From: Candidatus Gastranaerophilales bacterium
Lineage (GTDB): Bacteria > Cyanobacteriota > Vampirovibrionia > Gastranaerophilales > Gastranaerophilaceae
Reading direction: 5' to 3'
Assembly: GCA_944325665.1 (NCBI GenBank)
Contig: CALVAY010000016.1
Span: 1-40,075, forward strand
Length of the DNA stretch: 40,075 nt
The first letter of the stretch is position 1, and each line of letters opens with the position of its first letter. The translations under genes were made by a program, and so were the position numbers. The notes under the pieces were generated by a model that was not told the origin of the DNA, did not search any database, and saw only the letters and a program-made list of their open reading frames with translations. This document shows, in pieces, positions 1 through 40,075 of this stretch.

Positions 1-408
1 ATGAAATATCTGCATTCAATGATAAGAGTAAATGATATTGAAAAATCACTAAAATTTTATAGCGAACTTCTGGGACAAAAGCTGCAAAGCAAAAAAGATT
101 TAGACGACTGCACACTGTATTTTTTAGCTGAATACAAAGGTGCGCCTGAAATCGAACTTACCGATAACTGGGAAAAACCCGACAAACCATACAAAAACGG
201 TGAGACATTCGGGCATTTTGCATTTAGCTGCGATGATATGGATGCTTTTGTTAAAAAAGCAACAGATTTAGGCGTAGAGTTACTCTACGGAAGCCCTTTT
301 AACCTTGATTTAAAAAAAGAAGACGGAACCGTTGAAGTAAAAAGAATATCCTTTGTAAAAGACCCTGACGGCAATGAGATAGAAATAATTTACAAAGGTA
401 AAGAATAA
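1..408 (+). CDS. gloA: Glyoxalase I-like VOC protein (lactoylglutathione lyase family)
   Basis: Probably a metal-dependent glyoxalase I, which isomerises the thiol hemiacetal of methylglyoxal to an S-lactoyl thioester in the cytoplasm. The 135-residue protein has the usual length of bacterial GloA and two beta-alpha-beta-beta-beta (VOC) modules, roughly residues 1-60 and 68-132. The four expected metal ligands can be placed at His5, Glu52 (in IELTDNW), His72 (in FGHFAF) and Glu128 (in DPDGNEIEII). The start is the first base of the window, and the N-terminus (KYLHSMIRV) fits the family, so it looks complete. It converges on the next gene across a shared hairpin terminator. The thiol cofactor cannot be told from sequence: glutathione is the family norm, but many anaerobes lack it. 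Other VOC enzymes are possible but fit the ligand pattern less well. Confidence 0.85.
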   Translation: MKYLHSMIRVNDIEKSLKFYSELLGQKLQSKKDLDDCTLYFLAEYKGAPEIELTDNWEKPDKPYKNGETFGHFAFSCDDMDAFVKKATDLGVELLYGSPFNLDLKKEDGTVEVKRISFVKDPDGNEIEIIYKGKE

Positions 409-418
409 TCAAAAAAAT

Positions 419-444
419 AAAACCTCTTAAAAATAAGAGGTTTT
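419..444. terminator. Bidirectional intrinsic terminator
   Basis: A perfect 10-bp stem (AAAACCTCTT / AAGAGGTTTT, 419-428 and 435-444) with a 6-base loop is flanked by A-runs and T-runs. It lies between two convergent genes and can serve both strands. Confidence 0.75.
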
Positions 445-459
445 ATTTTATGCAAATGT

Positions 460-1323
460 TTAGTTTTCGTATGCAAACCAGACAAACTCGTCATGAAGTT
501 TTTGAAATGCCTCATCTGCATTGTCAAGTCTGGCATCTACATATTTAAAGTCTTTTCCGTATGTCGGACCAAAGTATACAGGAACAAGGTGTTTTAAGGA
601 TTTTTCAGAATCACTGTTGTTATCTCTTTCAATAGAGACATAATAATCGCCTTCGGTGAAATGTGAGCATGAGAAATTTTTGTAAGTAAGAGACATTCTA
701 TATACACCGTCAGGCAAATCGTTTTGAAATCTTTGAGCTGTCTGATTAAAATTATTAATTAAGCAATTTTTTATTTCTTCTTTATTCGTGTAACCTTTAT
801 TTGCAATTGAATATATTCTTGCTGCCGTTTCATATTGATTAATTCTGATGTTTGGCGACTGTATGAGTTTATCTGCGATATCATACACTTCTTTTTTAAC
901 TTCTTTGTCATCTGTATGCAATATTTTTTCAATTATTTCATCAGCTTCCTTGTTTTTAACATCAAAAGAATCATTTAATACTTTTTGTGTTACATCTTCA
1001 AAACCGTCTTCCCATATTTCTTGAGGAGTTGTATTTTTTCTTAAATCAAAGTCTTTAGAAACCGTTTGATTTTCTCCCTCAACCTGAATTTTACCTATAC
1101 CTTGCCAACCAACCATCTCATGGCTTGGCGTATATGTAAAAGAAACTTTTGCAACTTTGTCAGGGCCTTTTTCAAATCTGTCTTTTAAAGTATTAATATT
1201 ACCCCAAATAGCTTCTCTTGTGTGCGGAGGGCACTTATCTACTTCAGATTGGGTTCTTTTATAATCAATTCTTGCAACTCCCGTAAATGAATTTGCAGGA
1301 TTTATCGATTTAATTAACATCAT
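460..1323 (-). CDS. Protein of unknown function, 287 aa
   Basis: I do not recognise this family. The 287-residue protein has no signal peptide, no membrane segment and no obvious catalytic motif. It is rich in charged and aromatic residues and looks soluble. It opens with MMLIKSINPANSFTG, a short polar head ending in a Phe-Thr-Gly motif. The protein at 28219-29727 has comparable Phe-x-Gly elements (SFGS, NFVG) near its N-terminus. A purine-rich ribosome site (GGAAAGGAAG) lies just before the start, and the second ATG at 1318-1320 would give more usual spacing. It is transcribed alone on the minus strand and ends against the terminator at 419-444. Single-gene transcription and the absence of conserved functional neighbours give no functional hint. 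Confidence 0.7.
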   Translation of the reverse strand: MMLIKSINPANSFTGVARIDYKRTQSEVDKCPPHTREAIWGNINTLKDRFEKGPDKVAKVSFTYTPSHEMVGWQGIGKIQVEGENQTVSKDFDLRKNTTPQEIWEDGFEDVTQKVLNDSFDVKNKEADEIIEKILHTDDKEVKKEVYDIADKLIQSPNIRINQYETAARIYSIANKGYTNKEEIKNCLINNFNQTAQRFQNDLPDGVYRMSLTYKNFSCSHFTEGDYYVSIERDNNSDSEKSLKHLVPVYFGPTYGKDFKYVDARLDNADEAFQKLHDEFVWFAYEN

Positions 1324-1430
1324 ACTTCCTTTCCTTACCTAGACATACAGGAATAAAACTCAAAAAAATATTTTTTGAACATAAAAAAACAAACTTAAAA
1401 AAAAATTTACACTAACTGACAAATACAAAA

Positions 1431-1458
1431 AACTCCGAGAACATAAGCTCTCGGAGTT
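1431..1458 (-). terminator. Intrinsic terminator of the tRNA-tuf unit
   Basis: A perfect 10-bp stem (AACTCCGAGA / TCTCGGAGTT) has an 8-base loop at 1441-1448. On the minus strand it is followed by a T-run. It sits 24 bases beyond the tuf stop codon. Confidence 0.85.
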
Positions 1459-1482
1459 TAATTTTATATTTCAATAAAATTA

Positions 1483-2691
1483 TTATTCAATAATTTTATC
1501 TACAACGCCGGCACCAACTGTTCTGCCGCCTTCACGGATTGCAAATCTCATACCTTGTTCGATAGCAACCGGAGCGATTAGTTCAACGTCCATTACAACG
1601 TTATCACCAGGCATTACCATTTCGCCGTCGAATTTGATTGAACCTGTTACGTCAGTTGTTCTGATGTAGAACTGAGGACGGTATCCAGGGAAGAATGGAG
1701 TATGACGTCCACCTTCGTCTTTTGTCAATACGTAAACGTTAGCTGTAAATTTAGTGTGAGGTTTGATTGAACCTGGTTTAGCAAGTACTTGACCACGTTG
1801 AATATCTTTTTTGTCGATACCACGAAGTAGAGCACCAATGTTATCACCAGCTTGACCTTGGTCAAGAAGTTTTCTGAACATTTCTACACCAGTTACAGTT
1901 GATTTTTTAGTTTCGCCGAAACCAACGATTTCAACTTCATCACCAACTTTAACAACGCCACGTTCAACTCTACCAGTTGCAACTGTACCACGACCTGTGA
2001 TAGAGAATACGTCTTCAACAGGCATCAAGAACGGTTTGTCTAAATCACGTTCAGGAGTTGGGATGTAGCTGTCGATAGCGTCCATAAGTTCCCAAATTTT
2101 GTCAACCCATTTGTCGTCGCCACGAGCAACTGAAGGGTTAGCTTGAACAGCTTCTAAAGCTTTTAGAGCTGAACCTCTGATGAACGGAATGTTATCGCCA
2201 TCGAATTCGTAAGATGATAACATTTCACGAACTTCCATTTCAACCAGATCAAGAAGTTCTTCATCATCAACCATATCGCATTTATTCATAAATACAACTA
2301 GACGAGGAACACCAACTTGGCGAGCAAGTAGGATGTGTTCACGAGTTTGAGGCATAGCACCGTCGGTTGCTGCAACTACAAGAATTGCACCGTCCATTTG
2401 AGCTGCACCGGTAATCATGTTTTTAACGTAGTCAGCGTGGCCGGGGCAGTCAACGTGTGCATAGTGGCGAGCATCTGTTTCATACTCAACGTGAGCAGTT
2501 GAAATAGTAATACCACGTGCTTTTTCTTCGGGAGCTGCGTCGATTTCATCGAACTTTTTAGCTTCAGCTTTACCCGCAGCAGCCATACAACCAGTAATCG
2601 CAGCTGTTAACGTAGTTTTACCGTGGTCAACGTGACCAACAGTACCGACGTTAACGTGCGGTTTGGTTCTTTCAAATTTTTCTCTAGCCAT
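1483..2691 (-). CDS. tuf: Elongation factor Tu
   Basis: This GTPase delivers aminoacyl-tRNA to the ribosomal A site. Its 402 residues match the family's usual length. The GTP-binding motifs are all present: P-loop GHVDHGKT at 19-26, the G2 segment RGITI, the G3 motif DCPGH near 81-85, and G4 NKCD near 136-139. The three classical domains follow in order, ending in [11 protein letters not shown] strong Shine-Dalgarno (AAAGGAG) precedes the ATG. The gene follows three tRNA genes on the same strand with no promoter or terminator recognised between tRNA-Tyr and tuf, so co-transcription from the promoter at 3278-3306 is likely. A strong terminator closes the unit at 1431-1458. Many codons carry C at third positions, consistent with high expression. 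Confidence 0.98.
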
Positions 2692-2759
2692 AAGATAGAT
2701 TCTCCTTTTTTCGATTTATTTGGTTTATTTATTTTTTTTGTGTTTGCAATACTTAAAAA

Positions 2760-2846
<87 letters not shown>

Positions 2847-2849
2847 ATA

Positions 2850-3007
2850 TTAAATTTTAAAATGTACGATTGTTTTTTGAGGTGCTGCTCCTGTCAAATT
2901 TCAATCTGAAATTTGTTCGCTCGCTCTGCTCGCAACGTCGCCATCGATTGACTACATCTTTCGCTTTCTCAACAAAAGCTCAAGATTTCACACACGGCTT
3001 ACGCTTT
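2850..3007. other. Non-coding spacer holding a hairpin, flanked by tRNA-Tyr fragment repeats
   Basis: These 158 bases lie between the intact tRNA-Tyr and a copy of its 5' end. I find no gene in them. They contain a perfect 9-bp hairpin (CAAATTTCA / TGAAATTTG at 2895-2903 and 2907-2915, loop ATC). A run of GCTCG-like words (TTCGCTCGCTCTGCTCG, 2915-2931) is unlike the surrounding AT-rich spacers. The word AGGTGC (2880-2885) is complementary to GCACCT (3012-3017), so the segment could fold back on itself. It may be a remnant of an inserted element, but no transposase or target-site duplication other than the tRNA repeat is visible. Confidence 0.5.
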
Positions 3008-3024
3008 TCGGGCACCTACCCATA
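3008..3024 (-). repeat. Partial duplicate of the tRNA-Tyr 5' end
   Basis: Bases 3008-3024 repeat 2833-2849 exactly over 17 bases. The second copy spans the end of tRNA-Tyr: acceptor strand, D-stem start and one to three bases beyond. The copies are direct repeats 175 bases apart. The upstream copy is not followed by the rest of a tRNA, so it is a fragment and not a gene. Confidence 0.85.
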
Positions 3025-3050
3025 ACATTATGCCATATTTCTAAAACAAA

Positions 3051-3122
3051 TGCCCTTGACGAGATTTGAACTCGTGGCCTCTCCCTTACCAAGGGAGTGC
3101 GCTACCCCTGCGCCACAAGGGC
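3051..3122 (-). tRNA. tRNA-Thr (GGT)
   Basis: A 72-base cloverleaf. The acceptor GCCCTTG pairs with CAAGGGC and the discriminator is A. The anticodon stem CTCCC/GGGAG encloses TTGGTAA, giving anticodon GGT. The T-loop has TTCAAAT. No CCA is encoded. It lies in the tRNA-tuf unit. Confidence 0.95.
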
Positions 3123-3186
3123 AAGTAATCTACCCTTGACGGGTGCGGCATTTTGAAATCATTTTAAAGTACAATTCTGAAAAAAT

Positions 3187-3258
3187 TGCCGATGGAGGGA
3201 ATCGAACCCCCAACCTACGGTTTACAAAACCGTTGCTCTACCATTGAGCCACATCGGC
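3187..3258 (-). tRNA. tRNA-Thr (TGT)
   Basis: A 72-base cloverleaf. The acceptor GCCGATG pairs with CATCGGC and the discriminator is A. The anticodon stem ACGGT/ACCGT encloses TTTGTAA, giving anticodon TGT. The T-loop has TTCGATT. No CCA is encoded. It is the first gene after the promoter at 3278-3306. Confidence 0.95.
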
Positions 3259-3277
3259 ATTTATCTTCATATCTACA

Positions 3278-3306
3278 ATATTATTAAGGACAAGGCAAAC
3301 TGTCAA
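3278..3306 (-). promoter_or_regulatory. Sigma-70 type promoter for the tRNA-tuf unit
   Basis: On the minus strand, TTGACA (3301-3306) and TAATAT (3278-3283) are separated by 17 bases. The -35 box is consensus and the spacing ideal. Transcription would start near 3271, about a dozen bases before tRNA-Thr(TGT). The -35 box almost abuts the stop codon of the glycosyltransferase gene. Confidence 0.8.
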
Positions 3307-3316
3307 GCAAAATTTA

Positions 3317-4237
3317 TTATAATAAACTCGATATAGTATAAAAAAGGTAGTATTTTAATTTTGCGCTTGTCAAATCCGGCTCAACTATAAGCTTTTTAGG
3401 GCATATTCTACATGCAAATTCATATATATTTTTATCATAGTTTGTTTTCATAAGCCAGTAATTCAGAATATATGCAAAATAGTTGTCCAACACGTTTTTA
3501 TCATACATTTCTTCCAAATTTTTAACTATTGTATCAAAGGCAATTTCAAATTGTCGCAATATATCATCCGGTCTGTATTCTCTTTTTTGAACATGATACA
3601 CATACCCGACTTTTTTTAAATAAGTAAAATTTGGCATGGCTTTTAAAACTTTTGAATAAAATTCAAAATCTTCACAAAAGAACAACTTGTCGTTAAAAGT
3701 TATGTTATTATTCAATAAAAATTCAACACTGAAGATTTTATTCCACACTTCATAATTACATCTTAGCAACTGTAATTTTGCAGTTTTAAAAGAAAATGGC
3801 TTTTTAAGCTTTTTAATTTGTGAAATATTTAATTTTGAACTTATCGTTTTAAGTCTCTTTTTTTGCTCAAAGTAAATATTATAAGGAAAAATCAAAACCG
3901 AAGCCTCATCTTTTAAAAGCTCTTTTTTAGCATCAAGAAGAAGTGTTTGTCTAAGCTCATCATCACAATCAACAAAATAAATATATTTCCCTTGTGCAAA
4001 TTTTAAAGCCGTATTTCTTGAAGAGCTTACCCCCTCATTCTTAATATTTTTTATAATTTTTATACGTTTATCGTCAAATTCTTCGACAATCTTTATGCTG
4101 TTGTCTTGCGAACAATCATCGATAACAACAAGCTCAAAATCATCACATGTTTGATTTAATACGGATTGGATACACTGTTTGATGTATTTTTCCTTATTAT
4201 ACACAGTTACGACGATTGTAAAAAAAGGTGTTTTCAT
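3317..4237 (-). CDS. Family 2 glycosyltransferase
   Basis: An inverting GT-A fold transferase that likely adds a sugar to a surface polysaccharide or glycolipid at the inner face of the membrane. The N-terminus is typical: TIVVTVYNKEKYI with QSVLNQT, then ELVVIDDCSQDNS near residue 40, and the GVSSSRNTAL segment. The DxD-type metal and nucleotide-sugar site is DCDD near residue 92. The catalytic domain covers about residues 5-200, and the remainder is a lysine- and tyrosine-rich C-terminal region without a membrane segment. At 306 residues it has normal length. It is a single gene divergent from the gene at 4310. The donor and acceptor cannot be predicted, and no polysaccharide cluster surrounds it. 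Confidence 0.88.
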   Translation of the reverse strand: MKTPFFTIVVTVYNKEKYIKQCIQSVLNQTCDDFELVVIDDCSQDNSIKIVEEFDDKRIKIIKNIKNEGVSSSRNTALKFAQGKYIYFVDCDDELRQTLLLDAKKELLKDEASVLIFPYNIYFEQKKRLKTISSKLNISQIKKLKKPFSFKTAKLQLLRCNYEVWNKIFSVEFLLNNNITFNDKLFFCEDFEFYSKVLKAMPNFTYLKKVGYVYHVQKREYRPDDILRQFEIAFDTIVKNLEEMYDKNVLDNYFAYILNYWLMKTNYDKNIYEFACRICPKKLIVEPDLTSAKLKYYLFYTISSLL

Positions 4238-4268
4238 ATTATAATTTTACAAGAAAAATATATATTGA

Positions 4269-4274
4269 TATAAT
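4269..4274 (+). promoter_or_regulatory. Probable extended -10 promoter box
   Basis: TGATATAAT is an extended -10 element whose hexamer is at 4269-4274. Transcription would begin near 4281, giving a leader of about 29 bases before the ATG at 4310. No good -35 box is visible. Confidence 0.45.
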
Positions 4275-4309
4275 TAGAGTGCAGTTTTTTTGTGAGATAG
4301 AAAGTTAAA

Positions 4310-7078
4310 ATGCAGGTCATTCAAACCGTAAACGACACAATAAGGATACTTTACAATCCCTCAAGTGAAGATTTTAAGCTACTTGATTTTCTTCTCGTGC
4401 AAGACAGCATAAGCAAATATTTGGCTCAAATTATTGAAATATACGACGATAAATATGACTCCTCGCAAAATGTAGCAAGAATTAAACTCTTCTACAAAGT
4501 AAACGACGAGGGAGAAGTCTTTGAATATGACCATTTCACACCTTCCAAAGAGTGCGAAATTAAAAAAATGAGCAGAAGGGAAATTTTAAACTTCGTAAAT
4601 GATGAAAAGACCGTCTTAAACATTGGTCTTGATTACCAAAGCGAAGAACCCTTTGAATTAAACATTGATTTTCTTAAAAACAACCCCGTAATTTTTGCGG
4701 ATAAAATTGACAAATCCTGCGTTATAAGTGCACATTTTGCAAATGTGCTTTCAAGGTACAATTACACAAGCGTAATTTTTGACTATACGGGAAGGCTGCA
4801 CGTCAAGGGCTCAAAAAGACTTACTATTACAAGGGAGCTAAAGCTTCCTCTTGATTATTTCACAATTGACTACATCTGGGAAAAGGGTCTAAGGGGCGCT
4901 TCTCTTGAAACACAAGCAATTTGCAATGACATCTTTAAAGAAGTCAAAAAATTTGCAAAAAATTCCCCGCAAGGTTTTATTCCTTATGAAAAATTTATAA
5001 AAGTTGTCGAAAAACAATATAAGGCAACACCGATTGTTGAATTAAGCCTGCTTTTAAATAAATTGGAAGAATTTCAAAGACACTCGATTTTTGCGCAAAA
5101 AAAAGAAGATTTTGAGTGCATAAAAAAAGCGGTCAATGAAAACCAGATAACCGTTATTGATTTTTCACTAATCAAAACAAGATGGCACAAGGAATTTAGC
5201 GAGTTTATAATAAGAGAACTTAAAAAAGATACTTTTGTATTTTTAAGGTTAAATAACTACAATTCAGACTCGGATTTAATTAACTTTATATATCACAAAG
5301 ACCACGGTTTAAATTTTGTTCCAAGCATTTCATACAACTACAACAAAATGCCGCAAGTAATTGAAAATACAAACAATTACGTTCTTCTGCCAACATTAAA
5401 CCCAAGAAGGGACTTTGGAGCAGCATCTTTTGAATTGGCTGCAATTTCAAAAGATGAGTGTATTCTTTTTGGCGAAAACACGGAAAATTTTGTATTTACA
5501 ATTAAAAATAATAAATTCACAAACAATTCAAACAAAGGCCCAAAAGCCATTAAGAAAATTAAGTTAAAAATTAATTCATCTCCAAACTACACTCCAAAAA
5601 GTTTTAAGGACAAATTCAGACCTTCGTATAACGAAAGATACCAAGAAGAAGACGTTTTAACCGAAGAGGAACTTGATTTTTTTCTGCCGCCCGGTGATAG
5701 CCGGGCTTATGAGGGAAAAGAATTGCCCGAAGAAGAGCAAACTGCCCTTGTAGAAGATAAAGTTCAAAAGGAAGAAGAAAAGGTTGGCCAAAAAGAACCT
5801 TTAATTCAGGCTGAGAATGTAGAGTTTTTACAAGCTGCGCCTGAAATTAAAGAAGAAAATGAGCCTTTAGAGCAAACTGAAAATACGGAATTTTTTGAAG
5901 CAGCAGCAGAAATAAATAAAGAAGAACCTCAAGAAACTACTCAAGAGCAAAAACCTGTTGAAAGTGAATTTAGCACACAGGATAACTCTTTATCTGATGA
6001 AACACCCAAGCAAGAACCTGTAGGCAACCTTACAAATGAAGCTACTTACGAGCTTGAGCAAAAGCTTGAAGAAAAGGAAGAAATTTTAGAAAAAATAGAA
6101 GAAGAAATTATTGAAAAATCCCAAGTGCTTGAGGAAATAGAAGAAGAAATTGAAGATAAAACCGAAACACTTAAAGATATTGAGGAAGAAATAATTGAGC
6201 AAAACGATGAAATAATTGACATCAACAAAGAAGATATTATTGATGAAACCGAAGAAAAACTTGAGCCTGAGGAAGAAGAGGAAACAAAAGAAACTTCACC
6301 GGCTCAAGAAGATGTTTCATTAGCACAAGAAGAAAAAAGGCATTTTATAGAAACCTTTGAAGAAGATGAAATTGACCTAAAAAGCCTTGCTTCATTAAAC
6401 AGTGAGGAAAATTTATCCGAAGCCGACAATTTGGCTCAACAAACAGATAATCAAGAAATTATTCCTCAAGAAGAGCTTCAAAAGACAAAAGAAGAAGTCC
6501 AAGAGCCTTTAGCGCAAGAAGTTAATACTGCTAATGAACAGGAAGAAGCTCAAGAAATCAATAACGACAAAGTAAGAAATATTCAAATAGAGCAAATCCC
6601 TGATGAACCTGAAGAAGAAACTTTTGAAGAGGAAAATCAGGAAAGTATTCAAGATGACCTTGACGAACAAGAGGCATTTGACGAGGGCTTTTCACTTGAG
6701 TCTTTGGCGCAGCAATCAGTAGAAAGTGCTTTTAGCGACGTTATAGAGGACACCGAAGAAGAGGAAGAATACACTGTACAAAAAGACAACTCCTCGGCTC
6801 TTGTTGTTGATGACAACGTAATTATAGATTTTGAAAAAATAAAAGAAGAAATCGACAACGGCGAAAACTCCGGCCTGCCGATTTATTCAAGTAAGACCAA
6901 AAACAAGGAAAAACAAAACTTTAAAGAAGGCGACACAATAATTCATGACAAATACGGACAAGGTACTATTGTAAAAATAGTTGAATACTCAAACCGTTCT
7001 CTTTTGCAAATTAATTTCGACGAAGTAGGCAAAAGACTCCTTGACCCTGACATTGCCGACATAAAAATTAAAGAGTAA
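4310..7078 (+). CDS. Large acidic protein: degenerate HerA-like ATPase domain plus C-terminal Tudor-like domain
   Basis: No gene name fits this 922-residue protein. Residues about 1-95 resemble the barrel that opens HerA/DUF87 ATPases. Residues about 100-400 follow the plan of that ATPase core: LNIGLD, a strand leading to where the P-loop belongs, VIFDYTG near 155-161, a helical insert, TVIDFSLI near 281-288 at the Walker B position, and a closing FGENTENFVFTIK. The P-loop itself reads FADKIDKS (129-136) and lacks the glycines of GxxGxGKS, so ATP hydrolysis is unlikely. Residues about 450-860 are an extremely Glu-rich linker with a coiled-coil repeat. The last 55 residues (EGDTIIHDKYGQGTI to the end) match the Tudor-like tail of PcrA/UvrD helicases, which contacts RNA polymerase in those proteins. 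A scaffold on DNA or polymerase is my inference. Its stop codon abuts that of the next gene. Confidence 0.75.
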   Translation: MQVIQTVNDTIRILYNPSSEDFKLLDFLLVQDSISKYLAQIIEIYDDKYDSSQNVARIKLFYKVNDEGEVFEYDHFTPSKECEIKKMSRREILNFVNDEKTVLNIGLDYQSEEPFELNIDFLKNNPVIFADKIDKSCVISAHFANVLSRYNYTSVIFDYTGRLHVKGSKRLTITRELKLPLDYFTIDYIWEKGLRGASLETQAICNDIFKEVKKFAKNSPQGFIPYEKFIKVVEKQYKATPIVELSLLLNKLEEFQRHSIFAQKKEDFECIKKAVNENQITVIDFSLIKTRWHKEFSEFIIRELKKDTFVFLRLNNYNSDSDLINFIYHKDHGLNFVPSISYNYNKMPQVIENTNNYVLLPTLNPRRDFGAASFELAAISKDECILFGENTENFVFTIKNNKFTNNSNKGPKAIKKIKLKINSSPNYTPKSFKDKFRPSYNERYQEEDVLTEEELDFFLPPGDSRAYEGKELPEEEQTALVEDKVQKEEEKVGQKEPLIQAENVEFLQAAPEIKEENEPLEQTENTEFFEAAAEINKEEPQETTQEQKPVESEFSTQDNSLSDETPKQEPVGNLTNEATYELEQKLEEKEEILEKIEEEIIEKSQVLEEIEEEIEDKTETLKDIEEEIIEQNDEIIDINKEDIIDETEEKLEPEEEEETKETSPAQEDVSLAQEEKRHFIETFEEDEIDLKSLASLNSEENLSEADNLAQQTDNQEIIPQEELQKTKEEVQEPLAQEVNTANEQEEAQEINNDKVRNIQIEQIPDEPEEETFEEENQESIQDDLDEQEAFDEGFSLESLAQQSVESAFSDVIEDTEEEEEYTVQKDNSSALVVDDNVIIDFEKIKEEIDNGENSGLPIYSSKTKNKEKQNFKEGDTIIHDKYGQGTIVKIVEYSNRSLLQINFDEVGKRLLDPDIADIKIKE
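6080..6205 (+). repeat. Three imperfect 42-bp tandem repeats inside the acidic linker
   Basis: Units at 6080-6121, 6122-6163 and 6164-6205 encode 14-residue repeats of the form xxLxxIEEEIxxxx, and a fourth degenerate unit follows. Hydrophobic residues recur at 3-4 residue spacing, as expected for a coiled coil. The repeat is in frame. Confidence 0.7.
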
Positions 7079-7990
7079 CTATTTCATAAAATTATTTAAG
7101 TCGATAAACTCAACAGCTTCTTCAATTGTGTCAAAAGTATTGATAATGTTGTTTAAAAAGACGTAATTAAGCGCCTTTTTAATTGCTTCGCAAGCTTTTA
7201 CCAATACAAATGTGCCTTCTTTTTGAGAAGTTGTTTTGTAAACTTCGGCAAAAATATTTGCATATTTATCAGAGAAAATTTTTATATGCTCAAGGTTAAA
7301 AATTATATTGGGCTTACCCGTTAAAACGTTGGCGTTTGCCTCTTTTATAATTTTATCAACATACTTCTCGTTGTTTATTTTATAAATTGTAATAACGCAA
7401 ATATTGTCGTTAATGTAGTACTTTTGATATTCATCACTCACCGTTTTATTAGCGGATTCCGAGATGAATTTTAAAATTCCTTCATGCCACTGCGGTTGCT
7501 TTGGAATAAACTCGTCAACGCCGTATTGATAGCATTCCTGAATCATTTTAGCGTCATCAGTACCTGAAATTACTATCAATTTAAAATCTTTTTCAGTATC
7601 ATTTTTTAGCTTATTTGCCTGCTCAATAAGTTCAAAACCGTCTTTTGCATCTGGTAAAAACAGGTCGATAATAAGATAATCAATTTTTTTCTTTTTAAGC
7701 TCGGTTAAAGCTTCTTCTTTATTTCTTGCAACATAAACATTAACGCCGATTTTTTTAAGCATTGAGGTTAGCTGATAAATGGATAATTCCATATCATCAA
7801 CAATTAACACATTAATGCTTTCCGCCGTAAAAAAGCTTAGGGGATAGTTAAAAAAGTTTAATTTCCTCTCAAGAGCGATTAATGCACGAGAAACAGTATC
7901 CTCAACAGGTATTTCAGGGCTAACATCAACTCCGGAGAGCTTAACCAAGTTTAAATATTGGTCATGCGTTAATTTTATATCTTCTTCCAT
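7079..7990 (-). CDS. Response regulator: receiver domain fused to a STAS-like domain
   Basis: A probable signalling protein of 303 residues. A helical N-terminal stretch (1-58) is followed by a receiver domain at about 59-180, with acidic pair Asp65-Asp66, phospho-acceptor Asp109 (LIIDLFLP), Ser142 and Lys164. The C-terminal part (about 197-303) looks like a STAS fold: a strand NIIFNLEHIKIFSD, then a helix, FVLVKACEAIKKAL, and a final helix TIEEAVEFI. There is no DNA-binding domain, so output is probably by protein contact, as with anti-anti-sigma factors. An earlier in-frame start at 8119 would overlap the divergent neighbour and add a hydrophobic tail, so I chose the ATG at 7988-7990. No Shine-Dalgarno precedes it, and TATAAT lies 7 bases upstream. 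No histidine kinase is nearby. Confidence 0.82.
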   Translation of the reverse strand: MEEDIKLTHDQYLNLVKLSGVDVSPEIPVEDTVSRALIALERKLNFFNYPLSFFTAESINVLIVDDMELSIYQLTSMLKKIGVNVYVARNKEEALTELKKKKIDYLIIDLFLPDAKDGFELIEQANKLKNDTEKDFKLIVISGTDDAKMIQECYQYGVDEFIPKQPQWHEGILKFISESANKTVSDEYQKYYINDNICVITIYKINNEKYVDKIIKEANANVLTGKPNIIFNLEHIKIFSDKYANIFAEVYKTTSQKEGTFVLVKACEAIKKALNYVFLNNIINTFDTIEEAVEFIDLNNFMK

Positions 7991-7997
7991 GGTTACA

Positions 7998-8003
7998 ATT
8001 ATA
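7998..8003 (-). promoter_or_regulatory. -10 box placed for a leaderless transcript
   Basis: On the minus strand TATAAT is separated from the regulator's ATG by 7 bases (TGTAACC). Transcription would start at or within a base of the start codon. The best -35 candidate, TTGTGG, has a 19-base spacer, so the call is tentative. Confidence 0.45.
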
Positions 8004-8042
8004 CTATAATATACGGAAAATACCACAAGAAAAAATTTGTAA

Positions 8043-8048
8043 TATAAT
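8043..8048 (+). promoter_or_regulatory. -10 box for the phosphohexomutase gene
   Basis: TATAAT at 8043-8048 would start transcription near 8055. That leaves a short leader with a clear ribosome site, AAGGAG, before the ATG at 8076. No strong -35 box is seen. Confidence 0.45.
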
Positions 8049-8075
8049 AAAAGAAAAAATAACAAGGAGTGCAAT

Positions 8076-9587
8076 ATGCAAAATACACTAAATACAAAAG
8101 CTTTTGGTAAAAACGACATAAGAGGAATTTTCCCGACCGAGGTTAACTCCGAACTTTTCTTTAACGCGGCAAAAGGTTATGTAAACTGGGCTCAAGAAAA
8201 GCTCTCAAAAATTGAAGGTCAAAGAAAAAGCTATGATGAAATGTTATTTTGCGTTTGTATGGATGCAAGGCTGCACTCAAAAGAGTTAAAAGATGCCGTA
8301 ATTCAAGGTATAACTTCAACCGGTGCAAATGTCTTAGACCTTGGTTTAGCCCCCACCCCTATGGGTTATTTCAGCGAATTTGCAAAAATAGACAAAGAAA
8401 TTACCGAAGGCAAGGTGCCAAACGGTGCTTTAATTATAACAGCATCACACAACCCGAGCGAATATAACGGGTTAAAAATGACCTTTAATCGTGCCTCACT
8501 TAGCGAAAGTGATATAAAAGAGGTTAAGGAGTACACAATTAAAGCTTACGAAGACTCAAAAAATTATACATACAGAACGGTAAAAGAAGGCTTTAAAAAG
8601 GAATACGACATAATTTCAAACTATCAGGATAAAATTTCCGATATGTTTGATAAAATCGGAGAAAACATTAAAATAGTAGTGGATTCGGCAAACGCAACAG
8701 GCGGAATAGTTGCCCCGAAATTATACAGAGATTTAGGCTGTGAAGTTATCGAGCTTTTCTCTGAGCCTGACGGCAATTTCCCTAATCACCATCCAAACCC
8801 GTCTGATGAAAAAACCCTTGATGCAATTAAAAAAGCGGTGGTTGAAAACAATGCCGACTTTGGTATTGCATTTGACGGAGATTCGGACAGAATAGGCGTT
8901 GTAAGCTCTCAGGGCAAAGCAATTTCAGGCGACAAGCTACTTTTAATTTATGCTCTTGATTTAATCAACGAACTAAAAGCAAGGGGCGAGGTTCCGACCA
9001 TTGTAAGCGAGGTTAAATGCTCACAGGTTTTATATGACACAATTAATGCTAACGGCGGACGAGCAATAATGTACAAAACAGGCCATGGCTACATTAAATC
9101 AAAAATGAAAGAAGAAAATGCGCTTTTAGCAGGCGAAATGAGCGGACATGTCTTCTTTAAAGACAGGTACTTTGGCTATGATGACGCAATTTACGCCGGT
9201 TGCAGACTTATTGAAATTGTCGCCAAAAACAAAAAACAAAACAAAGATTTCGACCTTACTCAATTAATCGAGCCGTTTGAGAGAGTTCATCTGTCTCAAG
9301 AGGTAAGACTAAAATGCCCTAATGAATTTAAAAAGGCCGTATTAGAAGAACTTGAAGGCAAAATTTGCGACGAATTGTTTAATTCAAAAATCAAAGAAAT
9401 AGTTACAATAGACGGGCTTAGAATAATTTTTGAGGACGGTTTTGCTCTAATCAGACAAAGTAACACAGAACCTGTTTTCACTTTAAGATTTGAGGCAAAA
9501 ACAAAACAGCAGTGCGAAAATTATCAAAATGCGCTTTGCACGCTTGCTCAAGAATTAACGGATAAGCACTCAAAGGCAAAAGTATAA
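8076..9587 (+). CDS. Phosphomannomutase/phosphoglucomutase (alpha-D-phosphohexomutase)
   Basis: It interconverts hexose 6- and 1-phosphates, feeding nucleotide-sugar synthesis for envelope polysaccharides or glycogen. The 503 residues carry all four family signatures in order: the phosphoserine loop TASHNP near residue 127, the metal loop DGDSDR near 269-274, the sugar-binding loop GEMSGH near 355, and the phosphate-binding loop RQSNTEP near 464. The N-terminus FGKNDIRGIFP is also typical. A good ribosome site (AAGGAG) precedes the ATG. The gene is divergent from the receiver-STAS gene, with roughly 85 bases between start codons. Sugar preference (mannose, glucose or both) cannot be told, so no symbol is given. 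Confidence 0.93.
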   Translation: MQNTLNTKAFGKNDIRGIFPTEVNSELFFNAAKGYVNWAQEKLSKIEGQRKSYDEMLFCVCMDARLHSKELKDAVIQGITSTGANVLDLGLAPTPMGYFSEFAKIDKEITEGKVPNGALIITASHNPSEYNGLKMTFNRASLSESDIKEVKEYTIKAYEDSKNYTYRTVKEGFKKEYDIISNYQDKISDMFDKIGENIKIVVDSANATGGIVAPKLYRDLGCEVIELFSEPDGNFPNHHPNPSDEKTLDAIKKAVVENNADFGIAFDGDSDRIGVVSSQGKAISGDKLLLIYALDLINELKARGEVPTIVSEVKCSQVLYDTINANGGRAIMYKTGHGYIKSKMKEENALLAGEMSGHVFFKDRYFGYDDAIYAGCRLIEIVAKNKKQNKDFDLTQLIEPFERVHLSQEVRLKCPNEFKKAVLEELEGKICDELFNSKIKEIVTIDGLRIIFEDGFALIRQSNTEPVFTLRFEAKTKQQCENYQNALCTLAQELTDKHSKAKV

Positions 9588-9615
9588 TCATTAAACTTTA
9601 GGACAATTTTATTTT

Positions 9616-9659
9616 TAGTCATAAATGACTATAAAAAATAAAATAAAAATTGTTATAAT
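9616..9659 (+). promoter_or_regulatory. Extended -10 promoter with an upstream inverted repeat
   Basis: TGTTATAAT (hexamer 9654-9659) is an extended -10 box exactly 6 bases before the ATG at 9666, so the transcript should begin at the start codon. A perfect inverted repeat TAGTCA-TAAA-TGACTA at 9616-9631 lies at about -50 to -35, where an activator could bind. No -35 hexamer is recognisable. Confidence 0.55.
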
Positions 9660-9665
9660 TAAACT

Positions 9666-10517
9666 ATGAAAAAATTTCTAAGCAATATTTTTTTAACGGC
9701 ATTAGTATTTACCTGTTTAAACATCGGGCAAAATGCTTATTGTCAAGGCACAAGCCCGCTTACAAACCACATCTCAAGAATTGAAACCTCTCTTTGGGGA
9801 TTTGATTATACAAACGATGAGGATCAAAAACGCTTAGAAAGGCTTGAGAAGGCAGTCTTTGGGGAAGTCAACACAAAAGACACTCTTGAAAAAAGACTTG
9901 AAAAAATAAGCCTTGCAATAGGTTATGAAACGCAAAAAGAGGCCCAAAGCACAGCCGGAGAGCTTATGCAAGAAGAGGTCGAAGGTGTTTCATATCCTCA
10001 AATTGACCAGCTTGAGCTAAATTTATTCTCAAAAACTTACGATAAAGAAAATATTTACAAAAGGCTCGAAAGGCTCGAAAAGAAAATCTTCGGCGCTGTT
10101 CAAGAAGGCGATTTGTCCGCAAGAACGGATAAATTAAAAGGTTATTTGGCGATTGATACAACCCCAAAAAGCCAAGGTACATATTACGACCAAAATATAC
10201 CTTATCGAGGCTATGACCCTTATGCCAATACTTACGGCTCAGATTTAACAATACAAATTTCAGGACTTGAACAATCACTTTTTGGCAAAACCTTCTCGCA
10301 AGACCCAATGGAGCTAAGGCTAAACAGGCTTGAGAGAAAAATTTTCCAAAGAGATTTTTCAACGGATGATAATTCGCTAAGGCTTCAAAGACTTCAAGCA
10401 GCGGCAAGTGCCAAAAAGACAGCAAAATATTACGATATGAACAAAGCTCAAAAGTTTACATCGACTGGGCTTCAGATAGGCACATTGATTTTGATGATAC
10501 TTGCGATGATATTATAA
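9666..10517 (+). CDS. Exported protein with three Leu-rich 'LExxLFG...RLxRLExxIF' repeats
   Basis: The function is unknown. A signal peptide (about residues 1-27, ending NAYCQG) exports the 283-residue protein. Three copies of a roughly 50-residue repeat follow, near residues 36-85, 112-165 and 196-250. Each begins like IDQLELNLFSKTYD and continues as RLERLEKKIFG. The repeats are amphipathic and probably helical. The C-terminus (about 264-283, IGTLILMILAMIL) is a membrane anchor, so the protein is likely tethered in the inner membrane with repeats in the periplasm. There is no Shine-Dalgarno, and the promoter at 9654-9659 suggests a leaderless mRNA. It precedes a TPR protein and a lipoprotein on the same strand, which suggests a common envelope role. 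I know of no characterised homologue. Confidence 0.8.
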   Translation: MKKFLSNIFLTALVFTCLNIGQNAYCQGTSPLTNHISRIETSLWGFDYTNDEDQKRLERLEKAVFGEVNTKDTLEKRLEKISLAIGYETQKEAQSTAGELMQEEVEGVSYPQIDQLELNLFSKTYDKENIYKRLERLEKKIFGAVQEGDLSARTDKLKGYLAIDTTPKSQGTYYDQNIPYRGYDPYANTYGSDLTIQISGLEQSLFGKTFSQDPMELRLNRLERKIFQRDFSTDDNSLRLQRLQAAASAKKTAKYYDMNKAQKFTSTGLQIGTLILMILAMIL

Positions 10518-10533
10518 TTACCCTAATGCCTTC

Positions 10534-10562
10534 TTGCATTTTCTTAAAAAGCATAAGATAAT
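10534..10562 (+). promoter_or_regulatory. Sigma-70 type promoter giving a leaderless TPR-protein mRNA
   Basis: TTGCAT (10534-10539), a 17-base spacer, then GATAAT (10557-10562). The ATG at 10569 is 6 bases after the -10 box, which places the transcription start on that codon. The ATG at 10563 touches the -10 box and could not be read from this transcript. Confidence 0.65.
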
Positions 10563-10568
10563 ATGCTT

Positions 10569-12614
10569 ATGAGAAATATCAGAAGAAAAACAACACTGGC
10601 ATTAATTTTTGCTCTAAGTCTTTGTGCCAACCTAAATTTAAGCTCTGACGCCAAAATGTCAAAAGAGTCTTTAAAGTTGTACCAAAGCGCGCAGAAATTT
10701 GAAAATCAAAACAGGTACCACGATGCAATAGATTTAATGGAAAAAGCCCTTGCAACTTCGCAAGATGACCTTACCATTAACACTAAACTTGCAGGATTAT
10801 ACTCTCAAGTCGGCAGATATGACGACGCACTTAAGCTTTATCAAAAGCTTTTGAGGCTTAAACCTGATGACGGTTTTTTGTATATAAGCATAGGTAACCT
10901 GCTTGAACAAAAAGGGGATTACGAAAACGCCTTGTACTCCTACAAGGAAGCCCTTTTAATCATGCCGGATTATAAATATAACTATTTAAACATTGCAAAT
11001 GCACAATACCTTCTTAAAGACTATGCAAACGCAATTAAAGACTATAAAATATTTTTGGCGCAATATCCCGATAACACACAAGCCATTAAAAGCCTCGCTG
11101 CGTGTTATTTAGACAACAAAGAATATGAAAAAGCCGCACAAACTTATGAAGACTCCATAAAATCAAGTTCGTCTTCCTTTGATGAATACGGCTCATACGG
11201 GCTTGCTCTCTTAAGAAGCGGTAAATACGACGAAGCGCAAAAAGCATTTTTAAAGGCGGTCAAAATAAATCCGAAAGATTATACCTCAATGGGTAATTTG
11301 GCGGTAGTTCAAGCACATTTAAACTTGGATAATTTAGCCTTAGAAAGCTTTAGAAAAACTTTTGAACTCAAACCCGATTTATACAGCCTAAAGTTTGACT
11401 ATGCCGCACTTTTAACAAAAATGGGCAAATACGACGAGGCTATTGTTGCTTATAATGATTATTTGAAAAAATACCCTAACGATACAAATGCATATTTGAA
11501 TTTGGGTATTTTATACAAAGGCACACAAAGACCAACTGAGGCCATTTCAACCTTGCAAAAGGGTGTTAAACTTGACAATAAAAACGTAAATCTTAAAAAT
11601 GAACTTGGTAAAAGTTACTATGAAAACAAAGAATTTGGCAAAGCTATTATAGTTTACGACCAAGTTTTGGCACAGAATAAAGGCAACTTGCAAACACTAT
11701 TTAATAAAGCGCTTGCACTAAGCGGAGCGGGCGAGTTTAAAAACAGCGAAATTTTACTTAAGAACTTAATGTCCGAACCCATTGAAAACCTTATGAAATA
11801 CGGGGTTGAATACAAGTTCTTACAAGAAGCGCTTACAAACAACTACATATCTTGGGCGGCTGATTACAGCAAGAAAAAAGACTACAAGAGTGCAAAAGAA
11901 ACATATTCAAAAGCGCTTGCAATAAATCCTGATAACACGGGAGCATACTCGGGTCTTGCTCAAACTTATCAAAAAATGGGCAATAAAGAACTTGCAGTGG
12001 AAAACTTTGAAAGAGCAATTCAAATTGAACCCGAAAATGCACAGCTGTTTATTGAATACGGCGACACACTTGAAAAAATGGATAACCTAAAACAGGCTCA
12101 AAGTGCTTATTCTAAAGCAGTAGAGCTTGATAATAAATCCCATGAAGCTTTCGTTCGCTTTGGCGACAGCTATTTAAAGCAAAAAGAGTTTCAAACTGCA
12201 ATCGAGCAGTATAAAAAGGCGCTTGAGCTTGATAGTGATGACGATGCAACCGCAATTAAAATCGGCAACTGCTACAAGTTTATGGGGCAAAATACAAAAG
12301 CACTTGAGTACTATACAAAAACGCTTGATATTAACCCGATTAACGAAAATGCGTATTTTAATATCGGCTTAATTAACTTTGAAAACGAAGATTACAGTGA
12401 AGCTGTTGCAAATTTTTCAAAAGCGATAGAGCTAAAACCTGACTTTGCTTATGCTTACTGGGGTCTTGCCTCTTGCTATGAAGCCGTAAATCAAGCAAAA
12501 GATGCAATTTTTAACTACGAAAAATATTGCCAATATGCTCAAAATAACGATGACGGCTCGGTTGATCAGGCAAAAGAAAAAATTGAAAAATTATACAAAG
12601 AGCTTGTTCAATGA
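10569..12614 (+). CDS. Exported TPR-repeat protein
   Basis: A 681-residue scaffold made almost wholly of tetratricopeptide repeats, likely periplasmic. A signal peptide (basic RNIRRK, then a hydrophobic stretch to about residue 28) is followed by well over a dozen 34-residue TPR units. Canonical motifs such as YDDALKLYQKLLRLKPDD, YANAIKDYKIF and YSEAVANFSKAIELKPD recur to the C-terminus. TPR arrays bind protein partners, and no catalytic domain is present. I chose the second ATG because the promoter's start point falls on it; the ATG at 10563 adds only two residues. The stop codon overlaps the next start (ATGA), so the lipoprotein at 12611 is translationally coupled. The partner and process are unknown, but envelope assembly or polysaccharide/pilus machinery are usual settings. 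Confidence 0.9.
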   Translation: MRNIRRKTTLALIFALSLCANLNLSSDAKMSKESLKLYQSAQKFENQNRYHDAIDLMEKALATSQDDLTINTKLAGLYSQVGRYDDALKLYQKLLRLKPDDGFLYISIGNLLEQKGDYENALYSYKEALLIMPDYKYNYLNIANAQYLLKDYANAIKDYKIFLAQYPDNTQAIKSLAACYLDNKEYEKAAQTYEDSIKSSSSSFDEYGSYGLALLRSGKYDEAQKAFLKAVKINPKDYTSMGNLAVVQAHLNLDNLALESFRKTFELKPDLYSLKFDYAALLTKMGKYDEAIVAYNDYLKKYPNDTNAYLNLGILYKGTQRPTEAISTLQKGVKLDNKNVNLKNELGKSYYENKEFGKAIIVYDQVLAQNKGNLQTLFNKALALSGAGEFKNSEILLKNLMSEPIENLMKYGVEYKFLQEALTNNYISWAADYSKKKDYKSAKETYSKALAINPDNTGAYSGLAQTYQKMGNKELAVENFERAIQIEPENAQLFIEYGDTLEKMDNLKQAQSAYSKAVELDNKSHEAFVRFGDSYLKQKEFQTAIEQYKKALELDSDDDATAIKIGNCYKFMGQNTKALEYYTKTLDINPINENAYFNIGLINFENEDYSEAVANFSKAIELKPDFAYAYWGLASCYEAVNQAKDAIFNYEKYCQYAQNNDDGSVDQAKEKIEKLYKELVQ

Positions 12615-13018
12615 GAAAGATTTTCCTTACGATTTCACTGTTTCTAAGCCTGTTTTTGTGCTGCGGCTGCGAAGATGACGCTTTTATTCTCTTTAGCAGA
12701 CAAAACCCGAAAGAAGGCCTGAACAAAAATCAAATCGAAAATAATTTCTTTAAAGAAGAGAGGATTTATTACGCTGTCATCATCCCAAAAGGGGTTGAAG
12801 ATGATACGCTAAGACTTTCTCTTACAAAAAAGGATACTAAATCAGAGTTTTGGGGACTTAGCAATTATCGAAACAAAACGGTAAAACTTAATAAGGACAA
12901 CTATTACAGCGATTACTTCGTAATAAGAGAAGAAGGGATTTTTGTCCTTCAGGCTTTTGAGCTAAAAAATCTCTCAAAACCAATTGCCACAGGGATATTT
13001 AGAGTTTATGCAAACTAA
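12611..13018 (+). CDS. Small putative lipoprotein
   Basis: A 135-residue exported protein of unknown function. A short basic head and hydrophobic core (residues 3-17) run into FLCCGCED. This is a lipobox-like end, with Cys20 as the probable lipidated residue, though the -3 position is not the usual Leu. The mature part looks like one small beta-rich domain, with segments YYAVIIPKG, DTLRLSLTKK and EGIFVLQAFEL that alternate hydrophobic and polar residues. It starts inside the stop codon of the TPR gene and overlaps the next gene, so the three are an operon. It could be the membrane anchor for the TPR protein, which is inference from coupling alone. Confidence 0.8.
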   Translation: MRKIFLTISLFLSLFLCCGCEDDAFILFSRQNPKEGLNKNQIENNFFKEERIYYAVIIPKGVEDDTLRLSLTKKDTKSEFWGLSNYRNKTVKLNKDNYYSDYFVIREEGIFVLQAFELKNLSKPIATGIFRVYAN

Positions 13019-13463
13019 TTTTTTATACAATATTAAAAGTTTTTTCCAAGACATCATTCAACATTTTAAAAATAAAATGTTCTCATCAAAATATGTTGTC
13101 AAAGGAAAGTGCAAAAGGTGCGGACAGTGCTGCTCAACCATACTATTTTCCGATGAGAACGGCTACATAAAGACACCTGAAGACTTTATAAAACTTCAAA
13201 AGAGAAATCCGAAACTTTTTCAGTTTACAATTAACGGAATAGTTAACGACGTTGACAAAGACAACCCGCAATTTGGGGCATTGCTTTTTAAATGCAAGGC
13301 ACTAAAGGAAGACGGGCGCTGTTCTCAATATTTCTTTCGCTCTTTTTTTTGCAGGGATTATCCCGCAATTAATTCCCAATTTATTCAAATGGGCGGAACA
13401 ACTCTGGATGGCTGCGGGTATTATTTTGACGTGGATAAAAAATTTGAAGAGTATTTAAAATAA
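13008..13463 (+). CDS. YkgJ-type cysteine-cluster protein
   Basis: It belongs to the Zn/Fe-chelating YkgJ family, whose biochemical role is unknown. The signature is complete: CKRCGQCC near residue 35, a central cysteine in FKCKAL, CSQYFFRSFFCRDYP near 105-119, and a final cysteine in DGCGYYF. The cysteines probably bind a metal cluster. There is no signal peptide, so it is cytoplasmic despite envelope neighbours. A TTG at 12984 would lengthen it by eight residues. I prefer the ATG at 13008, which overlaps the previous stop codon by a few bases and follows a GAG-containing site. Its stop is one base from the stop of the convergent lptD, leaving no room for a terminator. Confidence 0.85.
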   Translation: MQTNFLYNIKSFFQDIIQHFKNKMFSSKYVVKGKCKRCGQCCSTILFSDENGYIKTPEDFIKLQKRNPKLFQFTINGIVNDVDKDNPQFGALLFKCKALKEDGRCSQYFFRSFFCRDYPAINSQFIQMGGTTLDGCGYYFDVDKKFEEYLK

Positions 13464-13464
13464 A

Positions 13465-15396
13465 CTAAATATTCTCAGGCACTTTAACTTTGTAGAATTT
13501 GAAATTTTCAAACGGGCTTGTCTTTTTACCTGTTTTATCCATATTTCTTGCGGTTAACTTATCATATTTAATTTTTGAATTATCGTTGCCTACCATAAAG
13601 AACACGTCAAAAAGGGCTCTTTCTCTATATGCATCGTATGAAAATGCAACTTTTACATCATCAGGGCCCGCTATTACATAAAACTTATTTTCGGTAAGCA
13701 AATCTCTATCGGGGTTATCTCTTAGGATTGAAATTGTACCTTGATAGCCGACAGCCAAAAATCTTCCAAGCCTTATATTTTCATCAATTGTGATAAACTG
13801 TTTACCGTATATATATTTATCAAACATCAAAGGGCTATCATTATGCACACCGGCCATACCGTAGCTAATCCTTGACCCCCAATTTTTAACTCTTGTCTGC
13901 AAACTCGGGCCAAATCTGACAATACCAACCACATCGCCCGTACCGTATAATGTTGCACCTGCTTGAGTATATAGATATGATCTTAGATACATATCTTGCT
14001 CGGGATTTCTTTTTTCAAAAAGAGTTTTAGATAACTCACCTTGCCACCTTAAACGCATTGTGCCAAAAGTGCTATCACTTTCTCTTACACCATAATCCGT
14101 AACATAGCCGCCTGAAAATCTTTGTTTATAGGTTGCATCCAAATCAGCCACTTTGTATGATTTATCATGCACTAATTGCGCAATATATCCCGGTTGTCTT
14201 CTTCCGTAGAACCATTCATCAAAGTAGCCATGACGACCGTAGTCAACATATAAGTTTTTATTAAATTTATATTTACCCTGAACGATTAAATTTTCGCTTG
14301 ATGTACCCCAGGCAGCTTCCAACATATTCCTTTGAGAACGATATCTGCCTATAATACCAATCCCTGCACCTGACTTATATACAAGTGCGGGCATAATTTT
14401 TAATGTGCCGCCAAAAGGTACTTCTGTTGTATAACCCCAACCGATATATGTACCAAAGTCCCTTATCATACCAATTTCAGGAAGATTAGACTCTATATAA
14501 CTGTGCGTTTTATCTGACATTATTTCAATACTGTCGGCACTTGCTACCTTAAATTTTTTATAATATATATCAACTTTTTTTAAAGTAACGTTGTCGTGAT
14601 CTCTTTTGCCTTCAATTATAATTTCTTTAGTCTTGATTTTTAAGGGTTCGCTTCTTTTTTTCTTTAACCCCATATCGGATAATTCACGCTGAACAATTGT
14701 GTCATCATAATACCCAAAACCTTTTGTTTGAAGCATTAATTCAAACTCTTTGGCCATCTGGACATCACCGTTAATCATCTGAATTTCATTAGCGTAGGCA
14801 TATCCTTCTTGAGCCCTTAATACCATTTTGCCAACTGTACCAATAGGCTCATTCATTAAAATATTTTCTTCGTTTAAATCAATGCTCATATAATCACCCT
14901 TAAGGGTTGAGCCGTTTTTATTCAGAACTACGTTATCATAGAGCTTGATTACGTTTGTATTTTTGTTAAAAATAGCCTTATCAGCCCGAAGAGTTGTTTT
15001 CTCCGGATACGTCGTTATAACAACTCCGCCTGTTGCCTCAATTTCATTTCTGTCATCAAAGTATTCCATTCTTTGAGCATCCAAGGTAGCACTGGTTTGA
15101 GGCTCTTTTTGCTCTGCTTTTGGGGCTTTTGTTTCACTTTCTTTTGTTTCTTGTCTTTTTTCCTTAATTACATCAACTAAACTCGGCAGCTCTATCGGGG
15201 GGCCGGAATAAAGCTCTTGAGATTTAACTCCGCCCATATTAATATTCACGTTGTCCTCTTGAACTTCTTCAACTGCTTTATTAGGGTCAACAGTAGGCGC
15301 ATCAACAACTTCATGCGCAAGAACACCACTAATGCCATTTAGTGCTGTAAATAAAAGAGAGAGGCATATAAAATATTTTATATTAAAAGCTTTAAT
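13465..15396 (-). CDS. lptD: LPS-assembly protein LptD (OstA/LptA-like domain plus beta-barrel), apparent ATT start
   Basis: An outer-membrane protein that, in this family, receives LPS from the LptA bridge and inserts it into the outer leaflet. From the proposed start it has 643 residues: signal peptide 1-27 (cut after GVLA), a low-complexity linker, an LptA/OstA-like domain about 104-230 (motifs YFDDRNEIEATGGV, LRADKAIFN and STLKGDYMSIDL), then a C-terminal beta-barrel rich in Tyr, Gly and alternating strands. It is shorter than E. coli LptD (about 780). The first conventional start is a GTG at 15249, which would remove the signal peptide. The frame stays open to 15396, where an ATT lies 8 bases after GGAG, and no ATG, GTG or TTG occurs in between. 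So either ATT is used or a sequence error hides the start. Confidence 0.8.
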   Translation of the reverse strand: MKAFNIKYFICLSLLFTALNGISGVLAHEVVDAPTVDPNKAVEEVQEDNVNINMGGVKSQELYSGPPIELPSLVDVIKEKRQETKESETKAPKAEQKEPQTSATLDAQRMEYFDDRNEIEATGGVVITTYPEKTTLRADKAIFNKNTNVIKLYDNVVLNKNGSTLKGDYMSIDLNEENILMNEPIGTVGKMVLRAQEGYAYANEIQMINGDVQMAKEFELMLQTKGFGYYDDTIVQRELSDMGLKKKRSEPLKIKTKEIIIEGKRDHDNVTLKKVDIYYKKFKVASADSIEIMSDKTHSYIESNLPEIGMIRDFGTYIGWGYTTEVPFGGTLKIMPALVYKSGAGIGIIGRYRSQRNMLEAAWGTSSENLIVQGKYKFNKNLYVDYGRHGYFDEWFYGRRQPGYIAQLVHDKSYKVADLDATYKQRFSGGYVTDYGVRESDSTFGTMRLRWQGELSKTLFEKRNPEQDMYLRSYLYTQAGATLYGTGDVVGIVRFGPSLQTRVKNWGSRISYGMAGVHNDSPLMFDKYIYGKQFITIDENIRLGRFLAVGYQGTISILRDNPDRDLLTENKFYVIAGPDDVKVAFSYDAYRERALFDVFFMVGNDNSKIKYDKLTARNMDKTGKKTSPFENFKFYKVKVPENI

Positions 15397-15414
15397 AAAC
15401 TTTACTCCATAGAC

Positions 15415-15427
15415 ATGCTATAAGCAT
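15415..15427. promoter_or_regulatory. Palindrome upstream of lptD
   Basis: ATGCT-ATA-AGCAT is a perfect 5-bp inverted repeat just before the lptD ribosome site, within the 83-base gap after the M23 gene. It could be an operator or an overlapping -10 region. There is no further support. Confidence 0.3.
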
Positions 15428-15479
15428 ATTTTACCTTAAAAACGTTTTTTTAGCACCCATTAAATAATGCAGGAAATTC

Positions 15480-16634
15480 TTATCTTGGTATAAAGTTAAA
15501 CGGGTTTGTCGGGTTACCGTTTTGACGAACTTCAAAGTGCAAATGCGGGCCTGTTGAGTAACCTGTTGTTCCGACATTGCCTATAACCTGACCTTTTGTA
15601 ACACTTGCACCCTGTGAAACTCTGTAACTGTTCAAGTGAGCATACAAAGAGGTTGTCGGTACACCGCCTACGCGGCCGTGGTCAATGATTACAACTTTTC
15701 CGTAGCCGCCGTACCAGCCGACAAATATTACCTTACCAGAGTTTGCAGCCTTTACGCTTGAGTTCATAGGCATACCAAGGTCAACTCCGGAGTGGAAAAT
15801 TTTCCTCTTGAAGATTGGGTGAACTCTCCAGCCGAAAGGAGAAGTAACAGGGCCGCTGACAGGACGAATAAAGCTTGTTGTTGTAACAATTTTCTGGTTT
15901 GTTTTTTGCGCTTTGCCCGTTTCTTTGTTAATCATAGCAGCAATTGCCTTACTTTGACGGGCTAAATCACGCTCTGCTTTTTCCCAGGTAGCTCTGTCTG
16001 TTTTTAGCTTATAAATCATTTTTTCATTCTGACTTATAGCATCTTGAATATTTTTCTGCTCTCTATCCATTGAGCGAATTGAGCTTTCAAGGTATCTTTT
16101 TTGAGTTTCAATTTGTCTTTTTACTTCAACGATTTTTCTTGTTCTCTCTTGCATATGGCGGATATTTTTCTTATCCTGCTTCATTACAATATTTTCAAAA
16201 TACAATCTGTCCAAGAAATTGTTAACGTTTCTTGAAGAGAGCAAAAATTCAACATAGTTTTTTCTTTTAGTCTTAAAAATCTGAACAATTCTTTTGTTTG
16301 TTGCGCTTTTTAAATTTTCATAGTCATGAGTTAAAGCGGCAAGCTCTGCTTCAAGTGAAGCTATTTTTTGCTGAGCGGATTCATATTGATTCTTGCTTTC
16401 GCTTAGCGTTTGTTCATTCCTCTCGAGTTTTCTTTGGTTTCGATAAAGTTTATTTGTTTCAATTTTTTCTAAAAGCTTAAGCTTATGTATTTGTTGTTTT
16501 ACAGCCCGATGTTTCTGCTCAATGTGGCTGGCACTAACGTTAGCGGCTTGAGCAAATGGCATTTGTGCAAAATTAAAAAACAAAAAAGCACTGACTATTA
16601 TAAAAGATATGTTTTTTTTATGAGATTGTTGCAT
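15480..16634 (-). CDS. Exported coiled-coil M23 endopeptidase (EnvC/NlpD-like)
   Basis: A periplasmic peptidoglycan hydrolase or amidase activator. From the ATG at 16632-16634 it has 384 residues: a signal peptide (about 1-30, ending PFAQA), a long coiled coil (about 35-235, e.g. KLERNEQTLSESKNQYESAQ), and a C-terminal LytM/M23 domain (about 255-384). The zinc ligands of an active M23 enzyme are visible: His and Asp in HSGVD near 281-285, and HLH in PHLHFEV near the C-terminus. EnvC-type activators have lost some of these, so this copy may be catalytic. A TTG at 16676 would add 14 residues before the signal peptide, and I reject it. The gene starts 4 bases after a 35-codon ORF and has no ribosome site of its own, which suggests translational coupling. 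lptD follows on the same strand. Confidence 0.9.
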   Translation of the reverse strand: MQQSHKKNISFIIVSAFLFFNFAQMPFAQAANVSASHIEQKHRAVKQQIHKLKLLEKIETNKLYRNQRKLERNEQTLSESKNQYESAQQKIASLEAELAALTHDYENLKSATNKRIVQIFKTKRKNYVEFLLSSRNVNNFLDRLYFENIVMKQDKKNIRHMQERTRKIVEVKRQIETQKRYLESSIRSMDREQKNIQDAISQNEKMIYKLKTDRATWEKAERDLARQSKAIAAMINKETGKAQKTNQKIVTTTSFIRPVSGPVTSPFGWRVHPIFKRKIFHSGVDLGMPMNSSVKAANSGKVIFVGWYGGYGKVVIIDHGRVGGVPTTSLYAHLNSYRVSQGASVTKGQVIGNVGTTGYSTGPHLHFEVRQNGNPTNPFNFIPR

Positions 16635-16638
16635 AGTA

Positions 16639-16746
16639 TTAACTGAAAAGAAGCGGCAACAATATAGTTGCGCCAATCATCCAAGTGGCAAATATTATTG
16701 TTAAAACCAAAATTATAATTTTTCTGTGTCTTCTGAAAAATTCCAT
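16639..16746 (-). CDS. Putative 35-residue single-span membrane protein
   Basis: A short ORF: MEFFRRHRK, then a hydrophobic segment of about 24 residues (IIILVLTIIFATW and on), ending LLPLLFS. The basic head and following span fit a small inner-membrane protein with its N-terminus in the cytoplasm. Support comes from a promoter at 16784-16812 that fits only this start, a GGAAG site upstream, and the 4-base gap to the M23 gene. It may exist mainly to couple translation of that gene, or it may be a subunit or regulator. I do not recognise it. Confidence 0.55.
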   Translation of the reverse strand: MEFFRRHRKIIILVLTIIFATWMIGATILLPLLFS

Positions 16747-16783
16747 TATTCTAAAACTTCCGTCCCAAAGTAAACTTAATGAC

Positions 16784-16812
16784 ATTTTAATCTAAAATGA
16801 GCTTTAGTGCAA
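16784..16812 (-). promoter_or_regulatory. Promoter of the small ORF-M23 unit
   Basis: On the minus strand TTGCAC (16807-16812) and TAAAAT (16784-16789) are separated by 17 bases. The start point would be near 16777, giving a leader of about 30 bases before the ATG at 16746. Confidence 0.6.
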
Positions 16813-16830
16813 ATTAAGACACATTTTGTA

Positions 16831-18570
16831 TCATTTCACACAACCCAAATCTTCAAAATCAATTTTGCCGTCAAAGTCGTTATCAATGCCGTCATAACAA
16901 GAATTTCCAGACTCTAAACTCTCTGCTTGCGGGTAGAGTTTAAGGTATTTTTCATCAAGAGAATTGTAAAGTTTAAAGAAATATTCTCTGTATTTTTTGC
17001 CAAGAGCACAGCTTTTAATTATCAAAACATTTTCATCATTTTTTATTACCGCATTTTTGGAAAAATTTGCACTGCCTGAAATTAAAGTACAAGAGTCAAT
17101 TAAAATATTTTTCTGATGATTTTTCCCGCCCCAGTTTTCACTTTTAACTTTTATATTTGCACTGCGTAGCGGATTTATCCTTTCTCTAAACTGCCAAGCG
17201 CCCAAAGCGTCAATTATTACATACACTCTCACTCCTCTTTTTTGAGCCAAAATTAATTCCGAAAGAATATCTCTTTGTGTAAGATAAAATGCAGCAACAC
17301 AAATTTCGCTTTTTGCAGATTTAATTTGATTTAAAATCGGAGTTAAAATATCCGAATTAGGTGAAAAATAAACACTGAGAGAGTTATTTTGAAAAGTAAA
17401 ATTCTCAAGGAAAATTTTCTCTTTGTCTAAATGAAATTTTCCTTCAAACATTTGCTCAAATTCTTTTGTATAAAGGGATGCAATTACTTTTGAATTTATA
17501 ATAAAGCCTATATTTGAATTATAACCGCCTACCCCTGTTGAGGAGATATTTGCACTTGTTGTTAAAACTTTTTGCCCGTCAAAAATAAAAAATTTATTGT
17601 GCATAATAGAGGGGCTGTTATCATCTCTTGTGTCAAAATTTTCCCTTATTTTATAGGTATGACAATAAACATCCCCGCTAACAGGGTTAGAGTCCACAAC
17701 TGCTCTTACTTTCACCCCTCTTTTTTTGGCGTTAATTAAAGCCCTTAAAATCTCTTCTTGATTTTCAAACCCCAAGATTGCAAAGTCAATCGTACTTTTA
17801 GAATTTTCTATATTATACAAAAGTGCCTGTGCAAGGTTTGTTCTCGGGTTTTTTGAGGGATAGGGGTATTTATTTGGGTCAATAAAAAAGACTTCAAAAA
17901 TACCAAAAGAAAAATCAGGCTTTCTTGACTCTATTACTTCTTTTTCAGGTTTTCTGCCCGAATGATTTTTAACCCTGCATAAAGAACACTCCTTATAGTC
18001 CTTTGGAATATTTTCCTTTAACATTAAAATCGGGTTTGAAATTAAGCTTGCATATTTGCATTCTTTGGTGTGATAAACCTTAGATTTTGTATTTAAAATT
18101 CTAACGTCATATTTTGAAAATTTTTCCCTGTTTTTCTCAATATTTTCGTAATTTTCTTTTAGGTTAAAGTTTGGAAAATAAAAATTTGTATCTTGCCTTG
18201 CAAATCCATTTTTTAAAAGAATTAAAGAAATGTCTTCACCGTTAAAAAATATTTTTGTTTTCTTGAAATGCTCTTCATAGAAAATGTTTAAGGAATTTTC
18301 AAAAGAAACTTTTTTACCTAAAAGTAAATCTTTTAAAAATTCATTTGAAGCACAGGAAAGATTAGGCTCATCCAAAGAAAAGAAACTAACGCCTAAGGGT
18401 CTGAATTTTTCGTCATTATCGCATTTAAGATTGTTGTTTAAATCGACACATAAAATGTTATTTGAAACCTCAACAACCTTAAAGTATGGGGTATTTTCTT
18501 TTGGTTTATACAGAAGAAAAATACAGAGAAAAAATAAGATAAAAAATGTGCCAAACAGTTTTCTTTTCAT
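16831..18570 (-). CDS. Exported multi-domain phospholipase D-family protein with SNase-like N-terminus
   Basis: A 579-residue protein with four parts. An N-terminal signal or anchor (about 5-21) is followed by a region like staphylococcal nuclease (about 28-125: RPLGVSFFSLDE, LLKNGFARQ), though catalytic residues are not all recognisable. Next is a Cys/His segment (about 168-200: HTKECKYAS...CSLC) like the metal-binding tail of some DNA-processing proteins. Two PLD domains (about 225-540) each carry an HxKxxxxD motif, HNKFFIFD and HQKNILID, followed by SANIS and SANFS, so both halves of the active site are intact. The C-terminus has CYDGIDNDFDGKIDFED, a calcium-type DxDxDG loop. The likely target is a phosphodiester bond in extracellular nucleic acid or phospholipid, and the nuclease-like companion favours nucleic acid. 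It is a single gene; the ATG follows AAGG. Confidence 0.85.
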   Translation of the reverse strand: MKRKLFGTFFILFFLCIFLLYKPKENTPYFKVVEVSNNILCVDLNNNLKCDNDEKFRPLGVSFFSLDEPNLSCASNEFLKDLLLGKKVSFENSLNIFYEEHFKKTKIFFNGEDISLILLKNGFARQDTNFYFPNFNLKENYENIEKNREKFSKYDVRILNTKSKVYHTKECKYASLISNPILMLKENIPKDYKECSLCRVKNHSGRKPEKEVIESRKPDFSFGIFEVFFIDPNKYPYPSKNPRTNLAQALLYNIENSKSTIDFAILGFENQEEILRALINAKKRGVKVRAVVDSNPVSGDVYCHTYKIRENFDTRDDNSPSIMHNKFFIFDGQKVLTTSANISSTGVGGYNSNIGFIINSKVIASLYTKEFEQMFEGKFHLDKEKIFLENFTFQNNSLSVYFSPNSDILTPILNQIKSAKSEICVAAFYLTQRDILSELILAQKRGVRVYVIIDALGAWQFRERINPLRSANIKVKSENWGGKNHQKNILIDSCTLISGSANFSKNAVIKNDENVLIIKSCALGKKYREYFFKLYNSLDEKYLKLYPQAESLESGNSCYDGIDNDFDGKIDFEDLGCVK

Positions 18571-18675
18571 AAATACCTTGTATTTAGATTAGCTGATAGG
18601 GCAAAGTGCAAAAAAGTTTTTTAACAAATATTTACAAAAAATGTATCCATGCCAAAAAAACGCTTGAATATTAAC

Positions 18676-18704
18676 TTTGTTTCATATATCATCTAAAATA
18701 CAAT
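18676..18704 (+). promoter_or_regulatory. Possible promoter of rplS
   Basis: TTTGTT (18676-18681) and TACAAT (18699-18704) are 17 bases apart. The start would be near 18711, about 20 bases before the rplS ATG. The -35 match is weak. Confidence 0.4.
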
Positions 18705-18730
18705 AGAACATAAGTCAGAAAAGGTGCAAA

Positions 18731-19084
18731 ATGAATCCGATTATTCAAGAATTAGAAAAAGAATATACGCAAAAAGAAATGCCGCAAACTAACCCCGGCG
18801 ATACTGTTAAAGTATTTGTAAGAATTATCGAAGGTAACAAAGAAAGAATTCAGGCTTTCGAAGGTACAGTTATTAAAAAACACGGTTCAGGCATTAACAA
18901 AACAATCACAGTTAGAAAAATTTTCCAAGGCGTTGGCGTAGAAAGAGTATTCGCTATCTACTCACCCAGAATTGAAAAAATTCAAGTTCTAAGAAAAGGT
19001 GATGTAAGACGTTCAAAACTTTACTACTTAAGAGAACGTTCAGGAAAAGCTACTCGTATCCGTGAAAAAATGGACAGAAAGTAA
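18731..19084 (+). CDS. rplS: 50S ribosomal protein L19
   Basis: A 117-residue ribosomal protein of the 50S-30S interface, of normal length. Family features include [24 protein letters not shown], where the first part forms an SH3-like fold, the [12 protein letters not shown] core and the [10 protein letters not shown] segment. An AAAAGG site precedes the ATG. It is the first gene of a run with rbgA and rnhB on the same strand, and L19 genes often lie beside ribosome-biogenesis and rnhB genes. The usual upstream partners trmD and rimM are absent here. Confidence 0.97.
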
Positions 19085-19130
19085 TTTTTCTAAATAATTT
19101 TATTCAACAAGACTAAGTTAAGAGGCAAAA

Positions 19131-19973
19131 ATGGGACACATACACTGGTACCCCGGACACATTGCAAAAGCACAAAGAGACCTCAAAGAAAAACTTAGTC
19201 TTGTTGACGTTATAATCGAAGTTTTAGACGCAAGAATCCCCATTTCAAGCTCATACAAAAATATTCAAAATTTAATCGGGAATAAACCCAGAATAATCCT
19301 TTTAAATAAATCCGACTTATCTGACCCAAACTACAATAAGCTTTGGGCAAAAAAGCTTGAAGAAGAGAGCTGCGCCCCCGTTATTGTTACGGATTTAAAT
19401 AACCAAAAAGATATAAATCTAATCATAGATAAAATTGTCGAAACAACTAACCCGATTATGCTTGAACTTTTGAAAAAAGGGCTTCTGCCTCGTGCGGCAC
19501 GTTCAATGGTTGTGGGTATGCCAAATGTCGGGAAATCCAGCACAATAAACAGACTTATTAGAAAAGGTAAGACTAAAACAGGCGCAAAAGCAGGTGTTAC
19601 AAGGCAACAGCAGTGGGTAAGAATTAACAGAAAAGTAGAATTGCTTGACACACCGGGGATTATCCCGACCGTTCAGGATGATCAAAAACAGGCGATTAAA
19701 TTGGCTTGTGTTAATTCTATCGGCGAAAATGCTTATGAAGCGGAATATGTCGCAAGAGAACTTATTAAATTAATCCAAGAAGCAGGATATGAGGAGCTTT
19801 TAAGGAATTATTACAAAGTTGAGGATGAAATTACGCTTGAGAATATCGCTCTTGCAAGAAATTGGATTGTAAAAGGTGCAAACCCTGATGTAGAGCGTAC
19901 TTCGCACTTTATTTTGTCAAATTTCAGAGAGGGAAAAATTGGAAAAATTACTCTTGAAAAACCAAGCAAATAG
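19131..19973 (+). CDS. rbgA: Ribosome biogenesis GTPase RbgA/YlqF
   Basis: A circularly permuted GTPase that acts in late assembly of the large ribosomal subunit. The permuted motif order is visible: G4 LLNKSDL near residue 60 comes before G1 GMPNVGKSS near 128-136, then the G3 motif DTPG near 178. The N-terminus HWYPGHIAKAQRDL is diagnostic for the family. The C-terminal helical region (about 200-280) is the RNA-binding part. The 280 residues match the usual length. AGAGG precedes the ATG. The downstream rnhB gene overlaps its 3' end by 35 bases, as expected for a tight operon. Confidence 0.95.
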   Translation: MGHIHWYPGHIAKAQRDLKEKLSLVDVIIEVLDARIPISSSYKNIQNLIGNKPRIILLNKSDLSDPNYNKLWAKKLEEESCAPVIVTDLNNQKDINLIIDKIVETTNPIMLELLKKGLLPRAARSMVVGMPNVGKSSTINRLIRKGKTKTGAKAGVTRQQQWVRINRKVELLDTPGIIPTVQDDQKQAIKLACVNSIGENAYEAEYVARELIKLIQEAGYEELLRNYYKVEDEITLENIALARNWIVKGANPDVERTSHFILSNFREGKIGKITLEKPSK

Positions 19974-20619
19974 TAGCCTTTTTGATTTTGACAAAAGCTT
20001 TACTCTTGCGCAAAAAACACCTCTGGGGCTTGAAATTTGTTCATATTCTCACATCTTAGGAACGGACGAAGCAGGCAGAGGCCCCGCCGCAGGTGGAGTT
20101 TGGGCAGCATGCGTTTGTTTTTGCAACTATGACGCTCAAGAAAAATTTACCAAGCTGAACGATTCAAAAAAGTTGAGCGAAAAACAAAGAGAGGAACTTT
20201 TCCCGCTTATTGCAGAAAACTCGATTTTTTCAATTAGACACTGTGAAGTTGAAGAAATTGAGAAAATAAATATTTTAAACGCTTCTCTTTTGGCTATGAA
20301 GTTAAGTATTGAAGGGGTCTTATCTAAAATCAATCCTCATAGCCCGCTTGTACTTGTTGACGGCAACAGAAAAGTAAAAGACTTAAAAATCCCTCAAAAA
20401 AACGTTATAAAGGGAGATTCAAAATCTGCCTCAATAGCTGCTGCAAGCATCTTGGCCAAGGTTGAAAGGGATAATTTTATGAAAAAAATATCTCTTGAAT
20501 ATCCTCAATACAACTGGGCAAAAAACAAAGGATATTTAACCAAAGAACACATTGAAGCAATTAAAAAGTTCGGAATTACAAAGTATCACAGGAAAAGTTT
20601 TTTAAAGAATATAATCTAG
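19939..20619 (+). CDS. rnhB: Ribonuclease HII
   Basis: It cleaves RNA in RNA-DNA hybrids and at single ribonucleotides in DNA. The family motif GTDEAGRGPAAGGVWAA near residues 41-57 supplies the catalytic Asp and Glu. Further acidic residues lie in VLVDGN near 135, and the KGDSKSASIAAASILAKVERD block is also diagnostic. The start is a TTG at 19939 preceded by a strong AGAGAGGG site, and it lies inside the 3' end of rbgA. The first roughly 35 residues precede the catalytic core and are variable in this family. 226 residues is normal. Its stop overlaps the stop codon of the convergent small gene at 20616-20780. Confidence 0.95.
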   Translation: MEKLLLKNQANSSLFDFDKSFTLAQKTPLGLEICSYSHILGTDEAGRGPAAGGVWAACVCFCNYDAQEKFTKLNDSKKLSEKQREELFPLIAENSIFSIRHCEVEEIEKINILNASLLAMKLSIEGVLSKINPHSPLVLVDGNRKVKDLKIPQKNVIKGDSKSASIAAASILAKVERDNFMKKISLEYPQYNWAKNKGYLTKEHIEAIKKFGITKYHRKSFLKNII

Positions 20620-20780
20620 CCATTATAATTCTTAAGTGCAAAGTCAATGCACTGGACTATAAACTCGTTTCGACTAATATCGTACTTAAGTGAAAACTCG
20701 TCAATCTTCTCTAAAATACTGTTATCAATCCTTATACTTATTATGCTTTTTTCTGTCTTTTTGGGCTTAAAATCTGCCAC
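20616..20780 (-). CDS. Small ribbon-helix-helix (CopG-type) DNA-binding protein
   Basis: A 54-residue ORF. After a basic head (ADFKPKKTEK) comes a strand SIISIRID, then helix NSILEKIDEFSLKY, then ISRNEFIVQCIDFALKNY. This is the strand-helix-helix plan of CopG/Arc repressors, in which the paired strands enter the major groove. The GTG start has an excellent ribosome site (AAGGAGG, 7-base spacing). It is divergent from the prepilin gene and may regulate itself and that gene: an 11-base palindrome lies over the prepilin promoter. The alternative is the antidote half of a toxin-antitoxin pair, but no toxin gene adjoins it. It ends on top of the rnhB stop codon. Confidence 0.75.
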   Translation of the reverse strand: MADFKPKKTEKSIISIRIDNSILEKIDEFSLKYDISRNEFIVQCIDFALKNYNG

Positions 20781-20843
20781 ATTAACACCTCCTTGTTATA
20801 TTGTATTTAAGCTGTGGCATTAAATATATAGTCAAATATGTAT

Positions 20844-20868
20844 TACATAATGTATTCTTTTTTATAAT
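20844..20868 (+). promoter_or_regulatory. Prepilin promoter with overlapping palindrome
   Basis: TATAAT at 20863-20868 would start transcription near 20875 and leave a leader with an AAAGGAG site. The palindrome TACAT-A-ATGTA (20844-20854) lies between the -10 box and the -35 position, an ideal place for a repressor. The -35 sequence itself is poor. Confidence 0.5.
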
Positions 20869-20907
20869 AAAATGTGCTACGATTTTTAAAAAAGGAGATT
20901 TTAAAGA

Positions 20908-21507
20908 ATGAAAAAAGGATTTACGTTAGCCGAAGTGTTGATTACTTTAGCTATTATAGGCGTTGTGGCAGCTCTTACAATTCCTTCCGTTATTGTAAGA
21001 ACACAGCAGCAAGAATTTAAAACTGCGGCTAAAAAAGCCTACTCGGTACTTTCTCAAGCAGTACAATTAACCGAAGTTAAGGACGGTTATACAATTAACG
21101 ACGGTGGTTATTTTATAGAAGCGCTGATTAAAAATATGAACGTTGTAAAAGTTGAAAACATGGTAAGCTATAATCTTCCCGGCGCAGCTTATGCTGATTT
21201 ACCTACCGGCCCCATATACGGTGAAGGAACGGTATTCTACACTGCAGATGGCATAATGTATATGGTTAGCTATATGAACTCTGAAGAAATTGTTTTCATG
21301 ATTGATGTAAACGGACAACAGGGACCTTCAAATATCTATGAAAACAGATTAGAAGGGGCACGATGCGGAGGCTTTAATTGCGATGCCAGAAATCCAGATT
21401 GGCCCGGATTATATTTGAGCGATGTTTTCGAAATAACATTTAATGAAGGCAGAAGCAACATAGTTCCATATTGCAAGAGATGTGCTGATTGTTACTCAGC
21501 TTGTTAA
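20908..21507 (+). CDS. Prepilin-type protein (type IV pilin/pseudopilin)
   Basis: A 199-residue pilin-like protein. The N-terminus MKKG-FTLAEVLITLAIIGVVAALTIP is a type III signal: prepilin peptidase would cut after Gly4, with Phe as the new N-terminus and Glu at +5. It is followed by the hydrophobic helix that packs the filament core. The rest is a globular head, whose C-terminal region is unusually rich in cysteine (ARCGGFNC, then YCKRCADCYSAC), suggesting disulfides or metal binding. No pilus assembly gene lies in the window. The gene stands alone, divergent from a small DNA-binding protein and convergent with flhA (8-base gap). A minor pilin or a secretion pseudopilin are equally possible. 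Confidence 0.88.
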   Translation: MKKGFTLAEVLITLAIIGVVAALTIPSVIVRTQQQEFKTAAKKAYSVLSQAVQLTEVKDGYTINDGGYFIEALIKNMNVVKVENMVSYNLPGAAYADLPTGPIYGEGTVFYTADGIMYMVSYMNSEEIVFMIDVNGQQGPSNIYENRLEGARCGGFNCDARNPDWPGLYLSDVFEITFNEGRSNIVPYCKRCADCYSAC

Positions 21508-21515
21508 TAGCAAAA

Positions 21516-23603
21516 TTAATACCCGCTCTCGCCAATTGTATCAATAGCTTCAACTCTAATATCAGTTATAAGCTCGGAATAAGATATAACAACAATTGTC
21601 GGTATGTGTCGCTCAAGCATTTGATAAAGAGGTAAGCGAATTCTTGGTGAGCAGAGAATTACAGGTTGAGTTCCCACTGCCTGATGTGCTCTCATAAGCG
21701 TGTTTGCGGTTGTTTCAATCAACTCCTGCACCTGCATAGGGTTTAGCAGGAACATTGTACCAAGCTCGGTTCTCTGACAGCTGTCATCAAGGGTTTTTTC
21801 CCACTCGGGCGAAAGAGTTAAAGCATAGAGAACTTTCTCGCGGTTACAGTTTGCAAGACAAATCTGACGTCCGAGAGCTGCACGCAGCCTTTCAGAGAGA
21901 ATGTCAGGCTCTTTTGAAAATCTTGCATAATCGCACAAACGCTCGAATATAAAGATAATATCCTTGATTGAAACTTTTTCACGAATTAAGTTAACAAAAA
22001 TCTTCCTCAAGTCTGAAGTTGAAATAATGGTCGGAACAAGGTCGTTAACAAGTGTCGGGTCTTGAGATTTAACAAGCTCCATAAGCTTTAAGACGTCCGT
22101 TTTTGTCATTACTTCATCAACATACTTACGTACGCAGTCTTGTAAGTGCGTAACAATAACATCAACAGAGTCAACAGCTGTAATATTGTCTTTTTTGTCG
22201 ATAAATTGCGGGTCAAGCCAATATGCCTGAGATTGATAAGTCGGGTCAACGCTTACGATAGCATTATCAGGCAATTTTTTACCCAAGGCCTCCCACTGAT
22301 CGGCAATTACCATATATTTACCGGGGTAAACAGTACCTGTTGCAACAGTATTTGAACGAATAGAAATTAAATATTCGTTATCGCCAATGGCCGAGGAGTC
22401 CATAATTCTTATGTTAGGTATAATGTAGCCCAATTCATCCGTAACCCTTTGTCTTAGAGCAGCAATTTTTGCCAAAAGTTGTCCGTCCTGATCAGGGTCG
22501 GCAATAATCAAAAGCCCCGAGCCAACCTGCAAGCTTAAAACGTCAACGCCAAGCCTTTCATACATTTTATTCGGGTTAACAAGGTCTTGCATGTTCTGCT
22601 TAACAGCATCCAATTGACCCAACTGGGCCTGAACATCAGCGTTAACAAGGACAGAAAAACCTGCCAAAGCAATTATTATCGTAAACAATACAAACGGGAA
22701 CCAAGGTAAACCCGTTATAGGGCTTGTGACGGCAATCAAAAGCAAAAAACCACAAGCGAAGAACAAACTTTGAGGTTTTGATAAAATTTGAGCAGACAAG
22801 TCAACACCCAAAGAAGAACCCGTAGCAGTTGAGCGTGTCATAATGATACCGGCCGAAATTGCCATTAATAGCGAAGGGACTTGTGCTGCAAGACCATCAC
22901 CTATGGTTAATATTGTATATTTTGAAACAGCATCCGCAGCAGGCATTCCGTTTAACAGAACACCGATAATCAAACCGCCGACGATGTTTATGACTGTGAT
23001 AATAATACCCGCTATGGTATCACCTTTAACGAATTTCATAGCACCGTCCATTGAACCGAACAAGGACGATTCTCTTTGAAGGTCTTCACGCCTTTTTACC
23101 GCTTCTTCGGGAGATATTAACCCTGCGTTAAAGTCGGCGTCAATTGTCATTTGTTTACCCGGCATAGCGTCCAGTGCAAAACGGGCTGCAACCTCGGCTA
23201 TACGCTCAGCACCCTTTGTGATAACCATAAACTGTACAACGGTAATAATAAGGAAGATTACGCCACCAACGACCATGTTACCGCCGGTAACAAATGTACC
23301 GAAAGCGTGAATTACTTCCCCTGCGTCCCCTTTTGCCAAAATCAAACGAGTTGAGGCAATAGATAGAACAAGCCTAAACATTGTACCAATCAATATTATT
23401 GAAGGAAAAGCCGCCAATTCAAGAGGCTTTTGAACATACAGAGAAATCATCAAAAGCACAATACCAAGGGCAATATTTAAGCTTATTGAGAAGTTAATTA
23501 CCCAGTTTGGCATCTCAATCAGCAATATCAAAATCAAAACGATTACAAATATTGCAAGAAAAATTTCACTTATAGGATTTGATTGTGCGTTCGGTTGTGC
23601 CAT
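21516..23603 (-). CDS. flhA: Flagellar export apparatus protein FlhA
   Basis: An inner-membrane channel component of the flagellar type III export gate, whose cytoplasmic ring docks substrates. Its 695 residues match the family. Several membrane spans occupy about residues 13-325. The diagnostic motif ERIAEVAARFALDAMPGKQM lies near 130-150, followed by IDADFNAGLISPEEA. The soluble C-terminal domain (about 345-695) ends IRVEAIDTIGESGY. FlhA is told from injectisome homologues by its flagellar neighbours. It is the last gene of the minus-strand cluster, starting 11 bases after fliH. Confidence 0.96.
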   Translation of the reverse strand: MAQPNAQSNPISEIFLAIFVIVLILILLIEMPNWVINFSISLNIALGIVLLMISLYVQKPLELAAFPSIILIGTMFRLVLSIASTRLILAKGDAGEVIHAFGTFVTGGNMVVGGVIFLIITVVQFMVITKGAERIAEVAARFALDAMPGKQMTIDADFNAGLISPEEAVKRREDLQRESSLFGSMDGAMKFVKGDTIAGIIITVINIVGGLIIGVLLNGMPAADAVSKYTILTIGDGLAAQVPSLLMAISAGIIMTRSTATGSSLGVDLSAQILSKPQSLFFACGFLLLIAVTSPITGLPWFPFVLFTIIIALAGFSVLVNADVQAQLGQLDAVKQNMQDLVNPNKMYERLGVDVLSLQVGSGLLIIADPDQDGQLLAKIAALRQRVTDELGYIIPNIRIMDSSAIGDNEYLISIRSNTVATGTVYPGKYMVIADQWEALGKKLPDNAIVSVDPTYQSQAYWLDPQFIDKKDNITAVDSVDVIVTHLQDCVRKYVDEVMTKTDVLKLMELVKSQDPTLVNDLVPTIISTSDLRKIFVNLIREKVSIKDIIFIFERLCDYARFSKEPDILSERLRAALGRQICLANCNREKVLYALTLSPEWEKTLDDSCQRTELGTMFLLNPMQVQELIETTANTLMRAHQAVGTQPVILCSPRIRLPLYQMLERHIPTIVVISYSELITDIRVEAIDTIGESGY

Positions 23604-23614
23604 CCTCTAAAAGC

Positions 23615-24385
23615 TTATTTGCCTCCTTTGTATATGCCAAAGGCATTTTGTATGATTTGCAATTGTGTTGAAAAGTTTGCATCAACCACACCATTGTTTG
23701 AAACAACAACACAACTGCCTTTTTCAATAGACTCGTCGCCTACAATTACAACTTTTGCGTCTAATTTATTTGATGAAACTATCTCAGGTAAAGATGCTTT
23801 GGCAAAATCAACATCATCAGGTGCTACACGGATAGTTATCTTTTCTTCAGCCGTGCTTAACTCGCCCAAAACTTCGTTTATTATTCCCTTTAAGACTTCA
23901 TCAGATAATTCTACTTCTTTTTTAATGATTTTTTTCGCCACTTCAAGAGAAATCTCAAGTATATGAGGCATTAGCTCATCATAAATTTTAAAACGGGAAG
24001 CTAAAAAGTCTTCAAGCGCTTCTTTTAGTTTTTCTATTTCTTCTTGAGCGCTGTCTAAACCGTTTTTATAGCCTTCTTTAGCCGCAAGTTCACGAATAGA
24101 GCGAGCTTCTTCTTGAGCACGGGACACAAGAGTTCTTTCATCTATTCTTCTATACCCTCTTCTTCGCTCCCCGCGCCTTCTTTCAATTCTTTCCTGAAAT
24201 TCAATATTTGAAATGTCAATTTTTTCAAACTCTTTTAGGGTGTCTTGTTCCGTTACGATTTTAGGCTTTTGCGGAACTTTTTGCACGGGCGCTTGCTCCC
24301 CTTGAGGCTTTTTAGGCACTACTTGAGAAACATTTTGAACATTTTGTTCACTCTGAGGTGATTTTTGTTTTCTTTTTATTATCAT
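23615..24385 (-). CDS. fliH: Flagellar assembly protein FliH
   Basis: The peripheral stalk of the flagellar export ATPase, which tethers the FliI ATPase to the export gate. The 256 residues contain a Pro/Gln-rich N-terminus, a coiled coil (about 85-130, with GYKNGLDSAQEEIEKL) and a C-terminal FliH domain. Within it, EISLEVAKKIIKKEVEL is typical, as are ITIRVAPDDVDF and GSCVVVSNNGVVDAN. The ATG overlaps the stop of the upstream FliG-like gene by 4 bases (ATGA). The usual next gene, fliI, is not here: flhA follows instead. Confidence 0.88.
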   Translation of the reverse strand: MIIKRKQKSPQSEQNVQNVSQVVPKKPQGEQAPVQKVPQKPKIVTEQDTLKEFEKIDISNIEFQERIERRRGERRRGYRRIDERTLVSRAQEEARSIRELAAKEGYKNGLDSAQEEIEKLKEALEDFLASRFKIYDELMPHILEISLEVAKKIIKKEVELSDEVLKGIINEVLGELSTAEEKITIRVAPDDVDFAKASLPEIVSSNKLDAKVVIVGDESIEKGSCVVVSNNGVVDANFSTQLQIIQNAFGIYKGGK

Positions 24386-25338
24386 TTAATATTTTCTTCC
24401 AAATACTTGCAAATAACACCTGCTACCCTTGCAGGAATTGCTCCTTCTTGAGAATTTTTCGTGTTTAGAATGAATTCACGAATATTCGGACGCTCATTTC
24501 TAATCATATTAGAAATTTCTTCTTTGTCCGAATTTTTAACAATTTTACATACTTTTTTGCACACTCTTTCATAAGACATATTAACCGGCTCCGGTAAAGC
24601 TTGCTTAATTTCGCTTAAGCAACGCTGAGTAATTTTTTTATCGACCTTTGAAGCTAAATCATCCATAGAAATATATTGGAATAATACCTCACGCTCTGGC
24701 GGGTTGAACTTATTCAAAATTGCGTTAATTTTCTTCTCGGGAAAATTTTTAATTAAAAGTGCCAAAGATGCCAACTTAAGAATTTTAGCATCGCTTATGC
24801 CGGCACCAACTTCTTGTGCGGCCTCTTTTTCGGCTTCAACCTGTGCCATTGCATCGATATTTGACTGATTAAGCGCGTTTTGCTCAGCAGTTTCATCCAA
24901 AACGCCTTTTTTCTTTAAGTCGTCCAAAGCTTGCTTAAAGCAAACATTAACGTGGTGCTCAACAAGAGGAATGATTTGCTCTTGCGGCATTCTTTTAATT
25001 ACCGCCTGTTTTGCTATTTCAAAAACGGTAAAAGCTACCCTCTGCAATATCCCTTCTCTTAAAGAGGGGTCAATTTTTGAGCGTATAAGGTCAATTGACT
25101 TATGGAAAGACCATTCGCCAATAAACTGCGTAACTAAAGATGCTTGAGCATTATCCAAATTAATGGTTTCATCTTTTACTAAAGCATCGCCTGATAAAAA
25201 GCAGAATTTATAGACAATATCTACTACAAATTTTTTATCTTCGGGGCCAATATCTTGTGGCACGACCTGACTGGCTTGCGAAGCAAGGTTTTTCGCAAAC
25301 TCCTTATGGTCAAATCCTTCTATTTTTCTTTCTGCCAT
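24382..25338 (-). CDS. FliG-like switch protein, divergent
   Basis: Its position between fliF and fliH is that of fliG, whose product links the MS ring to the rotor and takes torque from the stator. The 318 residues are close to FliG length. Residues about 195-260 (LASLALLIKNFPEKKINAIL, then FNPPEREVLFQYIS) fit the armadillo-like FliG repeat. Residues about 265-300 (VCKIVKNSDKEEISNMIRNE) resemble the start of FliG's C-terminal region. The EHPQ motif and the charged torque helix of standard FliG are not recognisable, so the call rests partly on gene order. It shares a 4-base overlap with fliH and starts 19 bases after fliF. If it is not the motor FliG, a second copy should exist elsewhere in the genome. 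Confidence 0.6.
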   Translation of the reverse strand: MAERKIEGFDHKEFAKNLASQASQVVPQDIGPEDKKFVVDIVYKFCFLSGDALVKDETINLDNAQASLVTQFIGEWSFHKSIDLIRSKIDPSLREGILQRVAFTVFEIAKQAVIKRMPQEQIIPLVEHHVNVCFKQALDDLKKKGVLDETAEQNALNQSNIDAMAQVEAEKEAAQEVGAGISDAKILKLASLALLIKNFPEKKINAILNKFNPPEREVLFQYISMDDLASKVDKKITQRCLSEIKQALPEPVNMSYERVCKKVCKIVKNSDKEEISNMIRNERPNIREFILNTKNSQEGAIPARVAGVICKYLEENIK

Positions 25339-25357
25339 CTCTCCCCTTTTAGCTTGT

Positions 25358-27073
25358 TTATGTGCTTTCTATCCAGCTTTTTAATTTTTCTGCTGCTTCA
25401 TCTTCGTCTAAATCATCAAAATCCATGCTCAATTCATCTAAAACATCATTTATATTGCTATTATCTTGAATTGGCTGCTGCACTTGTTGTTGCTGATAAT
25501 TTTGCGCTTGCGCCTGAGCCTGAGCAATTGCTGCGGCATGAAGATTTTGCTGTTCAATTAAATTTTGCGCCATTTGAGCTTGTTTTTGAATAAGCTCTGC
25601 CGCTTTCATGTTTACATCATTTATTTGTTTTTCTTGCTCTTGTGCTTTTTTCCTTAGAAGCATAAGCTCTTCCTCTTGTCTTTGAGCTTCTTTTCTAACT
25701 TTTTGAGCAATATGTTTTAAGCCAAAACCAAGCCCGCACAATAAAATTGCACCAACTACCCACCAAGGATTGCCTGATTCTTCAGGCTTCGGAAGGTTAG
25801 GACCTTGATCAGGTGCTAAAAGAGGGCTGTTTGACTCAACAAACGCTATTGAAACGTTTTCAGGGTCAACCTTCGGACTTGCAGCGTGAGCAATTAAGGT
25901 TTTTAGCTCATTAATTGTCATACTCATAGGCACAGAAGATTCTTCCAATGAAACCGCAATTGAAATTTCTTCTATTACACCGGCTTTCATATACTCGTTA
26001 ACTTGAGTTTTTGTAACTCCGTATTGAGTTTCTTGCGCCTGACGAACATATTTTCTGTCTTGCGAAGAGTTTGAACCGCTGTTTGGAACACCGAAAGGCA
26101 AATATGTACTTACGGCGTTTGTTGCTGAGTTTACATCAGTTGTATTATCACCCAATTTTTCGGTGAAATTTTGCTCATTCACCGCTGTTTTTTGATTCGG
26201 GTCATATATTATACTTGTTTTTTCAACAGGCGCTTGAGTTAAGAATGTTGAAACGGTAACAACATAGTTGCCTTTGCCTACAAGCCTGTCTAATTGAGAT
26301 GCAACTTTTGATTGCATATACTTATCATTTTCTTCAATTTTTGATAAAGCATCGTCTGACGCGCCGATTATACTGTTATATACAGTTCCGTTTGTATCGG
26401 TTATTGAAATATTGCTTGACTCAAGACCTTGTACAGCGCCTAAAAGCAAGTTTGTAATTGCTTTTACCTTCATATTATCAAGGCGCTCGCCTGATGGAAT
26501 TGTTACCTGAACAGTTGCGGTAATAGGCTTTTGCTGAGATGCAAAAAATGTTTGTTCAGGAATTGAAATAAACACTTGAGCGTTTTCAATAGGAGGGATT
26601 TTTCTTATCAAACGGGATAATTCGCCATTTATTGCACGGACAAGACGAATTTTTTTATCGTCTTTTGTTGAGGTGAAATCGCCCTTATCGAAAATTTCAA
26701 GCCCCGTATGCTCGTCAATAAGGCCTGATTTTACAATAGCCAAAAGTGCTCTATCGCGCTCTGACATAGTGTAGTCAACAAGGAAAACGGTAGATTTTGT
26801 ACCATCTACTTTTCTTTGAGCGTGGATACCTTCGCGCGCCAAAAGTGCTTGTACCTCTAATGCTTGGCCGATTTTATCCGTTGTAAACAAATCAAGAGGT
26901 TCTTTTATAACCTTTTCTTTAACAACCTGATTATCTTGATTTTTACCTGATGAGGAAATAACAGCGCCCAAAGTTATGGTGAAAACCAGAACCACAATGA
27001 CGATTCCGGCAATTATCCCATAAAATAAAGGTTTATTTTCTAGTATTTTCTTAAAATCCATAACTTTATACAA
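25358..27073 (-). CDS. fliF: Flagellar MS-ring protein FliF
   Basis: It forms the MS ring in the inner membrane, the base on which the flagellum is built. A first membrane span (about 18-40, GIIAGIVIVVLVFTITLGAV) precedes the YscJ/FliF ring domains, with hallmarks ALLAREGI, AQVFISIPEQTFF and SGERLDNMKVKAITNLL. A second span (about 435-450, WWVVGAILLCGLGFG) precedes a Gln/Ala-rich cytoplasmic tail. The last acidic stretch, LDEDEAAEKLKSWI, matches the FliG-binding end. The 571 residues are normal. The listed start is a TTG; the ATG at 27059-27061 is 4 codons later and equally possible, and neither has a good ribosome site. A hairpin and TATAAT lie upstream. Confidence 0.94.
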   Translation of the reverse strand: MYKVMDFKKILENKPLFYGIIAGIVIVVLVFTITLGAVISSSGKNQDNQVVKEKVIKEPLDLFTTDKIGQALEVQALLAREGIHAQRKVDGTKSTVFLVDYTMSERDRALLAIVKSGLIDEHTGLEIFDKGDFTSTKDDKKIRLVRAINGELSRLIRKIPPIENAQVFISIPEQTFFASQQKPITATVQVTIPSGERLDNMKVKAITNLLLGAVQGLESSNISITDTNGTVYNSIIGASDDALSKIEENDKYMQSKVASQLDRLVGKGNYVVTVSTFLTQAPVEKTSIIYDPNQKTAVNEQNFTEKLGDNTTDVNSATNAVSTYLPFGVPNSGSNSSQDRKYVRQAQETQYGVTKTQVNEYMKAGVIEEISIAVSLEESSVPMSMTINELKTLIAHAASPKVDPENVSIAFVESNSPLLAPDQGPNLPKPEESGNPWWVVGAILLCGLGFGLKHIAQKVRKEAQRQEEELMLLRKKAQEQEKQINDVNMKAAELIQKQAQMAQNLIEQQNLHAAAIAQAQAQAQNYQQQQVQQPIQDNSNINDVLDELSMDFDDLDEDEAAEKLKSWIEST

Positions 27074-27096
27074 CAGGCGATAGTACTACACAATTA

Positions 27097-27122
27097 ATTA
27101 TACTATTAATTTTATTAATAGT
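27097..27122 (-). promoter_or_regulatory. Hairpin and possible internal promoter between fliE and fliF
   Basis: A perfect 9-bp inverted repeat (ACTATTAAT / ATTAATAGT, 27102-27110 and 27114-27122) overlaps a TATAAT on the minus strand (27097-27102). It could adjust the fliF level or mark a secondary promoter. No -35 box is clear. Confidence 0.35.
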
Positions 27123-27127
27123 TAACG

Positions 27128-27460
27128 CTATATCTGAATTTGCATGATTTTTTCATACGTTTGGACGACTTTTCCGACAGCGGTTGTTGCAATGTTTACA
27201 TTAATTTCCGATTTTGCAATCGCTGCCATAACATCATGAACATCAGCCTTACCAAGCATTAAGTCTTGAGTTAACTGCTCGGGAGCATTAACCTCGGTAT
27301 TAAGATGCTCTACAAGCCCTGTTAAAATACCGTTAAAGTCGGTTGTTTCGGGTTTTTCAATGTTATCAAGACGAACTGACCTGATTGAACCGGGTGCATC
27401 AAGCTTTGTTGGCTCAATTCGCTCAAATAAATTGATTTTTGGTGAAACTCCATTTGACAT
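27128..27460 (-). CDS. fliE: Flagellar basal-body protein FliE
   Basis: A small periplasmic protein at the junction between the MS ring and the rod. The 110 residues end in the family motif: GKADVHDVMAAIAKSEIN, then VGKVVQTYEKIMQIQI, close to the usual eKA...ayqeIMrMqv. The N-terminal half is variable, as in other FliE proteins. It lies next to fliF, its usual partner, and 16 bases after the transglycosylase gene. An AGGATAAT site precedes the ATG. Confidence 0.9.
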   Translation of the reverse strand: MSNGVSPKINLFERIEPTKLDAPGSIRSVRLDNIEKPETTDFNGILTGLVEHLNTEVNAPEQLTQDLMLGKADVHDVMAAIAKSEINVNIATTAVGKVVQTYEKIMQIQI

Positions 27461-27476
27461 TTATATTATCCTCATA

Positions 27477-28100
27477 TTACAGATATTGACTTAAAATTGA
27501 ACGGACGTAATTCTGCGTTTCTTTGTAAGGCGGGACTCCGTTATATTTTTTTACCGCATTTGGCCCTGCGTTATATGCCGCAAGGGCTAAAATCGTATTC
27601 CCGTTAAACCTGTCCAACATAGATTTTAAATATTTCACACCGCCTTCTACGTTTTGAACAGGATCAAGAGGATTTTTAACCCCCAAGCCCTCGGCAGTTG
27701 CGGGCATAAGCTGCATTAGGCCCAATGCTCCCGCATGAGATTTTGCATTCGGGTTAAAACCTGATTCTTGTTTAACTAAAGCCCTTACCAGCTTTTCGTC
27801 TATTCCGTATTTTCTTGCAGTTCTATCTATTAAATCTAAAATTTGGTCTTTTGTGTAATTAACCCGTCTTGAAAGAGCTCCAAAGGGTATTTCAGGCGGC
27901 TTATCCACACTAAAGACCGTACCGTTTTCTTCTTTTGTAACCTTTAAAACTTCATTAAAGGGTTTAACGGTAGTTACTTCGGTGTCTTTTTTGGGGGTAG
28001 GATAAAGCGAATCAATATAAGAATTAAGCTGCGAGGCACGCATTTTTGCTTGTGCTTCACCGCTTGAATTAATATAAGATTGTATTTTAGGATTAAACAT
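27477..28100 (-). CDS. SLT-family lytic transglycosylase, first gene of the flagellar cluster
   Basis: A peptidoglycan-cleaving transglycosylase that probably opens the wall for the flagellar rod. From the ATG at 28098-28100 it has 207 residues: a polar N-terminal region without a signal peptide (1-85), then an SLT domain (about 90-207). The catalytic glutamate is Glu112 in VKQESGFNP, and the other signatures [13 protein letters not shown] and [13 protein letters not shown] are intact. Lacking a signal peptide, it may leave by the flagellar export gate, as the FlgJ hydrolase does; that is inference. A GTG at 28115 would add five residues. The ATG is favoured by AGGGGGTGAT upstream, which complements the 16S rRNA end, though its spacing is somewhat long. 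Confidence 0.9.
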
Positions 28101-28104
28101 TGTG

Positions 28105-28184
28105 TGAGAAATCACCCCCTGAATTGAGTAACGACACTAACAAATTTCACTTCAACAAAAATTTAATTTTTTAGTGATTTCTCA
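28105..28184. promoter_or_regulatory. Separated inverted repeat at the head of the flagellar cluster
   Basis: TGAGAAATCAC (28105-28115) and GTGATTTCTCA (28174-28184) are exact reverse complements, 58 bases apart. One arm covers the start region of the transglycosylase gene, and the other lies where its promoter would be. A two-site operator or an mRNA structure is possible. No sigma-28 or sigma-54 box is recognised. Confidence 0.4.
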
Positions 28185-28218
28185 TACAAATTAATGATAA
28201 ATTTTAAAAAGTCATGGT

Positions 28219-29727
28219 TTAAGCGGGATTATAGTTGTATGCCCAAGCAAATTTTTCACTTACTTGATTTCTATAATTACGCTCAACTGCCCCATTTGCA
28301 AAAAGGTTATCGTAATGGCTTTTTGGTGTTCCGTCTGAGGAGAAATTACGGTTTTCAAGCATTAATTGGTGAGTGTTTGTACTGTAATTTAAAGGGAACA
28401 GGTCATGCATTTGCATAAAGGACGGAAGCTTGTCTTGTGAGCTTGAATAACCAAATAAAGCACTGTTTATCTTGTTCATTCTCTCACTATAACAAATCAA
28501 ACCTTCATCATTATCATCAGATACAACAGGGCCCCAAGCAAAATCTTGGCACCAAGCTTGTGAGCGGGCAGAACCCTTAACCTCATCAACGCTGTTTGCG
28601 CTCATTTGGCTTGCACCGGCCGTAACGCCCATGTTTTTATATCTCATAGAATCGCCTTCAGCTTTTTCGCCTGAAAAGCTTATATCGCTTCTTCCAGTGC
28701 GTCTTCTGACTTCAGCTAAAATATATGCCATCTGATCATAACTTGGTACAGCACCGACACCGGCGTAATGACCCCAGTCGTAGCCGCCTACGTGTTTTAG
28801 CGAATCAAAGAAGATGCCGTCAAACCCAAGCTCAATACCTTTGCAGCAAGCGATTATAAAAGCTTCAACGTGATCAGGGTTATTCCATCTGAATTGTCCC
28901 GAATCACCAAGTTTAATTTGATCTTCGGAAATCAACATTCTAAAAGAAGTTTTAAAGCCGCGTAAGTGAGCAAGGTCATTAAACGCCTTGATTTGTTCTT
29001 CAGGCGTAAAGACTTTATTGCCCACTTTAACCCAGCCTATATTATCAGAGGCACGTTCATATTCAAGTTTGATACCGTAGAGGGAGTTTTCTCCGTTATT
29101 ATTCCAACCGTCCCCCCATATGTTGGGATAAAGCTGCGATACCAAAAGGCAATTCGCCCATTTGTCATGAGATGGGGGAATTGCGGGGAGTAATTTGATT
29201 GCACCTAAGATGCCGCTATTAGTTCTATCGCCGTGCATTTCGGCTATTGCACGGTTGTTGATTTCAATATAGTTTGCATGTCTGCCCCAGTTATCACCGT
29301 AGTTTGGGGTTTTGATGTCTGTCGGGATATAATCGGGCATATTATCGCCATAAACCAAGGTCAAATTTGAATTTATAGCATCTTTTAATGAACGATTTAA
29401 CAATTCTGAGGGAGCAACCCCTGCAACCCACTTTTTGTCGGGTCTGTTAACTCCGTAGTATAAATTATCCTGTGTCCAATGATCAACTTTAAGCTTTGAA
29501 CCTCTTGAAGATTGAGCATAAAGGTCTTGAGCAGGAGTTTTTACTACTTGGGCCTTTTTCTTTCTGCCCACAAAATTGATTTTAGCACCGTAAATATTGC
29601 CTAATGGAAGCTGAGCATAATTTGTTACATTAAATTCGGTCTTTTTTTGCTCTTGCGGCTTAACTTTTGAACCGAATGAAACAGTTCCTAAATTTAATTG
29701 ATTAACACCTGAAATTTTGTTTATCAT
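28219..29727 (-). CDS. Putative glycoside-hydrolase-like (TIM-barrel) protein, unrecognised family
   Basis: A 502-residue protein that I cannot place in a named family. Its core suggests a carbohydrate-acting (beta/alpha)8 barrel. The segments GFKTSFRMLISEDQ, VEAFIIACCKGIELGFDGIFFDSLKH and SDISFSGEKAEGD fall at successive strand ends. Asp303 and Asp308 lie in GFDGIFFDS, like the acid of amylase-type enzymes, and Glu in SGEKAEG could be a second catalytic residue. Trp-, Asn- and Tyr-rich loops (WGDGWNNNGENSLY) fit sugar binding. There is no signal peptide. The N-terminus (MINKISGVNQLNLGTVSFGS, then INFVGRKKK) resembles the short polar head of the protein at 460-1323. AAGGAG precedes the ATG. 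It is a single gene, divergent from coaD. Confidence 0.7.
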   Translation of the reverse strand: MINKISGVNQLNLGTVSFGSKVKPQEQKKTEFNVTNYAQLPLGNIYGAKINFVGRKKKAQVVKTPAQDLYAQSSRGSKLKVDHWTQDNLYYGVNRPDKKWVAGVAPSELLNRSLKDAINSNLTLVYGDNMPDYIPTDIKTPNYGDNWGRHANYIEINNRAIAEMHGDRTNSGILGAIKLLPAIPPSHDKWANCLLVSQLYPNIWGDGWNNNGENSLYGIKLEYERASDNIGWVKVGNKVFTPEEQIKAFNDLAHLRGFKTSFRMLISEDQIKLGDSGQFRWNNPDHVEAFIIACCKGIELGFDGIFFDSLKHVGGYDWGHYAGVGAVPSYDQMAYILAEVRRRTGRSDISFSGEKAEGDSMRYKNMGVTAGASQMSANSVDEVKGSARSQAWCQDFAWGPVVSDDNDEGLICYSERMNKINSALFGYSSSQDKLPSFMQMHDLFPLNYSTNTHQLMLENRNFSSDGTPKSHYDNLFANGAVERNYRNQVSEKFAWAYNYNPA

Positions 29728-29833
29728 ATTTCACTCCTTAGGCTCTTATACAAAGTCTATCAAGCTCAAAAATTGACTTTTTAGAAAAAATGTAACAAAA
29801 AATTTACAAAAGCAAAAAGCAAGCCAAATGCAT

Positions 29834-29861
29834 TTGAACATAAAAATTTTTAAAATATAAT
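29834..29861 (+). promoter_or_regulatory. Promoter giving a leaderless coaD mRNA
   Basis: TTGAAC (29834-29839), a 16-base spacer, then TATAAT (29856-29861). The GTG start codon of coaD at 29868 is exactly 6 bases after the -10 box, so transcription should begin on it. No ribosome site is present. Confidence 0.7.
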
Positions 29862-29867
29862 ATCCAT

Positions 29868-30371
29868 GTGAGAAATGATCCTCAAAATTTAAGAACAGCA
29901 ATTTACCCCGGCAGCTTTGACCCCATTACAAAAGGGCATTTAGATGTTCTTGAAAGAGCCTCTAAAATGTTTGATCGGGTTATAATTGCAGTGCTGAAAA
30001 ATTCCTCCAAAAAGTCCTTTCTGCCTGTTTCAGACAGAGTTAAACTTATACAAGAATGTACAAGTGAACTTAAAAACGTAGAAGTTGACAGTTTTGAAGG
30101 TTTGACAGTTGAATATGCTCAATCAAAAGGAGCGCATTTCTTAATTCGAGGGCTAAGGGCAGTGAGTGATTTTGAATATGAATTACAATTATGTCAAACA
30201 AACTCTGCGATTGCTCCCGACATCGACACGGTTTTCCTTACCACAAAGCCAAAATACAATTTCATTTCTTCAAGTATTGTGAAAGAGTTGTCTGATTTTG
30301 GTACAGATGTATCAAAATTTGTTCCAAAAAGTGTGGTAGAATATTTACAAAGACAAAAGAAAGGTAAATAA
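29868..30371 (+). CDS. coaD: Phosphopantetheine adenylyltransferase
   Basis: It catalyses the penultimate step of coenzyme A synthesis, joining AMP to 4'-phosphopantetheine. The 167 residues match the family. The nucleotidyl-transferase motif is PGSFDPITKGH near 14-24, with the T/HxGH signature TKGH. Further motifs are LIRGLRAVSDFEYE near 92-105 and ISSSIVKEL near the C-terminus. The start is GTG: the ATG two bases upstream is out of frame and runs at once into a stop. There is no Shine-Dalgarno. The next gene, encoding a coiled-coil protein, begins 7 bases after the stop codon, so the two form an operon ending at the terminator at 30952-30974. Confidence 0.95.
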   Translation: MRNDPQNLRTAIYPGSFDPITKGHLDVLERASKMFDRVIIAVLKNSSKKSFLPVSDRVKLIQECTSELKNVEVDSFEGLTVEYAQSKGAHFLIRGLRAVSDFEYELQLCQTNSAIAPDIDTVFLTTKPKYNFISSSIVKELSDFGTDVSKFVPKSVVEYLQRQKKGK

Positions 30372-30377
30372 AATAAA

Positions 30378-30944
30378 ATGTCTCAATCAGAAGAAAAAAT
30401 GTATGACTTAATAGACAGGCTAAATCAGCTCTGGGAAACAGGTTTCCATATTCTTCCCCCTCTGATTGTGGTCAAAAGTCAAGAATTATCAAGAATTATT
30501 TCAAGCTTCCCTGATGCTATTTCAAATGAAATCAGAGATGCTCACGTTATATTAAGAAAAAAAGATGATATTATTCAAGATGCCAAAATGAAGGCAGAAA
30601 GAATAATTACCGAAGCAGAAAACGAAAGACACAGATTTTTAAACGAATCAAGTCTTAACAAAGCCGTTGAAGAACGTGCAAGAGAAATTAGAGAACAAGT
30701 AATAAAAGAGTGCGAAGCAATTAAGATGAAAGCTTTTAACGAAGCTGAAAGCACTCGTCTTGCAGCACAAGAAGAAGCAATCAAAATCAAAGAAGGTGCT
30801 CAAAGATTAGCTCAAGAAATTCTAAACAAGCTTGATGGCGATTTAAAGCAGCTTTATCAGGTCGTTGCAACAAATCAGCAATATTTGGCTGATATGCAAT
30901 ATCAAAACTCACAGCTTTCTTCAAATTACGAAAAAAGAAATTAA
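30378..30944 (+). CDS. Coiled-coil protein (DivIVA/Cdv3- or AtpF-like)
   Basis: A 188-residue protein of uncertain function. A globular or helical head (1-50, with HILPPLIVVKSQEL) is followed by a long Ala/Glu/Lys-rich coiled coil (about 50-165; e.g. KMKAERIITEAENERHR, AFNEAESTRLAAQEEAIKIKE) and a short polar tail. The repeated Ala-Glu pattern resembles DivIVA-type division proteins and the b subunit of ATP synthase. There is no membrane span, which argues against AtpF. A role in cell division or polarity is inference. The ATG follows a purine-rich stretch 7 bases after coaD, so the genes are co-transcribed. The unit ends at a strong hairpin. Confidence 0.75.
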   Translation: MSQSEEKMYDLIDRLNQLWETGFHILPPLIVVKSQELSRIISSFPDAISNEIRDAHVILRKKDDIIQDAKMKAERIITEAENERHRFLNESSLNKAVEERAREIREQVIKECEAIKMKAFNEAESTRLAAQEEAIKIKEGAQRLAQEILNKLDGDLKQLYQVVATNQQYLADMQYQNSQLSSNYEKRN

Positions 30945-30951
30945 AAATTAA

Positions 30952-30974
30952 AAAAGCCGCTTCAAGCGGCTTTT
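30952..30974. terminator. Bidirectional intrinsic terminator
   Basis: AAAA-GCCGCT-TCA-AGCGGC-TTTT: a GC-rich 6-bp stem extended by A-T pairs, with A-run and T-run on either side. It separates the coaD operon from the convergent gene ending at 30978. Confidence 0.85.
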
Positions 30975-30977
30975 AAA

Positions 30978-32345
30978 TTATTTAGCACCTGTCTTAGGTT
31001 GTGCTTCAAGTATCTTGGGCAAAGATTTTTTTTCAATCAATTCATAAGGAATACTCATTTTATCTTCCTTTGCAATTTTTAAGTACTCTTTTATTTTGTC
31101 ATAGAAAAACTGCCTTTCTTTTGCAGTTTCTGCGGTATTATGTGCCACACCGGCAGAGTCAATCCAAAATCCATAACTAAAACTGCCGGGACCATTTAGA
31201 TCACCACCAACTACTTTAAACACTTTAAGATCTTCAATTAATACTCCATTTTCATAATACGGGAGCGCGATATCTATTATTTCTCGAATATCGGCGCCAT
31301 TGCCAACTTGGCGCACAAAATTATAGCTTAAACTCTTTCCAAGCAAGCACTTATCTGCAGAATAAGTTAGTTCATTTTTCGGGCTATATATAGTAACTTT
31401 TTTTACACCACTTACGCAGTCCTCATACTTAAGTGCAGGCAAATCAATATCATAACCCTCTTTAGCAAATATCTCTTGGTCGTTGCGCAATTTTTTCACA
31501 TTTTCAACAGGTATAATACCTAACTCTCTTACTTTTCTGCTTCCATCCGGATAATAATCGGTGCAATATCTTGCTTCTTGGTACTCTCTTACTACCTTGC
31601 CGTCTTTATCAAAAATTTTTGCCTCAGCTATCTCAGGAGCACTATATTCACTGCCACTAAATTTAGTTTTTGCCGCAATTCTTCCGTCAACAAAATCGCT
31701 AGCTTCCATAAAATACATCGTTCCGTCAAAAGATTCTCTTTTAACGCTGCGTGATACCTTTGCATTTTTATCGTAAAAATGGCATACATCTTCTACAATT
31801 TCGCCATTTTCATTATATTTAGATATAAGCGTAGCTTCGTTTCTGGTGAATTTTTTTGCTTCATCCCTAAAATATTTATTAATATCAGAGGGACTTTCGT
31901 ATTTTTTATATAATTTTCCATCAACAATTGATTCTGTTATAAAGCCGTTTTGATATTTTAACTCAATTTTTTGCCCTTTTGTATTCGCCGTTTTTAAGAC
32001 ACCGCTAAAACCTGAACCTTCGGAAGTAAGAGCCTTTCCACCCTTCAATTTCACATCTTCCATAGATTTTCCTGTGTTATCAAAGAATTTTTTTACTCCT
32101 TTTTGAAAATCATCCAAGGCAGAATTTTTTCTTGTTTTCATATATATCGCAATACCGACGGCACCTGCACCTATTACCGCAAGTCCTGCAAGAGCAGCTT
32201 TCAATTTATTTTCATTAGTTTTTTCTGCATCTGTCTCTGATACAGTGTTTGTTTTGGAAGCAGATTGCGCATCCTGCGTTGAATCTGTTTTTATTGCTCC
32301 TGAAGTATAACCATAGCCTGAAGTTAATTTTGAAAATGTTTCCAT
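30978..32345 (-). CDS. Membrane-anchored protein of unknown function, paralogue A
   Basis: A 455-residue protein with a Ser/Thr-rich N-terminal tail (1-47), one hydrophobic span (about 48-70, LKAALAGLAVIGAGAVGIAIYM), then basic MKTRK and a long polar domain. This domain opens with DDFQKGVKKFFD, followed by GSGFSGVLKTANTKGQKIEL and GFITESIVDGKLYKKYES. Strand-turn units such as YNENGEIVEDV, FDKDGKVVREY and YPDGSRKVREL follow, resembling the MORN-like repeats of YwqK-type proteins. Its neighbour at 32971-34281 has the same design and is clearly a paralogue. There is no signal peptide, and the basic residues after the span suggest a cytoplasmic C-terminal domain, but secretion by another route is possible. 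GGGA precedes the ATG. Confidence 0.78.
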   Translation of the reverse strand: METFSKLTSGYGYTSGAIKTDSTQDAQSASKTNTVSETDAEKTNENKLKAALAGLAVIGAGAVGIAIYMKTRKNSALDDFQKGVKKFFDNTGKSMEDVKLKGGKALTSEGSGFSGVLKTANTKGQKIELKYQNGFITESIVDGKLYKKYESPSDINKYFRDEAKKFTRNEATLISKYNENGEIVEDVCHFYDKNAKVSRSVKRESFDGTMYFMEASDFVDGRIAAKTKFSGSEYSAPEIAEAKIFDKDGKVVREYQEARYCTDYYPDGSRKVRELGIIPVENVKKLRNDQEIFAKEGYDIDLPALKYEDCVSGVKKVTIYSPKNELTYSADKCLLGKSLSYNFVRQVGNGADIREIIDIALPYYENGVLIEDLKVFKVVGGDLNGPGSFSYGFWIDSAGVAHNTAETAKERQFFYDKIKEYLKIAKEDKMSIPYELIEKKSLPKILEAQPKTGAK

Positions 32346-32432
32346 ATTTCCCTTGTAATTCCAATGCCTATATCCATATAAAAACCGTAAAACAAAAAAA
32401 GTTGCCCGATTTACAAGGATATTTATACATGC

Positions 32433-32897
32433 TTATTTAGCATTTAAGAACTTTTGAACCGTTGTTCCAAGGCTTTCTTCTTTAACCTTCCAGCCGTTTG
32501 GGGTTTTTGTAACTATAAAATATGCACTAAGACCTGTTTTATCGTTTCTTGGTATTCTTGTTGCAGTTATTTTATAGTCATTGCCTACTTTTGTGAATTT
32601 TTTATTTATGTATGTATTTTTATATTTTACTGTTTTTGCAATAACCGCACCTTTGCTTAATTCGGACAAATAGCGGTCAAAGGGTATTATAACGCTTTGT
32701 TTTGTTCCATCGGGCTTATAGACAACACGTACAATTTTTGCATTATTAACATAATAATTTGGCAAATTTGTAGAATACGTATTTGCAGCATTTACAAAGC
32801 TGTCAAAAAATTGCTGAACCTCTTGAACTTCATCCGCCCAAGCAGCAAAAGTGAACCCTAAAAGCAAAGCTAAACTTAATATTAGTTTTTTAAACAT
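32433..32897 (-). CDS. Small secreted protein, possibly NTF2-like
   Basis: A 154-residue exported protein of unknown function. A clear signal peptide (1-21, cut after AAWA) is followed by one domain with an initial helix pair (VQQFFDSFVNAANTYS) and later strands (KIVRVVYKPDG, KITATRI, AYFIVTKTPNGWKVKEESL). The helix-then-curved-sheet order, with a closing 'NGWKV' strand, resembles NTF2-like/SnoaL folds, but no ligand residues are evident. A strong AGGAG site precedes the ATG. It sits between the two paralogous membrane-anchored genes on the same strand, with 73 bases to the next upstream gene, and may act with them in the envelope. Confidence 0.78.
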   Translation of the reverse strand: MFKKLILSLALLLGFTFAAWADEVQEVQQFFDSFVNAANTYSTNLPNYYVNNAKIVRVVYKPDGTKQSVIIPFDRYLSELSKGAVIAKTVKYKNTYINKKFTKVGNDYKITATRIPRNDKTGLSAYFIVTKTPNGWKVKEESLGTTVQKFLNAK

Positions 32898-32970
32898 ATT
32901 TCACTCCTAATTTTCTTACAAATATTTTATCATTAAATTCATTTATAAGAAATAGCCTTTAGGAGAATAG

Positions 32971-34281
32971 TTATTTTAAAAGCTGTCCAAGATATTCTTC
33001 AGCCTTTTCATAAGGAAATTCAAAGCCCTTGTCTTTTGCTTCCTGGATTAAAGACTTAATTTGTTCTGACAAAAACGCCAGTTGTTCTTTATTTGCCTTT
33101 TTAACAGCTGTATTATTACCCAATTCATCCAAACAAGCATATATCGTATCTTCTTGTTTGTTTGGGATATAAGCAAATCTCGGAACAATGCCACGTGATA
33201 AATAAATCTTTTTGAGTGGTATATTCATAGAAACATTAACACCATCAGCATCTAAATTGAGACTTGCCAAGCCGGCTTTTCCATCGGAAACATTGATTGA
33301 TTTCACTATATCATCTGAACCAGGTGCATACTCTACATACTCTTGAATCTTTAAACCATTGCCCATATCTGCAATTGGAGTATCAATCCTATCATAAGAA
33401 AGATGACCGGTTCTTGAAACTCTTGAGCCATCAGGCAAAATATCTGTTAATTCAAAAGATGAACCCTTATCTTTTATAGTTTTAATAACTTTTCCTTGTT
33501 CATCAAAAACTTGTGCAGATAGATATCCGCCATTCATAGAACCTTTTGCGGATATTCTACCGTTATTAAAATCTAGAATTGTAGTTGTTCTATTAATTAA
33601 ATCATTAGATAAGGAACGACGGACTTTGCCAGTATCATCATATAAATTTTTTACAACAGATTCTGTTGTACCGTCTTTTGCATAACGCACTATTTCAACA
33701 CCTTTATCTCGAGCATATTCAACAACATTACCACCAAGAACATTTGGCTGACTTTTAAGCTGGATGTATTCCTTGAACAAATTTCCATCTTTAATGCTTT
33801 TTGTTATAAAACCATCTTGATATAATAATTCTATTTTTTCTCCTTTAGCATTCGCTGTCTTTAGCACACCACTAAAACCTGAACCGTCAGGCAAGAGGGC
33901 TTTCCCTTTTGTCAAACTAACATCTTTTACTTCACTATTTGCAGCATCAAAGAATTTTTTAACACCTTTTTGAAAATCGTCTGCAATATTGTCAACTGTG
34001 CCAGAAATATTAGAAGGAGCAATTTCAACAGGATTAACCTTCTTGCCCTTTAGTGCCAAGGCAATTCCTATACCTGCTGCCCCAATTACGCCGAGTCCTA
34101 TTAAAACATTTTTTAAAGTGTCATCTTTATTCTCTGTTTGATTTTGAAACTCTTTAACATCAGTTGTTTGAACAGTGTTATCATTTTTAACAAAATTTGG
34201 AGCTGTAACTCCATTTGCACTCTGCAAATTTTGACTGGAAATTGTTGATAAATATCTGTTGTCAACCCAATTGAAGGCCAT
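32971..34281 (-). CDS. Membrane-anchored protein of unknown function, paralogue B
   Basis: A 436-residue protein from the ATG at 34279-34281, with the same layout as the protein at 30978-32345. It has a polar N-terminal tail (1-60), one span (about 61-80, LKNVLIGLGVIGAAGIGIAL), basic KGKK, then DDFQKGVKKFFD, GSGFSGVLKTANAKGEKIEL and GFITKSIKDGNLFKEY, followed by strand-turn repeats (YAKDGTTESVV, FDEQGKVIKTI, LPDGSRVSRTG). The two align throughout the first half of the large domain and diverge later. The frame stays open to 34359, but that extension runs across the rpoC2 terminator and lacks a ribosome site, whereas AGAAAGGG precedes the chosen ATG and TATAAT lies further upstream. The function is unknown. 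Confidence 0.78.
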   Translation of the reverse strand: MAFNWVDNRYLSTISSQNLQSANGVTAPNFVKNDNTVQTTDVKEFQNQTENKDDTLKNVLIGLGVIGAAGIGIALALKGKKVNPVEIAPSNISGTVDNIADDFQKGVKKFFDAANSEVKDVSLTKGKALLPDGSGFSGVLKTANAKGEKIELLYQDGFITKSIKDGNLFKEYIQLKSQPNVLGGNVVEYARDKGVEIVRYAKDGTTESVVKNLYDDTGKVRRSLSNDLINRTTTILDFNNGRISAKGSMNGGYLSAQVFDEQGKVIKTIKDKGSSFELTDILPDGSRVSRTGHLSYDRIDTPIADMGNGLKIQEYVEYAPGSDDIVKSINVSDGKAGLASLNLDADGVNVSMNIPLKKIYLSRGIVPRFAYIPNKQEDTIYACLDELGNNTAVKKANKEQLAFLSEQIKSLIQEAKDKGFEFPYEKAEEYLGQLLK

Positions 34282-34333
34282 AAAATATAATCCCTTTCTC
34301 CCTATGCTATATATTATATAAAAAATAATTGGC

Positions 34334-34364
34334 AAAAAAATTGCCCCTTTTGGGGGCAATTTTT
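34334..34364 (-). terminator. Intrinsic terminator of the rpoB-rpoC1-rpoC2 operon
   Basis: An 8-bp core stem, ATTGCCCC / GGGGCAAT, is extended by A-T pairs around a 5-base loop. On the minus strand it is followed by a T-run. It lies 17 bases beyond the rpoC2 stop codon. Confidence 0.85.
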
Positions 34365-34380
34365 GTATTTTGTGCTTATT

Positions 34381-37300
34381 TTATTCAATTGTGAAATCAG
34401 GAGCACCAAACATACCTTCAATTTCTTCTAAAATTGCAGAAGGTTTTCTAGCTTGGTTTTTCTGTTGAGCACGTCTTAGCGCTTCTTTTTCTTTTTCTTC
34501 ATTAGCGTTGATTAAGTGGTAATAGCCTGTACCGGCAGGTATTAGACGACCGATAATAACGTTTTCTTTCAAACCTCTTAACAAGTCTTTTTTACCTTCA
34601 ACGGCAGCTTCCGTTAAGATTCTTGTTGTTTCTTGGAAAGAAGCAGCAGAGATGAAGCTTTCGGTATTCAATGAAGCTTTTGTAATACCAAGTAGAAGTG
34701 CTTCATAAGTTGCTTTTTCGCCGCCTTGTTTTTCAACTTCAGCGTTTTGAGCTTCGATTTCTTTTAGTTCAACAAGTTCGCCCGGAAGAAGTTTTGTTGT
34801 GCCTGAGTCAACAACTCTTACCTTTTTAATCATCTGACGAACAATAACTTCAACGTGCTTATCTGCAATTTCAACACCTTGAGAACGATATACTCTTTGT
34901 ACTTCATCTACAAGATATTGTTGAGCAGCATTTGCGCCTCTTAGTCTGATAACGTCATGAGGGTTAAGCGGACCTGAAGTTAGAGCCTGACCTTTAACTA
35001 TTTTTTGTTTGTCCATAACGATAACGCTTGATTCAATCGGATATTTGATTTCTTCTCTGCCGTTTTCGTTTACTATGAACAATCTTGCAACGTCATCTTC
35101 GTATTCAATTTCAGCAACACCGTCTTGTTCTGCAACAATTGCGCAGTCTTTCGGTTTTCTTGCTTCAAGAAGTTCTTCAACACGAGGAAGACCTTGAACG
35201 ATATCACCTGTTTTTTGTCTTTCAAATACAAGTGTTGCAAGTAAATCACCCCTTAGGATTAGAGCAGAATTTTCAACCTGCAATAGCGTACCGGGGCTGA
35301 TTAAGTGAGGACGACCCACTCTTATTGTTACTGATTTAGCATCAGCAGCAACAACTCTACCTGAGCAAGGAGAAGTTTCGCCTGAAGATGAAATTACACT
35401 GTCAAGCTTAACAAATTCGCCTACTTTAACGCTCGGTTTTGATTTAACTTCAATTTTGTTTTCGTAAGCGTCTGATACAAGCAATAATCTTCTTAATTCT
35501 TTATCAGTTTGTTTAATGCTTGCAACAGAATCATTTACTGAAAGAACTTGAGTTTTTGTAACAGGAGTTCTAGGTTCAATTACTTGACCGTTTTCAACAA
35601 GAAGTTCTGTTTGAGTTGAAGATAACATTCTTGAGCCTTCTTCTTGTTCACGGCGAACAATTAGAGTTTCAAGAACAACGATTTTCAAACTGCCTTCTTT
35701 ATCTAACTCAACAAGACCCTTTAAGTGGCTTAAATATCCGCCCATTGAAAGAACTAATGAAGTTCTTGTAAGAACGGCACCATCAAGGTTACGAACTCTT
35801 GCACCATCTTTGAATTGTAATTGAGTCAAAGGAACGATTTCAATAGCTTCGTCAGTTGTATTGAACTCGATTGAAACGTCTTTCGGCTTAATTTCAAATC
35901 TTTGGATAGGTCTTATAAGTATTTGAACCGATTTGTTTTCAATATTATCGTCATCAACGATATCTTCAGTGATTTCTTCGTCTAAATCATCAATTTCAAG
36001 AACGTCAGATTCGTTTTCAACAATTGTAACGATTGAATCAACTTTTGCTTTGATACCTGCCGCAACAATTGTTCCTGCTTTTACCACTTCACCTTCATCA
36101 ACTTTTAAGTCATTGATTGATTCAAGCGTGTGCAGTTCACCGGGACGAATTACAACTTCGTGAATAATATCGTTAAATTCTTTAATTTCAACAATACCGT
36201 CAATGTGAGTGTATAGGTCTTTTACAACCTCAGTACCCGCTTCGACGTATGTACCTGATTCAACAAGTTTTAGGGATGAATCTTTTGAAATTTGGTGAAT
36301 TTCTTCAGGAATAAAGATTGCTTCACCCGCTTTTGTTACAACTTGGTTTTCGTCAACTTCAACACCGTTGTAGCGAATTTCACCTGAAGATTCAACTTTG
36401 TGTTCTTCATCGATAAGCTCAGCGATTATCATACCGTTTTCAACCGTTGTATCTATCGGACATTTAACGATATATTTTTCGCCTGTTTTATCAACATTCC
36501 AGAATTGTTCTTTCTTAGTTTGTTCGAAAGTCGCATTTGAAGGCTGCAAAGATGCAATAACGATTGTAAGTTCTTTACCTGCAACAATTTTCTTGATTTT
36601 CCTACCGTCAAATTTAACTTCTTCAACTTCCAAAGAATTACCTACGCGAACTTCACCGCCGTGTTCCGAAACGATTAGAGTTTCAGCAAGTTTTTCACCT
36701 TTTTTAACTTTTTGGCCGTCTGAAACAAGGACTTTTGAACCGGCAGGAAGTGTATAAACATCCCCGCCAAGTACCCAAACAATACCTTGTTTGTTTGAAG
36801 TTCTTGAAATGTTTCCTTGTCTGTCTTTCTTTTCGTCAGCAACGAAGTCTTCAAAAACTACTTCACCTGAAATATCAGATGTAATATCTTTTGTAGCCTT
36901 TTCTGTCAAACGAGAACCGTCCCCTTTAGAAGCGGGTTCGTATTCAGCGATTTCTTGACCTTTTTTAACTTCCATTCCTTGAGTAACATAAATTTTAGCA
37001 CCTGAAGGAACGTGAGCTTTTGAAACATTGCCTTTTTTATCTTCGATTTCAATATCTACTTCTTTGATTGCAACTTGTACAACATCCCCGTGACGAGTTC
37101 TCAATTCACGAGTTTTAACAGCTGTTTTAACTGTACCGTCAACAGGCGATTCAACGTGCTTCATAGCACCTGAACCTTTAAATACACCACCTGTGTGGAA
37201 TGTTCTCATTGTAAGCTGTGTACCGGGTTCACCGATTGATTGAGCGGCGATAATACCGATTGCTTCACCAATGTCAACAAGTTTTTGAGTTGTCATTGCC

Positions 37301-38232
37301 CAGCCGTAACATTTTTGGCAAATACCGTATTCAAGTTCGCAAGTAAGAGTTGAGCGAACATCAACTTCTTTAAGTTTAAGTTCTTTAATTTTTGCCAAAT
37401 CTTCACGGTTAACGGTTGTATTTTTAGTAACTACAATATTTCCGTCTTTATCTAAAATATCTTGAGCAACCGTTCTACCCAATAATCTGTCTTCAAGAGG
37501 AACAATTATTTCATCCCCGTCCATAATAGCCGTTAATTTGATTGATTTATTTGTATGGCAATCTTCTTCGCGGATAATAACGTCTTGAGCAACGTCAACC
37601 AAACGACGTGTAAGGTAACCTGAGTCAGCGGTTTTAAGCGCCGTATCTACAAGACCTTTACGAGCACCGTAAGAGGAGATGATGTATTCTGTAACAGACA
37701 AACCTTCTTTAAAGTTAGATTTAATCGGCAAGTCGATGATTTGACCTTGTGCGTCAGCCATCAAACCACGCATACCAACAAGCTGTGATACCTGTGATAA
37801 GTTACCTCTCGCACCTGAGAATGCCATCATATAAACGGGGTTTAATCTGTCAAAGTTTTCAACTACTTGTTCAGTCAATTTTGCCGTTGTTTCAGACCAA
37901 GTGTCGATAACCTTTGTATATCTTTCAACTTCGGTGATTTCACCTTTTAAATATCTGTTAGTAGATTGTTCGATTTGATCTTGAGCTTCTTGCAAAAGCT
38001 GTTGTTTTACTTTAGGTACGCTCAAATCGTGAATTGAAATTGTTGTACCTGCTTTTGTCGCATATTTAAAACCCAAGTTTTTCAAGTTATTTGCAAGTTC
38101 AGCTGTCTTTGCTCCGCCCCATTCAAGATATATTTGGGATAACAGTTTTCTAAGACCGCCTTTATCAACAACTCGGTTGATAAATTCAACTGTTTGTTTT
38201 TTCTTTTTACTCTGTGGAGTTAATGTAGTCAT
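34381..38232 (-). CDS. rpoC2: RNA polymerase beta' subunit, C-terminal part (RpoC2)
   Basis: The C-terminal half of the split beta' subunit, in the transcription core enzyme. The 1283 residues begin with MTTLTPQSKKKK and contain the secondary channel and funnel (FSGARGNLSQVSQLVGMRGLMA near 140), a four-cysteine zinc site (C near 230, CELEYGICQKC near 300) and the trigger-loop start IIAAQSIGEPGTQLTMRTF near 335. The rest of the trigger loop is not next to it: several hundred residues of beta-barrel-like SBHM repeats are inserted (SI3), and the conserved end (SFISAASFQETTRILTEAAVEG) appears near 1195. The split and SI3 match Cyanobacteria. The ATG follows GAGG, 45 bases after rpoC1. Confidence 0.97.
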   Translation of the reverse strand: MTTLTPQSKKKKQTVEFINRVVDKGGLRKLLSQIYLEWGGAKTAELANNLKNLGFKYATKAGTTISIHDLSVPKVKQQLLQEAQDQIEQSTNRYLKGEITEVERYTKVIDTWSETTAKLTEQVVENFDRLNPVYMMAFSGARGNLSQVSQLVGMRGLMADAQGQIIDLPIKSNFKEGLSVTEYIISSYGARKGLVDTALKTADSGYLTRRLVDVAQDVIIREEDCHTNKSIKLTAIMDGDEIIVPLEDRLLGRTVAQDILDKDGNIVVTKNTTVNREDLAKIKELKLKEVDVRSTLTCELEYGICQKCYGWAMTTQKLVDIGEAIGIIAAQSIGEPGTQLTMRTFHTGGVFKGSGAMKHVESPVDGTVKTAVKTRELRTRHGDVVQVAIKEVDIEIEDKKGNVSKAHVPSGAKIYVTQGMEVKKGQEIAEYEPASKGDGSRLTEKATKDITSDISGEVVFEDFVADEKKDRQGNISRTSNKQGIVWVLGGDVYTLPAGSKVLVSDGQKVKKGEKLAETLIVSEHGGEVRVGNSLEVEEVKFDGRKIKKIVAGKELTIVIASLQPSNATFEQTKKEQFWNVDKTGEKYIVKCPIDTTVENGMIIAELIDEEHKVESSGEIRYNGVEVDENQVVTKAGEAIFIPEEIHQISKDSSLKLVESGTYVEAGTEVVKDLYTHIDGIVEIKEFNDIIHEVVIRPGELHTLESINDLKVDEGEVVKAGTIVAAGIKAKVDSIVTIVENESDVLEIDDLDEEITEDIVDDDNIENKSVQILIRPIQRFEIKPKDVSIEFNTTDEAIEIVPLTQLQFKDGARVRNLDGAVLTRTSLVLSMGGYLSHLKGLVELDKEGSLKIVVLETLIVRREQEEGSRMLSSTQTELLVENGQVIEPRTPVTKTQVLSVNDSVASIKQTDKELRRLLLVSDAYENKIEVKSKPSVKVGEFVKLDSVISSSGETSPCSGRVVAADAKSVTIRVGRPHLISPGTLLQVENSALILRGDLLATLVFERQKTGDIVQGLPRVEELLEARKPKDCAIVAEQDGVAEIEYEDDVARLFIVNENGREEIKYPIESSVIVMDKQKIVKGQALTSGPLNPHDVIRLRGANAAQQYLVDEVQRVYRSQGVEIADKHVEVIVRQMIKKVRVVDSGTTKLLPGELVELKEIEAQNAEVEKQGGEKATYEALLLGITKASLNTESFISAASFQETTRILTEAAVEGKKDLLRGLKENVIIGRLIPAGTGYYHLINANEEKEKEALRRAQQKNQARKPSAILEEIEGMFGAPDFTIE

Positions 38233-38277
38233 TTTTTATTATTTCCTCATCATTTTTTTTAAAAAATTACGTATAAA

Positions 38278-39990
38278 CTATGCTAGAATTGATTTTCTGA
38301 CAACCTCGTTAAATACGATTCTGCCCGGAGTTGTTTCAATTCTCTTGCCTTCATCGTCTCTAACTACAATTTTGTCATGAAGTTTAACAATTCCTGATTC
38401 AAGAGCCGAAATAGCATCCATGTAGTCATGGAAATAGCCTTTAACAGGCGCATTTTCGTCTTTTAGGATAGTTAAATAGTAAATACCCAATACCATATCT
38501 TGAGATGGTGTGATAATTGGTTTACCTGTTGCAGGAGCAAGAATGTTGTTTGTAGCAAGCATTAACATTCTGGCTTCAGCTTGAGCTTCGATTGAAAGTG
38601 GCACGTGAACAGCCATTTGGTCGCCGTCGAAGTCAGCGTTGAATGCTGTACATACAAGCGGGTGAAGCTGAATTGCACGACCTTCAACAAGAATAGGTTC
38701 AAATGCTTGGATACCCAATCTGTGCAAGGTAGGAGCACGGTTTAACATTACAGGGTGTCCGTCAACCACTTCTTCTAAGATGTCCCATACAATGGGTTCC
38801 GAGCGTTCAATTTTCTTTTTAGCGGATTTAATATTCTGAACCAAACCACGCTCAATTAATTTATTAACAACGAAAGGTTTAAACAACTCAATTGCCATTT
38901 CTTTAGGCAAACCGCATTGGTTCAAGCTTAACTGCGGACCTACAACGATAACCGAACGACCTGAGTAGTCAACACGTTTACCAAGTAGGTTTTGTCTGAA
39001 ACGACCTTGTTTACCTTCGATGATGTTTGATAAAGATTTAAGAGGTCTTGAGTTAGGACCAACAACTGTTCTGCCGCGTCTGCCGTTGTCGATAAGAGCG
39101 TCAACCGCCTCTTGAAGCATACGTTTTTCGTTACGTACGATAATTTCGGGAGCACCCATTTCAAGAAGTCTTAAAAGACGGTTGTTACGGTTGATAACAC
39201 GTCTGTACAAGTCGTTTAAGTCTGATGTTGCAAAACGACCACCGTCAAGTTGTACCATAGGACGCAAATCCGGAGGAGTAATAGGAAGAACATCCATGAT
39301 AAACCAAGTCGGTTCTGTTCCTGATTCAATTAAAGATTCAACAAGTCTTAATCTCTTGATTAATTTTGCTCTCTTTTGAACTGAACCGCCTGCTGCATCT
39401 AAGTCGCCTCTTATTTCGTTTGCAAGTTCTTCAAGTTTTATTTCAGATAATAAATCCTTAATAACTTCTGCACCGATACCTACTTTTAAAGTAGAATCTT
39501 CGTTTTCAAGGATATAATCTTCATATTCTTCTTCAGTTAAAAGTTGGAATTTTTTAAACGGGCTTTCGCCGCCATCAACTACAACATAGTTGTTGAAGTA
39601 AATAATTTGTTCCAAATCTTTTAAAGTCATATCAAGAAGTAAGCCAAGGTATGAAGGAATACCTTTTAAGAACCAAATGTGCGAAACAGGAGCAGCAAGT
39701 TTAATGTGTCCCATACGATGACGACGTACTTTAGAATCGGTAACTTCAACACCGCAGCGTTCGCAGATGATACCTTTGTGGCGTACTCTTTTATATTTAC
39801 CGCAATAACATTCCCAGTCTTTTGAAGGTCCAAAGATTCTTTCGCAGAAAAGACCGTCGCGTTCGGGTTTTAATGTACGGTAGTTAATTGTTTCGGGCTT
39901 TGTAACCTCGCCGTATGACCATTTCAATATACGCTCGGGAGAGGCTATTGAAATTCTTATATAATCAAAATAATCAATACTAGTAGACAA
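38278..39990 (-). CDS. rpoC1: RNA polymerase gamma subunit, N-terminal part of beta' (RpoC1)
   Basis: The N-terminal part of the split beta' subunit. The 570 residues contain the zinc ribbon [20 protein letters not shown] near 61-80, the clamp and lid region ([19 protein letters not shown]), the rudder and DNA-binding segment ([20 protein letters not shown] near 330) and the catalytic magnesium site NADFDGDQM near 462-470. The protein stops after [16 protein letters not shown], where an undivided beta' would continue. The start is TTG, 8 bases after a strong AAGGAG. It follows rpoB by 34 bases and precedes rpoC2 by 45 bases. Confidence 0.97.
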
Positions 39991-40024
39991 CTTTTATTCT
40001 CCTTAACTGTTGTTTATATCATTA

Positions 40025-40075
40025 CTAATCTTTAAAGCTTGTAGGTGTTTCAAAGAAGTTAATATTTAACAATTC
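40025..40075 (-). CDS. rpoB: RNA polymerase beta subunit, last codons (partial)
   Basis: The final 16 codons before a TAG stop (FFETPTSFKD at the end) are open to the window edge in the frame expected for the gene before rpoC1. The identity rests on position, since rpoB always precedes rpoC1, and the tail itself is too short to be diagnostic. The bulk of the gene lies outside the window. Confidence 0.65.
   Translation of the reverse strand, partial: ELLNINFFETPTSFKD

Follow-up and report, generated by a model that had tools for sequence, protein, structure and literature searches.

Structure of the gene and its product

The window analyzed here is the whole stretch of 40,075 nucleotides, which forms contig 16 of a 1.65-Mb genome, and at positions 4310-7078 of its forward strand lies an open reading frame (ORF) of 922 amino acids with an ATG start. 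The sequence-only reading had divided the product into a degenerate HerA-type part, a linker and a PcrA-like tail, and this three-part plan, an observation we confirm, agrees with the ORF, fold and profile evidence presented below. Since the protein was found in 57 of 58 close relatives and is under purifying selection, the ORF is not a product of chance. The features are listed below with their positions in the window, the strand and the basis of each assignment.

4310-7078, +: whole gene, encoding a P-loop-less HerA domain, an acidic linker and a Tudor tail, 922 aa (ORF and relatives)
4310-4609, +: HAS-barrel region of the HerA plan, residues 1-100 (AlphaFold2 strands; VIA alignment to 4D2I from residue 1)
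4610-5509, +: RecA-like HerA core with helix bundle, residues 101-400 (PDB profile match, AlphaFold2 model, Foldseek and VIA-align; DUF87 in relatives)
4694-4720, +: place of the lost P-loop, FADKIDKSC, residues 129-137 (aligned with HerA ATGSGKS; no glycine)
4781-4783, +: D158, invariant, at the end of strand 2, aligned with D176 (motif DxxGE) of Sulfolobus solfataricus HerA (alignment to 4D2I and family alignment; the equivalence was counted by hand from the profile alignment)
5147-5167, +: ITVIDFS, residues 280-286, the HerA strand before Walker B (aligned with KIVIIDMS of L071)
5234-5263, +: probable Walker B place, FVFLRLNNYN, without the DE pair, residues 309-318 (strand order in the model; comparison with AVFCDEAH of L071)
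5468-5506, +: closing HerA strand FGENTENFVFTIK, residues 387-399 (family consensus and alignment to 4D2I)
5525-6919, +: acidic linker, residues 406-870, 147 D/E against 44 K/R (composition)
5660-5683, +: first short linker motif, TEEELDFF, residues 451-458 (77 of 93 linkers)
6875-6886, +: second short linker motif, LPIY, just before the Tudor domain, residues 856-859 (92 of 93 linkers)
6917-7075, +: PcrA/UvrD-type Tudor domain, residues 870-922 (PF21196, model and VIA-align)

Downstream of the gene and convergent with it, a response regulator receiver domain fused to a STAS domain is encoded at 7079-8119 on the reverse strand, and an ORF of 1283 amino acids is found at 34381-38232, also on the reverse strand.

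HerA fold without ATPase motifs

When the protein was scanned with Pfam, the tail alone was matched (PF21196, residues 874-911), and residues 1-409 alone gave a weak value of 0.014 against DUF87 (PF01935). In deep homologues, DUF87 was detected with values from 2e-9 to 2e-4 (2.2e-9 in L046, followed by 1.9e-8 and 1e-7), and five family members matched the NCBIfam HerA model, with values reaching 8.4e-5. A profile of 35 members searched against the whole PDB matched a single chain, HerA 4D2I (8.6e-8). The AlphaFold2 model of residues 1-409 (pLDDT 88.7, pTM 0.87) found the same S. solfataricus structure as its best match both with Foldseek (3.4e-16) and with VIA-align (Z 25.0, rmsd 3.7, 386 residues, the HAS-barrel region included). 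Because hhalign of the family N-terminal profile against one canonical HerA (L071) reached a probability of only 22%, homology rests on the DUF87 matches, the PDB profile, Foldseek and VIA-align instead. Thus residues 1-409 form a complete HerA fold with both HAS-barrel and RecA-like core, as the earlier reading had supposed for the first 400 residues, and the evidence is strong for identity as a HerA-derived, P-loop-less, Tudor-tailed core protein.

The loss of the P-loop, noticed already in the window alone, proved to be a property of the whole family. The profile alignment to 4D2I pairs HerA ATGSGKS with "sdkqenkn" of the family consensus, the DUF87 match in deep members mostly starts just past the P-loop (profile positions 36-46), and no [AG]xxxxGK[ST] was found anywhere in the 95 full-length Gastranaerophilales members or in 16 members from sister orders; no relative with an intact P-loop, in its usual place or elsewhere in the protein, was therefore detected among these homologues. 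The Walker B assignment has to be changed, since TVIDFSLI, previously regarded as Walker B-like, pairs with the preceding strand KIVIIDMSPI of the canonical HerA L071, whose Walker B (AVFCDEAH) lies C-terminal to that strand. By strand order in the model, the Walker B place is likely to be FVFLRLNNYN, while the DE itself is not aligned in hhalign against L071. This place reads LRLNN in the window and has mostly N/D and N/E/D in the family, with an occasional DE in deep members. Because the defining motifs of the HerA ATPases, Walker A GxxxxGK[ST] and the Walker B DE pair, were looked for and are missing, we do not file the protein as a HerA ATPase, and judging from sequence and model, canonical ATP-driven translocation is not expected.

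Tudor tail and candidate docking partners

The likeness of the tail to the polymerase-contacting end of PcrA/UvrD has been substantiated by profile and fold. Residues 874-911 match PF21196 (PcrA_UvrD_tudor) with 8.3e-7 and 29.2 bits against a cut-off of 23.9, and the tail is modeled as a five-strand barrel (pLDDT 83.4), for which the four best VIA-align matches are UvrD/PcrA Tudors (7EGS, 9DQS, 5DMA and 7EGT; Z 7.7-8.6), including complexes with the RNA polymerase lobe (7EGS) and with UvrB (7EGT). It is present in 93 of 95 complete members, and one of the two exceptions has a sequence that runs into N. H681, W684, K712 and L714 of PcrA are needed for binding of RNA polymerase (PMC5397179), and the corresponding positions are occupied by H (69 of 93, else T), Y, R/K and L, with conservative changes at two. 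No SF1 helicase core was found in the protein by the Pfam scan, and the PcrA-type tail of the same genome sits in another gene. In a tree of tails, those of the present protein, from Gastranaerophilales and from sister orders, and those of PcrA fall on two sides (support 96/97) with one long-branch exception (L039); finer forks of this tree are unsure because it was built on few columns. An origin of the tail as a recent copy of the PcrA tail of the same genome has no support in this tree. The PcrA tails of Gastranaerophilales form a long branch (99/100) and have no LLDP (L212 and others), a signature retained by PcrA of other orders.

The published helicase interaction motif of PcrA is [VIL]DxxTGE[VIL][VILT] (PMC8318588). 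When the motif was searched as DNA across the window's genome, seven matches were obtained against none in the reversed control, and UvrB, named from its sequence, contains IDQTTGEIL, a perfect fit. RpoB is truncated at the end of a contig, and in its N-terminal fragment, which the search covered, neither [VIL]DxxTGE nor a clear SI1 insert was found; elsewhere there is only an imperfect VNRDSGEIK. This result bears on the possibility that the protein is a polymerase-bound factor, whose Tudor domain would dock on the polymerase in the manner of PcrA/UvrD, tuning transcription or its coupling to repair. The kept contact residues and the order of structural matches, in which CarD/Mfd Tudors come after those of UvrD/PcrA, are in its favor, but with the RpoB fragment lacking the docking motif we consider it rather unlikely. 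The RNA polymerase-interacting Tudors of CarD/Mfd share the fold and a weak profile match (0.027), and both in sequence and in structure they are matched more weakly than PcrA/UvrD.

Acidic linker

The linker, described earlier as Glu-rich, is acidic not only in the window but in all members measured, with a median of 33% D/E and lengths of 122-623 amino acids. Of 93 linkers, 77 have a motif of the TEEELDFF/TEDDLDFI type and 92 have [LVI]P[IVL][YF] just before the Tudor domain, against 0.66 and 3, respectively, expected from shuffled sequences; since the shuffles preserve composition and not relatedness, these counts include shared ancestry. With these two conserved short motifs, the linker is more than a spacer. 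An acidic chaperone or nucleic-acid mimic, in which the linker with about one-third D/E would shield the basic surfaces of partners that bind DNA or RNA, with the folded ends serving only to position it, is consistent with the acidity of every linker measured and of the HerA-like domain, whose net charge is negative in each member measured (-2 to -22). Variable length combined with two conserved motifs speaks for specific docking and not for bulk charge, and this alternative is clearly unlikely.

Distribution, origin and gene neighborhood

In a sample of the phylum, the N-terminal profile detected the protein in 130 of 131 Gastranaerophilales genomes and in none of about 161 others (counts tallied by hand from the listing); within this order the gene is nearly universal and present once per genome. 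A search of genome contigs with the full-length window protein as query gave no match. With the tail profile, second, non-PcrA proteins were found in three families (f9, f14 and f15) belonging to other orders of the class. These are 611-2158 amino acids long, have the same plan and have no P-loop; their N-terminal profile aligns with that of Gastranaerophilales over most of its length (hhalign 96.8%, 2.7e-10) and by itself found no relative in the PDB. An order-restricted origin is thus rejected, and the occurrence of diverged P-loop-less relatives in other orders indicates that the loss of the P-loop predates Gastranaerophilales. Among same-genus homologues, dN/dS is 0.03-0.10, indicating purifying selection, and since dS exceeds 1 for most pairs, the ratio is reliable only for the closest ones. 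The gene is also carried by the record FR900462.1 (L132), which is titled Fusobacterium sp. CAG:439, and this name is therefore probably wrong.

Immediately upstream, 67 of 100 loci have nadD and yqeK, with names inferred from sequence, and this arrangement is that of most of the window's family. In sister orders, rarA (MgsA_C, 4e-56) is head-to-head with the gene in 11 of 16 loci, and six deep loci, from several deep Gastranaerophilales families, have a gene of the ComM/YifB type (Mg-chelatase-like) next to the gene or one gene away; in the genus to which the window belongs, the gene has neither of these two neighbors. A cytoplasmic scaffold outside DNA metabolism, whether together with NadD-YqeK, in cell division or elsewhere, would accord with the predominant upstream pair and with weak SepF-like matches in three members. 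Because the nadD-yqeK context is absent in deep families and sister orders, and the Tudor domain is of the DNA repair helicase type, we regard this as quite improbable.

In 10 of 58 genomes, from deep families f2-f5, the gene is directly preceded on its own strand by a gene for a conserved protein of 153 amino acids without a Pfam match (L037, L039, L044, L045, L047, L048 and L049 among the loci); this protein is missing from the window's family, and its role as a universal small partner was rejected. Two further candidates were also rejected: a partnership with an active HerA encoded by the same genome, for which no DUF87 match was found in the window's genome, and a defense system, for which there was no PADLOC match.

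A proposed HerA-derived scaffold

We hold with moderate confidence that the protein would work as a non-catalytic scaffold docked on UvrB or RNA polymerase. The more specific reading that we prefer, with a probability of about 0.42, is that of a HerA-derived, non-catalytic pseudo-ATPase that most likely serves DNA repair or fork handling as a scaffold, with its Tudor domain docked on UvrB first and on RNA polymerase second. By keeping the full HerA fold and losing the P-loop and the Walker B acidic pair, a motor would have been turned into an adaptor. The HerA-like part may bind partners, possibly still as a ring, the two short motifs of the long flexible acidic arm probably bind further ones, and the Tudor domain would dock the assembly on proteins with the helicase interaction motif. 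The near-universal single copy, the purifying selection and the rarA and ComM/YifB-type neighbors support the scaffold reading, and the net negative HerA-like domain, the RpoB fragment without the motif, the different neighbors in the window's own genus and the DUF87 value of 0.014 are against it.

The interpretation of the protein as a DNA or polymerase scaffold in the sequence-only reading is thus partly supported: a non-catalytic scaffold is still the best reading, while "DNA" is weakened by the negative net charge of the HerA-like domain and "polymerase" by the RpoB fragment, in which the docking motif and a clear SI1 insert are missing, while UvrB has a perfect motif. A non-canonical nucleotide enzyme, which would bind ATP without a P-loop and use the invariant D158 in catalysis, is very improbable because the sequence no longer has the lysine and glycines of Walker A or the Walker B pair, even though D158 is at the end of strand 2, where the proposed catalytic acid of Deinococcus radiodurans HerA is located (PMC9960219).

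Concerning the history of the scaffold, we can propose only as a doubtful scenario that in the non-photosynthetic relatives of cyanobacteria the ATPase of an ancient HerA translocase was lost, and that the protein gained a PcrA/UvrD-type Tudor domain once and became a core hub of repair or transcription coupling, which in Gastranaerophilales would have taken over the canonical docking site as the tail of PcrA itself diverged.

Comparison with known systems

HerA (4D2I; 7WRX of D. radiodurans; PF01935) and the present protein share the HAS-barrel, the RecA-like core, the order of elements, DxxG ending strand 2 and the closing GxxT strand; the present protein differs in having neither P-loop nor Walker B acidic pair, in an identity of 12-15%, and in the added acidic linker and Tudor domain. 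With the C-terminal Tudor of PcrA/UvrD (PF21196; 5DMA, 7EGS and 7EGT), it has in common five strands, the contacts H, aromatic, basic and L, and a long flexible linker, but here the domain is fused to a HerA fold and not to an SF1 helicase, and it stands apart from PcrA tails in the tree. G[KR]RLLDP is carried by the Tudor domain of the pseudo-HerA and has been lost by PcrA of Gastranaerophilales.

To our knowledge, no pseudo-enzyme has been described that descends from a hexameric DNA pump and is kept as a core gene across a whole bacterial order, and the literature found holds none in the portions covered. New here are the single copy and near-universality, the sister-order relatives, the split of the tails, the purifying selection, the linker motifs, and the rarA and ComM/YifB-type contexts. 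Gastranaerophilales are relatives of cyanobacteria from the gut, and in them a motor has apparently been converted into an adaptor, a dead ATPase that goes unnoticed in a routine family scan of the window's genome. For a lineage in which little genetics has been done, it offers a concrete and testable connection between a dead HerA fold, docking of the PcrA type, and repair or transcription.

The ATPases of SIR2-HerA, DUF4297-HerA and DndH, which are similar in the HerA fold (Foldseek and VIA-align), keep their ATPase motifs and belong to defense systems (PMC10853773), whereas the present protein is the product of a core gene. Intact HerA ATPases of relatives (L071, L073 and L074) adjoin a SIR2-like gene, and these are probably SIR2-HerA defense loci.

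Follow-up and report, generated by a model that had tools for sequence, protein, structure and literature searches.

We asked at which codon translation of lptD begins in Candidatus Gastranaerophilales bacterium (GCA_944325665.1, contig CALVAY010000016.1). The window, that is, the whole stretch of 40,075 nucleotides that was analysed, carries an lptD frame for which a sequence-only reading had proposed a start at ATT. Initiation at AUU is weak, its main known example being infC, which encodes initiation factor 3 (IF3), and bacterial genes with AUU-type starts are few. We consider the ATT start of lptD to be well supported but unproven, and, since it recurs in two further genera, to be more than a single oddity.

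The lptD frame, its leader and its product

The frame lies on the minus strand and, by direct reading, extends from stop to stop over 15417..13465 (650 aa); the in-frame stop that precedes it is at 15420-15418 and the terminal stop is at 13465. After the upstream stop TAG, the 5' end reads CAT GTC TAT GGA GTA AAG TTT ATT AAA GCT TTT AAT ATA AAA TAT. Between this stop and GTG 15249-15247 we could read no ATG, GTG or TTG, in agreement with the sequence-only reading. No canonical codon comes earlier in the frame than this GTG, at which a mechanical ORF caller places the start; ATG 15237 follows as the second. The GTG lies past the signal peptide, and the earlier remark that starting at this codon would remove that peptide proved right, as did its coordinates. 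The features that we refer to below are the following.

15480..16676, minus strand: upstream gene (M23 peptidase family), with 83 bases between its stop and the ATT
15428..15433, minus strand: TAAAAT, a -10-like element and putative promoter element of lptD, all six columns invariant in the 15-row leader alignment
15405..15408, minus strand: GGAG, Shine-Dalgarno (SD) core, at an aligned spacing of 7 to the ATT, within the usual range of the genome
15394..15396, minus strand: ATT, proposed lptD start codon, in the same alignment column as the ATT of G016 and the ATA of G058
15388..15390, minus strand: GCT, at the column where the congeners have GTG (14/14) in the leader alignment
15316..15396, minus strand: signal peptide of 27 residues counted from the ATT, ending GVLA, judged by eye from the residues
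15247..15249, minus strand: GTG, earliest canonical codon in the frame and start given by the ORF caller, downstream of the signal peptide
13465..15396, minus strand: lptD coding region from proposed start to stop, 643 aa, from reading, domain and predicted fold

Read from the ATT, the frame gives IKAFNIKYFICLSLLFTALNGISGVLA, followed after the apparent cleavage site by HE; the codon before this site ends at 15316, and the predicted mature N-terminal peptide is HEVVDAPTVDPNK. The GGAG (15408-15405) is separated from the ATT (15396-15394) by a spacer of 8 nt (15404-15397). Both the signal peptide ending in GVLA and the distance of 8 bases had been described before, and we recovered both. The genus alignment (15 rows) shows no variation at five residues that are encoded upstream of GTG 15249 (A34, A40, P41, T42 and P45, numbered in the 650-aa frame), and therefore the stretch before the conventional start is coding.

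A structured lptD leader was considered and set aside (z-score -0.99). A four-codon out-of-frame ORF (ATG TCT ATG GAG TAA, 15402-15416, minus strand) overlaps the SD core of lptD; in the leader alignment, no such ORF is seen at the matching place in the other members of the genus. A pattern search for the 16S 3' end in the window assembly gave 0 matches, and thus the anti-SD was not read.

As for the identity of the product, PF06835 and PF03968 score above their cut-offs, so that an LptA/LptC/LptD_N-type periplasmic domain is present; LptD_N was found in 39 of the 44 homologues. At E 0.001, none of the Pfam barrel models gave a match. The structure predicted from the 44 homologues is strand-rich, with a mean pLDDT of 71.9 and values of about 78-94 over residues 331-560 (an earlier model from 15 sequences, with a pLDDT of 41.4, was set aside). 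The best 15 Foldseek matches to this model are LptD chains, 14 of them by title, with E values from 1.3e-13 to 9.8e-9 and global TM-scores that are low (0.20-0.33, query-normalised); among these 15 is 4q35, which we take to be an LptD chain. With VIA-align 2, LptD appears in the top rows (Z 13.0, rmsd 12.9, 336 aligned), and other barrels reach a Z close to that of LptD over part of the model. Domain and predicted fold together suggest that the window protein is LptD-like. An outer-membrane barrel needs export.

The frame is intact at about 70% identity, and an lptD match is present in 15/15 genomes of the genus. Elsewhere in the order, some lptD matches contain internal stops (G037, G052) or are split in two near query residues 289-308 (G036, G051, G056).

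Starts of lptD in the genus and beyond

Next, we compared the window genome with 14 congeners, that is, members of its own genus (15 rows, protein identity 68-72%). All 14 congeners have a GTG two codons past the ATT column, where the window genome reads GCT (15390-15388). The congener codon that is aligned to the ATT itself is ATT in 3 cases, ATA in 2, ATC in 1, TTT in 4 and AAA in 4. The ATT is thus not a conserved start within the genus, because 14/14 congeners have the GTG two codons on. ATG at the aligned position, which the sequence-only reading had named as counter-evidence, is found in 0/14 congeners. A second strain of the window species was not found in the genome contigs that we searched, and a pattern search of viral contigs gave 0 matches.

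In-frame ATGs upstream of the GTG (near it in G004, G008, G012 and G013, further up in others) were rejected as starts of the congeners. The GTG is the only start common to all 14, because the upstream frame is broken in G001, G002, G003, G007 and G010. It stands far from the SD, at an aligned spacing of 11-15 nt in 11/14 congeners, which is unusual compared with the peak of 4-7 nt among window-genome genes; 3/14 have no SD match of 4 nt.

Outside the genus we found four more assemblies without ATG, GTG or TTG before a complete signal peptide: G016 and G058 (genus g3, 2/2 examined) and G074 and G102 (genus g53, 2/2). In G016 the leader reads GAGG, 8 nt, ATT AAA, with a further ATT at 5 nt; in G058 GGGG, 7 nt, ATA AAA; in G074 GGAG, 9 nt, ATT AAC; and in G102 GGAG, 10 nt, ATT ACT. 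The comparison for a conserved ATT in relatives, suggested by the sequence-only reading, has a mixed outcome: GTG in 14/14 within the genus, but ATT (3) or ATA (1) in 4/4 genomes of two other genera. In the leader alignment, the ATT or ATA of the window genome, G016 and G058 share one column, and the -10 element and the SD are aligned as well. In G058 and G074 the start region is immediately preceded by an in-frame stop, and therefore an upstream start is impossible there. Canonical codons do occur further on: in G058, G074 and G102 they lie inside the signal peptide, and a start there would leave 12-15 residues without positive charge; in G016 the one that is left falls within the hydrophobic core or at its cleavage site. 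CTG was rejected as the start of G016 because its sister G058 has CTT at that place. In G076 (genus g55) we see ATG ATA AAA near the place of the ATT/ATA.

We also wanted to know how lptD starts across the family. Among 81 genomes from 33 genera we counted TTG in 31, GTG in 27, ATG in 18 and none in 5, taking the canonical codon nearest to the signal peptide as the start; the 81 were sampled from 373 family genomes with an lptD match, and the sample is uneven, with 15/81 from the window's genus and 16/81 from genus g38. No ATG at lptD was found in 23 of the 33 genera. Genus g38 has TTG in 15/16 surveyed genomes, and in genus g43 8/9 surveyed members were counted as ATG. For comparison, ATG starts 264/299 other genes in the window genome and 260/299 in G008, a baseline limited to genes for which canonical codons of the two genomes align. 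A few assignments were made by hand: G028 was flagged as startless by the rule and has a TTG beside the core, so it was counted as TTG, and G009 and G011, with a misplaced core, were counted by the aligned GTG. G136, G021, G064 and G219 are ambiguous in the tally; G104 (no 5' end) and G040 (another family, TTG) stand outside the 81. In this family lptD tends to avoid ATG, with ATT and ATA as the extreme of the trend, and it may be that the gene is kept at weak starts to limit the amount of barrel protein.

In a tree of 44 rows (rows of more than 700 aa were stripped of their first 60 residues) the window genome is sister to the 14 congeners with modest support (89/72), and another tree also places it outside them (83/85, modest). 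In the 44-row tree, G076 is the partner of g3 (90/87), and g43 that of g53 (100/98). On this tree, a single ATT in the ancestor followed by three gains of a canonical start costs the same as three separate changes. A loss of the GTG in the window genome was considered and set aside, because the window genome branches outside the congeners and the next genera also lack the GTG; the tree favours neither direction of change.

infC as a control, and placement by chance

The sequence-only reading had compared lptD with infC, and the comparison is apt because infC starts with ATT in the same genome. Its ATT stands 8 nt after GGAG in 15/15 genomes of the genus, the window genome included. Outside the genus, seven infC loci were sought and four were resolved (loci examined in all: L046-L060 and L196-L202). 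Two of the four, in G290 and G074, have ATT; the other two, in G016 and G058, lack a canonical codon and seemingly start with ATC, 7-8 nt after GGAG.

To see how common such genes are, we ran a screen that covered 840 kb from the window genome and 800 kb from G008 as the one partner, about half of each genome. Earlier screens returned mostly antisense shadows and conserved leaders; once shadows were removed, 343 ortholog pairs were left, 335 of them with at least 80 aligned residues. Among these 335 pairs five were flagged in the window genome, and by eye only infC and lptD truly lack a canonical start; the three other flags were dropped (one apparent antisense shadow and two alignments that extend upstream of the true start). 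In the reverse direction, five flags were raised in G008, none of which was judged a missing start. Pairs without an early canonical codon in both genomes made up 12 rows, which are, besides infC, conserved leaders before an ATG or antisense frames. One leader of about 30 codons (with GGTATCAAGAGGTCAAAACGAAGG), at about 93 kb of contig 1 of G000 (L101), precedes a gene with an export signal and is partly common to G008; an RNA element is one possibility.

Of 299 window-genome genes, 189 have an SD match of 4 nt or more, most commonly at an aligned spacing of 4-7. The aligned spacing of the lptD ATT, 7, equals that of infC and is normal for the genome; the SD core of lptD is GGAG (4 nt), that of infC AAGGAG. 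When the leaders are shuffled, 28-38% of the shuffles for each genome carry an in-frame ATT, ATA or ATC at a distance of 5-10 nt to the SD, and therefore the placement of the codon alone is weak evidence. The product of these rates over the five genomes would be 0.004 if the genomes were independent, which they are not. The weight of the case lies on the missing canonical start in five assemblies, together with the infC control.

Explanations and known non-canonical starts

We think it probable that lptD of the window is translated from ATT 15396-15394 by a weak, perhaps IF3-sensitive initiation. The GGAG 8 nt upstream would position the ribosome on the ATT, the initiator tRNA would read it as formyl-methionine, and the outcome would be a precursor of 643 aa that carries the whole signal peptide. 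Judging from the sequence, it is quite probable that ribosomes use this codon at all.

A base error or a small indel in the assembly might hide a canonical start, all the more as the species is represented by one genome only. However, the codon at the GTG column of the congeners differs from GTG at two bases, the reading frame is unbroken at about 70% identity, and a canonical start is also missing from four other assemblies, which belong to two genera. Since the same lack is seen in five separate assemblies, a base error is unlikely, and we regard an assembly artefact of either kind as quite improbable. Another near-cognate codon in the leader, such as GTC, GTA or ATA, could also serve as the start of lptD; in principle any non-canonical codon is possible, and a passage of PMC5472188 reports that Streptomyces sigR uses GTC. 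Here, however, GTC precedes the GGAG, GTA overlaps it and AAG follows it after 2 nt, the ATA codons at 15381 and 15369 come more than 20 nt downstream of it, in the hydrophobic core or immediately ahead of that core, and the usual spacing occurs only at the ATT, which makes such a start improbable.

As the frame has no canonical codon before GTG 15249, one could argue that lptD starts there and that LptD is made without a signal peptide, or that the gene is decaying. Against this, an outer-membrane barrel would need to be exported, both the signal peptide and the residues encoded before 15249 have been retained, the reading frame is unbroken, and the lptD match is found in all 15 genomes of the genus; we give this reading hardly any credence. 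It is likewise highly improbable that a ribosome from an out-of-frame upstream ATG enters the lptD frame by frameshift or re-initiation. Short ORFs do overlap the leader, such as the four-codon ORF (15416-15402) described above, which ends 5 bases before the ATT. But the leaders of the congeners have no such ORF at that place, the first upstream ATG follows directly on the -10-like element and may be outside the transcript, and re-initiation would use the ATT anyway.

Returning to the ATT start, what could it be good for? We rate the chances that it serves low expression as about even. IF3 rejects AUU, so LptD synthesis would be low and sensitive to IF3; by analogy, production of LptD would be slow and would speed up whenever IF3 runs short. 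Control of this codon by IF3 is, by the same analogy, a tentative suggestion that we doubt somewhat more than we believe; against strong control speaks the SD core of lptD, with just 4 nt, as the S. aureus cases named below have extended SDs.

The closest known system is infC itself, which in E. coli and others starts with AUU (passages of PMC5472188 and PMC1780047) and controls its own synthesis through this start and IF3 (a passage of PMC5472188). Like lptD of the window, it has the AUU at a normal distance from the SD; unlike lptD, an envelope gene whose codon is not conserved in the genus, it is self-controlling and has a longer SD. Outside infC, an AUU start lowers the expression of E. 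coli pcnB (a section of PMC1780047, whose text prints pncB); this gene has another function, and its case was shown by experiment whereas that of lptD is drawn from sequence. The GTC start of Streptomyces sigR is held down by IF3 (a part of PMC5472188), and so resembles the lptD proposal as a non-canonical start that may give IF3 a route to low product; the codon differs, sigR is a regulator, and IF3 control is shown for sigR and presumed for lptD. Further AUU or AUA starts outside infC are reported, in portions of the respective papers, for S. aureus cvfC1 (AUU) and ccpN (AUA), where they lower initiation and come with extended SD motifs that lptD does not have (PMC13009471), for Borrelia pncA (AUU), whose public database entries are still cut to a later start, much as the ORF caller truncates lptD of the window (PMC13398362), and for a fragment of RcsD (AUU; PMC10191623). 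None of these genes is an outer-membrane assembly gene, and we found no report of a non-canonical lptD start among open-licence PMC papers.

A wider idea is that the AUU-type start is an old regulatory trait of a lineage inside Gastranaerophilales, which ties the capacity for LPS export to free IF3 in parallel to infC, and which later gave way to GTG in the other congeners and to ATG in genera nearby; we consider this rather unlikely. If true, the recurrent AUU-type start of lptD would suggest that envelope capacity can be set through a weak start codon, and that the reach of IF3 extends to genes with no role in translation. Because ATG is so scarce at lptD across the family, this idea is testable by a comparison of hundreds of genomes. 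With standard gene calling, the signal peptide of such an LptD would be lost from the annotated protein.
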